Shown one piece after another: positions 1 through 64,000 of a stretch of 64,000 nucleotides of DNA. A model generated the notes under the pieces. That model had not been told where the DNA came from. It saw only the letters and a program-made list of their open reading frames with translations, and did not search any database. The position numbers and the translations under genes were made by a program. The number at the start of each line of letters is the position of its first letter. Within the stretch, counting starts at the first letter, position 1. The stretch is taken from positions 5,208,001-5,272,000 of the forward strand of contig NZ_JACHMY010000001.1 in the NCBI RefSeq assembly GCF_014205135.1, in the 5' to 3' direction. The DNA comes from Kribbella italica. Lineage in GTDB: Bacteria > Actinomycetota > Actinomycetes > Propionibacteriales > Kribbellaceae.

Positions 1-91
1 CGGCGGCGACCGAGAGGTCGAGCGCCAGCTCCGCGGTCAGGTCCACGTTCGCCAGGCCACGGACGCCGTCCGTGCCGAACAAACGCGCCAT
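1..91 (-). CDS. glmM: Phosphoglucosamine mutase, N-terminal fragment (cut by window edge)
   Basis: Only the first 30 codons are in the window; the gene continues past position 1. The visible N terminus reads MARLFGTDGVRG, the signature opening of GlmM, which converts glucosamine-6-phosphate to glucosamine-1-phosphate for UDP-GlcNAc and peptidoglycan synthesis in the cytoplasm. The ATG lies 7 nt after the rpsI stop, so it is very probably co-transcribed with rplM-rpsI, an order common in actinobacteria. The catalytic serine and sugar-binding domains lie outside the window. Confidence 0.88.
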   Translation of the reverse strand, partial: MARLFGTDGVRGLANVDLTAELALDLSVAA

Positions 92-98
92 CAGGTGA

Positions 99-620
99 TC
101 AGCGCTTGCTGTACTGCGGAGCCTTACGGGCCTTCTTGAGACCGGCCTTCTTGCGCTCCTTGATCCGCGCGTCGCGGCTGAGCAGACCGGCCTTCTTCAG
201 ACCCGGACGGTTCGCCTCCTCGTCGGCGGCGTTCAGGCAGCGGGCGATGCCGAGCTGCAGGGCGCCGGCCTGGCCGGTGATGCCACCGCCGTTGATCCGG
301 GCGATCACGTCGTAGGAGCCCTCGAGACCGGCGACCACGAACGGCTCGTTCACGTGCTGCTGGTGAACCTTGTTCGGGAAGTACACGTCGATCGGCTTGC
401 CGTTGACGGTGATGGTGCCCGTGCCGGGAACGAGGCGGACGCGAGCGACGGCCTCCTTGCGGCGACCGGTCGCGCCGGCCGGGTTGATCACCGCGACGCG
501 GCCGGACTCGGCGCGCTGCTCCGGGCTCGGGTTCGTCTCGGAGGTGTAGGCGACCGGGCCCTCGTTGTCGATGGGGACCTCAAGGTCGTTCTCGGTCTCG
601 GTGGTGGTGACGTCGCTCAC
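99..620 (-). CDS. rpsI: 30S ribosomal protein S9
   Basis: S9 of the small-subunit head; its C-terminal tail reaches the P-site tRNA. At 173 aa it is about 40 residues longer than the E. coli protein. The first 45 residues are an acidic extension typical of actinobacteria, followed by the conserved core ([12 protein letters not shown], then [20 protein letters not shown]) and the basic tail ending in SKR. It starts at GTG with a GAGG about 10 nt upstream, 36 nt after rplM. Confidence 0.97.
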
Positions 621-656
621 GCTGGAAATCCTCGTTTACCTGGCTCGTCGATCGCT

Positions 657-1100
657 CTACTGGGCGATCTGGGTGATCTCGAACGGCTTCGCCTGCTGGG
701 CCGCGTGCGGGTGCTCCGGACCGGCGTACACCTTCAGCTTGGTGAGCAGCTTCCGGCTCAGGCGGTTCTTCGGCAGCATGCCCCAGACAGCCTTCTCGAC
801 GGCCTTACGGGGGTCCTTGTCCAGGATGTCGCCGATCGGCGTGGCGGTCAGACCACCCGGGTGACCCGAGTGACGGTAGGCCAGCTTGTCCGTCCGCTTG
901 CTGCCGGACAGGGCGATCTTGGACGCGTTGACGACGACGACGAAGTCGCCTCCGTCGATGTGCGGGGCGAAGGTCGGCTTGTGCTTGCCACGCAGAAGAA
1001 TTGCGATCTGGACGGCGAGCCGACCGAGCGTGACGTCGGTGGCGTCGATCACGTGCCACTCACGGGTGACGTCAGCAGGCTTCGGGCTGTACGTGCGCAC
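657..1100 (-). CDS. rplM: 50S ribosomal protein L13
   Basis: L13 is an early-assembly protein of the large subunit. I chose the GTG start at 1100 (147 aa, product starting [10 protein letters not shown]), which matches the usual actinobacterial N terminus and has a GAAGG box about 9 nt upstream. The frame stays open to 1229, but the extra 43 residues are not L13-like. Conserved stretches such as [28 protein letters not shown] and [13 protein letters not shown] are intact. It is first in the rplM-rpsI-glmM unit, about 93 nt from a predicted transcription start. Confidence 0.96.
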
Positions 1101-1199
1101 GGTCGTTGACCTTCGTTTCTCAGAGGTTGACAAAAATAGGACGTCGGCGAGCGGTATCACCGAAGACCGGTGCAGACCTGGAACGCACAACAGCAGCCC

Positions 1200-1229
1200 A
1201 GAATACCGGCGGGGACACGTCGGGGTCAA
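1200..1229 (-). promoter_or_regulatory. Predicted rplM-rpsI promoter
   Basis: On the minus strand: -35 TTGACC (1224-1229), an 18-nt spacer and -10 TATTCT (1200-1205). Both hexamers are close to the housekeeping sigma consensus. The predicted start near 1193 gives a leader of about 93 nt before the rplM GTG. No start-site data are available. Confidence 0.6.
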
Positions 1230-1243
1230 AGTGAGCGTGAACG

Positions 1244-1260
1244 ACCCGGGGACCCCGGGT
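1244..1260. repeat. 17-bp GC-rich inverted repeat between divergent promoters
   Basis: ACCCGGGG-A-CCCCGGGT is a perfect inverted repeat of two 8-bp arms around one base. It sits between the rplM -35 box and the gltA promoter, and its last base is the first base of the gltA -35 hexamer. It could be an operator or simply GC-rich symmetry. Confidence 0.45.
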
Positions 1261-1288
1261 TGGAACCGAACTCCGACCGCACTAGTTT
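1260..1288 (+). promoter_or_regulatory. Predicted gltA promoter
   Basis: On the plus strand: -35 TTGGAA (1260-1265), a 17-nt spacer and -10 TAGTTT (1283-1288). This gives a start near 1295 and a leader of about 85 nt to the gltA GTG. A perfect TTGACA at 1126-1131 also lies on this strand but has no matching -10 at normal spacing. Confidence 0.55.
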
Positions 1289-1380
1289 AGCGGTGAAGAA
1301 CAGAAGTCCGAACCGCGTCCCGCCGCTGACGATCACCCTCACTGGCACCGGCGATGACGCCAGCTTCCGAAGAGGGCACC

Positions 1381-2667
1381 GTGACCGAACAGTCGCTCAC
1401 CGTCCGGGACAACCGGACCGGCAAGGACTACGACCTTGCCATCACCGACGGCACCATCCGTGCCGCAGATCTCAAGCAGATCAGCGCTACCGACGGAGAC
1501 GGTGGCCTGGCCACCTACGACCCCGGCTTCGTCAACACCGCCTCGACCCGTTCCTCGGTCACCTTCATCGACGGTGACAAGGGCATCCTGGAGTACCGCG
1601 GCTACCCGATCGAGCAGCTCGCCGAGCAGTCGAACTACCTCGAGGTCGCCTACCTGCTGGTCAACGGCAAGCTGCCGAACAAGGCCGAGTACGAGGGCTG
1701 GGCGCACGACGTGACGTATCACACGTTCGTGCACGAGAACCTGAAGACCTTCATGCAGGGCTTCCGGTACGACGCCCACCCGATGGGCATGCTGCTGGCC
1801 TCGGTCGGCGCGCTGTCGACGTTCTACCCGGAGTCCCGCGAGATCTTCGACGAGCAGTCGCGGGCGCTGCAGATCCGCCGGCTGATCGCGAAGATGCCGA
1901 CGCTCGGCGCGTTCGCCTACCGCCACGCGCAGGGCAAGCCGTACGTCTACCCCGACAACGAGCTCAGCTACGCGGCGAACTTCCTGTCGATGCTGTTCAA
2001 GATGAGCGAGCCGAAGTACGCCGCCGACGACCGCCTGGTGCGCGCGCTGGAGATCCTGTTCATCCTGCACGCCGACCACGAGCAGAACGCCTCCACCAAC
2101 GCGGTGCGGGCGATCGGCTCGACCCAGGTCGACCCGTACAGCGCCGTCACCGGCGGCATCGCCGCCCTCTACGGCCCGCTGCACGGCGGCGCCAACGAGG
2201 CCGTGCTGAAGATGCTGCGCCGGATCGGCACCGTCGACAACGTGCCGTCGTTCATCGAGGGCGTGAAGAACGGCGAAGAGCGGCTGATGGGCTTCGGCCA
2301 CCGGGTCTACAAGAACTACGACCCGCGCGCCAAGATCATCAAGAAGGCCGCCGACGACGTGTTCGAGGTGACGGGGATCAACCCGCTGCTGAAGATCGCC
2401 GTCGAGCTGGAGAAGATCGCACTGGAGGACGAGTACTTCGTCTCCCGCAAGCTCTACCCGAACGTGGACTTCTACTCCGGCCTGATCTACGAGGCCCTGC
2501 AGTTCCCGCCGGAGATGTTCACCGTGCTGTTCGCGATCCCGCGGACGTCCGGCTGGCTGGCCCAGTGGCTGGAGAGCCTCGGCGACAGCGACCAGAAGAT
2601 CGCCCGCCCGAAGCAGATCTACACCGGCGCGCGCGGTATCGACTACGTGCCGATGGGCGACCGCTGA
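1381..2667 (+). CDS. gltA: Citrate synthase
   Basis: Hexameric-type citrate synthase: condenses acetyl-CoA and oxaloacetate at the entry of the TCA cycle. The catalytic triad is visible: His268 in GPLHGGANE, His307 in GFGHRVYKNYDPRA and Asp363 in NVDFYSG. I chose the GTG at 1381 (428 aa, product starting TEQSLTVRDN), preceded by GAGGG with a 4-nt gap; an in-frame ATG at 1354 would add nine residues with a weaker ribosome-binding site. It is monocistronic, with its own promoter and a strong terminator. Confidence 0.96.
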   Translation: MTEQSLTVRDNRTGKDYDLAITDGTIRAADLKQISATDGDGGLATYDPGFVNTASTRSSVTFIDGDKGILEYRGYPIEQLAEQSNYLEVAYLLVNGKLPNKAEYEGWAHDVTYHTFVHENLKTFMQGFRYDAHPMGMLLASVGALSTFYPESREIFDEQSRALQIRRLIAKMPTLGAFAYRHAQGKPYVYPDNELSYAANFLSMLFKMSEPKYAADDRLVRALEILFILHADHEQNASTNAVRAIGSTQVDPYSAVTGGIAALYGPLHGGANEAVLKMLRRIGTVDNVPSFIEGVKNGEERLMGFGHRVYKNYDPRAKIIKKAADDVFEVTGINPLLKIAVELEKIALEDEYFVSRKLYPNVDFYSGLIYEALQFPPEMFTVLFAIPRTSGWLAQWLESLGDSDQKIARPKQIYTGARGIDYVPMGDR

Positions 2668-2685
2668 CCGCTTGCCCTCAGCAAC

Positions 2686-2717
2686 AAAGGCCCCCACGGT
2701 GCTCCGTGGGGGCCTTT
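2686..2717 (+). terminator. Rho-independent terminator after gltA
   Basis: A perfect 14-bp stem (AAAGGCCCCCACGG pairing with CCGTGGGGGCCTTT) with a TGCT loop, 18 nt after the gltA stop. Confidence 0.88.
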
Positions 2718-2754
2718 GCCGTACTCCCCCGAGCCTCAGGGTCACCCCGAGCAG

Positions 2755-2770
2755 TACGCCGTACGGCGTA
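2755..2770. promoter_or_regulatory. 16-bp perfect palindrome upstream of the DoxX gene
   Basis: TACGCCGTACGGCGTA is its own reverse complement and lies about 88 bp before the DoxX-like ATG. It could bind a dimeric regulator. GTACGCCGTAC-like strings recur in this window, so it may instead be a compositional habit of the genome. Confidence 0.35.
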
Positions 2771-2857
2771 GGGCAGGTGCCGTCGCTGACCCGACGCGGT
2801 GGAGAGGTGATCTTCGCGACGCTGTCATGGACATCGACCACGACAGGAGACACCACC

Positions 2858-3313
2858 ATGAACACCGTTCTGCACAAGGGAAACCTGCTCACCGACTGGG
2901 TCGGCCGGCGCAGCGTCGACATCCTGCGGATCAGCCTCGGCCTGATCTTCCTGGGCTTCGGGCTGCTGAAGTTCTTCCCCGGCGCGAGTCCGGCCGAGGC
3001 GCTGGTGATGCGCACGCTCGACACCCTCACCTTCGGCGTGATCGAGGGCCGGTACGCCGTCCTGCTGACCGCGGCGATGGAGTGCTTCATCGGGCTCACA
3101 CTGATGACCGGCAAGTTCCTCCGGACCGGTCTGCTGGTCCTGGGAGCGGCGCTGGTCGGGATCATGTCGCCGCTGGTGCTGTTCTTCGGCGACCTCTTCC
3201 CGGGGGCGCCGACGCTGGAGGCGCAGTACGTGCTGAAGGACATCGTGCTCGCGGCCGCGGCGTTGGTGATCGCGACCAAGGCCCTGGCGCCGCTCAAAGG
3301 CCTGCGGGCTTGA
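2858..3313 (+). CDS. DoxX-like small membrane protein
   Basis: A 151-residue hydrophobic protein with about four membrane segments. The first contains DILRISLGLIFLGFGLLKFF, the typical opening of DoxX/DoxD-like proteins, and the others fall around residues 55-75, 85-110 and 120-140. DoxX relatives are linked to quinone or thiol redox chemistry, but the substrate cannot be told here. The ATG at 2858 is preceded by AGGAGA with a 7-nt gap; the longer open frame upstream is not DoxX-like. It is a single gene between two terminators. Confidence 0.72.
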   Translation: MNTVLHKGNLLTDWVGRRSVDILRISLGLIFLGFGLLKFFPGASPAEALVMRTLDTLTFGVIEGRYAVLLTAAMECFIGLTLMTGKFLRTGLLVLGAALVGIMSPLVLFFGDLFPGAPTLEAQYVLKDIVLAAAALVIATKALAPLKGLRA

Positions 3314-3322
3314 GGAGTTGGG

Positions 3323-3362
3323 ACGGCCCCGGCCCGGCATGTCTGCCGCGGACCGGGGCCGT
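3323..3362. terminator. Convergent hairpin between DoxX and NTF2-like genes
   Basis: Outer stem ACGGCCCCGG/CCGGGGCCGT (10 bp, perfect) with an inner CGGCA/TGCCG stem. There is no strong T-tract on either side. Its place between convergent stop codons suggests bidirectional termination. Confidence 0.6.
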
Positions 3363-3378
3363 TCTGCGCTTCTGCCGA

Positions 3379-3834
3379 CTAGGACGCAGCCACTGGGCCA
3401 CGCGGTTCCCGGGCCACGGCGAAGAGTTGGTCGAGCGTTCCGCGGGCCCGCGCCATCCCGACGTGGTCGACGTAGTCCCGGGACTCGACGATCAGCCCGT
3501 CCCGCACCCGCAGGACGAAGATGCACGGCACCCGGAACGACGCGCCGTCGGCGGCCCGCGTCCCGGCGTACTCGAACTCGGCGACGATCACCTCCGGGTC
3601 GGCGGTCTCGTGGACCCGGATGTTGTCCGGCTCGAACGCGATGGCCTGGGCGACCTTCGGGCCGGTGCCGCCGAAGTGCTCGCGGAGCGCGTCGCGGGTG
3701 AGCAGCGGATGGTCGCCGCCGGGCGCGAACGGGTGCCGGACGTCGGTCTGTTCGGCGTACAGGCCGGGGAGGTTGGCGTAGTCGCCGTCGGCGACGCCGT
3801 GGACCAGGCGCAGGAAGACTTCGGTGGGTGTCAT
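3379..3834 (-). CDS. SnoaL/NTF2-like fold protein
   Basis: A 151-aa protein with a small alpha+beta cone fold pattern: an N-terminal helix pair (VFLRLVHGVADGDYANL), then LYAEQTDVRHPFA, then strands ending in RDGLIVESRDYVDHVG. This matches the SnoaL-like/NTF2-like group of isomerases, hydrolases and ligand carriers. The substrate is unknown. The ATG has AGGAG six nt upstream. It diverges from a TetR gene, and the shared interval holds a promoter with an overlapping palindrome, so the TetR protein probably represses it. Confidence 0.7.
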   Translation of the reverse strand: MTPTEVFLRLVHGVADGDYANLPGLYAEQTDVRHPFAPGGDHPLLTRDALREHFGGTGPKVAQAIAFEPDNIRVHETADPEVIVAEFEYAGTRAADGASFRVPCIFVLRVRDGLIVESRDYVDHVGMARARGTLDQLFAVAREPRGPVAAS

Positions 3835-3864
3835 CTGAGGCTCCTAAACGAAGTGGTGACTCCG

Positions 3865-3898
3865 AATATATGGAGTACAAACTTCGGTTACAACCGAA
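3865..3898 (-). promoter_or_regulatory. Promoter of the NTF2-like gene with overlapping TetR-type operator
   Basis: On the minus strand: -35 TTGTAA (3888-3893), a 17-nt spacer and -10 TATATT (3865-3870). The palindrome TTCGGTT-AC-AACCGAA (3883-3898, 7-bp arms) covers the -35 box. A second weaker symmetry, ACTCC-N8-GGAGT, lies at 3859-3876. The site is roughly 50 bp from both divergent start codons, a classic TetR arrangement. Confidence 0.65.
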
Positions 3899-3949
3899 TG
3901 GGCTCGGCGTGCGTCTCCTACGCTGTGCGGGACGAAGGAGGGTGGGCGG

Positions 3950-4498
3950 GTGCGAGCTGACGCGCGGGACAACCGGGAGCGGATCCTGACCGCGGCCGAG
4001 CAGGTGTTCGGGCGGTCGACGGCCGCCTCGACCGACGACGTGGCCAAACTGGCGGGGGTCGGGATCGCGACCGTCTTCCGGCACTTCCCGACCAAGGTGG
4101 AGCTGCTGGAGGCGGTGCTGACGCTGCGGTTGCAGCGGCTGCGCGACACCGCCCGTGAGCTGGCCGGTGCGGGCGACCCCGGGACGGCGTTCTACGAGTT
4201 CTTCAGCCAGGTCGTCGCCGAGGCCGGGTCCAAGCTGGCGATCGCGGAGGCGCTCGGCGCGGCCGGCAGCGCTCCTGGCGAGCACGCCCGGCAGGCCGGC
4301 CTCGAAATGCGCCAGGCCTTCGGCGAACTGCTCGCCAGGGCCCAGCGCAGCGGAGCGGTCCGCGCCGACGCCCAGTTCGCCGAGGTGTACGCCCTGCTCG
4401 TCGGGGCCTCCCGCGGAGCGACAGCCACCGGTCTGGATCTGGAGGTCCGCGACCGGATGCTCGCCGTCCTGTACGACGGGCTGCGGCCGCGCCGGTGA
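3950..4498 (+). CDS. TetR family transcriptional regulator
   Basis: 182 aa. The N-terminal helix-turn-helix is clear: NRERILTAAEQVFG, then TDDVAKLAGVGIATVFRHFPTKVELLEAV (residues about 8-55). The C-terminal two thirds form an Ala/Leu-rich helical ligand-binding and dimerisation domain. The GTG start has GAAGGAGG about 8 nt upstream. It is divergent from the NTF2-like gene and probably represses it through the palindrome at 3883-3898. A 32-nt gap separates it from the glycosidase-like gene downstream. Confidence 0.85.
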   Translation: MRADARDNRERILTAAEQVFGRSTAASTDDVAKLAGVGIATVFRHFPTKVELLEAVLTLRLQRLRDTARELAGAGDPGTAFYEFFSQVVAEAGSKLAIAEALGAAGSAPGEHARQAGLEMRQAFGELLARAQRSGAVRADAQFAEVYALLVGASRGATATGLDLEVRDRMLAVLYDGLRPRR

Positions 4499-4530
4499 AG
4501 CGGTAGAGGCGCTGGTCGAGGCGACGCCGG

Positions 4531-5523
4531 GTGATCACCGTCCTGCTGCTGGTCTTCCTGCTGGCGATCCCCGTACCTCTCGGGGCGTACGCCGTGTCGC
4601 TCCGGCTCCAGTACACCGGCGACCCGTCGCCGCAGGCCCTCACCCGCGGCCAGGACGCCGTCTGGCTCGGCCATGCCTGGGTGGACGGCCGCAAGACCGC
4701 AGTTGACGTCACCGCACTGGCCAAGCGGCTCTCCACGACCGGAGTGCGCGACCTGTACGTCCACGCCGGCCCGCTGGAGCACGACGGCAGCCTGCCGCTG
4801 ACGGAGGTCTCCCCCAAGGCCCGCTGGTTCACCGACGCGATGAGCAAGGCCGCGCCCGGCGTACGGGTGCAGGGCTGGCTGGGCGACGTCGTACAGCCTG
4901 CGAAGAACCCCGGCATGGACCTGGACGACCAGGCCGTCCGCGACCGGGTGACCGCGTCGTCCGAGGCTGTGCTCGACCAGGGCTTCGACGGCATCCACTT
5001 CGACTTCGAGCCGGTCCGCTCCGGGTCGCAGGGCTTCCTCGCCGTCCTGGACCAGGTCCACCAGCTCACCGCCGCCCGCAACGTCCCCCTGTCGGTCGCC
5101 GCCGCGCAGATCGACCCGCTGTGGAAGCTGAACGCCGTCCCGCTGGCCATCGCCGACGAGGGCAAGTGGTGGTCCCAGGACTACTTCGCCGAGGTCGCCC
5201 GCCGGGTCGAGCAGATCGCGGTGATGTCCTACGACACCGCCATGCCCCTGGAGTCCCTGTACGGCGGCTACGTCGCCAAACAGACCCAGCTGGCCCTGGA
5301 GGTCACCCCCGACCGTGTTGACCTCCTGATGGGCCTCCCGGCGTACTGGGAGAACAACCCCAGCCACTGGGGCAACGCCGAAACCGTCGAGGCCGCGGTC
5401 CGCGGCGCCCGCCTCGGCCTGGGCTCGTCGACCAAGCAGAACTTCGGCCTGGCCATCTACGTCGACTTCACCGCCACCGAGGCCGACTGGACGGCGTACG
5501 GGAACGGATGGGTCAAGCAATGA
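4531..5523 (+). CDS. GH18-like (chitinase/TIM-barrel) secreted or anchored protein
   Basis: 330 aa. Residues 1-22 form a hydrophobic signal or anchor (ITVLLLVFLLAIPVPLGAYA). The rest looks like a TIM-barrel of the GH18 group: the strand-4 motif reads DGIHFDFEP (residues 153-161), matching DGxDxDxE except that the first motif Asp after DG is His156; Asp158 and the general-acid Glu160 are kept. MSYD and a late tryptophan-rich segment (AYWENNPSHWG) also fit. It could be a weak glycosidase or a binding protein. The GTG start is followed by a GNAT gene overlapping by 4 nt. Confidence 0.6.
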   Translation: MITVLLLVFLLAIPVPLGAYAVSLRLQYTGDPSPQALTRGQDAVWLGHAWVDGRKTAVDVTALAKRLSTTGVRDLYVHAGPLEHDGSLPLTEVSPKARWFTDAMSKAAPGVRVQGWLGDVVQPAKNPGMDLDDQAVRDRVTASSEAVLDQGFDGIHFDFEPVRSGSQGFLAVLDQVHQLTAARNVPLSVAAAQIDPLWKLNAVPLAIADEGKWWSQDYFAEVARRVEQIAVMSYDTAMPLESLYGGYVAKQTQLALEVTPDRVDLLMGLPAYWENNPSHWGNAETVEAAVRGARLGLGSSTKQNFGLAIYVDFTATEADWTAYGNGWVKQ

Positions 5524-6059
5524 ACGCAGTCACCTTCCGCCGCGTCACTCGTGCCGACTTCCCGCTGCTCGCCGAGTGGCTGGCGCATCCGCACGTCGCT
5601 CGCTGGTGGAACCACGAGACCAGCCCCGAAGCAGTCGAGCGGGACTTCGGCGCCGCCGTCGACGGCACCGAGCCCTCCGAGGACTTCCTGCTGCTGGTGG
5701 ACGGCGTACGGGCGGGCCTGATCCAGCGCAGCCGGCTGGCCGACTACCCCGAGGAGCTCGAGGCTTTCGCCGAGCTGACCGAGGTCCCGGACGGCACGGT
5801 GATCGTGGACTACTTCATCGGTGCCGAGCAACAGACCGGGCATGGGCTGGGTACGGCGATGATCGCCGCCCTGATCGAACGGACCTGGACCGACCTGCCC
5901 GGTACGCCGGCGGTGCTGGTCGCCGTCGTCGCGGCGAACCGGAACTCCTGGCGGGCGTTGGAGCGCGCCGGGCTACGGCGGGTCGCCGAGGGGGCGATGG
6001 AGCCGGACAACCCGGTCGACGACCCGCTGCACTTCGTCTACCGGGTCGACCGGCCCTAG
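5520..6059 (+). CDS. GNAT acetyltransferase, AAC(6')-like
   Basis: 179 aa; uses acetyl-CoA to acetylate an unknown amine. The N-terminal block EWLAHPHVARWWNHE resembles the AAC(6')/siderophore-acyltransferase subgroup, and the acetyl-CoA loop is QQTGHGLGTAMI. The C-terminal NRNSWRALERAGLRRV is typical of the family. The ATG overlaps the upstream stop as ATGA, implying translational coupling; an ATG 12 nt earlier is less likely. Its stop overlaps that of the convergent ABC-F gene. Drug resistance cannot be inferred from sequence alone. Confidence 0.75.
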   Translation: MNAVTFRRVTRADFPLLAEWLAHPHVARWWNHETSPEAVERDFGAAVDGTEPSEDFLLLVDGVRAGLIQRSRLADYPEELEAFAELTEVPDGTVIVDYFIGAEQQTGHGLGTAMIAALIERTWTDLPGTPAVLVAVVAANRNSWRALERAGLRRVAEGAMEPDNPVDDPLHFVYRVDRP

Positions 6060-7738
6060 CGAGCGCGCTCGACCCTGCCCTCGTCCCAGACCGGCTCGGT
6101 CGACTCGTAGACCGAGCCGTCGGAGCCGAAGACCAGGTAGCGGTCGAAGTCGCGGGCGAACCAGCGGTCGTGGGTGACGGCGAGGACGGTGCCGTCGAAC
6201 GAGTCGAGGCCCTCCTCCAGCGCCTCGGCGGACTCGACGTCGAGGTTGTCGGTGGGCTCGTCGAGCAGTAGCAGCGTCGCACCGGACAGCTCGAGCAGCA
6301 GGATCTGGAAGCGGGCCTGCTGACCACCCGACAGGCTGTCGAACGACTGCTCGGCCGCGTGCGCCAGCTCGTACCGGTCCAGCTTCCGTGACGCCAGCTC
6401 GCGGCCCATGCCGTCGCGGTGCTCGTCGCCGCGGTGCAGGATCTCCAGCAGCGTCCGGCCGGCCAGCTCCGGGTGCTCGTGGGTCTGCGCAAACCAGCCG
6501 GGCCGCACGCGCGCGCCGAGCTTGGCGCCGCCGGTGTGGGCGACCGACGGGATCTCGACCTCGCCGACCGGTTGGTGCTCGACGTCCGGGTCGGAGCCGC
6601 CGTTGGCCAGCAGACGCAGGAAGTGCGACTTGCCGGAGCCGTTGGAGCCCAGCACGGCCACGCGTTCGCCGTACCAGACCTCCAGGTCGAAGGGCTTCAT
6701 CAGACCGGTCAGCTCGAGCCCGGTGGTCACGACGGCCCGCTTGCCCGTCCGGCCGCCGGTGAGCCGCATGCTGACCTTCTGCTCGCGCGGGATCGCCTGC
6801 GGCGGGCCGGCCTCCTCGAACTTGGCCAGCCGGGTCTGCGCCGCCTTGTAGCGCGACGCCAGGCCGTCGTTGTACGCCGCCTTGGTCTTGTACATCAGCA
6901 CCAGCGCCTTGAGCTTGGCGTGCTCCTCGTCCCAGCGGCGGCGCAGCTCCTCCAGCCGCTCGAACCGGTGCTTGCGGGCCTCGTGGTAGGTCTTGAAGCC
7001 GCTGCCGTGCGTCCAGATCGTGTTGCCGGCCGCACCGAGCTCGACGGTGACGATCCGGGTCGCCGTGTTGGCCAGCAGCTCCCGGTCGTGGCTGATGTAC
7101 AGCACGGTCTTGGTGGTCGCGTTGAGCTGTTCCTCGAGCCAGCGCTTGCCCGGTACGTCGAGGTAGTTGTCCGGCTCGTCCAGCATCAGCACCTCGTCCG
7201 GACCGCGCAGCAGCGCCTCCAGCACGAGCCGCTTCTGCTCGCCGCCGGACAGCGTCTTCACCTCGCGCCAGCGGCAGTTGTCGAACGGGATGCCGAGGGC
7301 GGCCGTCGTACAGACGTCCCAGAGCACCTCGGCGTCGTACCCGCCGACCTCGCCCCAGTCCGAGACGGCCTGGGCGTAGCGCAGCTGGGTCTTCTCGTCG
7401 TCGGCCTCCATCATCTTCAGCTCGGCCTCGTCGAGCTTGGCCGCGGCGGTCCGGATCGCCTCCGGCGCGACGCTGAGCAGCAGGTCGCGCACGGTCGAGG
7501 TGTCCCGCACCGAGCCGACGAACTGGCGCATCACGCCCAGCCCGCCGGAGCGCGCGATGCTGCCGCTGTGCGGTTTCAGGTCGCCCGCGATGATCTTGGT
7601 CAGCGTCGTCTTGCCGGACCCGTTCGCACCGACCAGCGCGACCTTGGCGCCGTCGCCGACCCGGAACGTGATGTCGTCCAGCAGCACCCGCCCGTCCGGC
7701 AGCTCGAACCCGATCCCGGCGACGTCCACATGACCCAT
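6056..7738 (-). CDS. ABC-F family ATPase
   Basis: 560 aa with two ABC domains and no membrane segments, the ABC-F layout of ribosome-associated translation factors such as EttA or antibiotic-resistance ARE proteins. Walker A: GANGSGKTT (37-45) and GSNGSGKSH (364-372). Signatures: LSGGEQKR and LSGGQQARF. Walker B: VLMLDEPDNYLD and LLLLDEPTDNLD. An Arg/Lys-rich coiled linker lies around 250-315. I start at the ATG at 7738 (GHVDVAG, TGGGG upstream); the open frame runs further but is not ABC-like. It ends the truA-to-ABC-F minus-strand run. Confidence 0.88.
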   Translation of the reverse strand: MGHVDVAGIGFELPDGRVLLDDITFRVGDGAKVALVGANGSGKTTLTKIIAGDLKPHSGSIARSGGLGVMRQFVGSVRDTSTVRDLLLSVAPEAIRTAAAKLDEAELKMMEADDEKTQLRYAQAVSDWGEVGGYDAEVLWDVCTTAALGIPFDNCRWREVKTLSGGEQKRLVLEALLRGPDEVLMLDEPDNYLDVPGKRWLEEQLNATTKTVLYISHDRELLANTATRIVTVELGAAGNTIWTHGSGFKTYHEARKHRFERLEELRRRWDEEHAKLKALVLMYKTKAAYNDGLASRYKAAQTRLAKFEEAGPPQAIPREQKVSMRLTGGRTGKRAVVTTGLELTGLMKPFDLEVWYGERVAVLGSNGSGKSHFLRLLANGGSDPDVEHQPVGEVEIPSVAHTGGAKLGARVRPGWFAQTHEHPELAGRTLLEILHRGDEHRDGMGRELASRKLDRYELAHAAEQSFDSLSGGQQARFQILLLELSGATLLLLDEPTDNLDVESAEALEEGLDSFDGTVLAVTHDRWFARDFDRYLVFGSDGSVYESTEPVWDEGRVERAR

Positions 7739-7785
7739 GGCCCCAGTCTGACGGGCCGGTCGCTCGGACGGCGAACGGTTATCGC

Positions 7786-8550
7786 CTACCAGCCCTCGAG
7801 GCGGTCCAGGTAGATGCCGCCGGACGGGCGGACCGAGCCGGTCATGAACAGCTTGAGCGGCGCGGCGAACAGCCCGTACGTCGTACTGCCGTTGAGGAAT
7901 CCGGCGGTCGCGCAGCCGTCGTACTGGACCCAGATCTCGCGGACACCGGCCGCGGTGGTGAAGCGCAGCACGATCGCCTCGGACGGCCGGGCTGCCTCGG
8001 GCGTGCACTTGAACACCGGTAGCGCCGGGTTGCGCTCGGGCAGCACCTTGATCGCGTCGACGACCTGCTGGGCGGTGTTCTCGTTGAAGCGCTCGGAGCC
8101 GAGCAACTCCTGGTTGCCCGGGGTCAGCCGGTACCGGCAGGCCTCCAAGCTGGACACGGGGTCGGCCAGGTCGAGACCGCTGGCGGCTGACGGACCGGCG
8201 TCCCCGCTGTAGATCGCCGGCTTGGGCAGGCAGCCCATGGCCGTGTCCTTCTGCGGCTGCTGCTCGCCCTGGTACTCGGGAGCGTCCGCCCGGCTGTCGG
8301 CACTGCCGGCGCTATTGGTGGCTATGGGCGACTGCGAACCGATCACACCCCACACACCACCGCCGACCACCGCCACAGCGACCACCGCGGCCGCGGTAGC
8401 CAGCAGGTTCTTCCGCCGCTGCCGAACCCGCTGGCGGGCCTTGGCAGCCAGCCCCCGCCGGTGCAGCTCGAAGGTGGTGTCGGCCTTGGTCTTGAACGCG
8501 TCCGTCAGGGCAGGGCCGAGCTCCTGCTCCTGGTCGTCGTACTCAGGCAT
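7786..8550 (-). CDS. Membrane-anchored partner of the ECF sigma factor (putative anti-sigma)
   Basis: 254 aa with a cytoplasmic N terminus of about 47 residues, one membrane segment (about 48-70, Ala/Val-rich) and an extracytoplasmic domain holding three cysteines (near MGCLPKP, EACRYR and FKCTPE) and a fourth later (DGCATAG). It starts inside the end of the sigma gene (8-nt overlap), the usual anti-sigma position, so I infer that role. No zinc-binding HxxxCxxC motif is seen in the N terminus. I do not recognise the outer domain. Confidence 0.6.
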   Translation of the reverse strand: MPEYDDQEQELGPALTDAFKTKADTTFELHRRGLAAKARQRVRQRRKNLLATAAAVVAVAVVGGGVWGVIGSQSPIATNSAGSADSRADAPEYQGEQQPQKDTAMGCLPKPAIYSGDAGPSAASGLDLADPVSSLEACRYRLTPGNQELLGSERFNENTAQQVVDAIKVLPERNPALPVFKCTPEAARPSEAIVLRFTTAAGVREIWVQYDGCATAGFLNGSTTYGLFAAPLKLFMTGSVRPSGGIYLDRLEGW

Positions 8551-9073
8551 CGTCGGCTCCTTCCTTGGTCAGCGTCTTCTTCAGTACGGCGAGCGCCCGG
8601 TGCACGTGGGACCGGGCCGTCGCCTCCGCGCAGTGCAGCAGCACGCCGATCTCGGCGTACGACAGCTCCTCGTAGAAGCGCAGCACCACCGCCGCCCGCT
8701 GCCGGTCGGGCAGGGTCTTGCAGAGCTCCCAGACCGCCTCGGCCTGCGCCCGGTCCGCCGTACCGTCAGGGGCCGCCGCGGACCGGTCCGGCTCCGGCAC
8801 CGGCGCCTCCCGCCGGCGGAACCGGCGCCACCAGGAGATGTGGGCGTTGACCACCATCCGCTTGACGTACGCCTCGGGGTCGTCGGCGCGGCTGACCCGG
8901 CCCCAACGGGCGCAGGCCGTCGTCAGCGCGTCCTGGACGGCGTCCTCGGCCAGCGACTTGTCACCGGTCAGCACGTAGGCGAACCGCAGCAGCGCGTCGG
9001 CCCGCTCGCCGACGAAGGTCTCGAAGTCGAGTGCGGGCGCGCTGGTCATCGGTTCGGCCAAGGCTGCCTCCAT
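8543..9073 (-). CDS. ECF RNA polymerase sigma factor, SigE family
   Basis: 176 aa. Region 2 starts FVGERADALLRFAYVLTGD and continues AEDAVQDALTTACARWGRV; region 4 (LPDRQRAAVVLRFYEELSYAEIG, then EATARSHVHRALAVLK) is a clear helix-turn-helix. Regions 1 and 3 are absent, as in ECF factors of the actinobacterial SigE-like family. It starts at ATG 9073 with GAGGG just upstream. It follows the methyltransferase by 4 nt and overlaps its putative anti-sigma by 8 nt. Confidence 0.87.
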   Translation of the reverse strand: MEAALAEPMTSAPALDFETFVGERADALLRFAYVLTGDKSLAEDAVQDALTTACARWGRVSRADDPEAYVKRMVVNAHISWWRRFRRREAPVPEPDRSAAAPDGTADRAQAEAVWELCKTLPDRQRAAVVLRFYEELSYAEIGVLLHCAEATARSHVHRALAVLKKTLTKEGADDA

Positions 9074-9077
9074 ACCC

Positions 9078-9698
9078 TCAGGACGGCGATCCGCCTCGGT
9101 TCGTTGCAGTGGCCTTCAAGATCCTGAAGCCCTTCGAACTGGCCACTCGCTCGCACGGGTAGCCCTGCTCGGTCAGCCAGCGCTGCAGCGAGTCGCCACC
9201 GAGGTTCTTGCCGACCACCATCCACGCGACGCCCCCGGGCTTCAGCCGGCCGAACCAGCGCAGCAGCATCTTGTGCAGCTCCGGCTTGCCGATGTGGATC
9301 GCCGGGTTGGACCACAACTCGTCGAACACCACGTCGTCCGGTACGTCGTCGGGCTGCACCGCGTGCACGCGCTCGGCGACGCCCGCGGCGGCGGCGTTCA
9401 GCCCGGTCAGCTCCAGCGCCCGGTTGTTCACGTCGACGGCCCAGACGTCGGCCTCCGGCAGCTCGACGGCCAGCGCGCACGCGATCGGCCCGTAGCCGGC
9501 GCCGAGGTCGAGGATCGTCCGAAGGCTGCCCGAAGGGCGCACCTCGCGCAGCAGGATCGACGTACCGAGGTCCAGCCGGTCCCGGGAGAAGACGCCGCTC
9601 GCGGTGATGAACTCGTAGTCCCGGTCCCAGATCCGGGCCTGCACAGTACGCCGTACGTCGGCCGAGGCCGGGTCCTCCGAGAAGAAGTGGTCAGCCAC
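9078..9698 (-). CDS. RsmC-like class I SAM-dependent methyltransferase
   Basis: 206 aa. Motif I is [12 protein letters not shown] (62-73) and motif IV is SNPAIHIGK (130-138), a variant of the NPPxxxGK seen in rRNA guanine-N2 methyltransferases RsmC/RlmG. The usual second proline is alanine here. It is the short single-domain form common in actinobacteria, so 16S rRNA G1207 is a possible target, by inference. It starts at GTG inside the end of truA (8-nt overlap) and lies just before the sigma gene. Confidence 0.75.
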
Positions 9699-10503
9699 GG
9701 CGGTGCACCTCTCCTCGGACCTGGCGGGTCTCGACAGCTCGGGCAGCCACCTGGTCGTCCGCGGGGTAGCGCACTTCCTCCAGCGTGAGCCCGTGCGCCG
9801 GCAGCACCGTCACCGCCGAGTTGCGGACGCGCGCCGCGAGCACCGTCGCCGGCCAGTCCGCCTCGCGGCGTCCGTCTCCGACCGGGACGATCGAGCCGAC
9901 CAGCGCGCGCACCATCGAGTGGCAGAACGCGTCGGCGATCACCGTGCCCTCGATCCGTCCGGGAGCGACCCTGACCCAGGAGAACTCGCGCAGCGCCCGG
10001 ACCGTGCTCGCGCCCTCGCGTTTGCGGCAGAAGGCGGCGAAGTCGTGCTCACCGAGCAGCCGCTGCGCGGCGTCGTTCATCCGGTCGACGTCCAGCGCGA
10101 GGCCGACCCGCAGGACCTCCTGACGGCGGACAGGATCCCAGCCGACCGGGTCGTCGCAGATCCGGTACACGTACCGGCGGTAGAGCGCCGAGAACCTGGC
10201 ATCGAAGCCTTCCGGGGCCACCGCGGCCGAGGTCACCCAGACGTCCTCGGGCAGGACGCCGTTGAGCCGGCGATGCAACTCCCGGGCAGTCATCGGGGTG
10301 TCCAGGTCCACGTGGGCCACCTGGCCACGGGCGTGGACCCCGGTGTCGGTCCGGCCCGCACAGGTCACGGTCGGGGCGAGCTCGGTCCGCAGGATCGTCC
10401 GGAGAGCTTCCTCGAAGTCGCCCTGCACCGTCCTGAGCCCGGCCTGCTTGGCCCAGCCGTGGAATCCCGTCCCGTCGTATCTCAGGTCTATCCGCCAACG
10501 CAC
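9691..10503 (-). CDS. truA: tRNA pseudouridine synthase A
   Basis: 270 aa; converts U38-U40 in the tRNA anticodon arm to pseudouridine. The catalytic aspartate is Asp53 in [10 protein letters not shown]. The N terminus ([16 protein letters not shown]) and the late motif [11 protein letters not shown] are typical. The GTG start at 10503 lies just downstream of the rplQ terminator. In many bacteria truA follows rplQ, and the same order is kept here, but the strong hairpin between them suggests that truA relies on read-through or its own promoter. Confidence 0.95.
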
Positions 10504-10519
10504 AGGGCAATCTAACGCA

Positions 10520-10557
10520 ACAGCGCCCCCGCACCGTGACCGGTGCGGGGGCGCTGT
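10520..10557 (-). terminator. Strong hairpin terminator after rplQ
   Basis: A perfect 17-bp stem: ACAGCGCCCCCGCACCG at 10520-10536 pairs with 10541-10557 around a 4-nt loop (TGAC on plus). It lies 13 nt after the rplQ stop and 17 nt before the truA start. The T-tract is poor, but the stem is very stable. Confidence 0.75.
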
Positions 10558-10570
10558 GACGTACTGGGTG

Positions 10571-11275
10571 TTACTTGTCCTCGGTCTCGCCGGCCTTGGT
10601 AAAGCCGGCGGCCGCGGCCGCCTCCTCGGTGGCGAACCAGACCTCGGCCTCGGTCTGGTCGTACCACGGCGAGTCGGTGGTGTGGAACTTCATCGAGTTC
10701 TCGTTGCCCTTGATGTCGAAGCCCTCGGGCGCCGAGCCGTCGGCCAGCGGAGCGGCCGAACCCTCGTACTTGGCCGCGACGACGTCCTGAACCTCGGCGT
10801 CGTCCTTGACCTCGTCGGCCACCGGCGCGTCGTCGGCCTTGGCGGCCGCCTTCTTCGCGGTGGTCTTCTTGGCGGGAGCCTTCTTCGCGGCGGCCTTCTT
10901 GGCCTTCGGGGAGTCGGCCAGCGCCTCGACGAGCTCGATCTTCACCATGGGGGCGTTGTCGCCCTTGCGGGGGCCGAGCTTGATGATCCGGGTGTAGCCG
11001 CCCGGACGGTCGGCGTACCGCTCACCGATCTCGGTGAACAGCACGTGCACGACGCTCTTGTCCTTGATCCGCTTCATCACCTGACGGCGCGAGTTCAGGT
11101 CGCCGCGCTTGGCCTTGGTGATGAACGACTCGGCCAGCGGCTGCAGGCGCTTGGCCTTCGTCGCGGTCGTGGTGATCGCGCCGTGCTCGAACAGCGACGT
11201 CGCGAGGTTGCTGAGGATCAGCTTCTCGTGCGCCGGGCTGCCGCCGAGGCGGGATCCCTTGGTGGGGGTAGGCAT
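10571..11275 (-). CDS. rplQ: 50S ribosomal protein L17 with a long C-terminal extension domain
   Basis: The first ~120 residues are ordinary L17 ([17 protein letters not shown], then [14 protein letters not shown]), which lies near the peptide exit region of the large subunit. The protein is 234 aa, against about 127 in E. coli. After a Lys/Ala-rich linker (about 125-150) and an acidic stretch comes a compact C-terminal module of about 50 residues: [17 protein letters not shown], then [16 protein letters not shown]. From memory this resembles the small motif that NCBI calls the sunset domain, found at the ends of several actinobacterial proteins. Its role on the ribosome is unknown. Confidence 0.95.
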
Positions 11276-11342
11276 TGTCCAACTCCAGAAATCTCAGGCC
11301 CGGGTGCGGACCTTGGGAACGGGCCGTGAGGCCTTCGAAAGG

Positions 11343-12368
11343 TCAGTACTGCTCGGTCTCGGCGAAGCTCTCGTCCTCGTCCTCGGCGTCGTCACCGTAG
11401 GCCTCGGCAGCGGCGCGCAGGTCGAAGCCGGGGGGCGAGTCCTTCAGCGACAGGCCCATCTCGGCCAGCTTCAGCTTGACCTCGTCGATCGACTTGGAGC
11501 CGAAGTTGCGGATGTCCAGCAGGTCCTGCTCGCTGCGCGAGATCAGCTCACCCACGGTGTGGATGCCCTCGCGCTTGAGGCAGTTGTAGGACCGGACGGT
11601 CAGCTGCAGGTCCTCGACCGGCAGCGCCAGGTCGGCGGCCATCTGCTCGTCGACCGGCGACGGGCCGATGTCGATGCCCTCGGCCTCGACGTTCAGCTCG
11701 CGGGCCAGGCCGAACAGCTCGACCAGCGTCTTACCGGCCGACGCGACGGCGTCGCGGGGCAGCATCGACGGCTTGGTCTCGACGTCCACGACCAGCCGGT
11801 CGAAGTCGGTGCGCTGCTCGACACGCGTCGCCTCGACCTTGTAGGTGACCTTGAGGACCGGCGAGTAGATCGAGTCGACCGGCATCCGGCCGATCTCGGC
11901 GTCGGCGGACTTGTTCTGGATCGCGGACACGTAACCGCGGCCCCGCTCGACGACCAGCTCCATCTCGAGCCGGCCCTTCTCGTTCAGGGTGGCGATCTTC
12001 AGGTCCGGGTTGTGCACCTCGACGCCGGCCGGCGGCGCGATGTCGGCGGCGGTGACGTCACCGGGGCCCTGCTTGCGCAGGTACATGGTGACCGGCTCGT
12101 CGTGCTCGGAGGAGACGACCAGGTCCTTGAGGTTCAGGATCAGCTGGGTGGCGTCTTCCTTGACCCCCGCGACCGTCGAGAACTCGTGCAGCACGCCGTC
12201 CACCTTGATGCTGGTCACGGCGGCGCCCGGGATGGACGACAGCAGGGTGCGGCGGATGGAGTTGCCGAGGGTGTAGCCGAAGCCCGGCTCCAGCGGCTCG
12301 ATCACGAACCGCGAGCGGTGCTCGCCGACGACCTCTTCGGTCAGGGTGGGGCGCTGTGCAATAAGCAC
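11343..12368 (-). CDS. rpoA: DNA-directed RNA polymerase alpha subunit
   Basis: 341 aa. The N-terminal assembly domain ([21 protein letters not shown]) dimerises and docks beta and beta'. The C-terminal domain (about 250-310: [16 protein letters not shown], then [16 protein letters not shown]) contacts UP elements and activators. An acidic tail ends in ETEQY. It sits between rpsD and rplQ in the standard alpha-operon order. Confidence 0.98.
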
Positions 12369-12471
12369 TTGTGCTACTTCCTTCTTCTGTCGCGACGACC
12401 ACTATTTGAGGTCGCGAGGTGAAGAACGACCGATCCCGCCGGCGGCCCGGAGGCCGCCGGCGGGAAGCGGA

Positions 12472-13080
12472 TCAGTTCTTCGAGTAGAGCTCGACGATCA
12501 GGTGCTCTGCGACCTGGGTGTCGATCTGCGCCCGGGTGGGCAGCTGGTGCACGAGGATCCGCAGCCGCTCCGGCAGGGCCTCGAGCCATGCCGGGACGAC
12601 CCGCTCCGAGTGCGTCTCCCGCGCGATGATGAACGGGGTCATCTCGTTCGACTTCGCGCGGACGTCGATCACGTCGTGCGCCGCGACGCGGTACGACGGG
12701 ATGTTGACCTTGATGCCGTTCACGGTGAAGTGACCGTGCACGACGAGCTGACGGGCCTGACGACGCGTCCGGGCCAGACCGGCGCGGTACACGACGTTGT
12801 CGAGACGCGACTCGAGGATGATCAGCAGGTTGTCACCGGTCTTACCCGGACGCCGCGAGGCCTCCTTGTAGTACAGGCTGAACTGCTTCTCGAGCACGCC
12901 GTAGGCGTAGCGGGCCTTCTGCTTCTCACGGAGCTGAAGCAGGTACTCGCTCTCCTTGGGACGGCCGCGGCCGTGCATACCCGGCGGGTACGGACGACGC
13001 TCGAACGCCTTGTCGCCACCGACGAGGTCGACCCCGAGACGGCGCGACTTCTTGGTCATGGGTCCGGTGTAACGGGCCAT
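12472..13080 (-). CDS. rpsD: 30S ribosomal protein S4
   Basis: 202 aa; a primary 16S rRNA-binding protein and assembly nucleator. It starts [15 protein letters not shown] and has the S4 RNA-binding domain [20 protein letters not shown] followed by [10 protein letters not shown]. The N terminus lacks the four-cysteine zinc knuckle, so this is the zinc-independent form. The rpoA start lies about 100 nt downstream. Confidence 0.97.
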
Positions 13081-13104
13081 TTTCGCTGCCTACCTTTCCT
13101 GGGA

Positions 13105-13512
13105 TCAGACCCGGCGCCGCTTGGGAGGGCGGCAGCCGTTGTGGGCGGTCGGGGTGACGTCCTGGATGGTGCCGACCTCGAGGCCGACCGCACCCAGCGA
13201 ACGAATCGCGGTCTCACGGCCGGAGCCGGGACCCTTCACGAAGACGTCGATCTTGCGCATGCCGTGCTCCATCGCCCGGCGCCCGGCGGCCTCGGCGGCC
13301 ATCTGCGCGGCGAACGGGGTCGACTTGCGCGAACCCTTGAAGCCGACGGTGCCCGCGGAAGCCCACGAGATGACCGCGCCGGTCGGGTCGGTGATCGTCA
13401 CGATCGTGTTGTTGAACGTGCTCTTGATGTGCGCGTGGCCGGCGGCCACGTTCTTCTTCTCCTTGCGGCGCACCTTCTTCGCGCCGGCCGCGGTGCGGCT
13501 CTTGGGAGGCAT
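13105..13512 (-). CDS. rpsK: 30S ribosomal protein S11
   Basis: 135 aa; a platform protein near the E-site and Shine-Dalgarno helix. Recognised by [35 protein letters not shown] and the tail [12 protein letters not shown]. The N terminus is Lys/Arg-rich (KVRRKEKKN). It is placed between rpsM and rpsD with short gaps. Confidence 0.97.
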
Positions 13513-13553
13513 AAGTCAGTTGCTCCTGGGGTGGTCGACGACGGTCATCCGGG

Positions 13554-13925
13554 TCACTTCTTCTTCTTGCCGGCGATCGCCTTCTTGCGACCCTTCCGGC
13601 TACGGGCGTTGGTCCGCGTGCGCTGACCACGCACCGGCAGGCCGCTGCGGTGCCGGCGACCCTGGTACGACCCGATCTCGATCTTGCGGCGGATGTCCGC
13701 GGTCACCTCGCGACGGAGGTCACCTTCGATCTTGTAGTTGCCTTCGATCCAGTCCCGGAGCTTGACCAGTTCCTCGTCGCCCAGTTCGTGGACGCGCTTG
13801 TCACCGGAGATGCCGGTGGCTTCGAGCGTCTTCAGGGCGCGAGTACGACCTACACCGAAGATGTAGGTGAGTGCGACCTCGATGCGCTTGTCACGCGGGA
13901 GGTCGACGCCAACGAGGCGTGCCAT
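13554..13925 (-). CDS. rpsM: 30S ribosomal protein S13
   Basis: 123 aa; a head protein that forms inter-subunit bridges and touches the P-site tRNA with its basic tail. It starts [21 protein letters not shown] and contains [20 protein letters not shown]. The C terminus is strongly basic. It is separated from rpmJ by 184 nt, the largest gap in this sub-cluster, with short GC hairpins (for example CCCCGG/CCGGGG near 14012) but no ORF I can support. Confidence 0.97.
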
Positions 13926-14109
13926 GTGGCGGTGTTCCTTTCGTCGGCAGAGGTGTGGGGGCGCGCCGCGTCCTTGCCCGCCTCGGTGATGTTTCCTTCA
14001 CCGGCAAGGCCCCGGCCTCTGTTCCGGGGGCGACGTCCAGCGTGTTGCGGTGCTGGACGAGCGTGCGCGCTGTGGTGCGAAAGTGCTGTGGTGCGAGGTA
14101 AGGCTTGGA

Positions 14110-14223
14110 TCAGCCCTGCCGCTGCTTGTGCCGCGGGTTCTCGCAGATCACCATGACCCGGCCGTGGCGGCGGATCACCTTGCACTTGTCGCAGATCTTC
14201 TTGACGCTCGGATTGACCTTCAT
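14110..14223 (-). CDS. rpmJ: 50S ribosomal protein L36 (zinc-ribbon form)
   Basis: A 37-aa small gene, readable as [16 protein letters not shown] followed by [21 protein letters not shown]. The Cys-x2-Cys, the later Cys and the His form the zinc ribbon of the C+ type of L36. It lies 30 nt after infA and upstream of rpsM, the normal position. Confidence 0.96.
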
Positions 14224-14253
14224 CGAGCTTCTTTCTTCGACAGGTGGCTGTGG

Positions 14254-14475
14254 TTACTTGTACCGGTAGACGATCCGACCCCTGGTGAGGTCGTACGGCG
14301 ACAGCTCCACGACGACCCGGTCCTCGGGGAGGATCCGGATGTAGTGCTGCCTCATCTTGCCGCTGATGTGCGCGAGCACCTTGTGCCCGTTGGACAGCTC
14401 AACACGGAACATCGCGTTCGGCAGAGCCTCGACGATGGTGCCCTCGAGTTCGATGACTCCCTCTTTTTTGGGCAT
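14254..14475 (-). CDS. infA: Translation initiation factor IF-1
   Basis: 73 aa with an S1/OB fold: [20 protein letters not shown], then [19 protein letters not shown] and the ending [10 protein letters not shown]-1 blocks the A site during initiation. It is the first gene of the infA-rpmJ-rpsM-rpsK-rpsD-rpoA-rplQ unit, with a predicted promoter about 110 nt upstream. In this genome it is separated from map by a four-gene insert. Confidence 0.97.
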
Positions 14476-14584
14476 GTCCTCGCACTTCTGTAGACGACGT
14501 ACTGAATGATGGTTGGTGCGCGATCGCCGGGCCCGGAACGAGCGTTGGGCATAGCGACCAGAGGCTACAAAGAGCCAAGGGAAG

Positions 14585-14615
14585 AGTCTACGCCACTGAC
14601 CGGTGAGAAACCCAA
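14585..14615 (-). promoter_or_regulatory. Candidate infA operon promoter
   Basis: On the minus strand, -10 TAGACT (14585-14590) is a very good match to the actinobacterial consensus. The best -35 is TTGGGT (14610-14615), with a long 19-nt spacer. It lies between the HxlR stop region and infA, where the alpha operon needs a promoter. Confidence 0.4.
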
Positions 14616-14622
14616 TCGGGCC

Positions 14623-14949
14623 TCAGCAACGGCTGGACTCCAACTCCACCATGTGCTCCGCGCCCCACAGATCCAGTGGCCCGAGCGCCACGTTCAGGGT
14701 CTCGCCGAGCGGCGTGAGCGAGTACTCCACCTTCGGCGGGACCTGACGGTAGACCTCCCGGTGCACGATCCGCCGCGACTCCAGCTCACGCAACTGCTGG
14801 ATCAGCATCTTCTCGGTGACGCCGGAGACCTCCTTGCGCAACTCACCGAACCGTAGCGGTCCGTGACTGAGCGCCCACAGGATGCGCGGCTTCCACTTCC
14901 CGCCGATCACGTCGGCGGCGGCGTCCAGCCCACAGGTGTACGGCTTCAT
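14623..14949 (-). CDS. HxlR family winged-helix regulator
   Basis: 108 aa. The winged helix covers GGKWKPRILWALSHGPLRFG, ELRKEVSGVTEKMLIQQLRELE and REVYRQVPPKVEYSLTPLG, all typical HxlR. Cys6 (KPYTCGLD) matches the redox-sensing cysteine of YodB-like members, and the protein also ends in Cys108, so a thiol switch is possible (inference). It diverges from an imine reductase-like gene with a palindrome between them, and probably controls both. Confidence 0.87.
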   Translation of the reverse strand: MKPYTCGLDAAADVIGGKWKPRILWALSHGPLRFGELRKEVSGVTEKMLIQQLRELESRRIVHREVYRQVPPKVEYSLTPLGETLNVALGPLDLWGAEHMVELESSRC

Positions 14950-14965
14950 ACTTACCTTTCGGTGA

Positions 14966-14988
14966 GTACCTGACTAATTAGTCGGTAC
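14966..14988. promoter_or_regulatory. Palindrome between HxlR and oxidoreductase genes
   Basis: The core GACTAATTAGTC (14972-14983) is a perfect 12-bp palindrome, flanked by GTACC (14966-14970) and GGTAC (14984-14988) with one extra T on the left. The whole 23-bp site lies 16 bp from the HxlR start and 36 bp from the enzyme start. It is the probable HxlR operator. Confidence 0.6.
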
Positions 14989-15024
14989 TTGTCCATCCTA
15001 AACCGTGTCCGTGAGGCTTGGCCC

Positions 15025-15888
15025 ATGAAGACACCCGTGACCGTTCTCGGCCTCGGCGCGATGGGAACCGCCCTCGCCCAGGCCTTCGTCTCCGCCGGCC
15101 ACCCGACCACCGTCTGGAACCGCACTCCCGGCCGCGCGCCCGACCTGACCGGCGTCACCCGCGCGAAGACCGTCGCCGACGCCGTCAGCGCGAGCTCGCT
15201 GGTCCTCGTCTGCCTGCTGGACGACGCCTCCGTCCAGGAAGCGCTCGCGCCGGCCGCCACCGAGTTCGCCGGCCGCACGCTGGTCAACCTCACCAACGGC
15301 ACGCCCGCGCACGCCCGTCGTACCGCCGACTGGGCCACGCAGCAGGGCGCCGACTACCTGGACGGCGGCATCATGGCCGTCCCCGCGATGATCGGCGGTC
15401 CGGCCGCCTTCGTCCTCTACAGCGGGTCCGAAGCCGCCTTCGAGAAGCACGGACCGACGCTCTCCACCGTCGCTCGTCCACAGTTCGTCGGAGCTGACCC
15501 GGGCCTCGCCGCGTTGCACGACCTCGCGCTGCTGAGCGGCATGTACGGCATGTTCTCCGGGGCGATCCAGGCCCTCGCGCTGACCTCCAGCGAGAAGGTC
15601 TCCCCCACCGCGTTCACCGAGCAGCTCCTGGTCCCCTGGCTCACCGCCATGATGGCCGGCATCCCTGCTCTGGCAAGGGAACTGGAGTACGGCGCCGACG
15701 ACGCGGCCGGCTCGAACCTGGCGATGCAGTCGGCCGGGTTCGTGAACCTGCTCGACGCCTCTCGCGATCAGGGCGTCGATCCGGCTCTGCTCGTCCCGAT
15801 GGGAGAACTGCTCGCCCGCGCCGTACGGGAGGGACACGGCGACGAGGACATCGCGGCCGTCGTACCGCTGCTCAGGACTGCTGGGTAG
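15025..15888 (+). CDS. NAD(P)-binding imine reductase / beta-hydroxyacid dehydrogenase-like enzyme
   Basis: 287 aa. The Rossmann motif GLGAMG (9-14) followed by VWNRTPGRA suggests NADP use, since Arg in NRT binds the 2'-phosphate. The C-terminal helical dimer domain carries LHDLALLSGMYGMFSG, where imine reductases keep an Asp or Tyr as proton donor. Substrates could be cyclic imines or a small aldehyde. I use the ATG at 15025 with GAGG about 9 nt upstream; an upstream in-frame start lacks the family pattern. It is divergent from the HxlR regulator, and its stop overlaps a convergent gene by 17 bp. Confidence 0.78.
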   Translation: MKTPVTVLGLGAMGTALAQAFVSAGHPTTVWNRTPGRAPDLTGVTRAKTVADAVSASSLVLVCLLDDASVQEALAPAATEFAGRTLVNLTNGTPAHARRTADWATQQGADYLDGGIMAVPAMIGGPAAFVLYSGSEAAFEKHGPTLSTVARPQFVGADPGLAALHDLALLSGMYGMFSGAIQALALTSSEKVSPTAFTEQLLVPWLTAMMAGIPALARELEYGADDAAGSNLAMQSAGFVNLLDASRDQGVDPALLVPMGELLARAVREGHGDEDIAAVVPLLRTAG

Positions 15889-16672
15889 CCGCCCACTGCT
15901 CGCCGGTCTGCCAGACGTGCTCGGGGATCAGCGCGAGCAGGTCGCAGGCGGCGTCGAGGTGGGCCAGTACGACCGAGGCCTCCCGGTACGCCGGGAAGAT
16001 CGCCACGAACCGCCGGCCCTCGCAGCTGAAGCCGAACGGCGGCACCTGACCCAGTACGTCGACCGCCCGCCGGTGCAGCACCTCCAGCGCCAGGTCCTCG
16101 CGACCGTTGAACAGGCAGTACTTCTCCGGCAGCCCGTCGACCGTCAGCTTCAGCGGCACCAGGCTGGCCGCGGCGACGGGCGCCAGTGAGGTCGGCAGCA
16201 ACTGCATCGGCGGGAGCGGCCGGTCAACCTCCAGGTCCAGGAAGTCGAAGCCGAGCTGCCGGCGCCGGACCTTGTGCCGGAACCGGCCGGCGATCAGCTC
16301 CCGGCCCCGGTGCCGGCCGATCGTCACGTCGTACACCTCGGCCGCGGGATCGACGTCGAACGGCGGGAACGGCCAGCGGTCGATCAGCTCGGGATCGCCC
16401 GCGCTGACCTGCCAGCCCAGCTGCCGGGCCATGTCGGACCAGGCCCGGCGCTGGCGGTTCTCGGAGATGCGGAACGCCGCGGTCAGCCCGACCAGCACCA
16501 GGAACCACGCGAGCACCAGCCAGCCGACCCAGCGCGGCTCGACCAGCAGGCCGACGACGACCAGCGGGACCGCGACCAGGAACCACAGCACGTAGACCAG
16601 TGCGGAGCCCTGGCGCAGCTGCCAGGCCCAGTCCGGGCGCAGCCGCGACCCCTCGGCGCCGGTCTCGGTCAC
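15872..16672 (-). CDS. Conserved membrane protein of unknown function
   Basis: 266 aa from the GTG at 16672, which overlaps the upstream DUF1707-gene stop as GTGA; the frame is open further upstream but that part duplicates the neighbour's coding sequence. Two adjacent membrane segments (about residues 23-65) are followed by a cytoplasmic domain with no catalytic motif I recognise (DRWPFPPFDVD, GRHRGRELIAGRFRHK). Coupling to the DUF1707 protein suggests a shared envelope role. Confidence 0.65.
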   Translation of the reverse strand: MTETGAEGSRLRPDWAWQLRQGSALVYVLWFLVAVPLVVVGLLVEPRWVGWLVLAWFLVLVGLTAAFRISENRQRRAWSDMARQLGWQVSAGDPELIDRWPFPPFDVDPAAEVYDVTIGRHRGRELIAGRFRHKVRRRQLGFDFLDLEVDRPLPPMQLLPTSLAPVAAASLVPLKLTVDGLPEKYCLFNGREDLALEVLHRRAVDVLGQVPPFGFSCEGRRFVAIFPAYREASVVLAHLDAACDLLALIPEHVWQTGEQWAATQQS

Positions 16673-17121
16673 CGACGCTTTCCGAAGTGACCCATGCCCA
16701 TCAGGGCCCACGGGATCAGCAGCCAGACCGGCCAGAAGTTCGGCCATTCGCCGCCGTTGGCGACGCCGATGACGAACCAGATGATCACGTTGATGACGAC
16801 GACGCCGGTGAAACCGCCGAGCAGCCCCTGCAGGTTGCGCTGCGGCTGGTTCTCCTTCTTGCGTTCCGGGAAGGTGCCGGGCTCCGGGGCGGGCTGCACG
16901 TTCTGCACCACCGCGGGCGTCTGGTACGTCCGGACCGGCGGGAGGTCACGCACCAGCGGCTCCAGCTCGCCGTAGGTCTGCGCGCCGTACAGGTCGTCGA
17001 GTCGCCGGCTGAACTCCGGCTGGTCCAGCCGCCCGTCCGCGAAGGCGTCGCGCAACCGGCCGGCGATCTTGTCGCGATCGGCTTCGGTGAAGCGCTGGTG
17101 GGGCTGGTACGAGCTGGGCAT
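16669..17121 (-). CDS. DUF1707 and two-transmembrane domain protein
   Basis: 150 aa. Residues about 11-60 (FTEADRDKIAGRLRDAFADG, then LDQPEFSRRLDDLYGAQTYG) match DUF1707, a small actinobacterial helical domain often joined to membrane parts. After a Pro-rich linker there are two C-terminal membrane segments (GVVVINVIIWFVIGVA and FWPVWLLIPWALMGMG). Function unknown. It lies about 100 nt downstream of map on the same strand and overlaps the next gene by 4 nt. Confidence 0.72.
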   Translation of the reverse strand: MPSSYQPHQRFTEADRDKIAGRLRDAFADGRLDQPEFSRRLDDLYGAQTYGELEPLVRDLPPVRTYQTPAVVQNVQPAPEPGTFPERKKENQPQRNLQGLLGGFTGVVVINVIIWFVIGVANGGEWPNFWPVWLLIPWALMGMGHFGKRR

Positions 17122-17221
17122 GCCCCCAGTGTGCCTCAGCGCGGGACCGCGCGGCGTCCCCCGATGGGTTGACCCGCGCGTCCGCCGGACGGCTGCCCCG
17201 AAGTCTGCCCGGGTGAGCAGC

Positions 17222-18046
17222 TCAGTCGGCCAGCGGGCCGAACGTCACCCCGAGCTCGGCCAGCTTGGCCTCGCCACCGTCGAGCGCGGTCATCACCCAC
17301 GGACCCTGCGGGGTCAGCGTGAACGTGTGCTCGGTGTGCGCGGCCACGGTGCCGTCGTCGGTGACCACGGTCCAGTCGTCCTCGAGCGTGTGGTTGTCCT
17401 GCTTGCCCAGCGTGATCATCGGCTCGACCGCCAGGGCCAGCCCCTCGACCAGCTTGGGGCCCTTGCCCGCCTTGCCGAAGTTCGGGACGTTCGGCGGCTG
17501 GTGCATCGCCGACCCGATCCCGTGCCCGACGAAGTCCTCGACGATCCCGTACGGCGAACTGGCGCGCACGTGCGCCTCGACCGCGGCCGAGATGTCGGTC
17601 AGCCGCCCACCGAGCCTGGCCGCCGCGAAGCCGCGCCACATCGACTCCTCGCAGACCCGGGCCAGGTCCTGCAGCTCGTCGGAGATGGTGCCGACGCCGA
17701 CCGAGATCGCCGCGTCGCCGTGCCAGCCGTCGACGATCGCACCGCAGTCGATCGAGATCAGGTCGCCGTCGGCCAGCACCCGGTCACCGGGGATGCCGTG
17801 CACGATCTCCTCGTTCACCGAGGCACAGATCGACCCGGTGAAGCCGTGGTAGCCCAGGAACGACGGCGTCGCGCCGGAGGACCGGATGTGGTCCTCGGCG
17901 ATCGCGTCCAGCTCACCGGTGGTGATGCCGGGCTTCACCGCGGCCCGGAGCAGCTCCAGCGTGCGGCCGACCACCAGGCCGGCCCTGCGCATGGCCAGGA
18001 TCTGCTCGCGGGTCTTGATCTCGATCCCGCGGTCCTTGAAGATCAT
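17222..18046 (-). CDS. map: Methionine aminopeptidase, type I
   Basis: 274 aa; removes the initiator Met from nascent proteins. The metal ligands can be placed in ISIDCGAIVDGWHGDAA (two Asp), GHGIGSAMHQPP (His), LAVEPMI (Glu) and HTEHTFTLT (Glu). It starts MIFKDRGIEIKTREQILAMR. It follows adk in the usual secY-adk-map order, but a canonical terminator lies in the 94-nt gap, so its expression is at least partly uncoupled from the ribosomal operon. Confidence 0.95.
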   Translation of the reverse strand: MIFKDRGIEIKTREQILAMRRAGLVVGRTLELLRAAVKPGITTGELDAIAEDHIRSSGATPSFLGYHGFTGSICASVNEEIVHGIPGDRVLADGDLISIDCGAIVDGWHGDAAISVGVGTISDELQDLARVCEESMWRGFAAARLGGRLTDISAAVEAHVRASSPYGIVEDFVGHGIGSAMHQPPNVPNFGKAGKGPKLVEGLALAVEPMITLGKQDNHTLEDDWTVVTDDGTVAAHTEHTFTLTPQGPWVMTALDGGEAKLAELGVTFGPLAD

Positions 18047-18094
18047 CTGCTCCGTACTCCACTTCGGTGGCGGCCCGTTCGGCCCCTGGACAGC

Positions 18095-18134
18095 AAAAAG
18101 GTCCGCCCGGCGACGTGTGGTCGCCGGGCGGACC
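18095..18134 (-). terminator. Rho-independent terminator between adk and map
   Basis: On the minus strand a perfect 15-bp stem (GGTCCGCCCGGCGAC pairing across a 5-nt loop, 18100-18134) is followed at once by TTTTT (18095-18099). This is the most canonical intrinsic terminator in the window and closes the rpsJ-to-adk block. Confidence 0.88.
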
Positions 18135-18140
18135 CGGAGT

Positions 18141-18713
18141 TCATTCGCCGAGCGACTTCAGGGCGGCGAGCACGCGCTCGCTGACCTCGTCGATCTCGCC
18201 GACGCCGTCCACCTCGACCAGCAGACCGCGCTGCGCGTACACCTGCAGCAGCGGCTTGGTCTCGGCGGTGTAGACGTCCTGGCGGTGCCGGACGACCTCC
18301 TCGGAGTCGTCCGCCCGGCCGTCGATCTTGGCCCGCTTGAGCATCCGGTCCACCAGGACGTCGGCGTCGGCGACCAGCGCCACCACCGCGTCCAGTTTGT
18401 GGCCGTGCTCGGCCAGGATGTCGTCCAGCGTGCCGACCTGCGGCAGTGTCCGGGGGTAACCGTCCAGGAGAAAGCCCGCGCCGGCGTCCGCTTCGGACAA
18501 CCGGTCCCGCACCATTGCGTTCGTGACCTCGTCGGGGACGTAGTTGCCCGCGTCCATGAACCGCTTCGCCTCGAGACCCAGCTCGGTCTCGTCCTTCACG
18601 TTCTGCCGGAAGATGTCGCCGGTGGAGACTGCCGGGATGTTCAGACGCTCCGCAAGCACCTTTGCCTGCGTGCCCTTGCCCGCCCCGGGCGGACCCATCA
18701 GCAACATTCTCAT
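18141..18713 (-). CDS. adk: Adenylate kinase (short form)
   Basis: 190 aa; interconverts ATP+AMP and 2 ADP. P-loop [11 protein letters not shown] at 7-17, AMP site ISTGD-like VSTGDIFR, and [11 protein letters not shown]. The LID region is short ([16 protein letters not shown]), without a zinc-binding insert, as in other short actinobacterial enzymes. Its start overlaps the secY stop by 1 nt. Confidence 0.96.
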
Positions 18714-20014
18714 CAGCGCAGGAACCCTTCGTAGTTACGCTGCTGCAGCTGACTCTCGATCTGCTTCACCGTGTCCAGTCCGACGCCGACCATGATCAGG
18801 ATCGACGTACCACCGAACGGGAAGCTCTGGCTGGCGTTCAAGAGCACCAGCGCGATCAGCGGGATCATCGAGATGACCGCGAGGTAGAGCGCGCCAGGCA
18901 GCGTGATGCGGGACAGAACGTAGGAGAGGTACTCCTCCGTCGGCCGCCCAGCCCGGATCCCCGGAATGAAGCCGCCGTACTTCTTCATGTTGTCAGCAAC
19001 TTCCTTCGGGTTGAAGGTAATCGAGACGTAGAAGTACGTGAAAAAGATAATAAGCGCGACGTACGTCACCATGTAGATGGGGTGGTCGCCCTTGACGAGG
19101 TTGCCCTGGATCCACTGCGCCCATTTCTCGTCCTGCCGGAACTGGCTGACCAGGACGGGCAGGTAGAGCAGGCTGGAGGCGAAGATCACCGGGATGACCC
19201 CGGCCTGGTTGACCTTCAGCGGGATGTACGTCGAGGTCCCGCCGAACATCTTCCGGCCGACCATCCGCTTGGCGTACTGCACCGGGATCCGGCGCTGCGC
19301 CTGCTCGATGAAGATGACCGCGGCCATGATCACCAGACCGACCGCCAGCACCGCCAGGAACGTCGGGATGCCGTGGCTCTTGCGGATCGCCCAGAGCTGG
19401 GTCGGGAAGGTGGCGACGATCTGGGTGAAGATCAGGATCGACATACCGTTGCCGACACCGCGGTCGGTGATCAGCTCACCGAGCCACATGACCACACCGG
19501 TACCGGCGGTCATGGTGAGCACCATGACGACGACCGGGAACACCTTGTCGCTGTGCAGCAGCTGCTCGTTGCAGCCCTGGAAGAGGCGGCCGGGGGTCCG
19601 GGCGAGCGCGACGAACGCGGTCGCCTGCAGGACGGCCAGGCCGACGGTCAGGAACCGGGTGTACTGGGTGATCTTGCCCTGTCCCGCCTGACCCTCCTTC
19701 TTCAGCGCCTCGAGCCGCGGGATCACCACGGTGAGCAGCTGCAGGATGATGCTGGCGGTGATGTACGGCATGATGCCGAGCGCGAAGATCGCGAGCTGCA
19801 GCAGCGCACCGCCGGAGAACAGGTTGATCAGGTTGTAGAGGTTCGCGTTCTCACCCTGCTGGGAGAGCTGCAAACAGGTGTCCAGCGACTTGACGTTGAC
19901 GCCAGGCGCCGGCACGACCGAACCGATTCGGAAGATCACGACGATGAAGAGCACGAACAAGATCTTCCGGCGCAGGTCCGGAGTCTTGAACGCGTTGGCA
20001 AAGGCGCCTAACAC
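18713..20014 (-). CDS. secY: Protein translocase subunit SecY
   Basis: 433 aa with about ten membrane segments; the central channel of the Sec translocon. Recognised by [20 protein letters not shown], the plug region near the N terminus ([10 protein letters not shown]), [10 protein letters not shown] and the cytoplasmic loop [20 protein letters not shown]. It ends in [11 protein letters not shown]. It is separated from rplO by 132 nt holding a long inverted repeat, and overlaps adk by 1 nt. Confidence 0.97.
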
Positions 20015-20085
20015 CCTGTCCTCCCACAGTTATCCGATGCCCGCTCAGGGCAAGGGCCTAGCAAAGCAGCTGGGCAAGAGACGAA

Positions 20086-20143
20086 CCAGGGCTCGTCCGG
20101 CAACCAGCGCACAATATCAGCGCATGAGCCGTACGAGCCCTGG
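20086..20143 (-). repeat. Long imperfect hairpin in the rplO-secY intercistronic region
   Basis: Outer arms CCAGGGCTCGT (20086-20096) and ACGAGCCCTGG (20133-20143) pair perfectly over 11 bp. After a C/T mismatch, CGGC (20098-20101) pairs with GCCG (20128-20131). Across a 5/4-nt internal loop, GCGC (20107-20110) pairs with GCGC (20120-20123) around a 9-nt loop. The total is 19 bp in three helices. It could be an attenuator, a processing site or a protein-binding RNA. Confidence 0.65.
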
Positions 20144-20146
20144 CAC

Positions 20147-20587
20147 TCACACCTCGGTGGTGGATCCCCCGGCCGCCGCGATCTTCTCCTTGGCGGACTT
20201 GGAGAACTTGTTCACCGAAACCTGCAGTGCCACGGTCAGTTCGCCGTCACCCAGCACCTTCACCGGCTGACCACTTCGGACCGCGCCCTTCGCGACGAGC
20301 TCGGTCACACCGACCTCGCCGCCCTCGGGGAACAACTGTCCGAGCTTCTCCAGGTTAACGACCTGGAACTCCACTCGGTTCCTGCTCTTGAAGCCCTTGA
20401 GCTTCGGAAGCCGCATGTGCAGCGGCATCTGGCCACCCTCGAACCACTCGGGGATGTTGTTACGGGCCTTGCTGCCCTTGGTACCGCGGCCGGCCGTCTT
20501 GCCCTTGCTGCCCTCACCACGACCCTTGCGGATCTTGGTGGTCTTGGCTCCGGGCGCCGGACGCAGGTGATGAACCTTGAGCGCCAT
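20147..20587 (-). CDS. rplO: 50S ribosomal protein L15
   Basis: 146 aa; a large-subunit protein that helps fold domain II of 23S rRNA. Glycine-rich N-terminal tail ([20 protein letters not shown]) and the core [20 protein letters not shown]. The ATG at 20587 is the standard start ([14 protein letters not shown]), one base after the rpmD stop; the longer open frame upstream is rpmD read out of frame. It precedes the hairpin region before secY. Confidence 0.96.
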
Positions 20588-20588
20588 G

Positions 20589-20771
20589 TCAGTCAACCTC
20601 TTCGACGGTGATGAGGTGGCGAACCGTGCGCACCATGCCGCGCACCTCGGGCTTGTCCTCGTGGACGGCGGTGTCGCCGATCCGCTTGACGCCCAGGGTA
20701 CGCAGCGTGTCGCGCTGGTTCTGCTTGCCACCGATGCCGGAACGGGTCTGCGTCACCTTCAAGCGTGCCAT
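20589..20771 (-). CDS. rpmD: 50S ribosomal protein L30
   Basis: 60 aa: [20 protein letters not shown] at the N terminus and [15 protein letters not shown] at the C terminus, a typical short L30. Its ATG shares a base with the rpsE stop, giving tight translational coupling; only 1 nt separates it from rplO. Confidence 0.96.
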
Positions 20772-21370
20772 CAGGATGTCGCCTCCGCCCGCGCCTTCAG
20801 CAGTGCCGCCGGAGCGACGTGCTCGACCGGCAGACCACGGCGCGCGGCCACGGCCTCCGGCGTCTCCAGGGCCTGCAGCGCGGCCACCGTGGCGTGCACC
20901 ACGTTGATCGCGTTGGAGGAACCCAGCGACTTGCTGAGGATGTCGTGGATCCCCGCGCACTCCAGGACGGCGCGCGCCGAGCCACCCGCGATCACACCGG
21001 TACCAGGAGCGGCCGGGCGCAGCATGACCACGCCGGCGGCCTTCTCACCCTGGACCGGGTGCGGGATGGTGCCCTGGATCCTCGGGACCTTGAAGAACGA
21101 CTTCTTGGCCTCCTCGACACCCTTGGCGATCGCCGCGGGCACCTCCTTGGCCTTGCCGTACCCCACACCGACGGTGCCTTCACCGTCGCCGACGACCACG
21201 AGGGCGGTGAAGCTGAAGCGACGACCACCCTTCACGACCTTGGCGACCCGGTTGATGGCTACCACGCGCTCGATGTAGGCGGTCTTGTCAGCTGCCTGAC
21301 CGCGACCACCGTCGCGGCCACGGCGCTCACCACCGGCGCCGCCTCCGCGACGCTGCTGGCCTCCGCTCAT
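20771..21370 (-). CDS. rpsE: 30S ribosomal protein S5
   Basis: 199 aa; part of the mRNA entry tunnel and decoding fidelity. The N-terminal 35 residues are an Arg/Gly-rich extension ([20 protein letters not shown]). The core has [40 protein letters not shown] and LLKARAEA at the end. The loop region linked to spectinomycin (VKGGRR) looks wild type. Confidence 0.97.
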
Positions 21371-21401
21371 TTCGAACTACCTTCTTCCCTTGTCGCCGTC
21401 A

Positions 21402-21785
21402 TCAGAAGCCGAGCCCGCCCTCGCGGGCGGCGTCGGCCAGTGCCGCGATGCGGCCGTGGTACTTGTTCCCGGCCCGGTCGAACACGACCGAGTCGATCCC
21501 GGCAGCCTTGGCACGGTCGGCGATCAGGCCGCCCACCGTCTTGGCCTTGTCGGTCTTGTTCGCCTCCGCGCCGCGCAGGTCGGACTCCATCGTGGAGGCC
21601 GACACCAGCGTCACGCCGGCCACGTCGTCGATGACCTGAGCGAACAGGTGCTTCGACGACTTGCTGACCACCAGGCGCGGCCGCGTGGCCGTGCCGTTGA
21701 TCTTCTTCCGGACGCGGATCTGCCGACGCAGCCGCGAAGCTGTCGTCCTGGCGGCGTGCTTGTTGTGCCGCAAACCGATCGCCAT
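21402..21785 (-). CDS. rplR: 50S ribosomal protein L18
   Basis: 127 aa; binds 5S rRNA in the central protuberance. Contains [34 protein letters not shown] and the C terminus [20 protein letters not shown]. It starts 2 nt after the rplF stop codon region, as expected in the spc order. Confidence 0.97.
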
Positions 21786-21787
21786 CG

Positions 21788-22330
21788 TTACTTACCAGCC
21801 TTTCCGACCTTGCGGCGGACCTGCTCGCCCGCGTACCGCACACCCTTGCCCTTGTACGGCTCGGGCTTGCGCAGCTTGCGAATGTTCGCGGCGACCTCAC
21901 CGACGGACTGCTTGTCGATTCCCTGCACCGAGAACTTGGTCGGCGACTCGACGGCGAACGTGATGCCGTCGGGCGCGTCCACCGTGATCGTGTGGCTGTA
22001 GCCGAGCGAGAACTCCAGCTGGGTCGGTCCCTTGGCCAGGACGCGGTACCCGACGCCGACGATCTCGAGCTTCTTCTCGTAGCCGACCGTCACGCCGGTC
22101 ACCAGGTTGGCGATCAGAGTGCGGGACAGGCCGTGCAGTTCCTTGCTCTTGCGCTGGTCGTCCGGACGCGCGACGGCGATGGTGCCGTCCTCGTCACGGT
22201 TGACCACGATGGGCTCAGCCACGACGTGCGAGAGCTGACCCTTGGGACCCTTGACGGTGACCGTCTGGCCGTCGATCGTGACGTCGACGCCGGACGGGAC
22301 CGAGATCGGGAGCTTACCGATGCGAGACAT
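21788..22330 (-). CDS. rplF: 50S ribosomal protein L6
   Basis: 180 aa; near the sarcin-ricin loop and factor-binding site. [20 protein letters not shown] at the N terminus, then [10 protein letters not shown] and the ending [19 protein letters not shown]. Two L6 repeats are visible. The rpsH stop lies 27 nt upstream. Confidence 0.97.
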
Positions 22331-22357
22331 GAATGTGGTCCTCCTTCCGGTTCTTCG

Positions 22358-22765
22358 TCACCAGACGTAGGCGAGGACTTCCCCGCCAACGCCCTTGTTC
22401 TTGGCCTGCCGGTCCGTGAGCAGACCCTGCGACGTCGAGATGATCGCGACGCCCAGGCCTCCCAGCACCTTCGGCAGGTTGGTCGACTTCGCGTAGACCC
22501 GCAGTCCCGGCTTGCTGATCCGGCGCACGCCCGCGATGGAGCGCTCCCGGCTCGGCCCGAACTTCAGGTCGACGATCAGGGTCTTGCCGACGGCGCCCTC
22601 CTTGGGCTCCTCGACCTGGTAGGAGGAGATGTAACCCTCCTGCTGCAGGATGTCGGCGATGCCCTGCTTGATCTTGCTGTACGGCATCGAGGTCGACTCG
22701 TGGTACGCCTGGTTGGCGTTGCGCAGACGCGTCAGCATGTCTGCGATCGGGTCGGTCATCGTCAT
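22358..22765 (-). CDS. rpsH: 30S ribosomal protein S8
   Basis: 135 aa; binds helix 21 of 16S rRNA, and in E. coli also represses the spc operon. Recognised by [19 protein letters not shown] and the C-terminal [21 protein letters not shown] 94-nt gap separates it from rpsN; I could not identify an S8-binding mimic there. Confidence 0.97.
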
Positions 22766-22859
22766 GGCCTGGGGCCTCTTTCCCGCCGTGGTTTCGCCGG
22801 CCGGCGACCTACGGTGACTAGATGGTGGGTGGAGAAAAGTTCGGTGCTGAAGAGCTCGG

Positions 22860-23045
22860 TCACCAGCTGGACTTGGTCACGCCGGGCAGCTCGCCCCGGT
22901 GCGCCATCTCCCGCAGGCAGATCCGGCACAGGCCGAACTTGCGGAAGACCGCCTTCGGCCGGCCGCACCGCTGGCAGCGCGTGTAGCCACGCACCGCGAA
23001 CTTCGGCTTCCGGGCCTGCTTGACCTTGAGTGCTGTCTTCGCCAC
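22860..23045 (-). CDS. rpsN: 30S ribosomal protein S14 type Z
   Basis: 61 aa with a zinc ribbon: TRCQRCGR and GLCRICLRE give the four cysteines. This is the short zinc-binding S14 found in actinobacteria and firmicutes, located within the spc block as expected. A zinc-free paralogue may exist elsewhere but is not in this window. It ends GVTKSSW. Confidence 0.97.
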
Positions 23046-23046
23046 G

Positions 23047-23628
23047 TCAGTTCTCCTTGAACGGGAAGCCGAGCTGCCGCAGCAGCGCGCGCCCCTCGTC
23101 GTCGTTCTTGGCGCTGGTCACCACGGTGATGTCCATGCCCCGGACACGATCGATCTTGTCCTGGTTGATCTCGTGGAACATGACCTGCTCGGTCAGACCG
23201 AAGGTGTAGTTCCCGTTGCCGTCGAACTGCTTCGGGGACAGGCCGCGGAAGTCGCGGATCCGGGGCAGCGCGAGCGCCAGCAGCCGGTCCAGGAACTCCC
23301 ACATCCGGTCGCCGCGCAGCGTCACGTGGGCGCCGATCGGCATCCCCTCGCGCAGCTTGAACTGCGCGATCGACTTGCGGGCCTTGGTGACCTGCGGCTT
23401 CTGGCCGGTGATCGCGGCCAGGTCCTTGATCGCGCCGTCGATCAGCTTGGAGTCGCGAGCCGCCTCGCCGACACCCATGTTCACCACGATCTTGGTGAGC
23501 CCGGGCACCTGCATGACGTTGTCGAACTTGAACTGCTCCTGCAGCTGCCCGACGATCTCTTCGCGGTACTTGGTCTTCATCCGCGGCTGGACCCGGTCGG
23601 TCGCAGCCTCGGTCGCTGTCGCACTCAT
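23047..23628 (-). CDS. rplE: 50S ribosomal protein L5
   Basis: 193 aa; binds 5S rRNA and contacts P-site t[61 protein letters not shown] and [20 protein letters not shown] are diagnostic. About 12 extra N-terminal residues precede the usual start. It overlaps the rplX stop by 1 nt. Confidence 0.97.
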
Positions 23629-24035
23629 CAGATCTCCTCGCCGGTACGCCGAGCGATCCGGACGCTCCGGAAACCGGTGTACGTCGAACCGTCCGGGCGC
23701 CGCTTCTGCACCTCGACGCGGTTGTACCCGACGCGGGTGGTCACCTTCTGCTTCTTGCCGTCCTTGTCGACCTCGACCAGGAGCATCACGTTGGAGACGT
23801 GGATCGGGGCTTCCTGGGTGACGATGCCACCCGTCGTGCCGCCGCGCTGGGCCTGCTGCACCTTGGTGTGCTTCTTGACCCGGTTCACGCCTTCGACGAT
23901 GACCAGCTCGTCGTCGGGCTGGACCGAGATGATCTTGCCCTCGAGTCCCTTGGACTTGCCGGTGACCACGCGGACGAGGTCACCCTTCTTCACGTGCAGC
24001 TTGCGCTGCCCCTTGCCTACGGACTTGTCTGCCAT
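23628..24035 (-). CDS. rplX: 50S ribosomal protein L24
   Basis: 135 aa, about 30 longer than E. coli L24 because of a C-terminal extension ([20 protein letters not shown]). KOW motif: [20 protein letters not shown], then [10 protein letters not shown]. It initiates 50S assembly near the tunnel exit. One nt separates it from the rplN stop. Confidence 0.96.
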
Positions 24036-24036
24036 G

Positions 24037-24405
24037 TCAGAGCACCTCCGGAGCGAGCGAGATGATCTTCATGAAGCGCTTCTCGCGCAGCTCCCGGCCG
24101 ACCGGCCCGAAGATGCGGGTCCCGCGCGGCTCGCCGTCGGCCTTGAGGATGACGGCGGCGTTCTCGTCGAAGCGGATGTAGGAGCCGTCCGGACGCCGGC
24201 GCTCCTTCACGGTTCGCACGATGACAGCCTTGACGACGTCACCCTTCTTCACGCCACCACCCGGGATCGCGTCCTTGACGGTGGCGACGATCGTGTCCCC
24301 GACACCGGCGTAGCGCCGACCGGAGCCACCGAGCACGCGGATGCAAAGAATTTCCTTCGCACCCGTGTTGTCGGCGACCTTCAGTCGCGACTCCTGCTGG
24401 ATCAT
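24037..24405 (-). CDS. rplN: 50S ribosomal protein L14
   Basis: 122 aa; lies at the subunit interface next to L19. [20 protein letters not shown] and the C-terminal [20 protein letters not shown] are typical. A 106-nt gap to rpsQ upstream contains no ORF; the spc part of the operon starts here, and a secondary promoter in that gap is possible, although I see no convincing boxes. Confidence 0.97.
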
Positions 24406-24511
24406 CTGTTGATCTCCTGGTTGTCTCGCTGGTTCTCACTCACGTGAGCCTTGCGGAACGAATAATTTCGATTGGGTACAGCTGGGCGATGCCGTGACCT
24501 CGAGGCCTTGA

Positions 24512-24808
24512 TTACTTGGCCTTCTCGAGGATCTCGACGATGCGCCACCGCTTGGTCGCCGACAGCGGACGGGTCTCCATCAGGAGGACCCGGTCGCCGA
24601 TGCCGGCGGCGTTCTGCTCGTCGTGCGCCTTGAGCTTGCGGGTGCGACGGATGACCTTGCCGTACAGCTTGTGCTTGACCCGGTCCTCGACCTCGACGGT
24701 GACGGTCTTGTCCATCTTGTCGCTCAGCACCAGACCCTCACGGGTCTTACGTGCGCCGCGCGCCTCGGTCGTGCTCACGGTCTCGTCCTTCGCTGTGTTC
24801 TCGGTCAT
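24512..24808 (-). CDS. rpsQ: 30S ribosomal protein S17
   Basis: 98 aa; binds 16S rRNA helix 11. The core OB fold is [36 protein letters not shown] and [19 protein letters not shown]. The N terminus has a ~20-residue acidic extension. It overlaps the rpmC stop by 4 nt (ATGA). Confidence 0.97.
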
Positions 24809-25101
24809 GCCTTGCTCCCAGCCTTCTCGCTGTCGTCCGCGGTCTCGTCGGCCTCGGTCTCGGCCTCGGCTGCGGCGACCGGAGCGTCCACCTCTTCGGT
24901 GATGCCGAGCGCACGCTCGGTCAGCACCGTGTAGATGCGGGCGATGTCCTTACGGACGGCGCGCAGCCGGCCGTGGGACTCCAGCTGACCCGTGGCGGCC
25001 TGGAACCGGAGGTTGAACAGCTCCTCCTTGGCTTCGCCGAGCTTGCTCAGCAGCTCGTCCTTGCCCAGGTTCCGCAGCTCGGCGGCGGTCAGGGTAGCCA
25101 T
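24805..25101 (-). CDS. rpmC: 50S ribosomal protein L29, acidic C-terminal extension
   Basis: 98 aa; the usual L29 is about 65. Residues 1-70 are L29 ([52 protein letters not shown]). The last ~28 residues are Ala/Glu/Asp-rich ([19 protein letters not shown]), a highly acidic tail close to the tunnel exit, where SRP and trigger factor dock. Its start shares a base with the rplP stop. Confidence 0.96.
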
Positions 25102-25520
25102 CAGTTCTCACCTGCCTCTCGGGTGATGAATTTGCACTTCATCGGCAACTTGTGAATCGCGCGGCGCATCGCCTCGCGAGCGGTCTGCTCGTCGACACCG
25201 GACAGCTCGAACATCACGCGGCCCGACTTGACGTTGGCGATCCACCACTCCGGCGAACCCTTACCGGAACCCATCCGGGTCTCGGCCGGCTTCTTGGTCA
25301 GCGGGCGGTCCGGGTAGATGTTGATCCAGACCTTTCCGCCACGCTTGATGTGCCGGGTCATCGCGATACGCGCCGACTCGATCTGCCGGTTGGTGACGTA
25401 GTGGCTCTCCAGCGCCTGGATGCCGAAGTCACCGAAGGCCAGCGTGGTGCCACCCTTGGCCGCGCCGGTGCGCTTGGGGTGGTGCTGCTTGCGGTGCTTG
25501 ACCTTACGGGGGATGAGCAC
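25101..25520 (-). CDS. rplP: 50S ribosomal protein L16
   Basis: 139 aa; helps position A-site t[41 protein letters not shown] and [19 protein letters not shown] are diagnostic. The tail ends [11 protein letters not shown]. It is 3 nt after the rpsC stop. Confidence 0.97.
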
Positions 25521-25523
25521 GGT

Positions 25524-26375
25524 TCAGCTCTCCGTTCCGGTCGTCTCGGCCGGCTTGTCCGCGGCCGGAGCAGTGGTGGCCTCCGCCTTCGGGGCCTCGT
25601 TACGGGCGCCGCCGTCACGACGGTCGTCGCGACGTCCGCCACGGTCACCGCCGCGCTCGCCACCGCGACCGCCGCGGTCGTCACGGCGAGCCGGACGACG
25701 CTGCTGGTTCGCGGCGCGGGCCGCGGCCTGCGCCTCGCGCTCGGCGCGGGAGCCGGACACGTCACCCTTGTAGATCCAGACCTTCACACCGATCCGGCCG
25801 AAGGTCGTCCGGGCCTCGTAGAAGCCGTAGTCGACGTCCGCACGCAGGGTGTGCAGGGGAACCCGGCCCTCGCGGTAGAACTCCGAGCGCGACATCTCCG
25901 CGCCACCGAGCCGGCCGGAGCACTGGATCCGGATGCCCAGGGCGCCGCCACGCATGGTGGTCTGCATCGCCTTGCGCATCGCGCGGCGGAACGCCACGCG
26001 GCCGGACAGCTGCTCGGCCACACCCTGGGCGACCAGCTGCGCGTCGACCTCGGCGTTCTTGACCTCGAGGATGTTCAGCTGCACCTGCTTGCCGGTGAGC
26101 TCCTCGAGGCTGCCCCGGATCCGGTCCGCCTCGGCGCCGCGGCGGCCGATGACGATGCCCGGACGGGCGGTGTGGATGTCGACCCGAACGCGGTCACGGG
26201 TGCGCTCGATCTCCACGCGGGAGATGCCGGCGCGCTCCATGCCCTTGCTCAGCAGACGGCGGATCTTGACGTCCTCGCCGACGTAGTCCTTGTACAGCTT
26301 GTCGGCGTACCAGCGGCTCTTGTGGTCCGTGCTGATACCGAGGCGGAACCCGTGCGGGTTTACCTTCTGGCCCAC
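25524..26375 (-). CDS. rpsC: 30S ribosomal protein S3, RGG-rich tail
   Basis: 283 aa. The first ~215 residues are S3 ([20 protein letters not shown], with KH domain [19 protein letters not shown]), a component of the mRNA entry channel with helicase activity. The last ~65 residues are a disordered Arg/Gly/Asp-rich tail with repeated GGxRGG and RRDDR blocks, then an Ala/Thr/Glu end. RGG tails usually bind RNA; here this is inference. It overlaps the rplV stop by 1 nt. Confidence 0.96.
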
Positions 26376-26851
26376 TAGCGGGTCCTGCCCTTCTTCTCAG
26401 CGGCCTTCTTGCCCGTGGCCTTCTTGGCATCGGCCGCCGGCTTGGCGGTCTCTTCCTCGGCCCGCGGGCCGACCACCACGGTGATGTGGCTGGTCCGCTT
26501 GTCGATCCGGGTGGCCCGGCCCTGTGCACGGGGACGGTGACGCTTCAGCGTCGGTCCCTCGTCCACGAAGGCCTTCACCACGACCAGGTCGGCGCGGCTC
26601 AGGTGCTCGGTGCCCTCGGCGTTCGCCGCGGCGCTGTCGACGACCTTGTACACGGTCGCGGCAGCGGCCTGCGGGGCGAACTTCAGAGTGGCGAGGGCGT
26701 TGTCGATACCCATCCCACGCACCAGGTCCAGCACGCGACGCGCCTTCATCGGCGTCACGCGGACGAAGCGCGCGACCGCGAAGGCCCCGGGCTCGTCGCC
26801 CAGCAGGCTCTCGCGGCGGGCACTGACGGCCCTACGCTCTTGAACGCTCAT
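26375..26851 (-). CDS. rplV: 50S ribosomal protein L22
   Basis: 158 aa; its beta-hairpin lines the exit tunnel ([20 protein letters not shown]). [17 protein letters not shown] is the family start. An extra N-terminal ~20 residues and a Lys/Ala-rich tail ([16 protein letters not shown]) make it longer than the E. coli form (110). The macrolide-sensitive hairpin looks intact. Confidence 0.96.
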
Positions 26852-26902
26852 GATGTTCGAATCTCTCCGTAGGTTGCTTGCGCGTCGTCAACTGACCAGA
26901 GG

Positions 26903-27184
26903 TCAGCGACGCCGTGACTTCCGGTCGTCCTTCTCGTGACCCTTGAACGTGCGGGTCGGGGCGAACTCGCCGAGCTTGTGCCCGACCATCGCGTCCGTCA
27001 CGAACACGGGCACGTGCTTGCGGCCGTCGTGCACCGCGAGCGTGTGGCCGATCATGTCGGGAATGATCATCGACCGGCGGGACCAGGTCTTGATCACGTT
27101 CTTGGTGCCCTTCTCGTTCTGCACCTCCACCTTCTTGAGCAGGTGGTGGTCGACGAACGGGCCTTTCTTGAGGCTGCGTGGCAT
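26903..27184 (-). CDS. rpsS: 30S ribosomal protein S19
   Basis: 93 aa; a head protein that pairs with S13. [39 protein letters not shown] and [20 protein letters not shown] are typical. It lies 17 nt after rplB and 51 nt before rplV. Confidence 0.97.
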
Positions 27185-27201
27185 TTCTGTCCGGCTCCCT
27201 A

Positions 27202-28035
27202 TCAGCGCTTCTTGCCGGCCTTGCGGCGCCGGACGATCATGCGGTCGCTTTCCTTGCGGGTGCGGGTCCGGCCCTCAGGCTGACCCCACGGGGACACCGG
27301 GTGGCGTCCACCCGAGGTCTTGCCCTCACCACCACCGTGCGGGTGGTCGACCGGGTTCATCGCGACACCGCGGACGGTCGGGCGCTTGCCCTTCCAGCGC
27401 ATCCGGCCCGCCTTGCCCCAGTTGATGTTCGACTGCTCGCCGTTGCCCACCTCACCGAGGGTGGCGCGGCAGCGCACGTCGACCATCCGGACCTCGCCGG
27501 ACGGCATCCGCAGGGTGGCCATCCGGCCCTCCTTGGCGACCAGCTGAACGCTGGCACCGGCGGAACGGGCCATCTTGGCGCCGCCACCCGGGCGCAGCTC
27601 GACGGCGTGCACCGTGGAGCCGACCGGGATGTTGCGCAGCGGCAGGTTGTTGCCCACCTTGATGTCGGCGGCCGGACCGTTCTCGATGATCGTGCCCTGC
27701 TTCAGGTTCGACGGGGCGAGGATGTAGCGCTTCTCCCCGTCGACGTAGTGCAGCAGCGCGATCCGCGCGGTGCGGTTCGGGTCGTACTCGATCTCGGCCA
27801 CCTTCGCCGGGACGCCGTCCTTGTCGTACCGCTTGAAGTCGATCAGGCGGTACGCCCGCTTGTGACCGCCACCGTGGTGCCGGGTGGTGATCTTGCCGGA
27901 GTTGTTCCGGCCACCCTTCTTCGGCAGCGGGCGGAGCAGGGACTTCTCAGGGGTCGAACGGGTGAGCTCGACGAAGTCGGCCACGCTCGAGCCACGACGG
28001 CCCGGCGTTGTCGGCTTGTATTTGCGGATACCCAT
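27202..28035 (-). CDS. rplB: 50S ribosomal protein L2
   Basis: 277 aa; needed for peptidyl transfer and subunit joining. [20 protein letters not shown], the conserved histidine region [20 protein letters not shown], and [11 protein letters not shown] are present, so the catalytically important His is conserved. It starts at the rplW stop (1-nt overlap). Confidence 0.98.
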
Positions 28036-28340
28036 TACGACTGGCCTCCGAAGATGTCGATGCGGTCGTCGCCGGACAGGCTGACGATCGCTCGCTTGGT
28101 GTCCGGGCGCTTGCCCCAGCCGGCACGGGTGCGGCGGCGCTTGCCCTTGCGGTTCAGTGTGTTGACGCTGGTCACGCGGACCTTGAACACCTTCTCGACC
28201 GCGAGCTTGATCTCGGTCTTGTTGGCGTCCGGTGCGACCTCGAACGTGTACTTCTGCTCGTCCAGCAGGCCGTAGCTCTTCTCGCTCACGACCGGCCGCA
28301 GCAGCACGTCCCGCGGGTCCTTGTTGACTCCGTGGCTCAT
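28035..28340 (-). CDS. rplW: 50S ribosomal protein L23
   Basis: 101 aa; the docking site for trigger factor and SRP at the tunnel exit. [40 protein letters not shown] and [18 protein letters not shown]. It overlaps rplD by 4 nt and rplB by 1 nt. Confidence 0.97.
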
Positions 28341-29032
28341 GCTTCTACCTCCTGCTCGGCTTCGGTCGACGTCGCGACAGCCTTGACGGACTTGCCCTTG
28401 GGCGCGCCGGCGACGAAGGCCTCCAGCGCTGCCTTGGTGTAGACCACCGCGTCGCTGCAGAGCACGTCGTACGCGTTCAGCTGGTCGGCGGCGATCAGGT
28501 GCACGGTCGGCACGTTGCGCAGGCTCACCCAGGTCAGCTCGTCGGCGCGGTCGACGACGACCAGCACCTTCACGTGCTCGGTGACCTCGGCCAGCACCTT
28601 CAGCGCCGCCTTGGTCGACGGCACGTCGCCGTCCACGAACTGCTCGACCACGAAGACGCGGCCGTCACGGGCCCGGTCCGAGAGCGCACCGCGCAGGGCG
28701 GCGGCGATCATCTTCTTCGGGGTCCGCTGGCTGTAGTCGCGCGGGGTCGGGCCGTGCACGACGCCACCACCGGTGAACTGCGGCGCCCGGGTCGAACCCT
28801 GGCGAGCGCGGCCGGTGCCCTTCTGGCGGTACGGCTTGGCGCCACCACCGGAGACCTCGGCGCGGGTCTTCACCTTGTGGGTGCCCTGGCGCGCAGCGGC
28901 CAGCTGGGCCACCACGACCTGGTGGATCAGCGGGATGTTCACCTGGACGTCGAACAGCTCGGCCGGGAGCTCGACGGAGCCCTTCTTGCTGACCTTGTCG
29001 CCCTTGACGACGGTCACGTCGACGGTGCTCAC
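28337..29032 (-). CDS. rplD: 50S ribosomal protein L4
   Basis: 231 aa; lines the exit tunnel and, in E. coli, autoregulates the S10 operon. [40 protein letters not shown] and [20 protein letters not shown] are diagnostic. Whether it regulates the long rpsJ leader here is an open inference. It overlaps rplC and rplW by 4 nt each. Confidence 0.97.
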
Positions 29033-29685
29033 TTGCTCGCTCCCTTCGCGGCGTTGCGGATCAGCACGAGGCCGCCCTTGGGGCCGGGGACAGCGCCCTT
29101 GATCAGGATCAGGCCGCGCTCGACGTCGATGGCGTGCACCTTGACGTTCTGCGTGGTCACCTGCTCGTGGCCCATCCGTCCGGACATCTTCATGCCCTTG
29201 AAAACCCGGCCCGGGGTGGCGCAGCCGCCGATGGAACCCGGCGAGCGGTGCTTCTTGTGCACACCGTGGGTGGCGCGCAGGCCGTGGAAACCGTGCCGCT
29301 TCATGACACCGGCGAAGCCCTTGCCCTTGCTGGTGGCGGAGACGTCGACGATCTCGCCGGCCTCGAAGGCCTCGGCCTTGATCTCCTGGCCCAGCGTGTA
29401 CTCGCTGGCGTCAGCGGTACGCAGCTCCAGCAGGTGCCGGCGCGGGGTCACACCGGCCTTGTCGAAGTGGCCGCGCAGGGGCTTGGTCACCTTGCGCGGG
29501 TCGATGTCGCCGAACGCGATCTGCAGACCGTCGTAGCCGTGGGTGGACGAGGTGCGAACCTCGGTCACCACGCACGGACCGGCCTGGATCACGGTGACGG
29601 GAACGACTCGGTTGTTCTCGTCCCAGGTCTGGGTCATGCCGAGCTTGGTGCCCAGCAGCCCTCGCGTGTTCTTCTGCTTGCTCAT
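29029..29685 (-). CDS. rplC: 50S ribosomal protein L3
   Basis: 218 aa; an early assembly protein reaching the peptidyl-transferase centre. [39 protein letters not shown] (the extended loop) and [19 protein letters not shown]. It lies 14 nt after the rpsJ stop. Confidence 0.97.
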
Positions 29686-29699
29686 AGGTCAGCGTTCCC

Positions 29700-30008
29700 T
29701 CAGAGCTTGATCTCGATGTCGACACCGGCCGGGAGGTCGAGCCGCATCAGCGAGTCGACGGTCTTCGGCGTGGGGTCGATGATGTCGATGAGCCGCTTGT
29801 GGGTGCGCATCTCGAAGTGCTCGCGGCTGTCCTTGTACTTGTGCGGCGAGCGGATGACGCAGAACACGTTCTTTTCCGTCGGCAACGGCACCGGGCCAGC
29901 AACCTTCGCACCAGTACGCGTCACCGTGTCGACAATCTTGCGCGCCGAGCTGTCGATGACCTCGTGGTCGTAGGCCTTCAGCCGGATGCGGATCTTCTGT
30001 CCCGCCAT
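29700..30008 (-). CDS. rpsJ: 30S ribosomal protein S10
   Basis: 102 aa from the ATG at 30008; also a NusB partner in antitermination. [40 protein letters not shown] and [12 protein letters not shown]. The frame is open to 30338, but upstream is leader RNA, not S10. It is the first gene of a run of 23 co-directional genes down to adk, preceded by a leader of about 240 nt. Confidence 0.97.
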
Positions 30009-30247
30009 CGCTTCGCTTCGTCCTTCTCTATCGTCTTCGTTGCGTTGCTCCGACCCCCGAGGTCGGGTGTGTCGTGCACCGGGCGCATACGTGCGCCAGT
30101 CACGACTCTTCGACCCTGACGGATCTACCCAGCAGTGGAGATCGGGATTCGGTCTCGGACCGAACCTCGGCATGGTCTCCGGTCCGGCGCGACCTGCCAG
30201 ACCCTGAAACGGTCTGGGGCGCGCCCCGGCGGCCTCGCCTGAGCAAC
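30009..30247 (-). promoter_or_regulatory. Structured S10-operon leader
   Basis: This non-coding stretch holds three readable elements. Hairpin 1 is CCAGACC/GGTCTGG at 30197-30217. Hairpin 2 is TTCGGT/ACCGAA at 30148-30164. The third is a 23-nt element at 30052-30074 that is almost identical to one in the rpsL leader; on the minus strand it folds as CGACC-TCGGG-GGTCG and ends 44 nt from the start codon. I see no supported ORF. It is probably a control region, but no known ligand is visible. Confidence 0.6.
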
Positions 30248-30253
30248 CTGAAT

Positions 30254-30284
30254 AGTGTGCCAGAGATCGGCACCGGAATGCCAA
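30254..30284 (-). promoter_or_regulatory. Weak candidate promoter for rpsJ
   Basis: On the minus strand: -35 TTGGCA (30279-30284), a 19-nt spacer and -10 CACACT (30254-30259). The -35 is good but the -10 is poor. It is listed because an S10-operon promoter must lie between the tuf terminators and the leader. Confidence 0.25.
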
Positions 30285-30303
30285 TCGAGTGGCCTCATGC
30301 CTG

Positions 30304-30330
30304 GATCCGGCACCACCTGAGTGCCGGATC
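30304..30330 (-). terminator. Second hairpin downstream of tuf
   Basis: GATCCGGCAC and GTGCCGGATC form a perfect 10-bp stem with a 7-nt loop, in tandem with the tuf terminator. There is no T-tract. It may back up termination before the rpsJ promoter. Confidence 0.5.
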
Positions 30331-30342
30331 AGGCACAAAGCA

Positions 30343-30382
30343 GAGGTCCGCGGGGCTCAGCGTGCGAGCCCTCGCGGACCTC
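30343..30382 (-). terminator. Terminator after tuf
   Basis: GAGGTCCGCGGGGCTC pairs with GAGCCCTCGCGGACCTC with one bulged base, followed on the minus strand by TGCTTTGTG. It begins 6 nt after the tuf stop and closes the str operon. Confidence 0.7.
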
Positions 30383-30388
30383 GTGAGA

Positions 30389-31582
<1,194 letters not shown>

Positions 31583-31654
31583 TGGGGCCCTCCTGGAAAA
31601 TGTTGACTTACGCCGTACGCCGACGCGCTGTGGGTTGGTTGGTCCGGGGCGAGA

Positions 31655-33766
<2,112 letters not shown>

Positions 33767-33835
33767 CTCGGTGGTCTACCTCTCGATTCTGTCGTGCCTA
33801 GAAAGAGTGAACTGGGGCCCGGTGCGGGCCCCGCG

Positions 33836-34306
33836 TCACCAGCGGTAGTGGGCGAAAGCCTTGTTGGCTTCGGCCATCTTGTGCGTGTCCTCGCGACGCT
33901 TCACCGACGCGCCGAGACCGTTGGACGCATCCAGGATCTCGTTCATCAGGCGCTCTCCCATGGTCTTCTCGCGACGCGCACGGGAGTACGAGGTGAGCCA
34001 GCGCAGGGCGAGCGTGGTCGAGCGGTTCGGCTTGACCTCGATCGGCACCTGGTAGGTGGCACCACCGACGCGGCGGCTCTTCACCTCGATGCTGGGCTTC
34101 ACGTTGTCCAGCGCGCGCTTCAGCGTGATGACGGGGTCGGTGCCGGTCTTCGTCCGGGTGCCCTCGAGCGCCGTGTAGACGATGCTCTGCGCGATCTGCT
34201 TCTTGCCGTCCACCAGGATCTTGGAGATCAACTGGGTGACCAGCGGCGAACCGTAGACCGGGTCGATGATGACCGGCCGCTTCGGGGCGGGACCCTTACG
34301 CGGCAT
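33836..34306 (-). CDS. rpsG: 30S ribosomal protein S7
   Basis: 156 aa; nucleates the 30S head and contacts E-site t[43 protein letters not shown] and NKAFAHYRW at the end. It starts exactly at the rpsL stop (1-nt overlap). The longer open frame to 34900 is rpsL read out of frame. Confidence 0.97.
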
Positions 34307-34680
34307 TAGCTCTTCTCCTTCTTCGCGCCGTACCGGCTGCGAGCCTGCTTGCGGTTCTTCACACCCTGGGTGTCGAGCGAACCGCGAATGATCTTGTACC
34401 GGACACCGGGAAGGTCCTTCACACGGCCGCCGCGGACGAGCACGATCGAGTGCTCCTGCAGGTTGTGGCCGACACCCGGGATGTAGGCGGTGACCTCGAT
34501 GCCGCTGGTGAGGCGGACACGGGCAACCTTGCGAAGCGCCGAGTTCGGCTTCTTCGGGGTGGTCGTGTAAACGCGCGTGCAAACACCACGACGCTGAGGA
34601 GAACCCTTCAGGGCCGGCGTCTTGTTCTTCGACACCTTGTCCTGGCGGCCCTTGCGGACCAGCTGCTGAATGGTGGGCAC
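34306..34680 (-). CDS. rpsL: 30S ribosomal protein S12
   Basis: 124 aa from the GTG at 34680 ([17 protein letters not shown]), the normal length for the family. It monitors decoding in the A site. The streptomycin-resistance positions appear wild type: [13 protein letters not shown] and [12 protein letters not shown] keep their lysines. It is the first gene of the str operon, about 185 nt from a very good promoter, with the shared leader element in between. Confidence 0.97.
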
Positions 34681-34723
34681 CGCGTAGGTCTCTTTCTGTC
34701 GTCCGGTCAGTTCCTGCGCGCCT

Positions 34724-34746
34724 GACCCCCGCGGTCGGGTGTGTCG
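34724..34746 (-). promoter_or_regulatory. 23-nt leader element shared with the rpsJ leader
   Basis: 22 of 23 bases match 30052-30074, and the distance to the start codon is the same (44 nt). On the minus strand it begins CGACACACCCGACC and then folds as GACC-GCGGG-GGTC. The single difference lies in the hairpin loop. The flanking leader sequence is otherwise not obviously conserved. Confidence 0.7.
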
Positions 34747-34871
34747 CGTGCGCACGGGCGTACCGGAGCCGTAATCTTTCTGACTGTCGGCAGAAGTCCC
34801 GTGCCACGCGCGCAAACCCGCGAAACGAGGGGCACGCATGACGGCCCAGGATGACCCGGGCACGATCGTTA

Positions 34872-34900
34872 AGACTAGCGGCTGCCCCATGCACGGTCAA
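34872..34900 (-). promoter_or_regulatory. Predicted str operon promoter
   Basis: On the minus strand: -35 TTGACC (34895-34900), a 17-nt spacer and -10 TAGTCT (34872-34877). This is among the best housekeeping promoter matches in the window, with a predicted start near 34865. Confidence 0.7.
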
Positions 34901-35135
34901 AACAGACCACCGTGCGGCAAGGGGACTAGGCCGCCCTATCAGTCTACCGGACTCCGGACGTCGTCCAAGCCAGTATCCCCAGGCGCCATCACGATCGTGA
35001 ATGTGTGATCGCGGTAAATCTCCTCCGCCACCCGTTGGGAGCGCTCGATCGCTGCGGCATAGTCACGCCCATCAGGTGTAACAGCCTGGTAACGGGGATC
35101 CATCTGTACGCCGTTCCGCCGCCCTGGAGCACTTT
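34901..35135. other. Intergenic region between str promoter and DUF1800 gene
   Basis: No supported ORF. It contains a perfect 12-bp palindrome, TCACGATCGTGA (34989-35000), and must hold the plus-strand promoter of the DUF1800 gene, but I find no convincing boxes. GGAG at 35126-35129 is the ribosome-binding site of the next gene. Confidence 0.5.
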
Positions 35136-36911
35136 GTGGATCACGACCCTGTCCCTCCTTCCCCCGACTCCTCCCCCGTCGTCAGACGAGCCGCGATCGG
35201 CACCGTCGCCGGCGTACTGGCCGCCGGCGGGCTGGGTGCCGAGCTCCTGTCCCGGCGGGGCAGTCTGAGCGAGCGAGTCGCCGCGGCACCCGGTGCGCCC
35301 GAAAGATCCGGTACGTCGCCCAGCAGGTCGGCCGTTGCCGAGCGCCCGGCTCTGGCGACCCAGGAGGACGACCGGGACTCCAGCTACGTCGCCGGCGACC
35401 AGCGGCCGAAGCAGCCCGCCCAGACCGGCTCCACCCGCGACTACGCCGGTTTCGCCGAGGCGGCCAAGGCCGGACGCGTCGTACCGGGCCTGCTGGTCGA
35501 CAAGACCGGACCGCTGACCAGCGCCCAGGCCCAGCGGCATCTGCTCAACCGGGTCACGTTCGGCCCGAGCCCGTCGGACGTGGCGAGCCTTGCGAAGCTG
35601 GGGATCGACCGCTGGCTTGCGGCTCAGCTGTCGCCGACCACGAAGGACCCGGCCGGTGACGAGGCCTGGCGGGCCTTCAAGCTCGCCGGTGCCGACGTGG
35701 CGACGGTACGACGGTCGATCGGGCAGTACTCCTGGGACGCGATGTTCCAGACCGGCTTCGCCACGCTCGGCCGGCAGGTGTTCGGCCGGCGGCAACTGTT
35801 CGAGGTGGTCGTCGACGTCTTCTCCAACCACCTGCACGTCGCCACCCCGTCCGACCGCGGCTGGGACGTCGCGCCGCACTACGCGGCCGCCGTGATCCGC
35901 AAGCACGCCTTCGGCCGGTACGCCGACATGCTCAAGGCGGCGATGCGGCACCCGGCGATGCTGCACTTCCTCGACAACGACACCTCCACCCGGGAGAGCG
36001 TCAACGAGAACCTCGGCCGCGAGCTGCTCGAGCTGCACACCGTCGGCGTCTCCTCCGGGTACACCGAGAAGGACATGCGCAGCAGCGCGTACGTCCTGAG
36101 TGGTCGCGGCTCGAACGACGACGGCGAGTTCGACTACAAGCCGGAGCGCCACCGGACCGGCCGCGTGAAGGTGCTCGACTGGTCCTCCGCCAATACCTCC
36201 GCCAAGGGCGGGCTGGCGCTCGGCGACAAGTACCTCGACTACCTGGCCAAGCATCCGTCGACGGCGAAGACGATCGCACGCAAGCTCGTTGTACGGTTCG
36301 TCGACGACGTGCCGCCGCCGGCGCTGGTCGCCCGGCTGGCGCAGATCTACCTGCGCAACAACACGGCGATCCTGCCGGTCCTGACCGCACTGTTCCGCAG
36401 CGGTGAGTTCTGGAACTCCCTGGGACGCAAGACAAAACGGCCGCTCGAGGACGTCGTCGGAACCGCCCGCGCGCTCGACCTGCCGTTCGGGCCGACCACC
36501 GGCAAGGGCCTCGAAGCCATGTACTGGCAGCTGAACAACCTCGGCCACGCGCCGCTGGCCTGGCCGTCGCCGAACGGCTACCCGGACGTCGCGCCGGCCT
36601 GGTCGTCAGCCGGCCAGATGCTGGAGCGCTGGTCGTCGCACCGGGCTCTTTCGTGCGGCTGGTGGGACGGCCTGAAGCGCGAGAAGCTTCCCGCCGACCT
36701 GCAGCCGAAGTCCGGCGACACCTACCGCGAGTGGTTCGACCGGCTCGGCCTGCGGCTGATCGGGCAGCGCCCGAACTCCCGTCAGCGCAGCGCCCTGGCC
36801 ACGTTCGTCGGCGCCAAGACCACGTCGCGCGTCGACCAGGGCCGGATGGAGTGGCAAGCAGGCCACGTCGTCGCCCTGGTTCTCGACTCTCCTCAGTTCC
36901 TCGCCCGCTGA
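35136..36911 (+). CDS. DUF1800 family protein
   Basis: 591 aa. The N terminus has an RR pair followed by a hydrophobic run (AAIGTVAGVLAAGGLGAELL), probably an export signal, then a Ser/Pro/Ala-rich region to about residue 125. The DUF1800 domain follows: HLLNRVTFGPSPSDVASLAK, FFSNHL-like VDVFSNHLHV, MRHPAMLHFLDN, NENLGRELLELHTVGV and the final WQAGHVVALVLDSPQFL. DUF1800 genes are usually paired with DUF1501 genes, as here (61-nt gap). The biochemical role is unknown. The start is GTG with GGAG 6 nt upstream. Confidence 0.82.
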   Translation: MDHDPVPPSPDSSPVVRRAAIGTVAGVLAAGGLGAELLSRRGSLSERVAAAPGAPERSGTSPSRSAVAERPALATQEDDRDSSYVAGDQRPKQPAQTGSTRDYAGFAEAAKAGRVVPGLLVDKTGPLTSAQAQRHLLNRVTFGPSPSDVASLAKLGIDRWLAAQLSPTTKDPAGDEAWRAFKLAGADVATVRRSIGQYSWDAMFQTGFATLGRQVFGRRQLFEVVVDVFSNHLHVATPSDRGWDVAPHYAAAVIRKHAFGRYADMLKAAMRHPAMLHFLDNDTSTRESVNENLGRELLELHTVGVSSGYTEKDMRSSAYVLSGRGSNDDGEFDYKPERHRTGRVKVLDWSSANTSAKGGLALGDKYLDYLAKHPSTAKTIARKLVVRFVDDVPPPALVARLAQIYLRNNTAILPVLTALFRSGEFWNSLGRKTKRPLEDVVGTARALDLPFGPTTGKGLEAMYWQLNNLGHAPLAWPSPNGYPDVAPAWSSAGQMLERWSSHRALSCGWWDGLKREKLPADLQPKSGDTYREWFDRLGLRLIGQRPNSRQRSALATFVGAKTTSRVDQGRMEWQAGHVVALVLDSPQFLAR

Positions 36912-36971
36912 TCTTGGTCCGGCCGCGCCGCCCCTGCGGCCGGACCGTTCTCTTCGTAGGAGTCCTGCTCG

Positions 36972-38333
36972 ATGGAACAGACCCTTTCCTCACTGCATCC
37001 CGACTGCCCCGACTGGCAGCGGCTCGGGCCGACGCCCACCGACGCCGCCGTTCGAGCACAGGCCACCGCTGTCGCCACCGAAGAGGACGAGCGGCGGGAG
37101 AAGTGGAGCCACGGGTTCACGCGACGCCGGCTGCTCGCCGGCGGGCTCGGTGTCGGCGTTGCCGCCGTCGCCGACCAGCTGGTGACGACGCGCATCTCGT
37201 GGGCCGCGCCGGGCGCCGCGTCGACCGGCACGTTGGTGGTGATCTTCCTGCGCGGTGGGATGGACGGGCTCTCGGTCCTCGTCCCGGCCGACGATCCCCA
37301 ACTGCTGAAGGCCCGGCCGGGCATCGCCGTACGGGGTGCTTCGCTGATCGGCTTCGGCCGGGACTTCGGGCTGCATCCGGCGATGGCGCCGTTGACGCCG
37401 CTGATCACGTCGGGCCGGCTGGCCGCCGTACCGGCGGTGTCGACGCCCGACCTGACCCGCAGCCACTTCCAGGCGCAGGACTGTCTCGAACGGGGTGGGG
37501 CCGCGCGGTCGTCGGTGCAGTCGGGCTGGCTCGACCGGGTGATCGCACAGCTGGGCCCTGGTACGACGTTCCGCGGGCTCGGGATCGGTGCACGGATGAC
37601 GCGGTCGCTGCTCGGGCCGACGAATCCGGTGATGCTGACGTCGCTGAAGGACTTCGGCGTCAAGGGGATCGACGGGGTCGCGCCGCAGACGCTGAAGGCG
37701 CTGGAGACGCTCTACACCGGGCTCGACCATCCACTCGGCGTACAAGGGCTTGCTGCTCTGCAGGCGTCGGCGAAGGCGCAGAGCTACCAGCAGGCGATCC
37801 AGACCGAGCCGAAGGACCGTGGTTATCCCGAGGGTGAGTTCGGCTCGTCGCTGGCGACGCTGGCCACGTTGATCCGCAACAAGGCGGGAGTGCGGGTGGC
37901 TGCGGTGGACCTTGGTGGGTGGGACATGCACACCGACATCGGGAACGTCGACGGCGGTGATCTGACCAGGACGCTGAAGACGGTGGCCGAGGGGTTGGCG
38001 GCCTTCACCGCCGAGCTGGGGCCGGAGCTCGAGAACACGACGGTCGTGACGATGAGCGAGTTCGGCCGGCGGGTGGAGCAGAACGGCAACAGCGGCGCTG
38101 ACCACGGGCACGGCGGGGTCACGCTGGTGCTCGGCGGCCGGGTCAAGGGCGGCGTGCACGGCAAGTGGGAGGGCCTGGAGTCGAAGGTCCTGGACCAGGG
38201 CGACGTGCCGGGGACGAACGACTACCGCGATGTGCTGTCGGACGTCGTGATGGGCCGGCTCGGACTGAGCTCAGCGCAGGCGAGCAAGGTGTTCCCGGGC
38301 TGGAAGGCCAAGTCCTTGGGGATCATGACCTAG
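36972..38333 (+). CDS. DUF1501 family protein, Tat-exported
   Basis: 453 aa. A twin-arginine signal is present around residue 50 (TRRRLLAGGLGVGVAA), so export in folded form is likely, although the signal sits unusually far from the N terminus. The DUF1501 domain shows FLRGGMDGLSVLVPADD, RSHFQAQDCLERG, VDLGGWDMHTD and MSEFGRRVEQNGNSGADHGH, conserved His/Asp positions that resemble the alkaline phosphatase/sulfatase fold. It is partnered with the DUF1800 gene just upstream. The ATG follows TAGGAG. Confidence 0.85.
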   Translation: MEQTLSSLHPDCPDWQRLGPTPTDAAVRAQATAVATEEDERREKWSHGFTRRRLLAGGLGVGVAAVADQLVTTRISWAAPGAASTGTLVVIFLRGGMDGLSVLVPADDPQLLKARPGIAVRGASLIGFGRDFGLHPAMAPLTPLITSGRLAAVPAVSTPDLTRSHFQAQDCLERGGAARSSVQSGWLDRVIAQLGPGTTFRGLGIGARMTRSLLGPTNPVMLTSLKDFGVKGIDGVAPQTLKALETLYTGLDHPLGVQGLAALQASAKAQSYQQAIQTEPKDRGYPEGEFGSSLATLATLIRNKAGVRVAAVDLGGWDMHTDIGNVDGGDLTRTLKTVAEGLAAFTAELGPELENTTVVTMSEFGRRVEQNGNSGADHGHGGVTLVLGGRVKGGVHGKWEGLESKVLDQGDVPGTNDYRDVLSDVVMGRLGLSSAQASKVFPGWKAKSLGIMT

Positions 38334-38356
38334 GAGGGTCACCCGACCGGCACGAC

Positions 38357-38390
38357 CACCGGCGCCGACCAGTGATGGCCGGCGCCGGTG
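38357..38390. terminator. Convergent hairpin terminator
   Basis: CACCGGCGCCG-A-CC pairs with GG-C-CGGCGCCGGTG, with one mismatch and a 6-nt loop. It lies between the DUF1501 stop and the convergent hydrolase stop. Confidence 0.65.
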
Positions 38391-38399
38391 TGCAGGTCG

Positions 38400-39698
38400 T
38401 CAGGCAAGGAAGCGGACCTCGACGATCAGCCCGTCCTGCACGCGGTACATCACGATCGTCGGCACCGGACCCTGGTCGGTGTCGTGGCGGACGGACTGCT
38501 CCACCACCCACTCCCCCAGCATCATCCGCTGCTGCAGCTCGGTCTTGCACTTCCCGGCGTCGAACAGCGGCTGGTAGTACTCGCGCAGCGACCGCCGGCC
38601 GCGCAGTACGGCCCCGTCCGCGAACTGCAACTGAGCGGTCGGCGAGTACAACGCGAGGAACGCCTCGAGATCGTGCGCCGCGTACGTCGCGTGCTCCCGC
38701 TCGACCACCCGGGTCGCCGGGGTCTCGAAGGAGAAGGCGGTAGCCACCACGGCCGTCAGATCAGGCGCCACTGACGGAATGGAGGTGGAGGACTTCTCGG
38801 CAACTGGTGTAGGAGTGGGGCTCTTGGCAGTTTCTACTACTGCTGCTGCCTTCGGAGCCGGGGTGGGCCTCCTCGGTGCAGTGGTGGTCTTCTTCGCCGG
38901 GGAGCCGGCGGGGCTCACCTTCGAAGTCTCGGTCGGCGTCGGGATCGGGAGAGTGGAGGTCGCGGTGGGGTCTTCGCCCAGGTGGGCGATGGCCCAGTCC
39001 AGCGCCTTGGTGACCGCGGCGCGGGATTCTTCGGTGTGGTCGAGCATGTCGAAGCCGTGTTGCCCTTTCGGTACGTCGATGATGTCCAGCGCGGCACCGC
39101 CGGCGGAGACGAACTCCGCGACCGGACCGGCGAGCTCGGCGCGCTCGCGGCCGACCCTCGTCAGCAGCACCGGCAGGTCCTTGTCCTTCTGTTTGCCGAT
39201 CACTTCGGCAGCGTTGACCAGTTCGTCGACACCGGGCGGTGTGGCGAGCATCGGGTAGGTCAGCATCAGGCAGCGCAGCCAGTCCGGCCGGCTGTCCAGC
39301 CATTCCCCCGCGAGCAGTCCGCCCCCCGAGAAGAACCAGAGCGCGACGCGCCCCGGATCCACCCGCGGGTCGGCCCGCAGTACACCGACGGCGGCCTCCA
39401 CGTCGTCGGCTGCGGTGAGCAGCTGGTCGAGCCCACGGATCAGCCCGTGCTCGACCACAGCAGCCACCAGACCGCGCTGTGCAGCCGCGGTCGCGTATCC
39501 CTGGAACACCGGCCACTCCCGAGGCAGCACCTCGAGGTCGGCCGGCATGGGACCCCCGTGCACCAAGAGAATCGCGCCCGTCCGGGCAGTGCCGGCGGGG
39601 TGGTAGAGGTCGACGTGACCGACCCTTTCCACCCGCACCTCCCCGGCGTCGGCGACCGGCAGAACAAAGGGCCGCAGATAGGGCGGGAGATCCGTCAT
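38400..39698 (-). CDS. Alpha/beta-hydrolase fused to a C-terminal NTF2-like domain
   Basis: 432 aa from the ATG at 39698. Residues about 1-240 form an alpha/beta hydrolase: ILLVHGGPMPAD (oxyanion hole), ALWFFSGGGLLAGE (nucleophile Ser) and KGQHGFDML (catalytic His). Next is a Thr/Pro/Ala/Lys-rich linker of about 80 residues. The last ~110 residues are SnoaL/NTF2-like (YAAHDLEAFLALYSPTAQLQ, LRGRRSLREYYQPLFDAGK, VQDGLIVEVRFLA), resembling the standalone NTF2-like protein at 3379-3834. The substrate is unknown. Confidence 0.75.
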   Translation of the reverse strand: MTDLPPYLRPFVLPVADAGEVRVERVGHVDLYHPAGTARTGAILLVHGGPMPADLEVLPREWPVFQGYATAAAQRGLVAAVVEHGLIRGLDQLLTAADDVEAAVGVLRADPRVDPGRVALWFFSGGGLLAGEWLDSRPDWLRCLMLTYPMLATPPGVDELVNAAEVIGKQKDKDLPVLLTRVGRERAELAGPVAEFVSAGGAALDIIDVPKGQHGFDMLDHTEESRAAVTKALDWAIAHLGEDPTATSTLPIPTPTETSKVSPAGSPAKKTTTAPRRPTPAPKAAAVVETAKSPTPTPVAEKSSTSIPSVAPDLTAVVATAFSFETPATRVVEREHATYAAHDLEAFLALYSPTAQLQFADGAVLRGRRSLREYYQPLFDAGKCKTELQQRMMLGEWVVEQSVRHDTDQGPVPTIVMYRVQDGLIVEVRFLA

Positions 39699-39798
39699 GG
39701 AGTCATCTTGGCCTATCCCGCGGACACTTGCAGCCGCCACCCCGCGAGGCTTCTCCGACACGCCGAAAACGACCGCGGACAAGCGTTTGAGATGCCCT

Positions 39799-39845
39799 CG
39801 GTACGCCGTACGAACAGCGCCCGTTCGCACCGGTACGCCGTACCG
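39799..39845. repeat. Two copies of a GTACGCCGTAC palindromic element
   Basis: CGGTACG-C-CGTACCG (39831-39845) is a perfect odd palindrome; a near copy lies at 39799-39813. Their centres are 32 bp apart (about three helix turns). They are in the 168-nt gap upstream of the hydrolase gene, which contains no supported ORF. Confidence 0.4.
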
Positions 39846-39865
39846 GCCGGACCCCGGAAACGCCG

Positions 39866-39901
39866 CGAGGGCGGCACCCCCAGGTGGGAGTGCCGCCCTC
39901 G
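39866..39901 (-). terminator. Hairpin terminator after rpoC
   Basis: CGAGGGCGGCAC (39866-39877) pairs perfectly with GTGCCGCCCTCG (39890-39901). It begins 21 nt after the rpoC stop. The following minus-strand sequence has only a short TTT. Confidence 0.7.
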
Positions 39902-39921
39902 GCGGTGTGTGGTGCTTCGGC

Positions 39922-43782
<3,861 letters not shown>

Positions 43783-43850
43783 GATGTGTTATCTCCTGAA
43801 AGTTGAAGCTGTCTGAGTGAGTTGACTGTTGATCGAAAGCGGCAACCCGC

Positions 43851-47336
<3,486 letters not shown>

Positions 47337-47448
47337 GGGGCGTCCTTCCACGGGCTCGCAAACTTCGGTGCTGGGAGCGCATGCCGAACTCCCCTAGTCA
47401 AGTCTTGACCTGAGCCAGGGTGAGGAGTAAAGGCAGCGCAAAGCAATA

Positions 47449-47477
47449 GGCTACCCGATCTGGACAAGGCTGTCCAA
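47449..47477 (-). promoter_or_regulatory. Predicted rpoBC promoter
   Basis: On the minus strand: -35 TTGGAC (47472-47477), a 17-nt spacer and -10 TAGCCT (47449-47454), giving a leader of about 105 nt. A second TTGGAC occurs about 10 bp further upstream. The remaining gap (47352-47594) has no supported ORF. Confidence 0.55.
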
Positions 47478-47594
47478 TGGGGTCCAACACTATGCCGTCG
47501 GACCACCCACTCAGTCAAGAACCGACCCGGGATCTCGAGCGGGAAGACACCCGCGAGCTTGTCCGGACGATGCAAGCCTGAAGTCACCAGCAGA

Positions 47595-48218
47595 CTACAG
47601 TCCGGCGATCTCCTGGACCAGCCATCGCGAGCCGTTTCGGACCATCGTGAAGCGGGTCCGGTTCAGATCGACCCGGGGTTTACCCTGCGTGATCGTGCTG
47701 GTGGTGGTCTGGTTGACGAAAATCACCAGCGTCACGCGGTCGGCGTCGCCGTCCCGGACGCCGACCTCGCGCACCTCGGCCCGCACCGTCGCCTTCGTCT
47801 TGGTCGCCAGCTCGCCGGCCACCTTCGCCGTTTCGTCGAACTTGCCCGCGAACTCCGGTGTCATCGTGCCGCGCGCGGCGGCGAAGCTCTTGTCGAGCGT
47901 CCGGTAGTCGTAGCTCAGCGCCGTCTCGGCCGCCGCCCGGCCCGCGTTCACCGCCTGGCCCCGAGCGTCCTCGGCCTGCTGCCCGCGCCACGCCTTGAGC
48001 CCGAGGACCCCACCAAGCGCCAGCACGAGCACGATCACCACGGACAGACCGACCGTCAGAAGGAAACTCAGTCCACGGGTCGTGCGGGCCGGAGCTTCGG
48101 GCTCTACGACTCGAGCAGCTTCGTCCTTCTTCTCAACCGCCAGTTCTTCGAACTCCTTCTGAACACCGAGAGTGATCGGGCGTTCACGGCGGCGCTGGCC
48201 GGCGATCTTGCGGGGCAT
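47595..48218 (-). CDS. Mce-associated membrane protein (second)
   Basis: 207 aa. A cytoplasmic N terminus of about 48 residues, one membrane segment (about 50-73, SFLLTVGLSVVIVLVLALGG) and an outer domain ending in RTRFTMVRNGSRWLVQEIAG. This matches the Mas proteins that close mce operons and are thought to stabilise the complex. It is the last gene of the operon, with a 1-nt overlap with the first Mas gene. Confidence 0.78.
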   Translation of the reverse strand: MPRKIAGQRRRERPITLGVQKEFEELAVEKKDEAARVVEPEAPARTTRGLSFLLTVGLSVVIVLVLALGGVLGLKAWRGQQAEDARGQAVNAGRAAAETALSYDYRTLDKSFAAARGTMTPEFAGKFDETAKVAGELATKTKATVRAEVREVGVRDGDADRVTLVIFVNQTTTSTITQGKPRVDLNRTRFTMVRNGSRWLVQEIAGL

Positions 48219-48709
48219 CAGCCGACCACCTGGAGGTCCGCGGTGAGCCAGCGGTCCGCGTCGCGGACCAGGTCGAGCTTGATCCGGTAGCGGCGCTCGA
48301 CCCCGTCCTTGGCGGCGGTGTTGGTCACGACGGCGTTCACGATCACCAGCACCTGCGCGGAGTCCTTGTCGTTCGACACCACCGCGGCCTCCTTCACGTC
48401 ACCCTTGGAGGTCGCCTTGTTCGCCACCACCTCGGTCTTCACCGAGTTCGAGCCGGCCTGGAACTCCTCCTTGAACTGACCTGTCGAGTCGTTCAGCACC
48501 CGAGAAGCGTCGGCGTCCCAGCTGTCGTACTTGTACGTCGTGAAGTCCAGCGCCAGCTGCCGGGCGGCGCGCATCGCCCCCACCCGGTCCTCGTCGCGCA
48601 CTTCCTGCTTGCGCAGCGCCAGCACGGACACCGTCACCGCGCCCAGGGCGACGATCAGCAGCACGCTCAGCGCCCACGCCAGAACCAGCGACCCCTTCCC
48701 GGACCTCAC
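48218..48709 (-). CDS. Mce-associated membrane protein (first)
   Basis: 163 aa from the GTG at 48709 (RSGKGSLVLAWALSVLLIVA), which overlaps the MceF stop by 4 nt as GTGA; the longer open frame is MceF read out of frame. One membrane segment (about 8-30), then a NTF2-like outer domain (ARQLALDFTTYKYDSWDADA, VERRYRIKLDLVRDADRWLT). It is paralogous in layout to the next gene. Confidence 0.78.
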   Translation of the reverse strand: MRSGKGSLVLAWALSVLLIVALGAVTVSVLALRKQEVRDEDRVGAMRAARQLALDFTTYKYDSWDADASRVLNDSTGQFKEEFQAGSNSVKTEVVANKATSKGDVKEAAVVSNDKDSAQVLVIVNAVVTNTAAKDGVERRYRIKLDLVRDADRWLTADLQVVG

Positions 48710-49998
48710 TTCGCGGTCACCGGTCCGAGGATGAGGGCCTTCCAGGAGTCCGAGCCCAGGTAGTCGGCCTGCCCGCCGGTCGACCCGAGCACCAGCTCGG
48801 GCATCCCGCCGGTACCGCCGGCCGCGCCGGTCGACGGGTCGTAGCCGACGCCGTACCCGGGCCGGTTCAGCCCGTCGCGCGACGACGGCGCCGGCTTGTT
48901 CTGCGCACCACGCACGTTCTGACCGGTGGTCGGCCCGGCCGTGCACGAGGCCTTGGTGTTGGCCTGCTTCTCGGTCGTGTCCTGCGGCACCCGCTTGTCC
49001 GTCCCGTTGTAGCCGGCCCGGCAGGCCGGTGGTGAGAAGCCGAGCACCAGACCGAAGTGCGCGTCGTAGTGCCCGGTCCCCTTGTCCTTGCCCGGTACGA
49101 CGTACCCGCCCATCGACACCGCCGGGTAGACCACCAGCAGCTGCTCGACGGCGTCCAGCCGGACGGCGGTCAGTTGGCTCACCGTCAGCAGGTTACCGAG
49201 CAGCACGGCGATGTTGGCCCGGTTCTCGGAGATCAGTCCGGTCAGCTGCTGCGAGGCGCCCGAGCCCTGGTCGATCACGGAGCGCAGGTCGGAGTCGGAG
49301 CTGACCAGCGTGTCGGACAGCAGGGCGAGGTTCTTCGCCCAGGTCCGGATCGCGTCGCCGCTGGCGACCTGGGTGGCCAGCACGGTGTTGCCGTCGTTGA
49401 TCAGCTTGATCGTCTGGGCGATGTTCGCGTCGGCGTCGTCGATCAGCAGCCCGGAGCTGTCGATGATCCTCTGCAGGTCGCTGCCCTTGCCGCGCAGCGC
49501 GTCGCCGAGTTCTTTGACCGTGGTCTTCAGGCTGGTCTTGTCGACCGAGTTCACCAGCTGGTCGAGGTTCAGCAGCAGCTCGGTGGTGTCGATCGGCAGG
49601 GCGGTGTCGGCCCGGGCGATCTTGGAGTTGTCCTGCAGGAACGGGCCGCCGTCGCGGCGCGGCTGCAGGTCGACGTACTGCTCGCCGATCGCGGACCGGT
49701 TGGCCACCACGGCGACCAGGTCGTTCGGGATCTTCTGCTTCTTCTCGATGTCCAGGTCGACCTCGACACCGTCGTCGAGCAGCGTCAGCTCGCCGACCCG
49801 GCCGACCGGCTGGCCGCGGTACGTGACCTCGGCGCCGCTGAAGATGCCGCCGGACTCGGCGAAGCTCGCGCTGACCGTGTAGTCGTCGTCGAACAGCAAC
49901 TGGTCGACCTGGGCGTACTTGCCGCCGACGTACGCGATGCCGACGACGGTGATCAGCAGGAACACCATCAGCTGGATCCGGACGGTCTTGGAGATCAT
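48706..49998 (-). CDS. mceF: MCE family protein, MceF position
   Basis: 430 aa. N-terminal membrane anchor (about 8-27), then an MCE/MlaD domain (YTVSASFAESGGIFSGAEVT, YRGQPVGRVGELTLLDDGVE), a long helical region and a Gly/Ser/Pro-rich C terminus with paired cysteines. The helical part probably forms the tunnel for lipids with the other five Mce subunits. It overlaps MceE and the first Mas gene by 4 nt each. Confidence 0.88.
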   Translation of the reverse strand: MISKTVRIQLMVFLLITVVGIAYVGGKYAQVDQLLFDDDYTVSASFAESGGIFSGAEVTYRGQPVGRVGELTLLDDGVEVDLDIEKKQKIPNDLVAVVANRSAIGEQYVDLQPRRDGGPFLQDNSKIARADTALPIDTTELLLNLDQLVNSVDKTSLKTTVKELGDALRGKGSDLQRIIDSSGLLIDDADANIAQTIKLINDGNTVLATQVASGDAIRTWAKNLALLSDTLVSSDSDLRSVIDQGSGASQQLTGLISENRANIAVLLGNLLTVSQLTAVRLDAVEQLLVVYPAVSMGGYVVPGKDKGTGHYDAHFGLVLGFSPPACRAGYNGTDKRVPQDTTEKQANTKASCTAGPTTGQNVRGAQNKPAPSSRDGLNRPGYGVGYDPSTGAAGGTGGMPELVLGSTGGQADYLGSDSWKALILGPVTAK

Positions 49999-51227
49999 TT
50001 GACCATCCCCGGCATCAGGGCCTTGGCCAGGTCGGGGTCGAAGGCCGGGCGGTTCAGCGTCGGCGTGCAGACCGGGAGACCGAGCAGCGTGATGCAGCTG
50101 GTCGCCGTACCGGTCGGCAGTGGCAACGGCGGCAGGCCGCCCGACTTCGGCGGGAACTTGGGCGAGTTGCGGAACGGCAGGCTGAGGTTCGCCGTCGGCA
50201 GCGCGGTCGGGCCGACAGTCGGCAGGTTCAGCCCGAGCAGGCCCTTCAACGCCTTCTGGGTGTCGACGTCCAGCGTGATCACCAGGTTCGTGAAGTCACC
50301 CTGTACGGCGTCCGCCGCGGCGTCGGGGAACGGGTAGGTGAGCAGGAGCTCCAGCGACTTGGGCAGGTTCTCCCCCGCCTCGGCCAGCTTGGTCAGCACC
50401 GGGTACAGCGACTTCAGGTTGGCGACCAGGTCCTTCTGTGACGCGGTGATCACCCGGGTCGCGGTGTTGCCCAGGGTCGCCAGCGCCTGCAGCGTCTTCA
50501 CCAGGGCGGCACGCTGCTGGTCGAGGGTCTTGATCGACTTCGGCAGCGAGTCGATCGCCGTGGCCAGCGTCGCCTTCTGCGCGTTCAGCTTCTTGGCCAG
50601 CGCGTCGACCGCGGTGATCGCGGTGACGATCTTCTGCCGGTTCGTGTCCAGCGTGCCGACGAAGGTGTTCAGCTGCGTGAGCACGCTGCGAATCGCCGGC
50701 TCGTTGCCGGTCAGGGCCTTGTTCAGCTCCTGGGTGATGATCTGCAGCTGGGCCACGCCACCGCCGTTGAGCAGCAGCGACAGGGCCGACAGGACTTCCT
50801 CGACCTCGACGTTGCTGGTGGTCCGCGACAGCGGGATGAGTTCGCCGTTCTCCAGCTTGCCGCGCGGCTTCTCGGTGCCGCCGGGCGGCGCGAGCGAGAC
50901 GAACTTCTCGCCCAGCAGGCTGGTCTGGCGGATCGTCGCGCGGGCGTTGTCGGGCAGCTCCAGGCTCTTCGGCAGCTTGACCCGGACCTTCGCCACGAAC
51001 CCGTCCAGCCAGACCTTCTCCACCGTGCCGACGGTGACGTCGTCCACCTTGACCGTCGACTTCGGGACCAGGTCGAGCACGTCGGTGAACTCCACCGTCA
51101 CCGTGTACGACGGCCCCTTGATCTTGGCGCCACCGGGCAGCGGCAGCGAGTAGACGCTGAAGTCGCATCCGGACAGCAAGGTCGCCATCGCGACCACGCC
51201 CGCCACGAACGCCGTACGCCGTCTCAT
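49995..51227 (-). CDS. mceE: MCE family lipoprotein, MceE position
   Basis: 410 aa from the ATG at 51227 (RRRTAFVAGVVAMATLLSGC). The lipobox LLSGC puts the lipidated Cys at residue 21, as in mycobacterial MceE (LprK-type). The MCE domain is VTVEFTDVLDLVPKSTVKVD, DVTVGTVEKVWLDGFVAKVR. The open frame continues upstream, but that part is MceD out of frame. 4-nt overlaps at both ends. Confidence 0.9.
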   Translation of the reverse strand: MRRRTAFVAGVVAMATLLSGCDFSVYSLPLPGGAKIKGPSYTVTVEFTDVLDLVPKSTVKVDDVTVGTVEKVWLDGFVAKVRVKLPKSLELPDNARATIRQTSLLGEKFVSLAPPGGTEKPRGKLENGELIPLSRTTSNVEVEEVLSALSLLLNGGGVAQLQIITQELNKALTGNEPAIRSVLTQLNTFVGTLDTNRQKIVTAITAVDALAKKLNAQKATLATAIDSLPKSIKTLDQQRAALVKTLQALATLGNTATRVITASQKDLVANLKSLYPVLTKLAEAGENLPKSLELLLTYPFPDAAADAVQGDFTNLVITLDVDTQKALKGLLGLNLPTVGPTALPTANLSLPFRNSPKFPPKSGGLPPLPLPTGTATSCITLLGLPVCTPTLNRPAFDPDLAKALMPGMVK

Positions 51228-52423
51228 CGCGTGCCCCCCGGGAACAGCCCGCCGAGCGACGGGTCGACCGGGTCCGGCGTCGGCAGCTTGGGCGCGGGAG
51301 CCGGCGCCCACGGCGTACCGGCCGGGCCGCCGCTGGCCGGAGCGCCACCGGTGAGCTGGCTGAGCAGCGGCAGCTTCGGCAGCGCGTCGAAGATCGGCTT
51401 GAGCGCCGAGCACGCGGACAGCGGCTGGTTGGCCTGGATCAGCAGCGAGCAGATGAACGTCGCCGGGTCGTCCAGCTGGGCCAGGTTGATCCGCTGGTCC
51501 AGCGTGCCGAACTGCGGGTTGTAGACGCGGGCCAGGTTGCCCAGGCCGAGCGGCGCGGTGTCGATGATCTCGGCCAGGGCGGCCTTCTCCTTGACCAGGA
51601 TCTGGGAGATGTCGGTCGCGCCGGAGATCGTGGTCTTCAGCAGCGCCCGGTTGTCCTTGACGAACGACGCGACCTCGCCGAGCGCGGTGGCCAGCAGGTT
51701 CAGCGCGGCGGCCAGGTCCTTGCGCTCACCGGCCAGCGTCGTCGAGGTCGCGGCGAAGTTGGTGTTGAACTGCTTCACCAGCGCGTCGTTCGCGGCCAGC
51801 GAGGACACGAACGTCTGCAACTGCCGGACGGTCGCGAACAGGCTCTTGGAGTTGCCCGCCAGCGTCTGGGACAGCTTCGACACGTCGGTGATGGTCTGGT
51901 TGAGCTTGGCACCCTGGCCGTTCAGGTTCGCGGCCGAGACGTCCAGCAGCCGCGACAGCGCGCCCTGGTCGTTGGCGCCCTTCGGACCGAGCGCGACCGA
52001 CAGGTCGTTCAGGCTCTGGTAGATCTGGTCCAGCTCCAGCGGTACGGCGGTGCGCTCGAGCGGGATCTGCGCCCCGTCGGCCATCACGTCGCCCTTGGAG
52101 TACGCCGGGGTCAGCTGGATGTAGCGGTCGGCAACGATCGACGGCGACGCGATGACCGCCTTGGCCCCGGCCGGCACCTTGTGCTCGGCCTCCCACCAGA
52201 ACTTCACCCGGACGGTCCGCCCGGCCGGTGTGACGCTCTCGATCTCGCCGACCTTGATGCCGAGGATCCGGACGTCGGAGCCCGGGTAGACGCTGACCGC
52301 GCGCGGGAAGTACGCCGTGGCGCTGACGCGCTCCGGGTTCGGCCACAAGGACACGACGCTGACGGCGAGGACCACCAGGACCACACCGATCGCGATCAGC
52401 CGCGAGAACGACGCCAGCTTCAC
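51224..52423 (-). CDS. mceD: MCE family protein, MceD position
   Basis: 399 aa from the GTG at 52423 (KLASFSRLIAIGVVLVVLAV), in a GTGA overlap with MceC. One N-terminal membrane anchor, MCE domain SATAYFPRAVSVYPGSDVRI, LGIKVGEIESV, a long helical stretch, a Cys pair near the end of the helices (FICSLLIQANQPLSACSALK) and a Pro-rich tail. Confidence 0.88.
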   Translation of the reverse strand: MKLASFSRLIAIGVVLVVLAVSVVSLWPNPERVSATAYFPRAVSVYPGSDVRILGIKVGEIESVTPAGRTVRVKFWWEAEHKVPAGAKAVIASPSIVADRYIQLTPAYSKGDVMADGAQIPLERTAVPLELDQIYQSLNDLSVALGPKGANDQGALSRLLDVSAANLNGQGAKLNQTITDVSKLSQTLAGNSKSLFATVRQLQTFVSSLAANDALVKQFNTNFAATSTTLAGERKDLAAALNLLATALGEVASFVKDNRALLKTTISGATDISQILVKEKAALAEIIDTAPLGLGNLARVYNPQFGTLDQRINLAQLDDPATFICSLLIQANQPLSACSALKPIFDALPKLPLLSQLTGGAPASGGPAGTPWAPAPAPKLPTPDPVDPSLGGLFPGGTR

Positions 52424-53433
52424 CGTCCACCACCGCCCAGGATCGGCGGCAGCCCCGGGATGAGCGGCGGCAGCGGGATCTCCGGGACCGGCGCGAGGTT
52501 CTGCACGTAGGTGTCGAACCACGGGCCGGTGCCGAGCGTGTTGGTGAAGACCCGCGCGTACGGCGCCAGGCCCTTGATGCTGGCGTCCAGGGCGTTCTGG
52601 TTCTTCAGCAGGATCGCGAGCACCGCGTTCACCTTCTGCAGGGTCGGTGCCAGGTCCTTGCGGTTCTCCCGGACCAGCGCGGTCACCTGCGCGGACAGTT
52701 TCTGCGTCGAGACCAGCAACTGGTGGACCAGCGCGCGCCGGGCCTGCACGGCCTGGAACACGGTGTTGCCGTCCTTCATCAGCTTGATCAGCTCTTTGTT
52801 GCGGTCGGCCAGGACCTTGGTGACGGTGTCGGAGTGCTTGAGCAGGGTCTTCAGCTCCTCGTCCCGCTTGGCCACGTTCCGCGACAGCCGGGACAGCCCG
52901 TTCAGCGACGCCTTCACCTCCTCCGGCGTGTTCTTGAAGGTGGTCGACAAGGTGTCCAGGGCCCGGGCCAGCTGGGCGGTGTCGATCCGCTCGGTGGTGT
53001 TGGCCAGATCGGTGAACGCGTCCACCACGTCGTACGCCGCGACCGTCCGCGCCAGCGGGATCTCCGAGCCTTCCTTCAGCTCGCCGCCACCGGCCGGGTT
53101 GAGCTTGAGGTACTTCTGGCCGAGCAGCGTCTTGATCTTCATCTCGGCGCCGGTCTGCTCACCGAGCTTCACGCCGCGGTCGACGACGAAGTCGACCCGG
53201 ACGTGGGTGCCCTCCAGCTCGACCCCACGCACCTGCCCGACCCGGACGCCGGCCACCCGGATCTCGTCGTTCTTCTTCAGCCCGCCGGCCTCGGAGAACT
53301 GCGCGGAGTACTTCGTGCCGCCGCCGATCAGCGGCAGGTCCTGGGCCTTGAACGCGGCCAGCATGATCAGCCCGATCACGGTCAGGCCGACCACGCCGAT
53401 GGTCAGCTGGTTCTGCTCGCGGAACGGTTTCAC
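52420..53433 (-). CDS. mceC: MCE family protein, MceC position
   Basis: 337 aa. I place the start at the GTG at 53433 (KPFREQNQLTIGVVG), because it gives the same 4-nt GTGA overlap as its neighbours and the usual KPFRExN opening; a GTG four codons earlier is possible. MCE domain YSAQFSEAGGLKKNDEIRVA, GVRVGQVRGVELEGTHVRVD. It ends in a Pro/Gly-rich tail. Confidence 0.87.
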   Translation of the reverse strand: MKPFREQNQLTIGVVGLTVIGLIMLAAFKAQDLPLIGGGTKYSAQFSEAGGLKKNDEIRVAGVRVGQVRGVELEGTHVRVDFVVDRGVKLGEQTGAEMKIKTLLGQKYLKLNPAGGGELKEGSEIPLARTVAAYDVVDAFTDLANTTERIDTAQLARALDTLSTTFKNTPEEVKASLNGLSRLSRNVAKRDEELKTLLKHSDTVTKVLADRNKELIKLMKDGNTVFQAVQARRALVHQLLVSTQKLSAQVTALVRENRKDLAPTLQKVNAVLAILLKNQNALDASIKGLAPYARVFTNTLGTGPWFDTYVQNLAPVPEIPLPPLIPGLPPILGGGGR

Positions 53434-54464
53434 CGCTGGTCGCACCTCGCCGAGTTGTTGTCGTACGAGACCGGGATGCGGGTCCCGGTCGGCAGCGTGA
53501 CGTTGCCGTCGAAGCCGCAGAGGAAGAAGTTGAACCAGGAGCCGTACGACGCGGTCCGGGTCAGCGTGTTCAGCTTGGCCGGCATCTTCTGCAGCGTCTT
53601 GACCCAGATCGCCTGGGTGTCGTCCAGGGTGGTGGAGATCTGCCGGAGCCGGTCGAGGTCGGCCTTGATCGGCACCCGGGTCTGCTGCAGCAGGCCGGCC
53701 GTCTTGTTGTTCAGCGAGTTGATCGAGCCGAGCGACCCGAGGATCGGCTGGATGTCCTTGCTCAGGCCGGTGATGAACTGCTGCAGGTTGATCAGCAACT
53801 GGGAGAAGTTCTGCTGGCGCTGCGACACGATCTGCAGCGTCGAGGTCAGGTTGGTGATCAGGTCGCCGACCACCTGGTCGGCGTCGGCCAGCGTGGTGGT
53901 CAGCGACGCCGTCCGGGCCAGCAGACTCTCGATCGTGCCGCCCTCGCCCTGCAGGACCTTGATCACCTCGAAGGCGAACTGGTTCACGTCGGCCGGGGTG
54001 AGCGCGGTGAACAACGGCTTGAACCCGTTGAACAGCACCGACAGGTCCAGGGCCGGAGCGGTCCGGTCCTTGTCGATGGTCTCGTTCTCCTTCATCCGCT
54101 GACCGCCGCCGACGCCCTCGGTCAGCGCGATGTAGCGGTTGCCGACCAGGTTGCGGTAGCGCAGTGTCGCCCGGGTGCCGGTGTCGAGCACCTGTTTGGA
54201 GTCGACGCTGAAGGTGATCAGTGCGAGCGAGTCGTCCTTGAGCGCGATCTTGTCCACCTGGCCGACCCGGACGCCGGCGATCCGGATGTCGTCGCCCTTG
54301 TTCAGGCCGACGACATCGGTGAAGACCGCCTTGTACTTCGTGGTCGGCGTGAAGCTGATGTTGCCGATCGTCACCGCCAGCAGCGCGGTCGCCACCGTCG
54401 TCACGACCACGAAGATCGCCAGCTTCACACTGTCGATCGAGGTCTTCTTGTCCAGGATCTTCAC
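53430..54464 (-). CDS. mceB: MCE family protein, MceB position
   Basis: 344 aa. Membrane anchor at about 14-35, MCE domain YKAVFTDVVGLNKGDDIRIA, GVRVGQVDKIALKDDSLALI, then helical segments and a C-terminal cysteine pair (FFLCGFDGN, SARCDQR). GTG start in a GTGA overlap with MceA. Confidence 0.88.
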   Translation of the reverse strand: MKILDKKTSIDSVKLAIFVVVTTVATALLAVTIGNISFTPTTKYKAVFTDVVGLNKGDDIRIAGVRVGQVDKIALKDDSLALITFSVDSKQVLDTGTRATLRYRNLVGNRYIALTEGVGGGQRMKENETIDKDRTAPALDLSVLFNGFKPLFTALTPADVNQFAFEVIKVLQGEGGTIESLLARTASLTTTLADADQVVGDLITNLTSTLQIVSQRQQNFSQLLINLQQFITGLSKDIQPILGSLGSINSLNNKTAGLLQQTRVPIKADLDRLRQISTTLDDTQAIWVKTLQKMPAKLNTLTRTASYGSWFNFFLCGFDGNVTLPTGTRIPVSYDNNSARCDQR

Positions 54465-55780
54465 TTGAGGTTCACCTGCCCTCCGCGGACCAGCGGGCCG
54501 ATCATCAGCGTGGTCAGATCCGGTACGTCGCCCGCCGGGACGCCCATCGCCGGACCGGCGAAGGAGTTGACCACCTTCTGCTCGGCCGGCGTACCGGCTC
54601 CGCCGGTGTCCAGCAGGTACCCGGGGGCGGCCCGGTTGAGCTGCAGGTTCAGCGGGAACCGTTCGAGCTTGTTGTGGTCGCCGATCACGCCGTCCTCACC
54701 GGTGATGTACGGCGCCGGGTTGTCCTGGGTGTACGGCCCCGGCTTCTCCCCCGGATGGCTGTAGTTCTTGCCCACACAGGTCGGCCCGCGCTTGTCCTTG
54801 TACGCCGGCAGCTCGTTCGGCTGGTACGGCGTGGGCTGGTTGGTGATCAGCTCGAGGTTGATGTGCAGCGCGCCGCCGCGGAACGTGTCGCTCAGGATCG
54901 GGACGGTGTCGGTCATCACCTTGAGGAAACAGGGGAACTCCGGCGAGTACCGCTCGAGCAGGTCGAGCACCGGCTTGCTCACCTCGCCGAGCCGGATCAC
55001 GCGGTCCTCGTTCTCGCGCAGGAAGCCGTTCGCCGTCCCGGACAGGGTCTGCACGTCGGTGAAGAACTTCTGCAGCTGCTGCTCCTTCTCCACCACGGTG
55101 TTGCCGGTGATGGTGAGGTTGCGCAGGACCCGGACCAGGTCGGGCGTCACGTCGCCGTACAGCTGGGAGACCTGGGTCAGCTTGGTCAGCGCCTCCATCA
55201 GCTTCGGGACGCTCGGGTTCAGCTTCTTCAGGTAGCCGTCGAGCTGGGTCAGCGTCTCGGCGATCTCGGTCCCGCGGCCCTCGAGCGCGGTGGCCAGCGT
55301 GTTCAGCGTGGCGTTCAGGTCGGCCGGGTCGACCGCCTGGAGCAGCGGGAGCGCGTCGTTCAGCACCTTCTCGATCTCGATGCCGACCGCGGTCTTGTCC
55401 CGGGCGATCACGTCACCGGCCTTGATGTGCCCGGTGTCCTCGCTGTCGGGCGGCGGCACCAGCGCGACGTACTTCTCGCCGAACAGTGTCTTGGGCAGGA
55501 TCCGGGCGCTGACCGCGGCCGAGATCTCCTGGACCTGCTCGGGCTTCAGCGACAGGTTCACCGTCGCCTCGTCGCCGTCGGTGGAGACCGACCGGACCTC
55601 GCCGACGATGATGCCGCGCAGCTTCACGTCGGCGTGCGTGTTCAGCTGCAGGCCGATGTGGCTGGTCTTCAGCCGGACCTCGACGGTGTCGGTGAACACC
55701 TTGGCGTAGAAGGCGTAGGTCAGCCAGAGCAGGAAACAGAGCACGCCGATGAACGCAACGCCGAGCACTCGTCTGGTCAT
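54461..55780 (-). CDS. mceA: MCE family protein, MceA position
   Basis: 439 aa. Anchor at about 5-27, MCE domain VEVRLKTSHIGLQLNTHADV, KLRGIIVGEVRSVSTDGDEA, then a long helical barrel section and a C terminus with cysteines (FPCFLK, PTCVGKN). First of the six Mce subunits, after the permeases (4-nt overlap). The lipid cargo cannot be told from sequence; relatives import fatty acids, sterols or other lipids. Confidence 0.89.
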   Translation of the reverse strand: MTRRVLGVAFIGVLCFLLWLTYAFYAKVFTDTVEVRLKTSHIGLQLNTHADVKLRGIIVGEVRSVSTDGDEATVNLSLKPEQVQEISAAVSARILPKTLFGEKYVALVPPPDSEDTGHIKAGDVIARDKTAVGIEIEKVLNDALPLLQAVDPADLNATLNTLATALEGRGTEIAETLTQLDGYLKKLNPSVPKLMEALTKLTQVSQLYGDVTPDLVRVLRNLTITGNTVVEKEQQLQKFFTDVQTLSGTANGFLRENEDRVIRLGEVSKPVLDLLERYSPEFPCFLKVMTDTVPILSDTFRGGALHINLELITNQPTPYQPNELPAYKDKRGPTCVGKNYSHPGEKPGPYTQDNPAPYITGEDGVIGDHNKLERFPLNLQLNRAAPGYLLDTGGAGTPAEQKVVNSFAGPAMGVPAGDVPDLTTLMIGPLVRGGQVNLK

Positions 55781-56604
55781 CCGGCCAACCTCACAGTGGT
55801 CGTCGTACCCCAGATCGCCATCGACAGCAGCAGGTCGACCACGTTGATCACCACGATCGAGGTCCGGACCGCGCGACCGACCGCGACGCCGACGCCGGCC
55901 GGGCCGCCGGTCGCGTGGTACCCGTGGTAGCAGTGCACGAGGATCACCAGGACGGCGAAGACGAGCACCTTGCCGAACGACCAGAGCACGTCGCCGGGTG
56001 GTAGGAACAGATGGAAGTAGTGGTCGTACGTGCCCGTACTCTGCCCGTAGAACTGGGTCACCGTGAGCCGGGTGGCGAAGTACGACGAGAGCAGGCCCAC
56101 GACGTACAAGGGCACGACGGCGATCAGCCCGGCGATGATCCGGGTGGTGACCAGGAACGGCAGCGACGGGATCGCCATCACCTCGAGCGCGTCGATCTCC
56201 TCGCTGATCCGCATCGCGCCGAGCTGCGCGGTGAACCCGCAGCCGACCGTCGCGGCCAGCGCGATCCCGGCGATCAGCGGGCCGATCTCGCGGGTGTTGA
56301 TGTACGCGCTGACGAAGCCGGCGAACGCCGAGGTGCCGATCTGGTTGAGCGCCGAGTACCCCTGCAGGCCGACCTCGGTGCCGGTGAAGAAGGCCAGGAA
56401 CGTGATCACGCCGACGGTCCCGCCGATCACCGCGAGCGCGCCGCTGCCCAGTGTCACCTCGGCCAGCAGGCGGAGGATCTCCTTGCGGTAGCGGGTGATC
56501 GACTTGCCCGACCAGGCCAGAGCCTTGATGTAGAAGGCCAGTTGCTCGCCGAGCCGGTCGAGCGAGTTCAGCGGCTTCTTGATCAGCACGTCCAGGGCCG
56601 ACAC
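55777..56604 (-). CDS. yrbE: MlaE/YrbE-type permease, second
   Basis: 275 aa with about five or six membrane segments. The conserved central signature is present: GPLIAGIALAATVGCGFTAQ followed by LGAMRISEEIDALEVMAIPS, the loop that contacts the ATPase. It starts at GTG, 1 nt after the first permease stop. The pair forms the transmembrane part of the Mce lipid importer. Confidence 0.93.
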   Translation of the reverse strand: MSALDVLIKKPLNSLDRLGEQLAFYIKALAWSGKSITRYRKEILRLLAEVTLGSGALAVIGGTVGVITFLAFFTGTEVGLQGYSALNQIGTSAFAGFVSAYINTREIGPLIAGIALAATVGCGFTAQLGAMRISEEIDALEVMAIPSLPFLVTTRIIAGLIAVVPLYVVGLLSSYFATRLTVTQFYGQSTGTYDHYFHLFLPPGDVLWSFGKVLVFAVLVILVHCYHGYHATGGPAGVGVAVGRAVRTSIVVINVVDLLLSMAIWGTTTTVRLAG

Positions 56605-56605
56605 G

Positions 56606-57379
56606 TCAGGCCCCCTTCGGCGGGACGAGCTGGAAGTAGATCGCGGTCATCGAGAAGTTCGCGACGAACAGCAGCATGAAGGTGATCACGACCGACTGGT
56701 TCACCGCGTCCCCGACGCCCTTCGGCCCGCCGCCGGCGTTCATCCCCTTGTACGACGCGACGACGGCCGCGATGAAGCCGAACACCAGCGCCTTGGCCTG
56801 GCCCTGCCACAGGTCGGGCAGGTGGGCGAGCGCGGTGAAGCTGGCGATGTAGGAGCCTGGGGTGCCGTCCTGCAGGACGACGTTGAAGACGTAGCCGCCC
56901 ATCACGCCGACGACGCTGACGAACCCGTTGAGGAAGAAGGCGACCAGCATCGTCGCCAGCACCCGCGGGACGACCAGGCGCTGGATGGGATCGATGCCGA
57001 GAACCATCATCGCGTCGAGTTCCTCGCGGATCTTGCGGGATCCGAGGTCCGCGCAGATCGCCGAACCACCGGCGCCCGCGATCAGCAGCGCGGTCGCGAT
57101 CGGCGAGGCCTCCCGGACGACGGCCAGGACGGCGGCCGAACCGGTGAACGCCTGCGCGCCGAACTGCTTGATCAGCCCGCCGACCTGCAGCGCGATCACC
57201 GCACCGAACGGGATCGCCACCAGCGCGGTCGGGATGATCGTCACACTGGCCACGAACCAGGCCTGCTGGAGGAACTCGCGCAGCTGGAACGGCCGGCGCA
57301 CCGACGCCCGGGCGGTGTCCAGGGTGAAGGCGAACAACGAGCCGGCGGCCTTCAGCGGGGCGGTGGCCGAAGCAGTCAC
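56606..57379 (-). CDS. yrbE: MlaE/YrbE-type permease, first
   Basis: 257 aa from the GTG at 57379 (TASATAPLKAAGSLFAFTLD), overlapping the ATPase stop as GTGA. Signature: SPIATALLIAGAGGSAICAD followed by LGSRKIREELDAMMVLGIDP. It differs from the second permease, so the channel is probably a heterodimer. The open frame upstream is the ATPase out of frame. Confidence 0.93.
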   Translation of the reverse strand: MTASATAPLKAAGSLFAFTLDTARASVRRPFQLREFLQQAWFVASVTIIPTALVAIPFGAVIALQVGGLIKQFGAQAFTGSAAVLAVVREASPIATALLIAGAGGSAICADLGSRKIREELDAMMVLGIDPIQRLVVPRVLATMLVAFFLNGFVSVVGVMGGYVFNVVLQDGTPGSYIASFTALAHLPDLWQGQAKALVFGFIAAVVASYKGMNAGGGPKGVGDAVNQSVVITFMLLFVANFSMTAIYFQLVPPKGA

Positions 57380-58323
57380 CGGGCCCCCACCGCGGCGGAG
57401 TCGAAGGAACCCGGGGGCGGTGTCACTCCGTTCTCCCGGCACCACTCGCCCGGCGGGCGCTGCGTCGGGCGGAGCATACCGCTGCTGGGCAGCTGCTGCA
57501 GCGGGATCGGCGGCAACGGCGGGAGCTCCTGGTCGGCCTCGGCCGCCAGCTCCTCGGCGTCCTTCTCTTCCGACATGCCGATCGGGCCGATCATCTGCGC
57601 GTTCAGGAACTGCCGGACCACCGGCTCCTCGCTGGACAGCAGCATCTCCCGCGGGCCGAACATCGCCAGGTGCTTGTGGTAGAGCATGCCGATGTTGTCC
57701 GGCACCGTGCGGGCCGTGTTCACGTCGTGGGTGACGATCAGGAAGGTCGCGCCGAAGGCCTCGTTGAGGTCGATCATCACCTGGTTCAGGAACGAGGTGC
57801 GGACCGGGTCCAGACCGGAGTCGGGCTCGTCGACCAGCAGGATCGCCGGATCGAGCACCAGCGCGCGGGCCAGGCCGGCCCGCTTGCGCATCCCGCCGGA
57901 GATCTCGCCGGGCAGCTTCTTCTCCGCGCCGACCAGGCCGACCATCTCCATCTTCTCCATCACGATGGAGCGGATGTCGGACTCGGACTTCTTGGTGTGC
58001 TCGCGCAGCGGGAAGGCGACGTTGTCGTACAGGTTCATCGAGCCGAACATCGCGCCGTCCTGGAACAGCACCCCGAACAGCCGGCGCACGTCGTACAGCT
58101 CACGCTCGGAGCAGGTGGCGATGTCGGTGCCCTCGATGAAGACGTGACCCTTGTCCGGCTTGAGCAGACCGATCAGCGTCTTGAGGAATACGGACTTCCC
58201 GGTGCCGGAAGGACCCAGCATCACGCAGATCTCACCGGCCGGCAGCGTCAGGGACACGTCGCCCCAGATCAGCTGCTTGCCGAAGGATTTCGTGAGTCCT
58301 TCGACGCGGACTTCTACGCCCAC
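57376..58323 (-). CDS. ABC ATPase of the Mce transporter (MlaF/Mkl-type)
   Basis: 315 aa. Walker A GPSGTGKS, signature ISGGMRKRAGLARAL, Walker B ILLVDEPDSGLD and switch HDVNTA; the SGGMRKR form is typical of MlaF/Mkl. A C-terminal extension of about 70 residues (acidic then Pro-rich) goes beyond the ATPase fold, as in Mkl of mycobacteria, where the tail binds regulators. In mycobacteria mkl is unlinked; here it leads the mce operon. The GTG start has GAGGAGG upstream. Confidence 0.92.
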   Translation of the reverse strand: MGVEVRVEGLTKSFGKQLIWGDVSLTLPAGEICVMLGPSGTGKSVFLKTLIGLLKPDKGHVFIEGTDIATCSERELYDVRRLFGVLFQDGAMFGSMNLYDNVAFPLREHTKKSESDIRSIVMEKMEMVGLVGAEKKLPGEISGGMRKRAGLARALVLDPAILLVDEPDSGLDPVRTSFLNQVMIDLNEAFGATFLIVTHDVNTARTVPDNIGMLYHKHLAMFGPREMLLSSEEPVVRQFLNAQMIGPIGMSEEKDAEELAAEADQELPPLPPIPLQQLPSSGMLRPTQRPPGEWCRENGVTPPPGSFDSAAVGAR

Positions 58324-58431
58324 CGGTCCTCCTCACGGGAAATTTGGCCCCCGCCCGACGACGATCCATCGGCTCAACGAGGGCGCGGTGCCCTAGGTTA
58401 CGCACGAGTACGCTTTTCTGTAACCCCTGTC

Positions 58432-58446
58432 TGTCAAGTGATGACA
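58432..58446. promoter_or_regulatory. Inverted repeat between the mce operon and acyltransferases
   Basis: TGTCA-AGTGA-TGACA (5-bp arms, 5-nt centre) in the 179-nt divergent region. On the minus strand it contains TTGACA, and on the plus strand a TACAGT lies 13 bp downstream, so it could control promoters on both sides. It does not match the KstR or Mce1R sites known to me. Confidence 0.4.
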
Positions 58447-58502
58447 ACTCTGTGGGTACAGTCCTGTGCCACATCGAAGCGTTCAGTTGCCGGAGGAACC
58501 CC

Positions 58503-59747
58503 GTGTCGCGGTCAGCTACCTGGTTGCACCGGCTGCGGCGCAGGCCGCCGCAAGGTATCACCTCGCCGCAGCACGGAGACCAGCTCCCGCATCCGCGCTC
58601 GGAGATCCTAGCGCTGACCGGAGTCCGGGCCGCCGCAGCACTCGCCGTAGTGCTTCATCACATCGGGTTACCGGATTCTGCTCCCGAACCGTTACGCAAT
58701 CTCATCCAGTCCGGGTACATCGGCGTCCCCTTGTTCTTCATGCTGTCCGGCCTCGTGCTGGCCTGGAACTACTCGACGCTGACGGTCGCGTCGCCGGGCC
58801 GGCTGTGGCGGTTCTACGTCGCGCGGATCGCGCGGGTGATGCCGCTGTACTGGGTCGTGCTGCTCTATCTGGTGCTGCAGCGCGCGGCGCACGGCGTACC
58901 GCAGGAATCGCTGTGGCGGCACCTGCTCGCGATCCAGGCCTGGTCGGGCGACTACGCGATCGGCCAGGCCAGCTACAACCCGCCCGGCTGGTCGATCTGC
59001 GTCGAGCTGTTCCTGTACGCCGTGTTCCCGTTCCTCGTGCCGCTGGTCGCCTTGCTGTCCAAGCGGTTCGGGGTGGCCGGGCTGCTCGGGCTGATCGCCT
59101 TCGCGTTCGCCGTCCAGGTGTTCCTGGTCGCGCTGTTCACGGCCGAGGGCTGGGCGTTCCTGTCGGTGAAGGACCCGTCGTCCGGGCATCGCTGGCTCTA
59201 CCGGAACCCGTTGCCGCGGCTGTCGGAGTTCGTGATCGGGGTGTCGCTGGCGTTCCTGCTGCTGCGCGGGTTCAAGCTGCGGACGCGCGTTGCCGGATGG
59301 GTGCAGGCGGCCTGCGTCGTGGTGGTGCTCGTGGTCGCCGCGGCCGGGCCTTCGCACGCGCGGTGGATGCTGCCCGCGTTCTACGGCGCGATGTGGACGG
59401 TGCCGTTCGCCGTACTGCTGCTGGCGCTGGCGGCCGCGCCTGGCGCTTGGCTGTCGCGGTTCTTCGCGACGCGGGCTCTGGTCACGCTGGGTACTGCCAG
59501 CTACGCGGTCTATCTGACGCATCGACCGCTGCTGTCCTTCCTCGGCAAGGACCGCGGCAGCATGCTCGATCAGCCGGCGACCTGGGCGGTGTACGCCGGA
59601 GTGCTGGTGGTCGCGGGATTGTGCCTGCTGATCGGTGAGGGCGCGCACCGGCTGATCGAGGTGCCCGCCCGGCGCTTCGTCCTTCGGCTGGTCCCGCGGT
59701 CGCGTCCGGCGGTCACTGAGCGTACGACGTCGGGAGTCTCAGCGTGA
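58503..59747 (+). CDS. Acyltransferase-3 family membrane protein (OafA/YrhL-like)
   Basis: 414 aa from the GTG at 58503 with GGAGGA 5 nt upstream. About ten membrane segments. Family motifs: LTGVRAAAALAVVLHHIGLP (with the conserved catalytic His), FFMLSGLVLAWNY and FYVARIARVMPLYWVV (the RxxR motif). Such proteins O-acetylate or acylate cell-wall and surface polysaccharides or lipids; the acceptor is unknown. It is coupled by a 4-nt overlap to a shorter relative. Confidence 0.85.
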   Translation: MSRSATWLHRLRRRPPQGITSPQHGDQLPHPRSEILALTGVRAAAALAVVLHHIGLPDSAPEPLRNLIQSGYIGVPLFFMLSGLVLAWNYSTLTVASPGRLWRFYVARIARVMPLYWVVLLYLVLQRAAHGVPQESLWRHLLAIQAWSGDYAIGQASYNPPGWSICVELFLYAVFPFLVPLVALLSKRFGVAGLLGLIAFAFAVQVFLVALFTAEGWAFLSVKDPSSGHRWLYRNPLPRLSEFVIGVSLAFLLLRGFKLRTRVAGWVQAACVVVVLVVAAAGPSHARWMLPAFYGAMWTVPFAVLLLALAAAPGAWLSRFFATRALVTLGTASYAVYLTHRPLLSFLGKDRGSMLDQPATWAVYAGVLVVAGLCLLIGEGAHRLIEVPARRFVLRLVPRSRPAVTERTTSGVSA

Positions 59748-60478
59748 GCGGTCTCACATCGGTCACCGAAGGCGCCGCCCTCTCACACCCGCGGCCCGAG
59801 CTGCTCGACGTCACCGGCCTGCGCGGCCTGGCCGGGCTCGCGGTCGTCGCGTCGACGGTCGGCGTCTGGCGCGGAGCGCCGGTGTACCTGAAGGACCTGG
59901 TCGATCTGACGGCGTCGGTGGCTGTCGTCTTCTTCTTCGTGCTGTCGGCGTTCGTGCTGACCTACAACTACCCAGGCCTGTCCTACACCTCCGGCCGGCG
60001 CGTCATCGGCCGGTACGCCGCGGCCCGGGTGGCTCGGATCGTTCCGCTGTACCTGGTCGTCGGACTGGTCGTCCTGCTGCTCGGCATGCTGAACGGCGGT
60101 GACTGGGTCCGAGACGTGTGGACCGACCAGACCTGGTTCGTCGGTGCGCTCGTCCTCTTCTACGTCGCGTTCCCACTGCTCAACCGGCCGCTGGCCTTCG
60201 TCCTCGGCAAGACCGTCCGTCGCCTGCCGCCGCTCACCTGGCTGGCGCGTCCGTTCCTGGTCCGGCTCGGTGTGATCGGTTACCCGCTCTTCCTGCTGCA
60301 GACCCTGGTCCTGCACGGCTTCGGCCCGGTCCACGCGGGCACGATCTCCAACGCGCTGCTCGCCCTGGGCTGGATCGGCCTCGTCGTCCTGACCGCCGAG
60401 GGCGCCCACCGGTACGTCGGCGTACCGGCTCGCCGCGCACTGCTCGATCTCGCGCGCCGCCTCGACCACCGGACGTGA
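59744..60478 (+). CDS. Short, probably inactive acyltransferase-3 paralogue
   Basis: 244 aa against 414 for its neighbour. The N terminus is alignable (LLDVTGLRGLAGLAVVASTV, FFVLSAFVLTYNYPG, AARVARIVPLYLVV keeping RxxR), and the C-terminal ending (TAEGAHRYVGVPARRALLDL) matches its neighbour's (IGEGAHRLIEVPARRFVLRL). The middle is largely missing, and where the catalytic His of LHH should be there is AST. So it is probably a degenerate or regulatory subunit. GTGA overlap with the first gene. Confidence 0.7.
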   Translation: MSGLTSVTEGAALSHPRPELLDVTGLRGLAGLAVVASTVGVWRGAPVYLKDLVDLTASVAVVFFFVLSAFVLTYNYPGLSYTSGRRVIGRYAAARVARIVPLYLVVGLVVLLLGMLNGGDWVRDVWTDQTWFVGALVLFYVAFPLLNRPLAFVLGKTVRRLPPLTWLARPFLVRLGVIGYPLFLLQTLVLHGFGPVHAGTISNALLALGWIGLVVLTAEGAHRYVGVPARRALLDLARRLDHRT

Positions 60479-60479
60479 C

Positions 60480-60511
60480 GAAGGGCGGCTCCCTCGCGGG
60501 AACCGCCCTTC
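60480..60511. terminator. Convergent terminator after the acyltransferases and rplL
   Basis: GAAGGGCGGCTCCC pairs with GGGAACCGCCCTTC, with one mismatch and a TCGC loop, followed by GTTCT on the plus strand. It starts right after the acyltransferase stop and lies 47 nt after the rplL stop. Confidence 0.7.
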
Positions 60512-60557
60512 GTTCTACTGCTGGGGTGTGCGGCCGTCAACTACGCAGCCGCACAGG

Positions 60558-60944
60558 TCACTTGACGGTGACGGTGGCCCCGGCGCCCTCGAGGGCCTCC
60601 TTGGCCTTCTCCGCGGCAGCCTTGTCGACCTTCTCCAGGATGGCCTTCGGCGCGCTCTCGACGAGGTCCTTGGCCTCCTTCAGGCCGAGGCTCGTGAGGC
60701 CACGCACCTCCTTGATGACCTGGATCTTCTTGTCGCCGGCCGACTCCAGGACGACGTCGAACTCGTCCTGCTCGAAGGCCTCTTCGGCCGGGGCGCCCGG
60801 GGCGCCCGGGGCGGCGGCGACGGCAACGGGAGCAGCGGCGGTCACGCCGAACTCCTCCTCGAACGCCTTTACGAACTCCGAGAGCTCGAGCAGGGTCAGG
60901 TCCTTGAACTGGCCGAGCAGCTCTTCGGTGCTGAGCTTCGCCAT
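60558..60944 (-). CDS. rplL: 50S ribosomal protein L7/L12
   Basis: 128 aa; the flexible stalk protein that recruits translation GTPases. N-terminal dimer domain ([19 protein letters not shown]), Ala/Gly/Pro hinge ([14 protein letters not shown]) and C-terminal factor-binding domain ([40 protein letters not shown]). It lies 67 nt after rplJ. Unusually it is followed by a terminator and accessory genes, not rpoB. Confidence 0.97.
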
Positions 60945-61011
60945 GGTGGCGGTCCTTCCTAAACGTCTAACTGGGTGATCACTGAATGGGGTGTTGCGTG
61001 ATTCGAACGGG

Positions 61012-61635
61012 TCAGCTGTCAGCTGACGCGGTCTCCTCGGTGCTCGCCTCGGCAGGTGCGTCGGCGGGTGCGTCCTGCACCGCTTCGGCAGCCGGAGCCT
61101 CGTCCGCCACGGGGGCGGCCTCGGCCGGCAGCTTGTCCTGCAGCGCCGCGAACAGGCGCGCGGCCTGCGACAGCGGAGCAGCGAACAGCGACACCGCTTG
61201 CTGCGGAGCCGCCTTCATCGCACCTGCGAGCTTCGCGAGGAGGACCTCACGCGACTCCAGGTCAGCGAGCTTGTTGATCTCGTCGGGACCGAGTGCCTTA
61301 CCGTCCAGCACACCGCCCTTGATGACGAGAAGGGGATTGGCCTTGGCGAAGTCACGCAGTCCCTTGGCCGCGACCACCGGGTCGCCCTTGACGAAGGCGA
61401 TGGCCGACGGACCCTGCAGGAGCGAGTCGAACGACTCCACTCCGGCGTCCTTGGCCGCGATCTTGGTCAGCGTGTTCTTCACCACGGCGTAGTTCACGTC
61501 GTCACCGAGCGTAGTGCGGAGGTCCCGCAGCTGCGCCACGGTGAGTCCGCGGTACTCGGTCAGCACGGCGCCGTTGGAGCTCTTGAAGTTCTCAGTGAGC
61601 TCTGCGACGTCGGCGGCCTTGTCCGGCCTCGCCAT
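61012..61635 (-). CDS. rplJ: 50S ribosomal protein L10
   Basis: 207 aa from the ATG at 61635 ([20 protein letters not shown]); the base of the L7/L12 stalk. [20 protein letters not shown] and [19 protein letters not shown] are typical. A C-terminal Ala/Glu/Asp-rich tail of about 35 residues extends it beyond the usual 165-175. The frame is open to 61737, but that part covers the leader hairpin. Confidence 0.96.
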
Positions 61636-61691
61636 GGGTCTCCTTCCGCTCTGTCTTCCGACAGAGTTGGACTTGTCTGCCACACCGCCGA

Positions 61692-61730
61692 CCCACAAAA
61701 CGAAAACGCCCTTGCGCAGGCGCAAGGGCG
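61692..61730 (-). terminator. Attenuator-like terminator in the rplJ leader
   Basis: CGCCCTTGCGC (61707-61717) pairs perfectly with GCGCAAGGGCG (61720-61730) around a 2-nt turn, followed on the minus strand by TTTTCGTTTT. It lies 72-95 nt upstream of the rplJ start and about 100 nt after the predicted start site, so it looks like a leader attenuator. Confidence 0.7.
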
Positions 61731-61835
61731 TGAACAAACGAAGCTGTCACTTCCAAGTCAACCTGCGCGGGCCGCCCACCTTCGTGGGACCTTCAGTCGC
61801 TCGGGAGCGACAACCAGCGGTCTTCGGCAGTGTCA

Positions 61836-61864
61836 AGAGTAACCGGGTGCGCGTGTCCCACCAA
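61836..61864 (-). promoter_or_regulatory. Candidate rplJL promoter
   Basis: On the minus strand: -10 TACTCT (61836-61841), a 17-nt spacer and a weak -35 TTGGTG (61859-61864). It gives a leader of about 195 nt containing the region expected to bind L10 and the terminator-like hairpin. An alternative TTGACA lies just downstream with a poor -10. Confidence 0.4.
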
Positions 61865-61869
61865 ATCGG

Positions 61870-63057
61870 TTACTCCACGGGCTGTGGACGGGGTGGGATC
61901 CAGCGTTTCATCGCCAGCGCGGCCGCCCAGCCGGTCAGGCCCATCACCACGATCGCCGGGGCCAGCGCGCTGATCGCGGTGACGGCCGACAGCAGGAACG
62001 GCCCGGCCGCGCTGCCGGAGTCCGCGAAGAGCCGGAACGCGCCGAGGAACTGCGCCCGCCCGACCGGTGGTGACGCGTCCGCGCCGAGCGTCATGATCAC
62101 GCCGGCGCCGAGGCCGTTGCCGACGCCCATCACCAGCGCGACGGCGGTCAGCGTGCCCGCGGAGTGCGTGAACGGGAGCAACAGGTGCGCCAGGCCGAGC
62201 ACGGTCATCGACGGTACGGCGACCCACTTGCGCCCGAACCGGTCCATCACCGAGCCCGCCGGGTAGAACAGCAACATGTCGACGGCGCCGGAGACGCCGA
62301 AGATCAGGCTGGTGGTCTGCGGGTCCAACCCGATGTGCTCGGCCCAGAGCGGGACCACCACCTGCCGCGATGCCCGGACCGCGCCGACGAGCAGCGCGCC
62401 GACGCCGAGCGTCCGGAGTACTGGGAGGTGCTCGCGGATCACGGCGCGAGTGGACTGGACGACGACGGGCCGGGCCAGGCGGTTCCGGCGTACGGACTCG
62501 ATGTCGGGAAGGCTCAGCAGTACGACGCACGCCAGCGCGGCGGCGACGAGGTGGACCCAGTACGCGCCGTCGGTGCCGAGGAAGCGCATCACGAAGGCGC
62601 CGAGGAACGGGCCGATGAACGAACCGATTCGCTGGACGCCGCCCAGCGTCGACAGGGCCCTGGCGCGCAGCTCCAGCGGGACGGCTTCGCTCAGGTAGGC
62701 CTGCCGGGCCAGTCCCCAGACCGAGCCGGCCAGACCGGTGGCGCCGATCGCGACGGCGAGACCCCAGACGTTCGGTACGACGAGGCAGGCGGCGAGTGCG
62801 ATCGAGACGAGCACGGTCGCGAGAAGCATCGCGCGGCGTTCGCCGATGCGGGTGGTCAGTGTGCCCGCGGGGATGTCGCCGATCACCTGGCCGACACCGG
62901 CCGCCGCGACGACCAGACCGGCGACCGCGATCGAAGCACCCAGGTCCCGCGCCGAGAGTGCGACAACGGGAGCGATCGCCCCCTGGCCGATGCCGTACAG
63001 CAACGCCGGCAGGTAGACCGAGGGGGCGATCGTCCAGAGACTGACGGGATCGGCCAT
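61870..63057 (-). CDS. Major facilitator superfamily transporter
   Basis: 395 aa with twelve predicted membrane segments. The loop-2/3 motif GDIPAGTLTTRIGERRAML and its repeat-half counterpart YPAGSVMDRFGRKWVAVPS are clear MFS signatures. Substrate unknown; drug-efflux-like by general pattern. I use the ATG at 63057 (ADPVSLWTIAPSV); a TTG nine codons earlier is possible but has no clear ribosome-binding site. It is the last gene before the rplJ leader and may share a transcript with the RidA and IclR genes. Confidence 0.85.
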   Translation of the reverse strand: MADPVSLWTIAPSVYLPALLYGIGQGAIAPVVALSARDLGASIAVAGLVVAAAGVGQVIGDIPAGTLTTRIGERRAMLLATVLVSIALAACLVVPNVWGLAVAIGATGLAGSVWGLARQAYLSEAVPLELRARALSTLGGVQRIGSFIGPFLGAFVMRFLGTDGAYWVHLVAAALACVVLLSLPDIESVRRNRLARPVVVQSTRAVIREHLPVLRTLGVGALLVGAVRASRQVVVPLWAEHIGLDPQTTSLIFGVSGAVDMLLFYPAGSVMDRFGRKWVAVPSMTVLGLAHLLLPFTHSAGTLTAVALVMGVGNGLGAGVIMTLGADASPPVGRAQFLGAFRLFADSGSAAGPFLLSAVTAISALAPAIVVMGLTGWAAALAMKRWIPPRPQPVE

Positions 63058-63108
63058 CCCGCCTATCGTCCCACCTTCAACCAATGGATGAGACGGCGGT
63101 ACTGCTCC

Positions 63109-63513
63109 TTAAGACAGTACGGCCAGCGCGTCGATCTCGACCAGCATCTGCTCCAGCGGCAGACCGGTGAAGACGGTGGTCCGTGACGGCAGCACGCCGC
63201 TCGGGGTGCGCTCGCCGACGAACTCGGCGTACGCCTCGTTCATCGGGACGAACAGGTCGCGCGACGTGAGGTAGACGCGCAGCATCACGACGTCGTCGAT
63301 GCTCGCGCCGCCGGCCTTCAGGATCGCCTCGATGTTCTGCAGTACGCGGGTGGTCTGCGCCTTCACGTCGCCCTCGTGGACGAACGCACCGGTCGCCGGG
63401 TCGACCGAGCCCTGGCCGGACACCTGCAGGATGTTGCCCTTGCGGACTCCCTGGGAGAACACGGGCATCGGGGCGGGCGCGTCGGTGGTGGAGACGACGG
63501 TCTTGTCGGACAT
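63109..63513 (-). CDS. RidA/YjgF family protein
   Basis: 134 aa. RidA-type enamine/imine deaminases: PVFSQGVRKGNILQVSGQGS, VLQNIEAILKAGGASIDDVV, PSRTTVFTGLPLEQMLVEID. The conserved Arg near the end (SRTTV) is present, so deaminase activity is possible, but paralogues in catabolic operons often act on specific intermediates. It is followed by the MFS gene and preceded by the IclR regulator, which suggests a small catabolic or efflux unit. Confidence 0.86.
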   Translation of the reverse strand: MSDKTVVSTTDAPAPMPVFSQGVRKGNILQVSGQGSVDPATGAFVHEGDVKAQTTRVLQNIEAILKAGGASIDDVVMLRVYLTSRDLFVPMNEAYAEFVGERTPSGVLPSRTTVFTGLPLEQMLVEIDALAVLS

Positions 63514-63528
63514 CAGGTGAAGGCCTCT

Positions 63529-64000
63529 CTAGTGGTAGTCGTTGCCGATGGCAGCAGTGGTCGCGAGCAGGTCGGGCAGGAGCTCCAGGACCTGGTCGTA
63601 GTTGAGCAGCACGTCCGGAGCCGAGACCGAGACCGCGCCGACGACGCGGCCGGAGCGTTCGGTGACCGGGGCGCCGATGCAGTTGATGAAGGACTCGTGC
63701 TCGGCCCGGTCGTGCGACCAGCCCTGGTCCCGGACCTTGTCCAGCTCGTCACGCAGCTGGTCCGACCCGGTGATCGTGTTCGGCGTGTACTGGTGGTACT
63801 CGATCGTCGCGAGCAACGCCTCGCGCTGCCGCTTCGGCTGGGCCGCGAGCAGCACCTTGCCGACCGCGGTGCAGTGCAGCGCCGCCGGAACGCCGACCTG
63901 CGAGTACATCCGGACCGACTGCACGCTGTCGAGCTTGTCGATGTAGATGACCTGCCCGTTCTCGTACGCCGCCAGGTGCACGGTCTGGCCGGTCCGCTGG
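63529..64000 (-). CDS. IclR family regulator, C-terminal part (cut by window edge)
   Basis: The effector-binding domain is visible: RTGQTVHLAAYENGQ at the edge, then YIDKLDSVQSVRMYSQVG, LHCTAVGKVLLAAQPKRQ and FINCIGAPVTERSGRVVGA. The DNA-binding wing lies beyond position 64000. It ends 15 nt before the RidA gene and probably regulates it and the MFS gene. Confidence 0.88.
   Translation of the reverse strand, partial: QRTGQTVHLAAYENGQVIYIDKLDSVQSVRMYSQVGVPAALHCTAVGKVLLAAQPKRQREALLATIEYHQYTPNTITGSDQLRDELDKVRDQGWSHDRAEHESFINCIGAPVTERSGRVVGAVSVSAPDVLLNYDQVLELLPDLLATTAAIGNDYH

Follow-up and report, generated by a model that had tools for sequence, protein, structure and literature searches.

A conserved rplO-secY hairpin in Kribbella as a probable operon terminator with a candidate secY promoter nested within it

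The spc operon of E. coli includes secY and has its uS8 control site at rplE (PMC10931766). In GC-rich actinobacteria, terminators typically combine unusually stable hairpins with only 3-4 U among 10 tail nucleotides (PMC12207403), and the published -10 element is TAnnnT, as described for Streptomyces and Corynebacterium (PMC8079986, PMC3890552). Here we describe the junction between rplO and secY in a stretch of 64,000 nucleotides (the window) from a Kribbella genome assembled as a single contig of 8.9 Mb, with the genus represented by 38 genomes in the comparison. The operon shares its gene neighbourhood with the spc operon of E. coli and lies on the minus strand, with adk and map downstream of secY. 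The rplO-secY gap is 132 nt long and holds a hairpin that begins 3 nt past the rplO stop. Our preferred explanation, to which we give a probability of about 0.6 from analysis of sequences, is that the hairpin is the terminator of the ribosomal-protein operon and has the promoter of secY-adk-map nested within it. The Kribbella element most likely represents a known kind of terminator-promoter junction in compact form and not a new class of regulatory RNA. We found no direct precedent, in the papers that were searched, for a promoter inside a terminator, which is no proof of novelty. The genes and the parts of the hairpin are as follows.

20147..20587, minus strand: rplO (ribosomal protein L15), upstream of the hairpin (NCBIfam TIGR01071, 138 bits)
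20587-20585 and 20149-20147, minus strand: ATG and TGA codons of rplO
20086..20143, minus strand: conserved hairpin that probably terminates the ribosomal-protein operon (z = -7.7; 38/38 genus genomes; covariation)
20133..20143, minus strand: outer 5' arm, CCAGGGCTCGT, nearly invariant in the 38 genomes
20086..20096, minus strand: outer 3' arm, ACGAGCCCTGG, pairing with the 5' arm; in several species a change of A to G gives a U-G wobble
20076..20085, minus strand: U-rich tail after the hairpin, TTCGTCTCTT, 6 T in 10
18713..20014, minus strand: secY, first gene of secY-adk-map (NCBIfam TIGR00967, 447 bits)

Read as mRNA, the element runs CCAGGGCUCGU ... UGAUAUUGU ... ACGAGCCCUGG and then UUCGUCUCUUGCC, with an 11-bp base, a short internal loop, a 4-bp middle helix, an upper helix and a 9-nt apical loop. 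A preliminary description of this DNA had pointed out an inverted repeat with this base and loop, and the repeat is real: its minimum free energy on the plus strand is -36.9 kcal/mol, as opposed to -15.8 +/- 2.8 in dinucleotide shuffles (z = -7.7; 0/200), and on the gene strand it is -38.5. The same description gave no strand for the operon, and its statement that there is no T-tract is true of the plus strand only; on the mRNA strand UUCGUCUCUU, with 6 U in 10 nucleotides, comes after the hairpin, and the tail holds 5-7 T in 37 of the 38 genomes. Five other strong hairpins of the window were checked; each is found no more than 60 nt from where a long ORF ends, and their loops measure 2-5 nt, compared with 9 nt in the rplO-secY hairpin. 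Strong short-loop hairpins near long-ORF ends, at window positions 2685-2718, 10515-10562, 39866-39901 and 60478-60513, are likely ordinary terminators. Within secY-adk-map itself, a perfect 15-bp hairpin between adk and map (18100-18134, minus strand), with a TTTTT tail right after adk, has the form of a textbook terminator; in contrast to the rplO-secY hairpin, it was matched by eye in just about 5 of 30 members of the genus.

All 38 genomes have a gap of 131-136 nt with the hairpin in place. A covariance model gave one match per genome, besides a weak reverse-strand image and isolated marginal matches; searches with this model found no second copy in the element's own genome apart from that image, and only weak matches at other places in other genomes. 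A mobile or repeated palindrome of the REP type is ruled out by the single copy in its own genome. When the named genomes were scanned for the pattern of arms and loop, 21 places were returned, 20 of which are in genomes named Kribbella. The remaining one, NZ_JAAGLV010000010.1 (L151), is labelled Streptomyces sp. SID13031; the Kribbella element is present in this record, which probably belongs to a mislabelled Kribbella.

Covariation, by which the preliminary description had proposed to judge the structure, bears it out in the 38 Kribbella genomes. In the model alignment of 38 sense matches, from which 24 distinct rows were used for covariation, standard pairs occupy 94% of pair cells and six pairs are changed on both sides. 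Double-change cells number 29, compared with 10.6 in shuffles (0/500 as high), and registers slid by 1-3 columns are just 26-43% paired. The covariation sits in the inner helix, and the outer 11-bp stem is nearly invariant, its few changes being mostly wobbles that come from the 3' arm. The conserved pairing and covarying inner helix therefore indicate that it is the RNA structure of the hairpin that is conserved, with a further constraint on sequence in the outer arm. Nearly invariant outer arms that flank a promoter-like core could also be read as a DNA operator, in which the arms are two half-sites for a protein controlling the secY promoter between them. We consider this highly improbable, as U-G wobbles occur in the 3' arm (in 7 of 24 rows at pair 11-62) and the inner helix covaries, which is more readily explained by pairing in RNA than by a symmetrical DNA site, and the element as a whole has no second copy in the genome.

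The position, stability, covariation and tail of the hairpin appear to fit the terminators of GC-rich actinobacteria. It is the stable, GC-rich hairpin after a last gene that is sought in an intrinsic terminator (z = -7.7; 3 nt past rplO; 38/38), and the 6 U in its tail exceed the 3-4 of Streptomyces terminators and fall below the classical 7-9 (PMC12207403). It shares with the terminators mapped by Term-seq in Streptomyces its length, high stability and covariation, its position just after a stop codon and a tail that contains few U. It differs from them in a loop of 9-11 nt that holds a -10 motif, and termination in Kribbella is a prediction. An automated terminator scan of the window did not call the rplO-secY hairpin.

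The apical loop of the hairpin contains the features of a candidate promoter, which are listed here with the start region predicted from them.

20111..20119, minus strand: candidate extended -10 of the apical loop, TGA-TATTGT; no other TAnnnT in the gap, 38/38 genomes
20134..20139, minus strand: weak -35 candidate GGCTCG, 17 nt upstream of the -10; its sequence is not nTGACn
20101..20107, minus strand: region where secY transcription is predicted to start, within the hairpin's 3' half, placed by the usual distance from -10 to start

The sole TAnnnT of the entire gap lies in the apical loop in 38/38 genomes, which are close relatives and do not represent 38 independent events of loop conservation; in three of them, two overlapping readings are possible there. 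Seven forms of the hexamer occur (TATCCT in 17 genomes, TATTGT in 10, TATCGT in 5, TAGTCT and TACTCT in 2 each, TATATT and TACCCT in 1 each). TGA or TGT stands ahead of the hexamer in 34 genomes, and the exact TGn spacing is absent in four. The distance from GGCTCG in the outer 5' arm to the hexamer is 16-18 nt in all 38 genomes, which is a normal spacer between -35 and -10, and the distances from the hexamer to the 3' arm and to secY range over 12-17 nt and 99-106 nt, respectively. Because the loop has the only TAnnnT, the 16-18 nt spacing and a distance to secY like that in several other families, we infer that it holds the secY promoter. This candidate resembles actinobacterial housekeeping-sigma promoters (PMC8079986, PMC3890552) in having TAnnnT, mostly with TGn, 16-18 nt past a conserved block, and differs from them in having GGCTCG in place of nTGACn and in lying within a hairpin. 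A simple sigma-70 scan of the window found no promoter at this place, and a degenerate pattern search upstream of AGGGCTCGT was uninformative.

The place, stability and tail of the hairpin would also suit a plain terminator or partial attenuator that lowers transcription into secY, with the TAnnnT of the loop as a loop preference or a relic and with secY reached by read-through or from another promoter in the gap. TAnnnT is readily found by chance, with an occurrence of 67% in shuffles of the gap (10% for TGnTAnnnT), and most species have a relic-like TGCTAGGCC further downstream. As a -10 element, however, this downstream sequence was rejected, since its last position is not T in any genome. 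In addition, the loop motif remains the one TAnnnT of the gap in 38/38 genomes while its variable positions change freely, the motif keeps a constant distance of 16-18 nt from the outer arm, and relatives have a clear secY promoter in the same gap, which makes a plain terminator rather unlikely in our view. The loop sequence could instead be conserved for an RNA reason, and the promoter of another sigma factor could lie unrecognised in the gap before secY.

Comparison across the order and the class places the Kribbella hairpin in a broader context. In most cases, the rplO-secY gap of other families has a hairpin past rplO, followed by a motif such as TGTTAGGCT, TGTTAGAGT, TGTTACAGT or TGATAGGCT before secY. 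The order has TGnTAnnnT in 27 of 32 gaps and the class in 16 of 37, where shuffles predict 0.6 and 1.3, respectively; in several other families, TGTTAnnnT stands about 102-103 nt ahead of secY. A hairpin followed by an extended -10 is apparently the layout of an operon end and a promoter for the next unit. The Kribbella locus shares with these terminator-promoter junctions the same genes and the same order of functional elements, but elsewhere the promoter mostly comes after the hairpin, whereas in Kribbella it is nested within it. What seems unusual in Kribbella is thus that the terminator-like hairpin and the putative secY promoter occupy the same DNA. In the gaps of four relatives (L123, L124, L138 and L139, family f21), GACTCG or GACGAG stands exactly 17 nt before TGTTAnnnT; its resemblance to the Kribbella GGCTCG may reflect a shared -35 variant or chance.

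Nesting may not be confined to Kribbella. In two relatives from the order (L078 and L081, f3/g15), the secY promoter motif TGTTAGAGT lies inside the 3' arm of a long rplO-secY hairpin, and a class relative (L146, f39/g79) has a long, nearly perfect rplO-secY hairpin with TATGAT in its apical loop, which is a possible third case. These are single cases checked by hand; an automatic count of overlaps picks up incidental folds and is not cited. The hairpins of Kribbella, f3/g15 and f39 show no apparent relation in sequence, and nesting could therefore have more than one origin.

The comparison across order and class also bears on the proposal of the preliminary description that the hairpin sets the ratio of SecY to ribosomal proteins. 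In outline this idea is supported, as the position of the hairpin suits an uncoupling of secY; the dedicated regulatory or processing RNA that was to bring it about is not supported, and the comparison points to an operon boundary with a terminator-like hairpin followed by a secY promoter. As the target of a ribosomal protein or the substrate of an RNase, such an RNA would set the ratio within one long transcript. The strong covariation, the nearly invariant outer stem and the existence of an alternative hairpin between 3' arm and tail speak for it, and RNase could act on the hairpin. We nevertheless judge this improbable: the Rfam 15 covariance models gave no match in the window at gathering score, matches to our own model are confined to Kribbella at rplO-secY while other families have unrelated hairpins there, and the known uS8 control site of the operon is at rplE in E. 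coli (PMC10931766).

In the nested arrangement that we prefer, transcripts arriving from upstream would fold, after rplO, into the long GC-rich hairpin with its modest U-rich tail, and would largely terminate, or have their 3' end set, at this point. The promoter of secY-adk-map would use the same DNA, with its extended -10 TGnTAnnnT in the loop and its weak -35 in the outer 5' arm. Initiation is predicted about 7 nt past the loop hexamer, in the 3' half of the hairpin and 87-93 nt ahead of the GTG of secY. Since a secY mRNA that starts there lacks the 5' arm, it could not form the terminator and would thereby be protected from it. Instead, a small leader hairpin may form between its 3' arm and the tail; this hairpin is listed here with the rest of the presumed leader.

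20079..20098, minus strand: alternative small hairpin of 3' arm and tail, GGACGAGC/GTTCGTCT, which folds and is possible only without the 5' arm
20038..20075, minus strand: another two small helices in the presumed 5' UTR of secY, with pairs mostly kept and three showing double changes
20020..20025, minus strand: Shine-Dalgarno sequence of secY, GGGAGG, invariant in the genus alignment

The helix between 3' arm and tail (GGACGAGC/GUUCGUCU) is paired in 99.5% of cells and has no double changes, and hence a real switch is only a possibility. The three small helices of the presumed leader (20038-20098, minus strand) are well kept in the genus, although the stability of the presumed leader does not exceed that of shuffles (z = -0.04); a regulatory secY leader is a possible reading.

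More tentatively, the sharing of nucleotides may itself have been selected. It would make the secY transcript immune to its own terminator, and polymerase bound at the promoter may block read-through from the ribosomal-protein genes. The alternative hairpin of 3' arm and tail would be part of the same design, and nesting would have arisen more than once, in Kribbella, in f3/g15 and possibly in f39.

If confirmed, our findings would mean that a terminator hairpin and the promoter of the next gene can merge into a single element of about 60 nt that a whole genus retains, and this fusion would account for an outer arm that is conserved in sequence besides pairing. Annotation that assigns separate intervals to terminators and promoters would overlook nested junctions of this kind. 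More broadly, the comparison suggests that secY-adk-map is usually its own transcription unit in Actinomycetia, unlike in E. coli.
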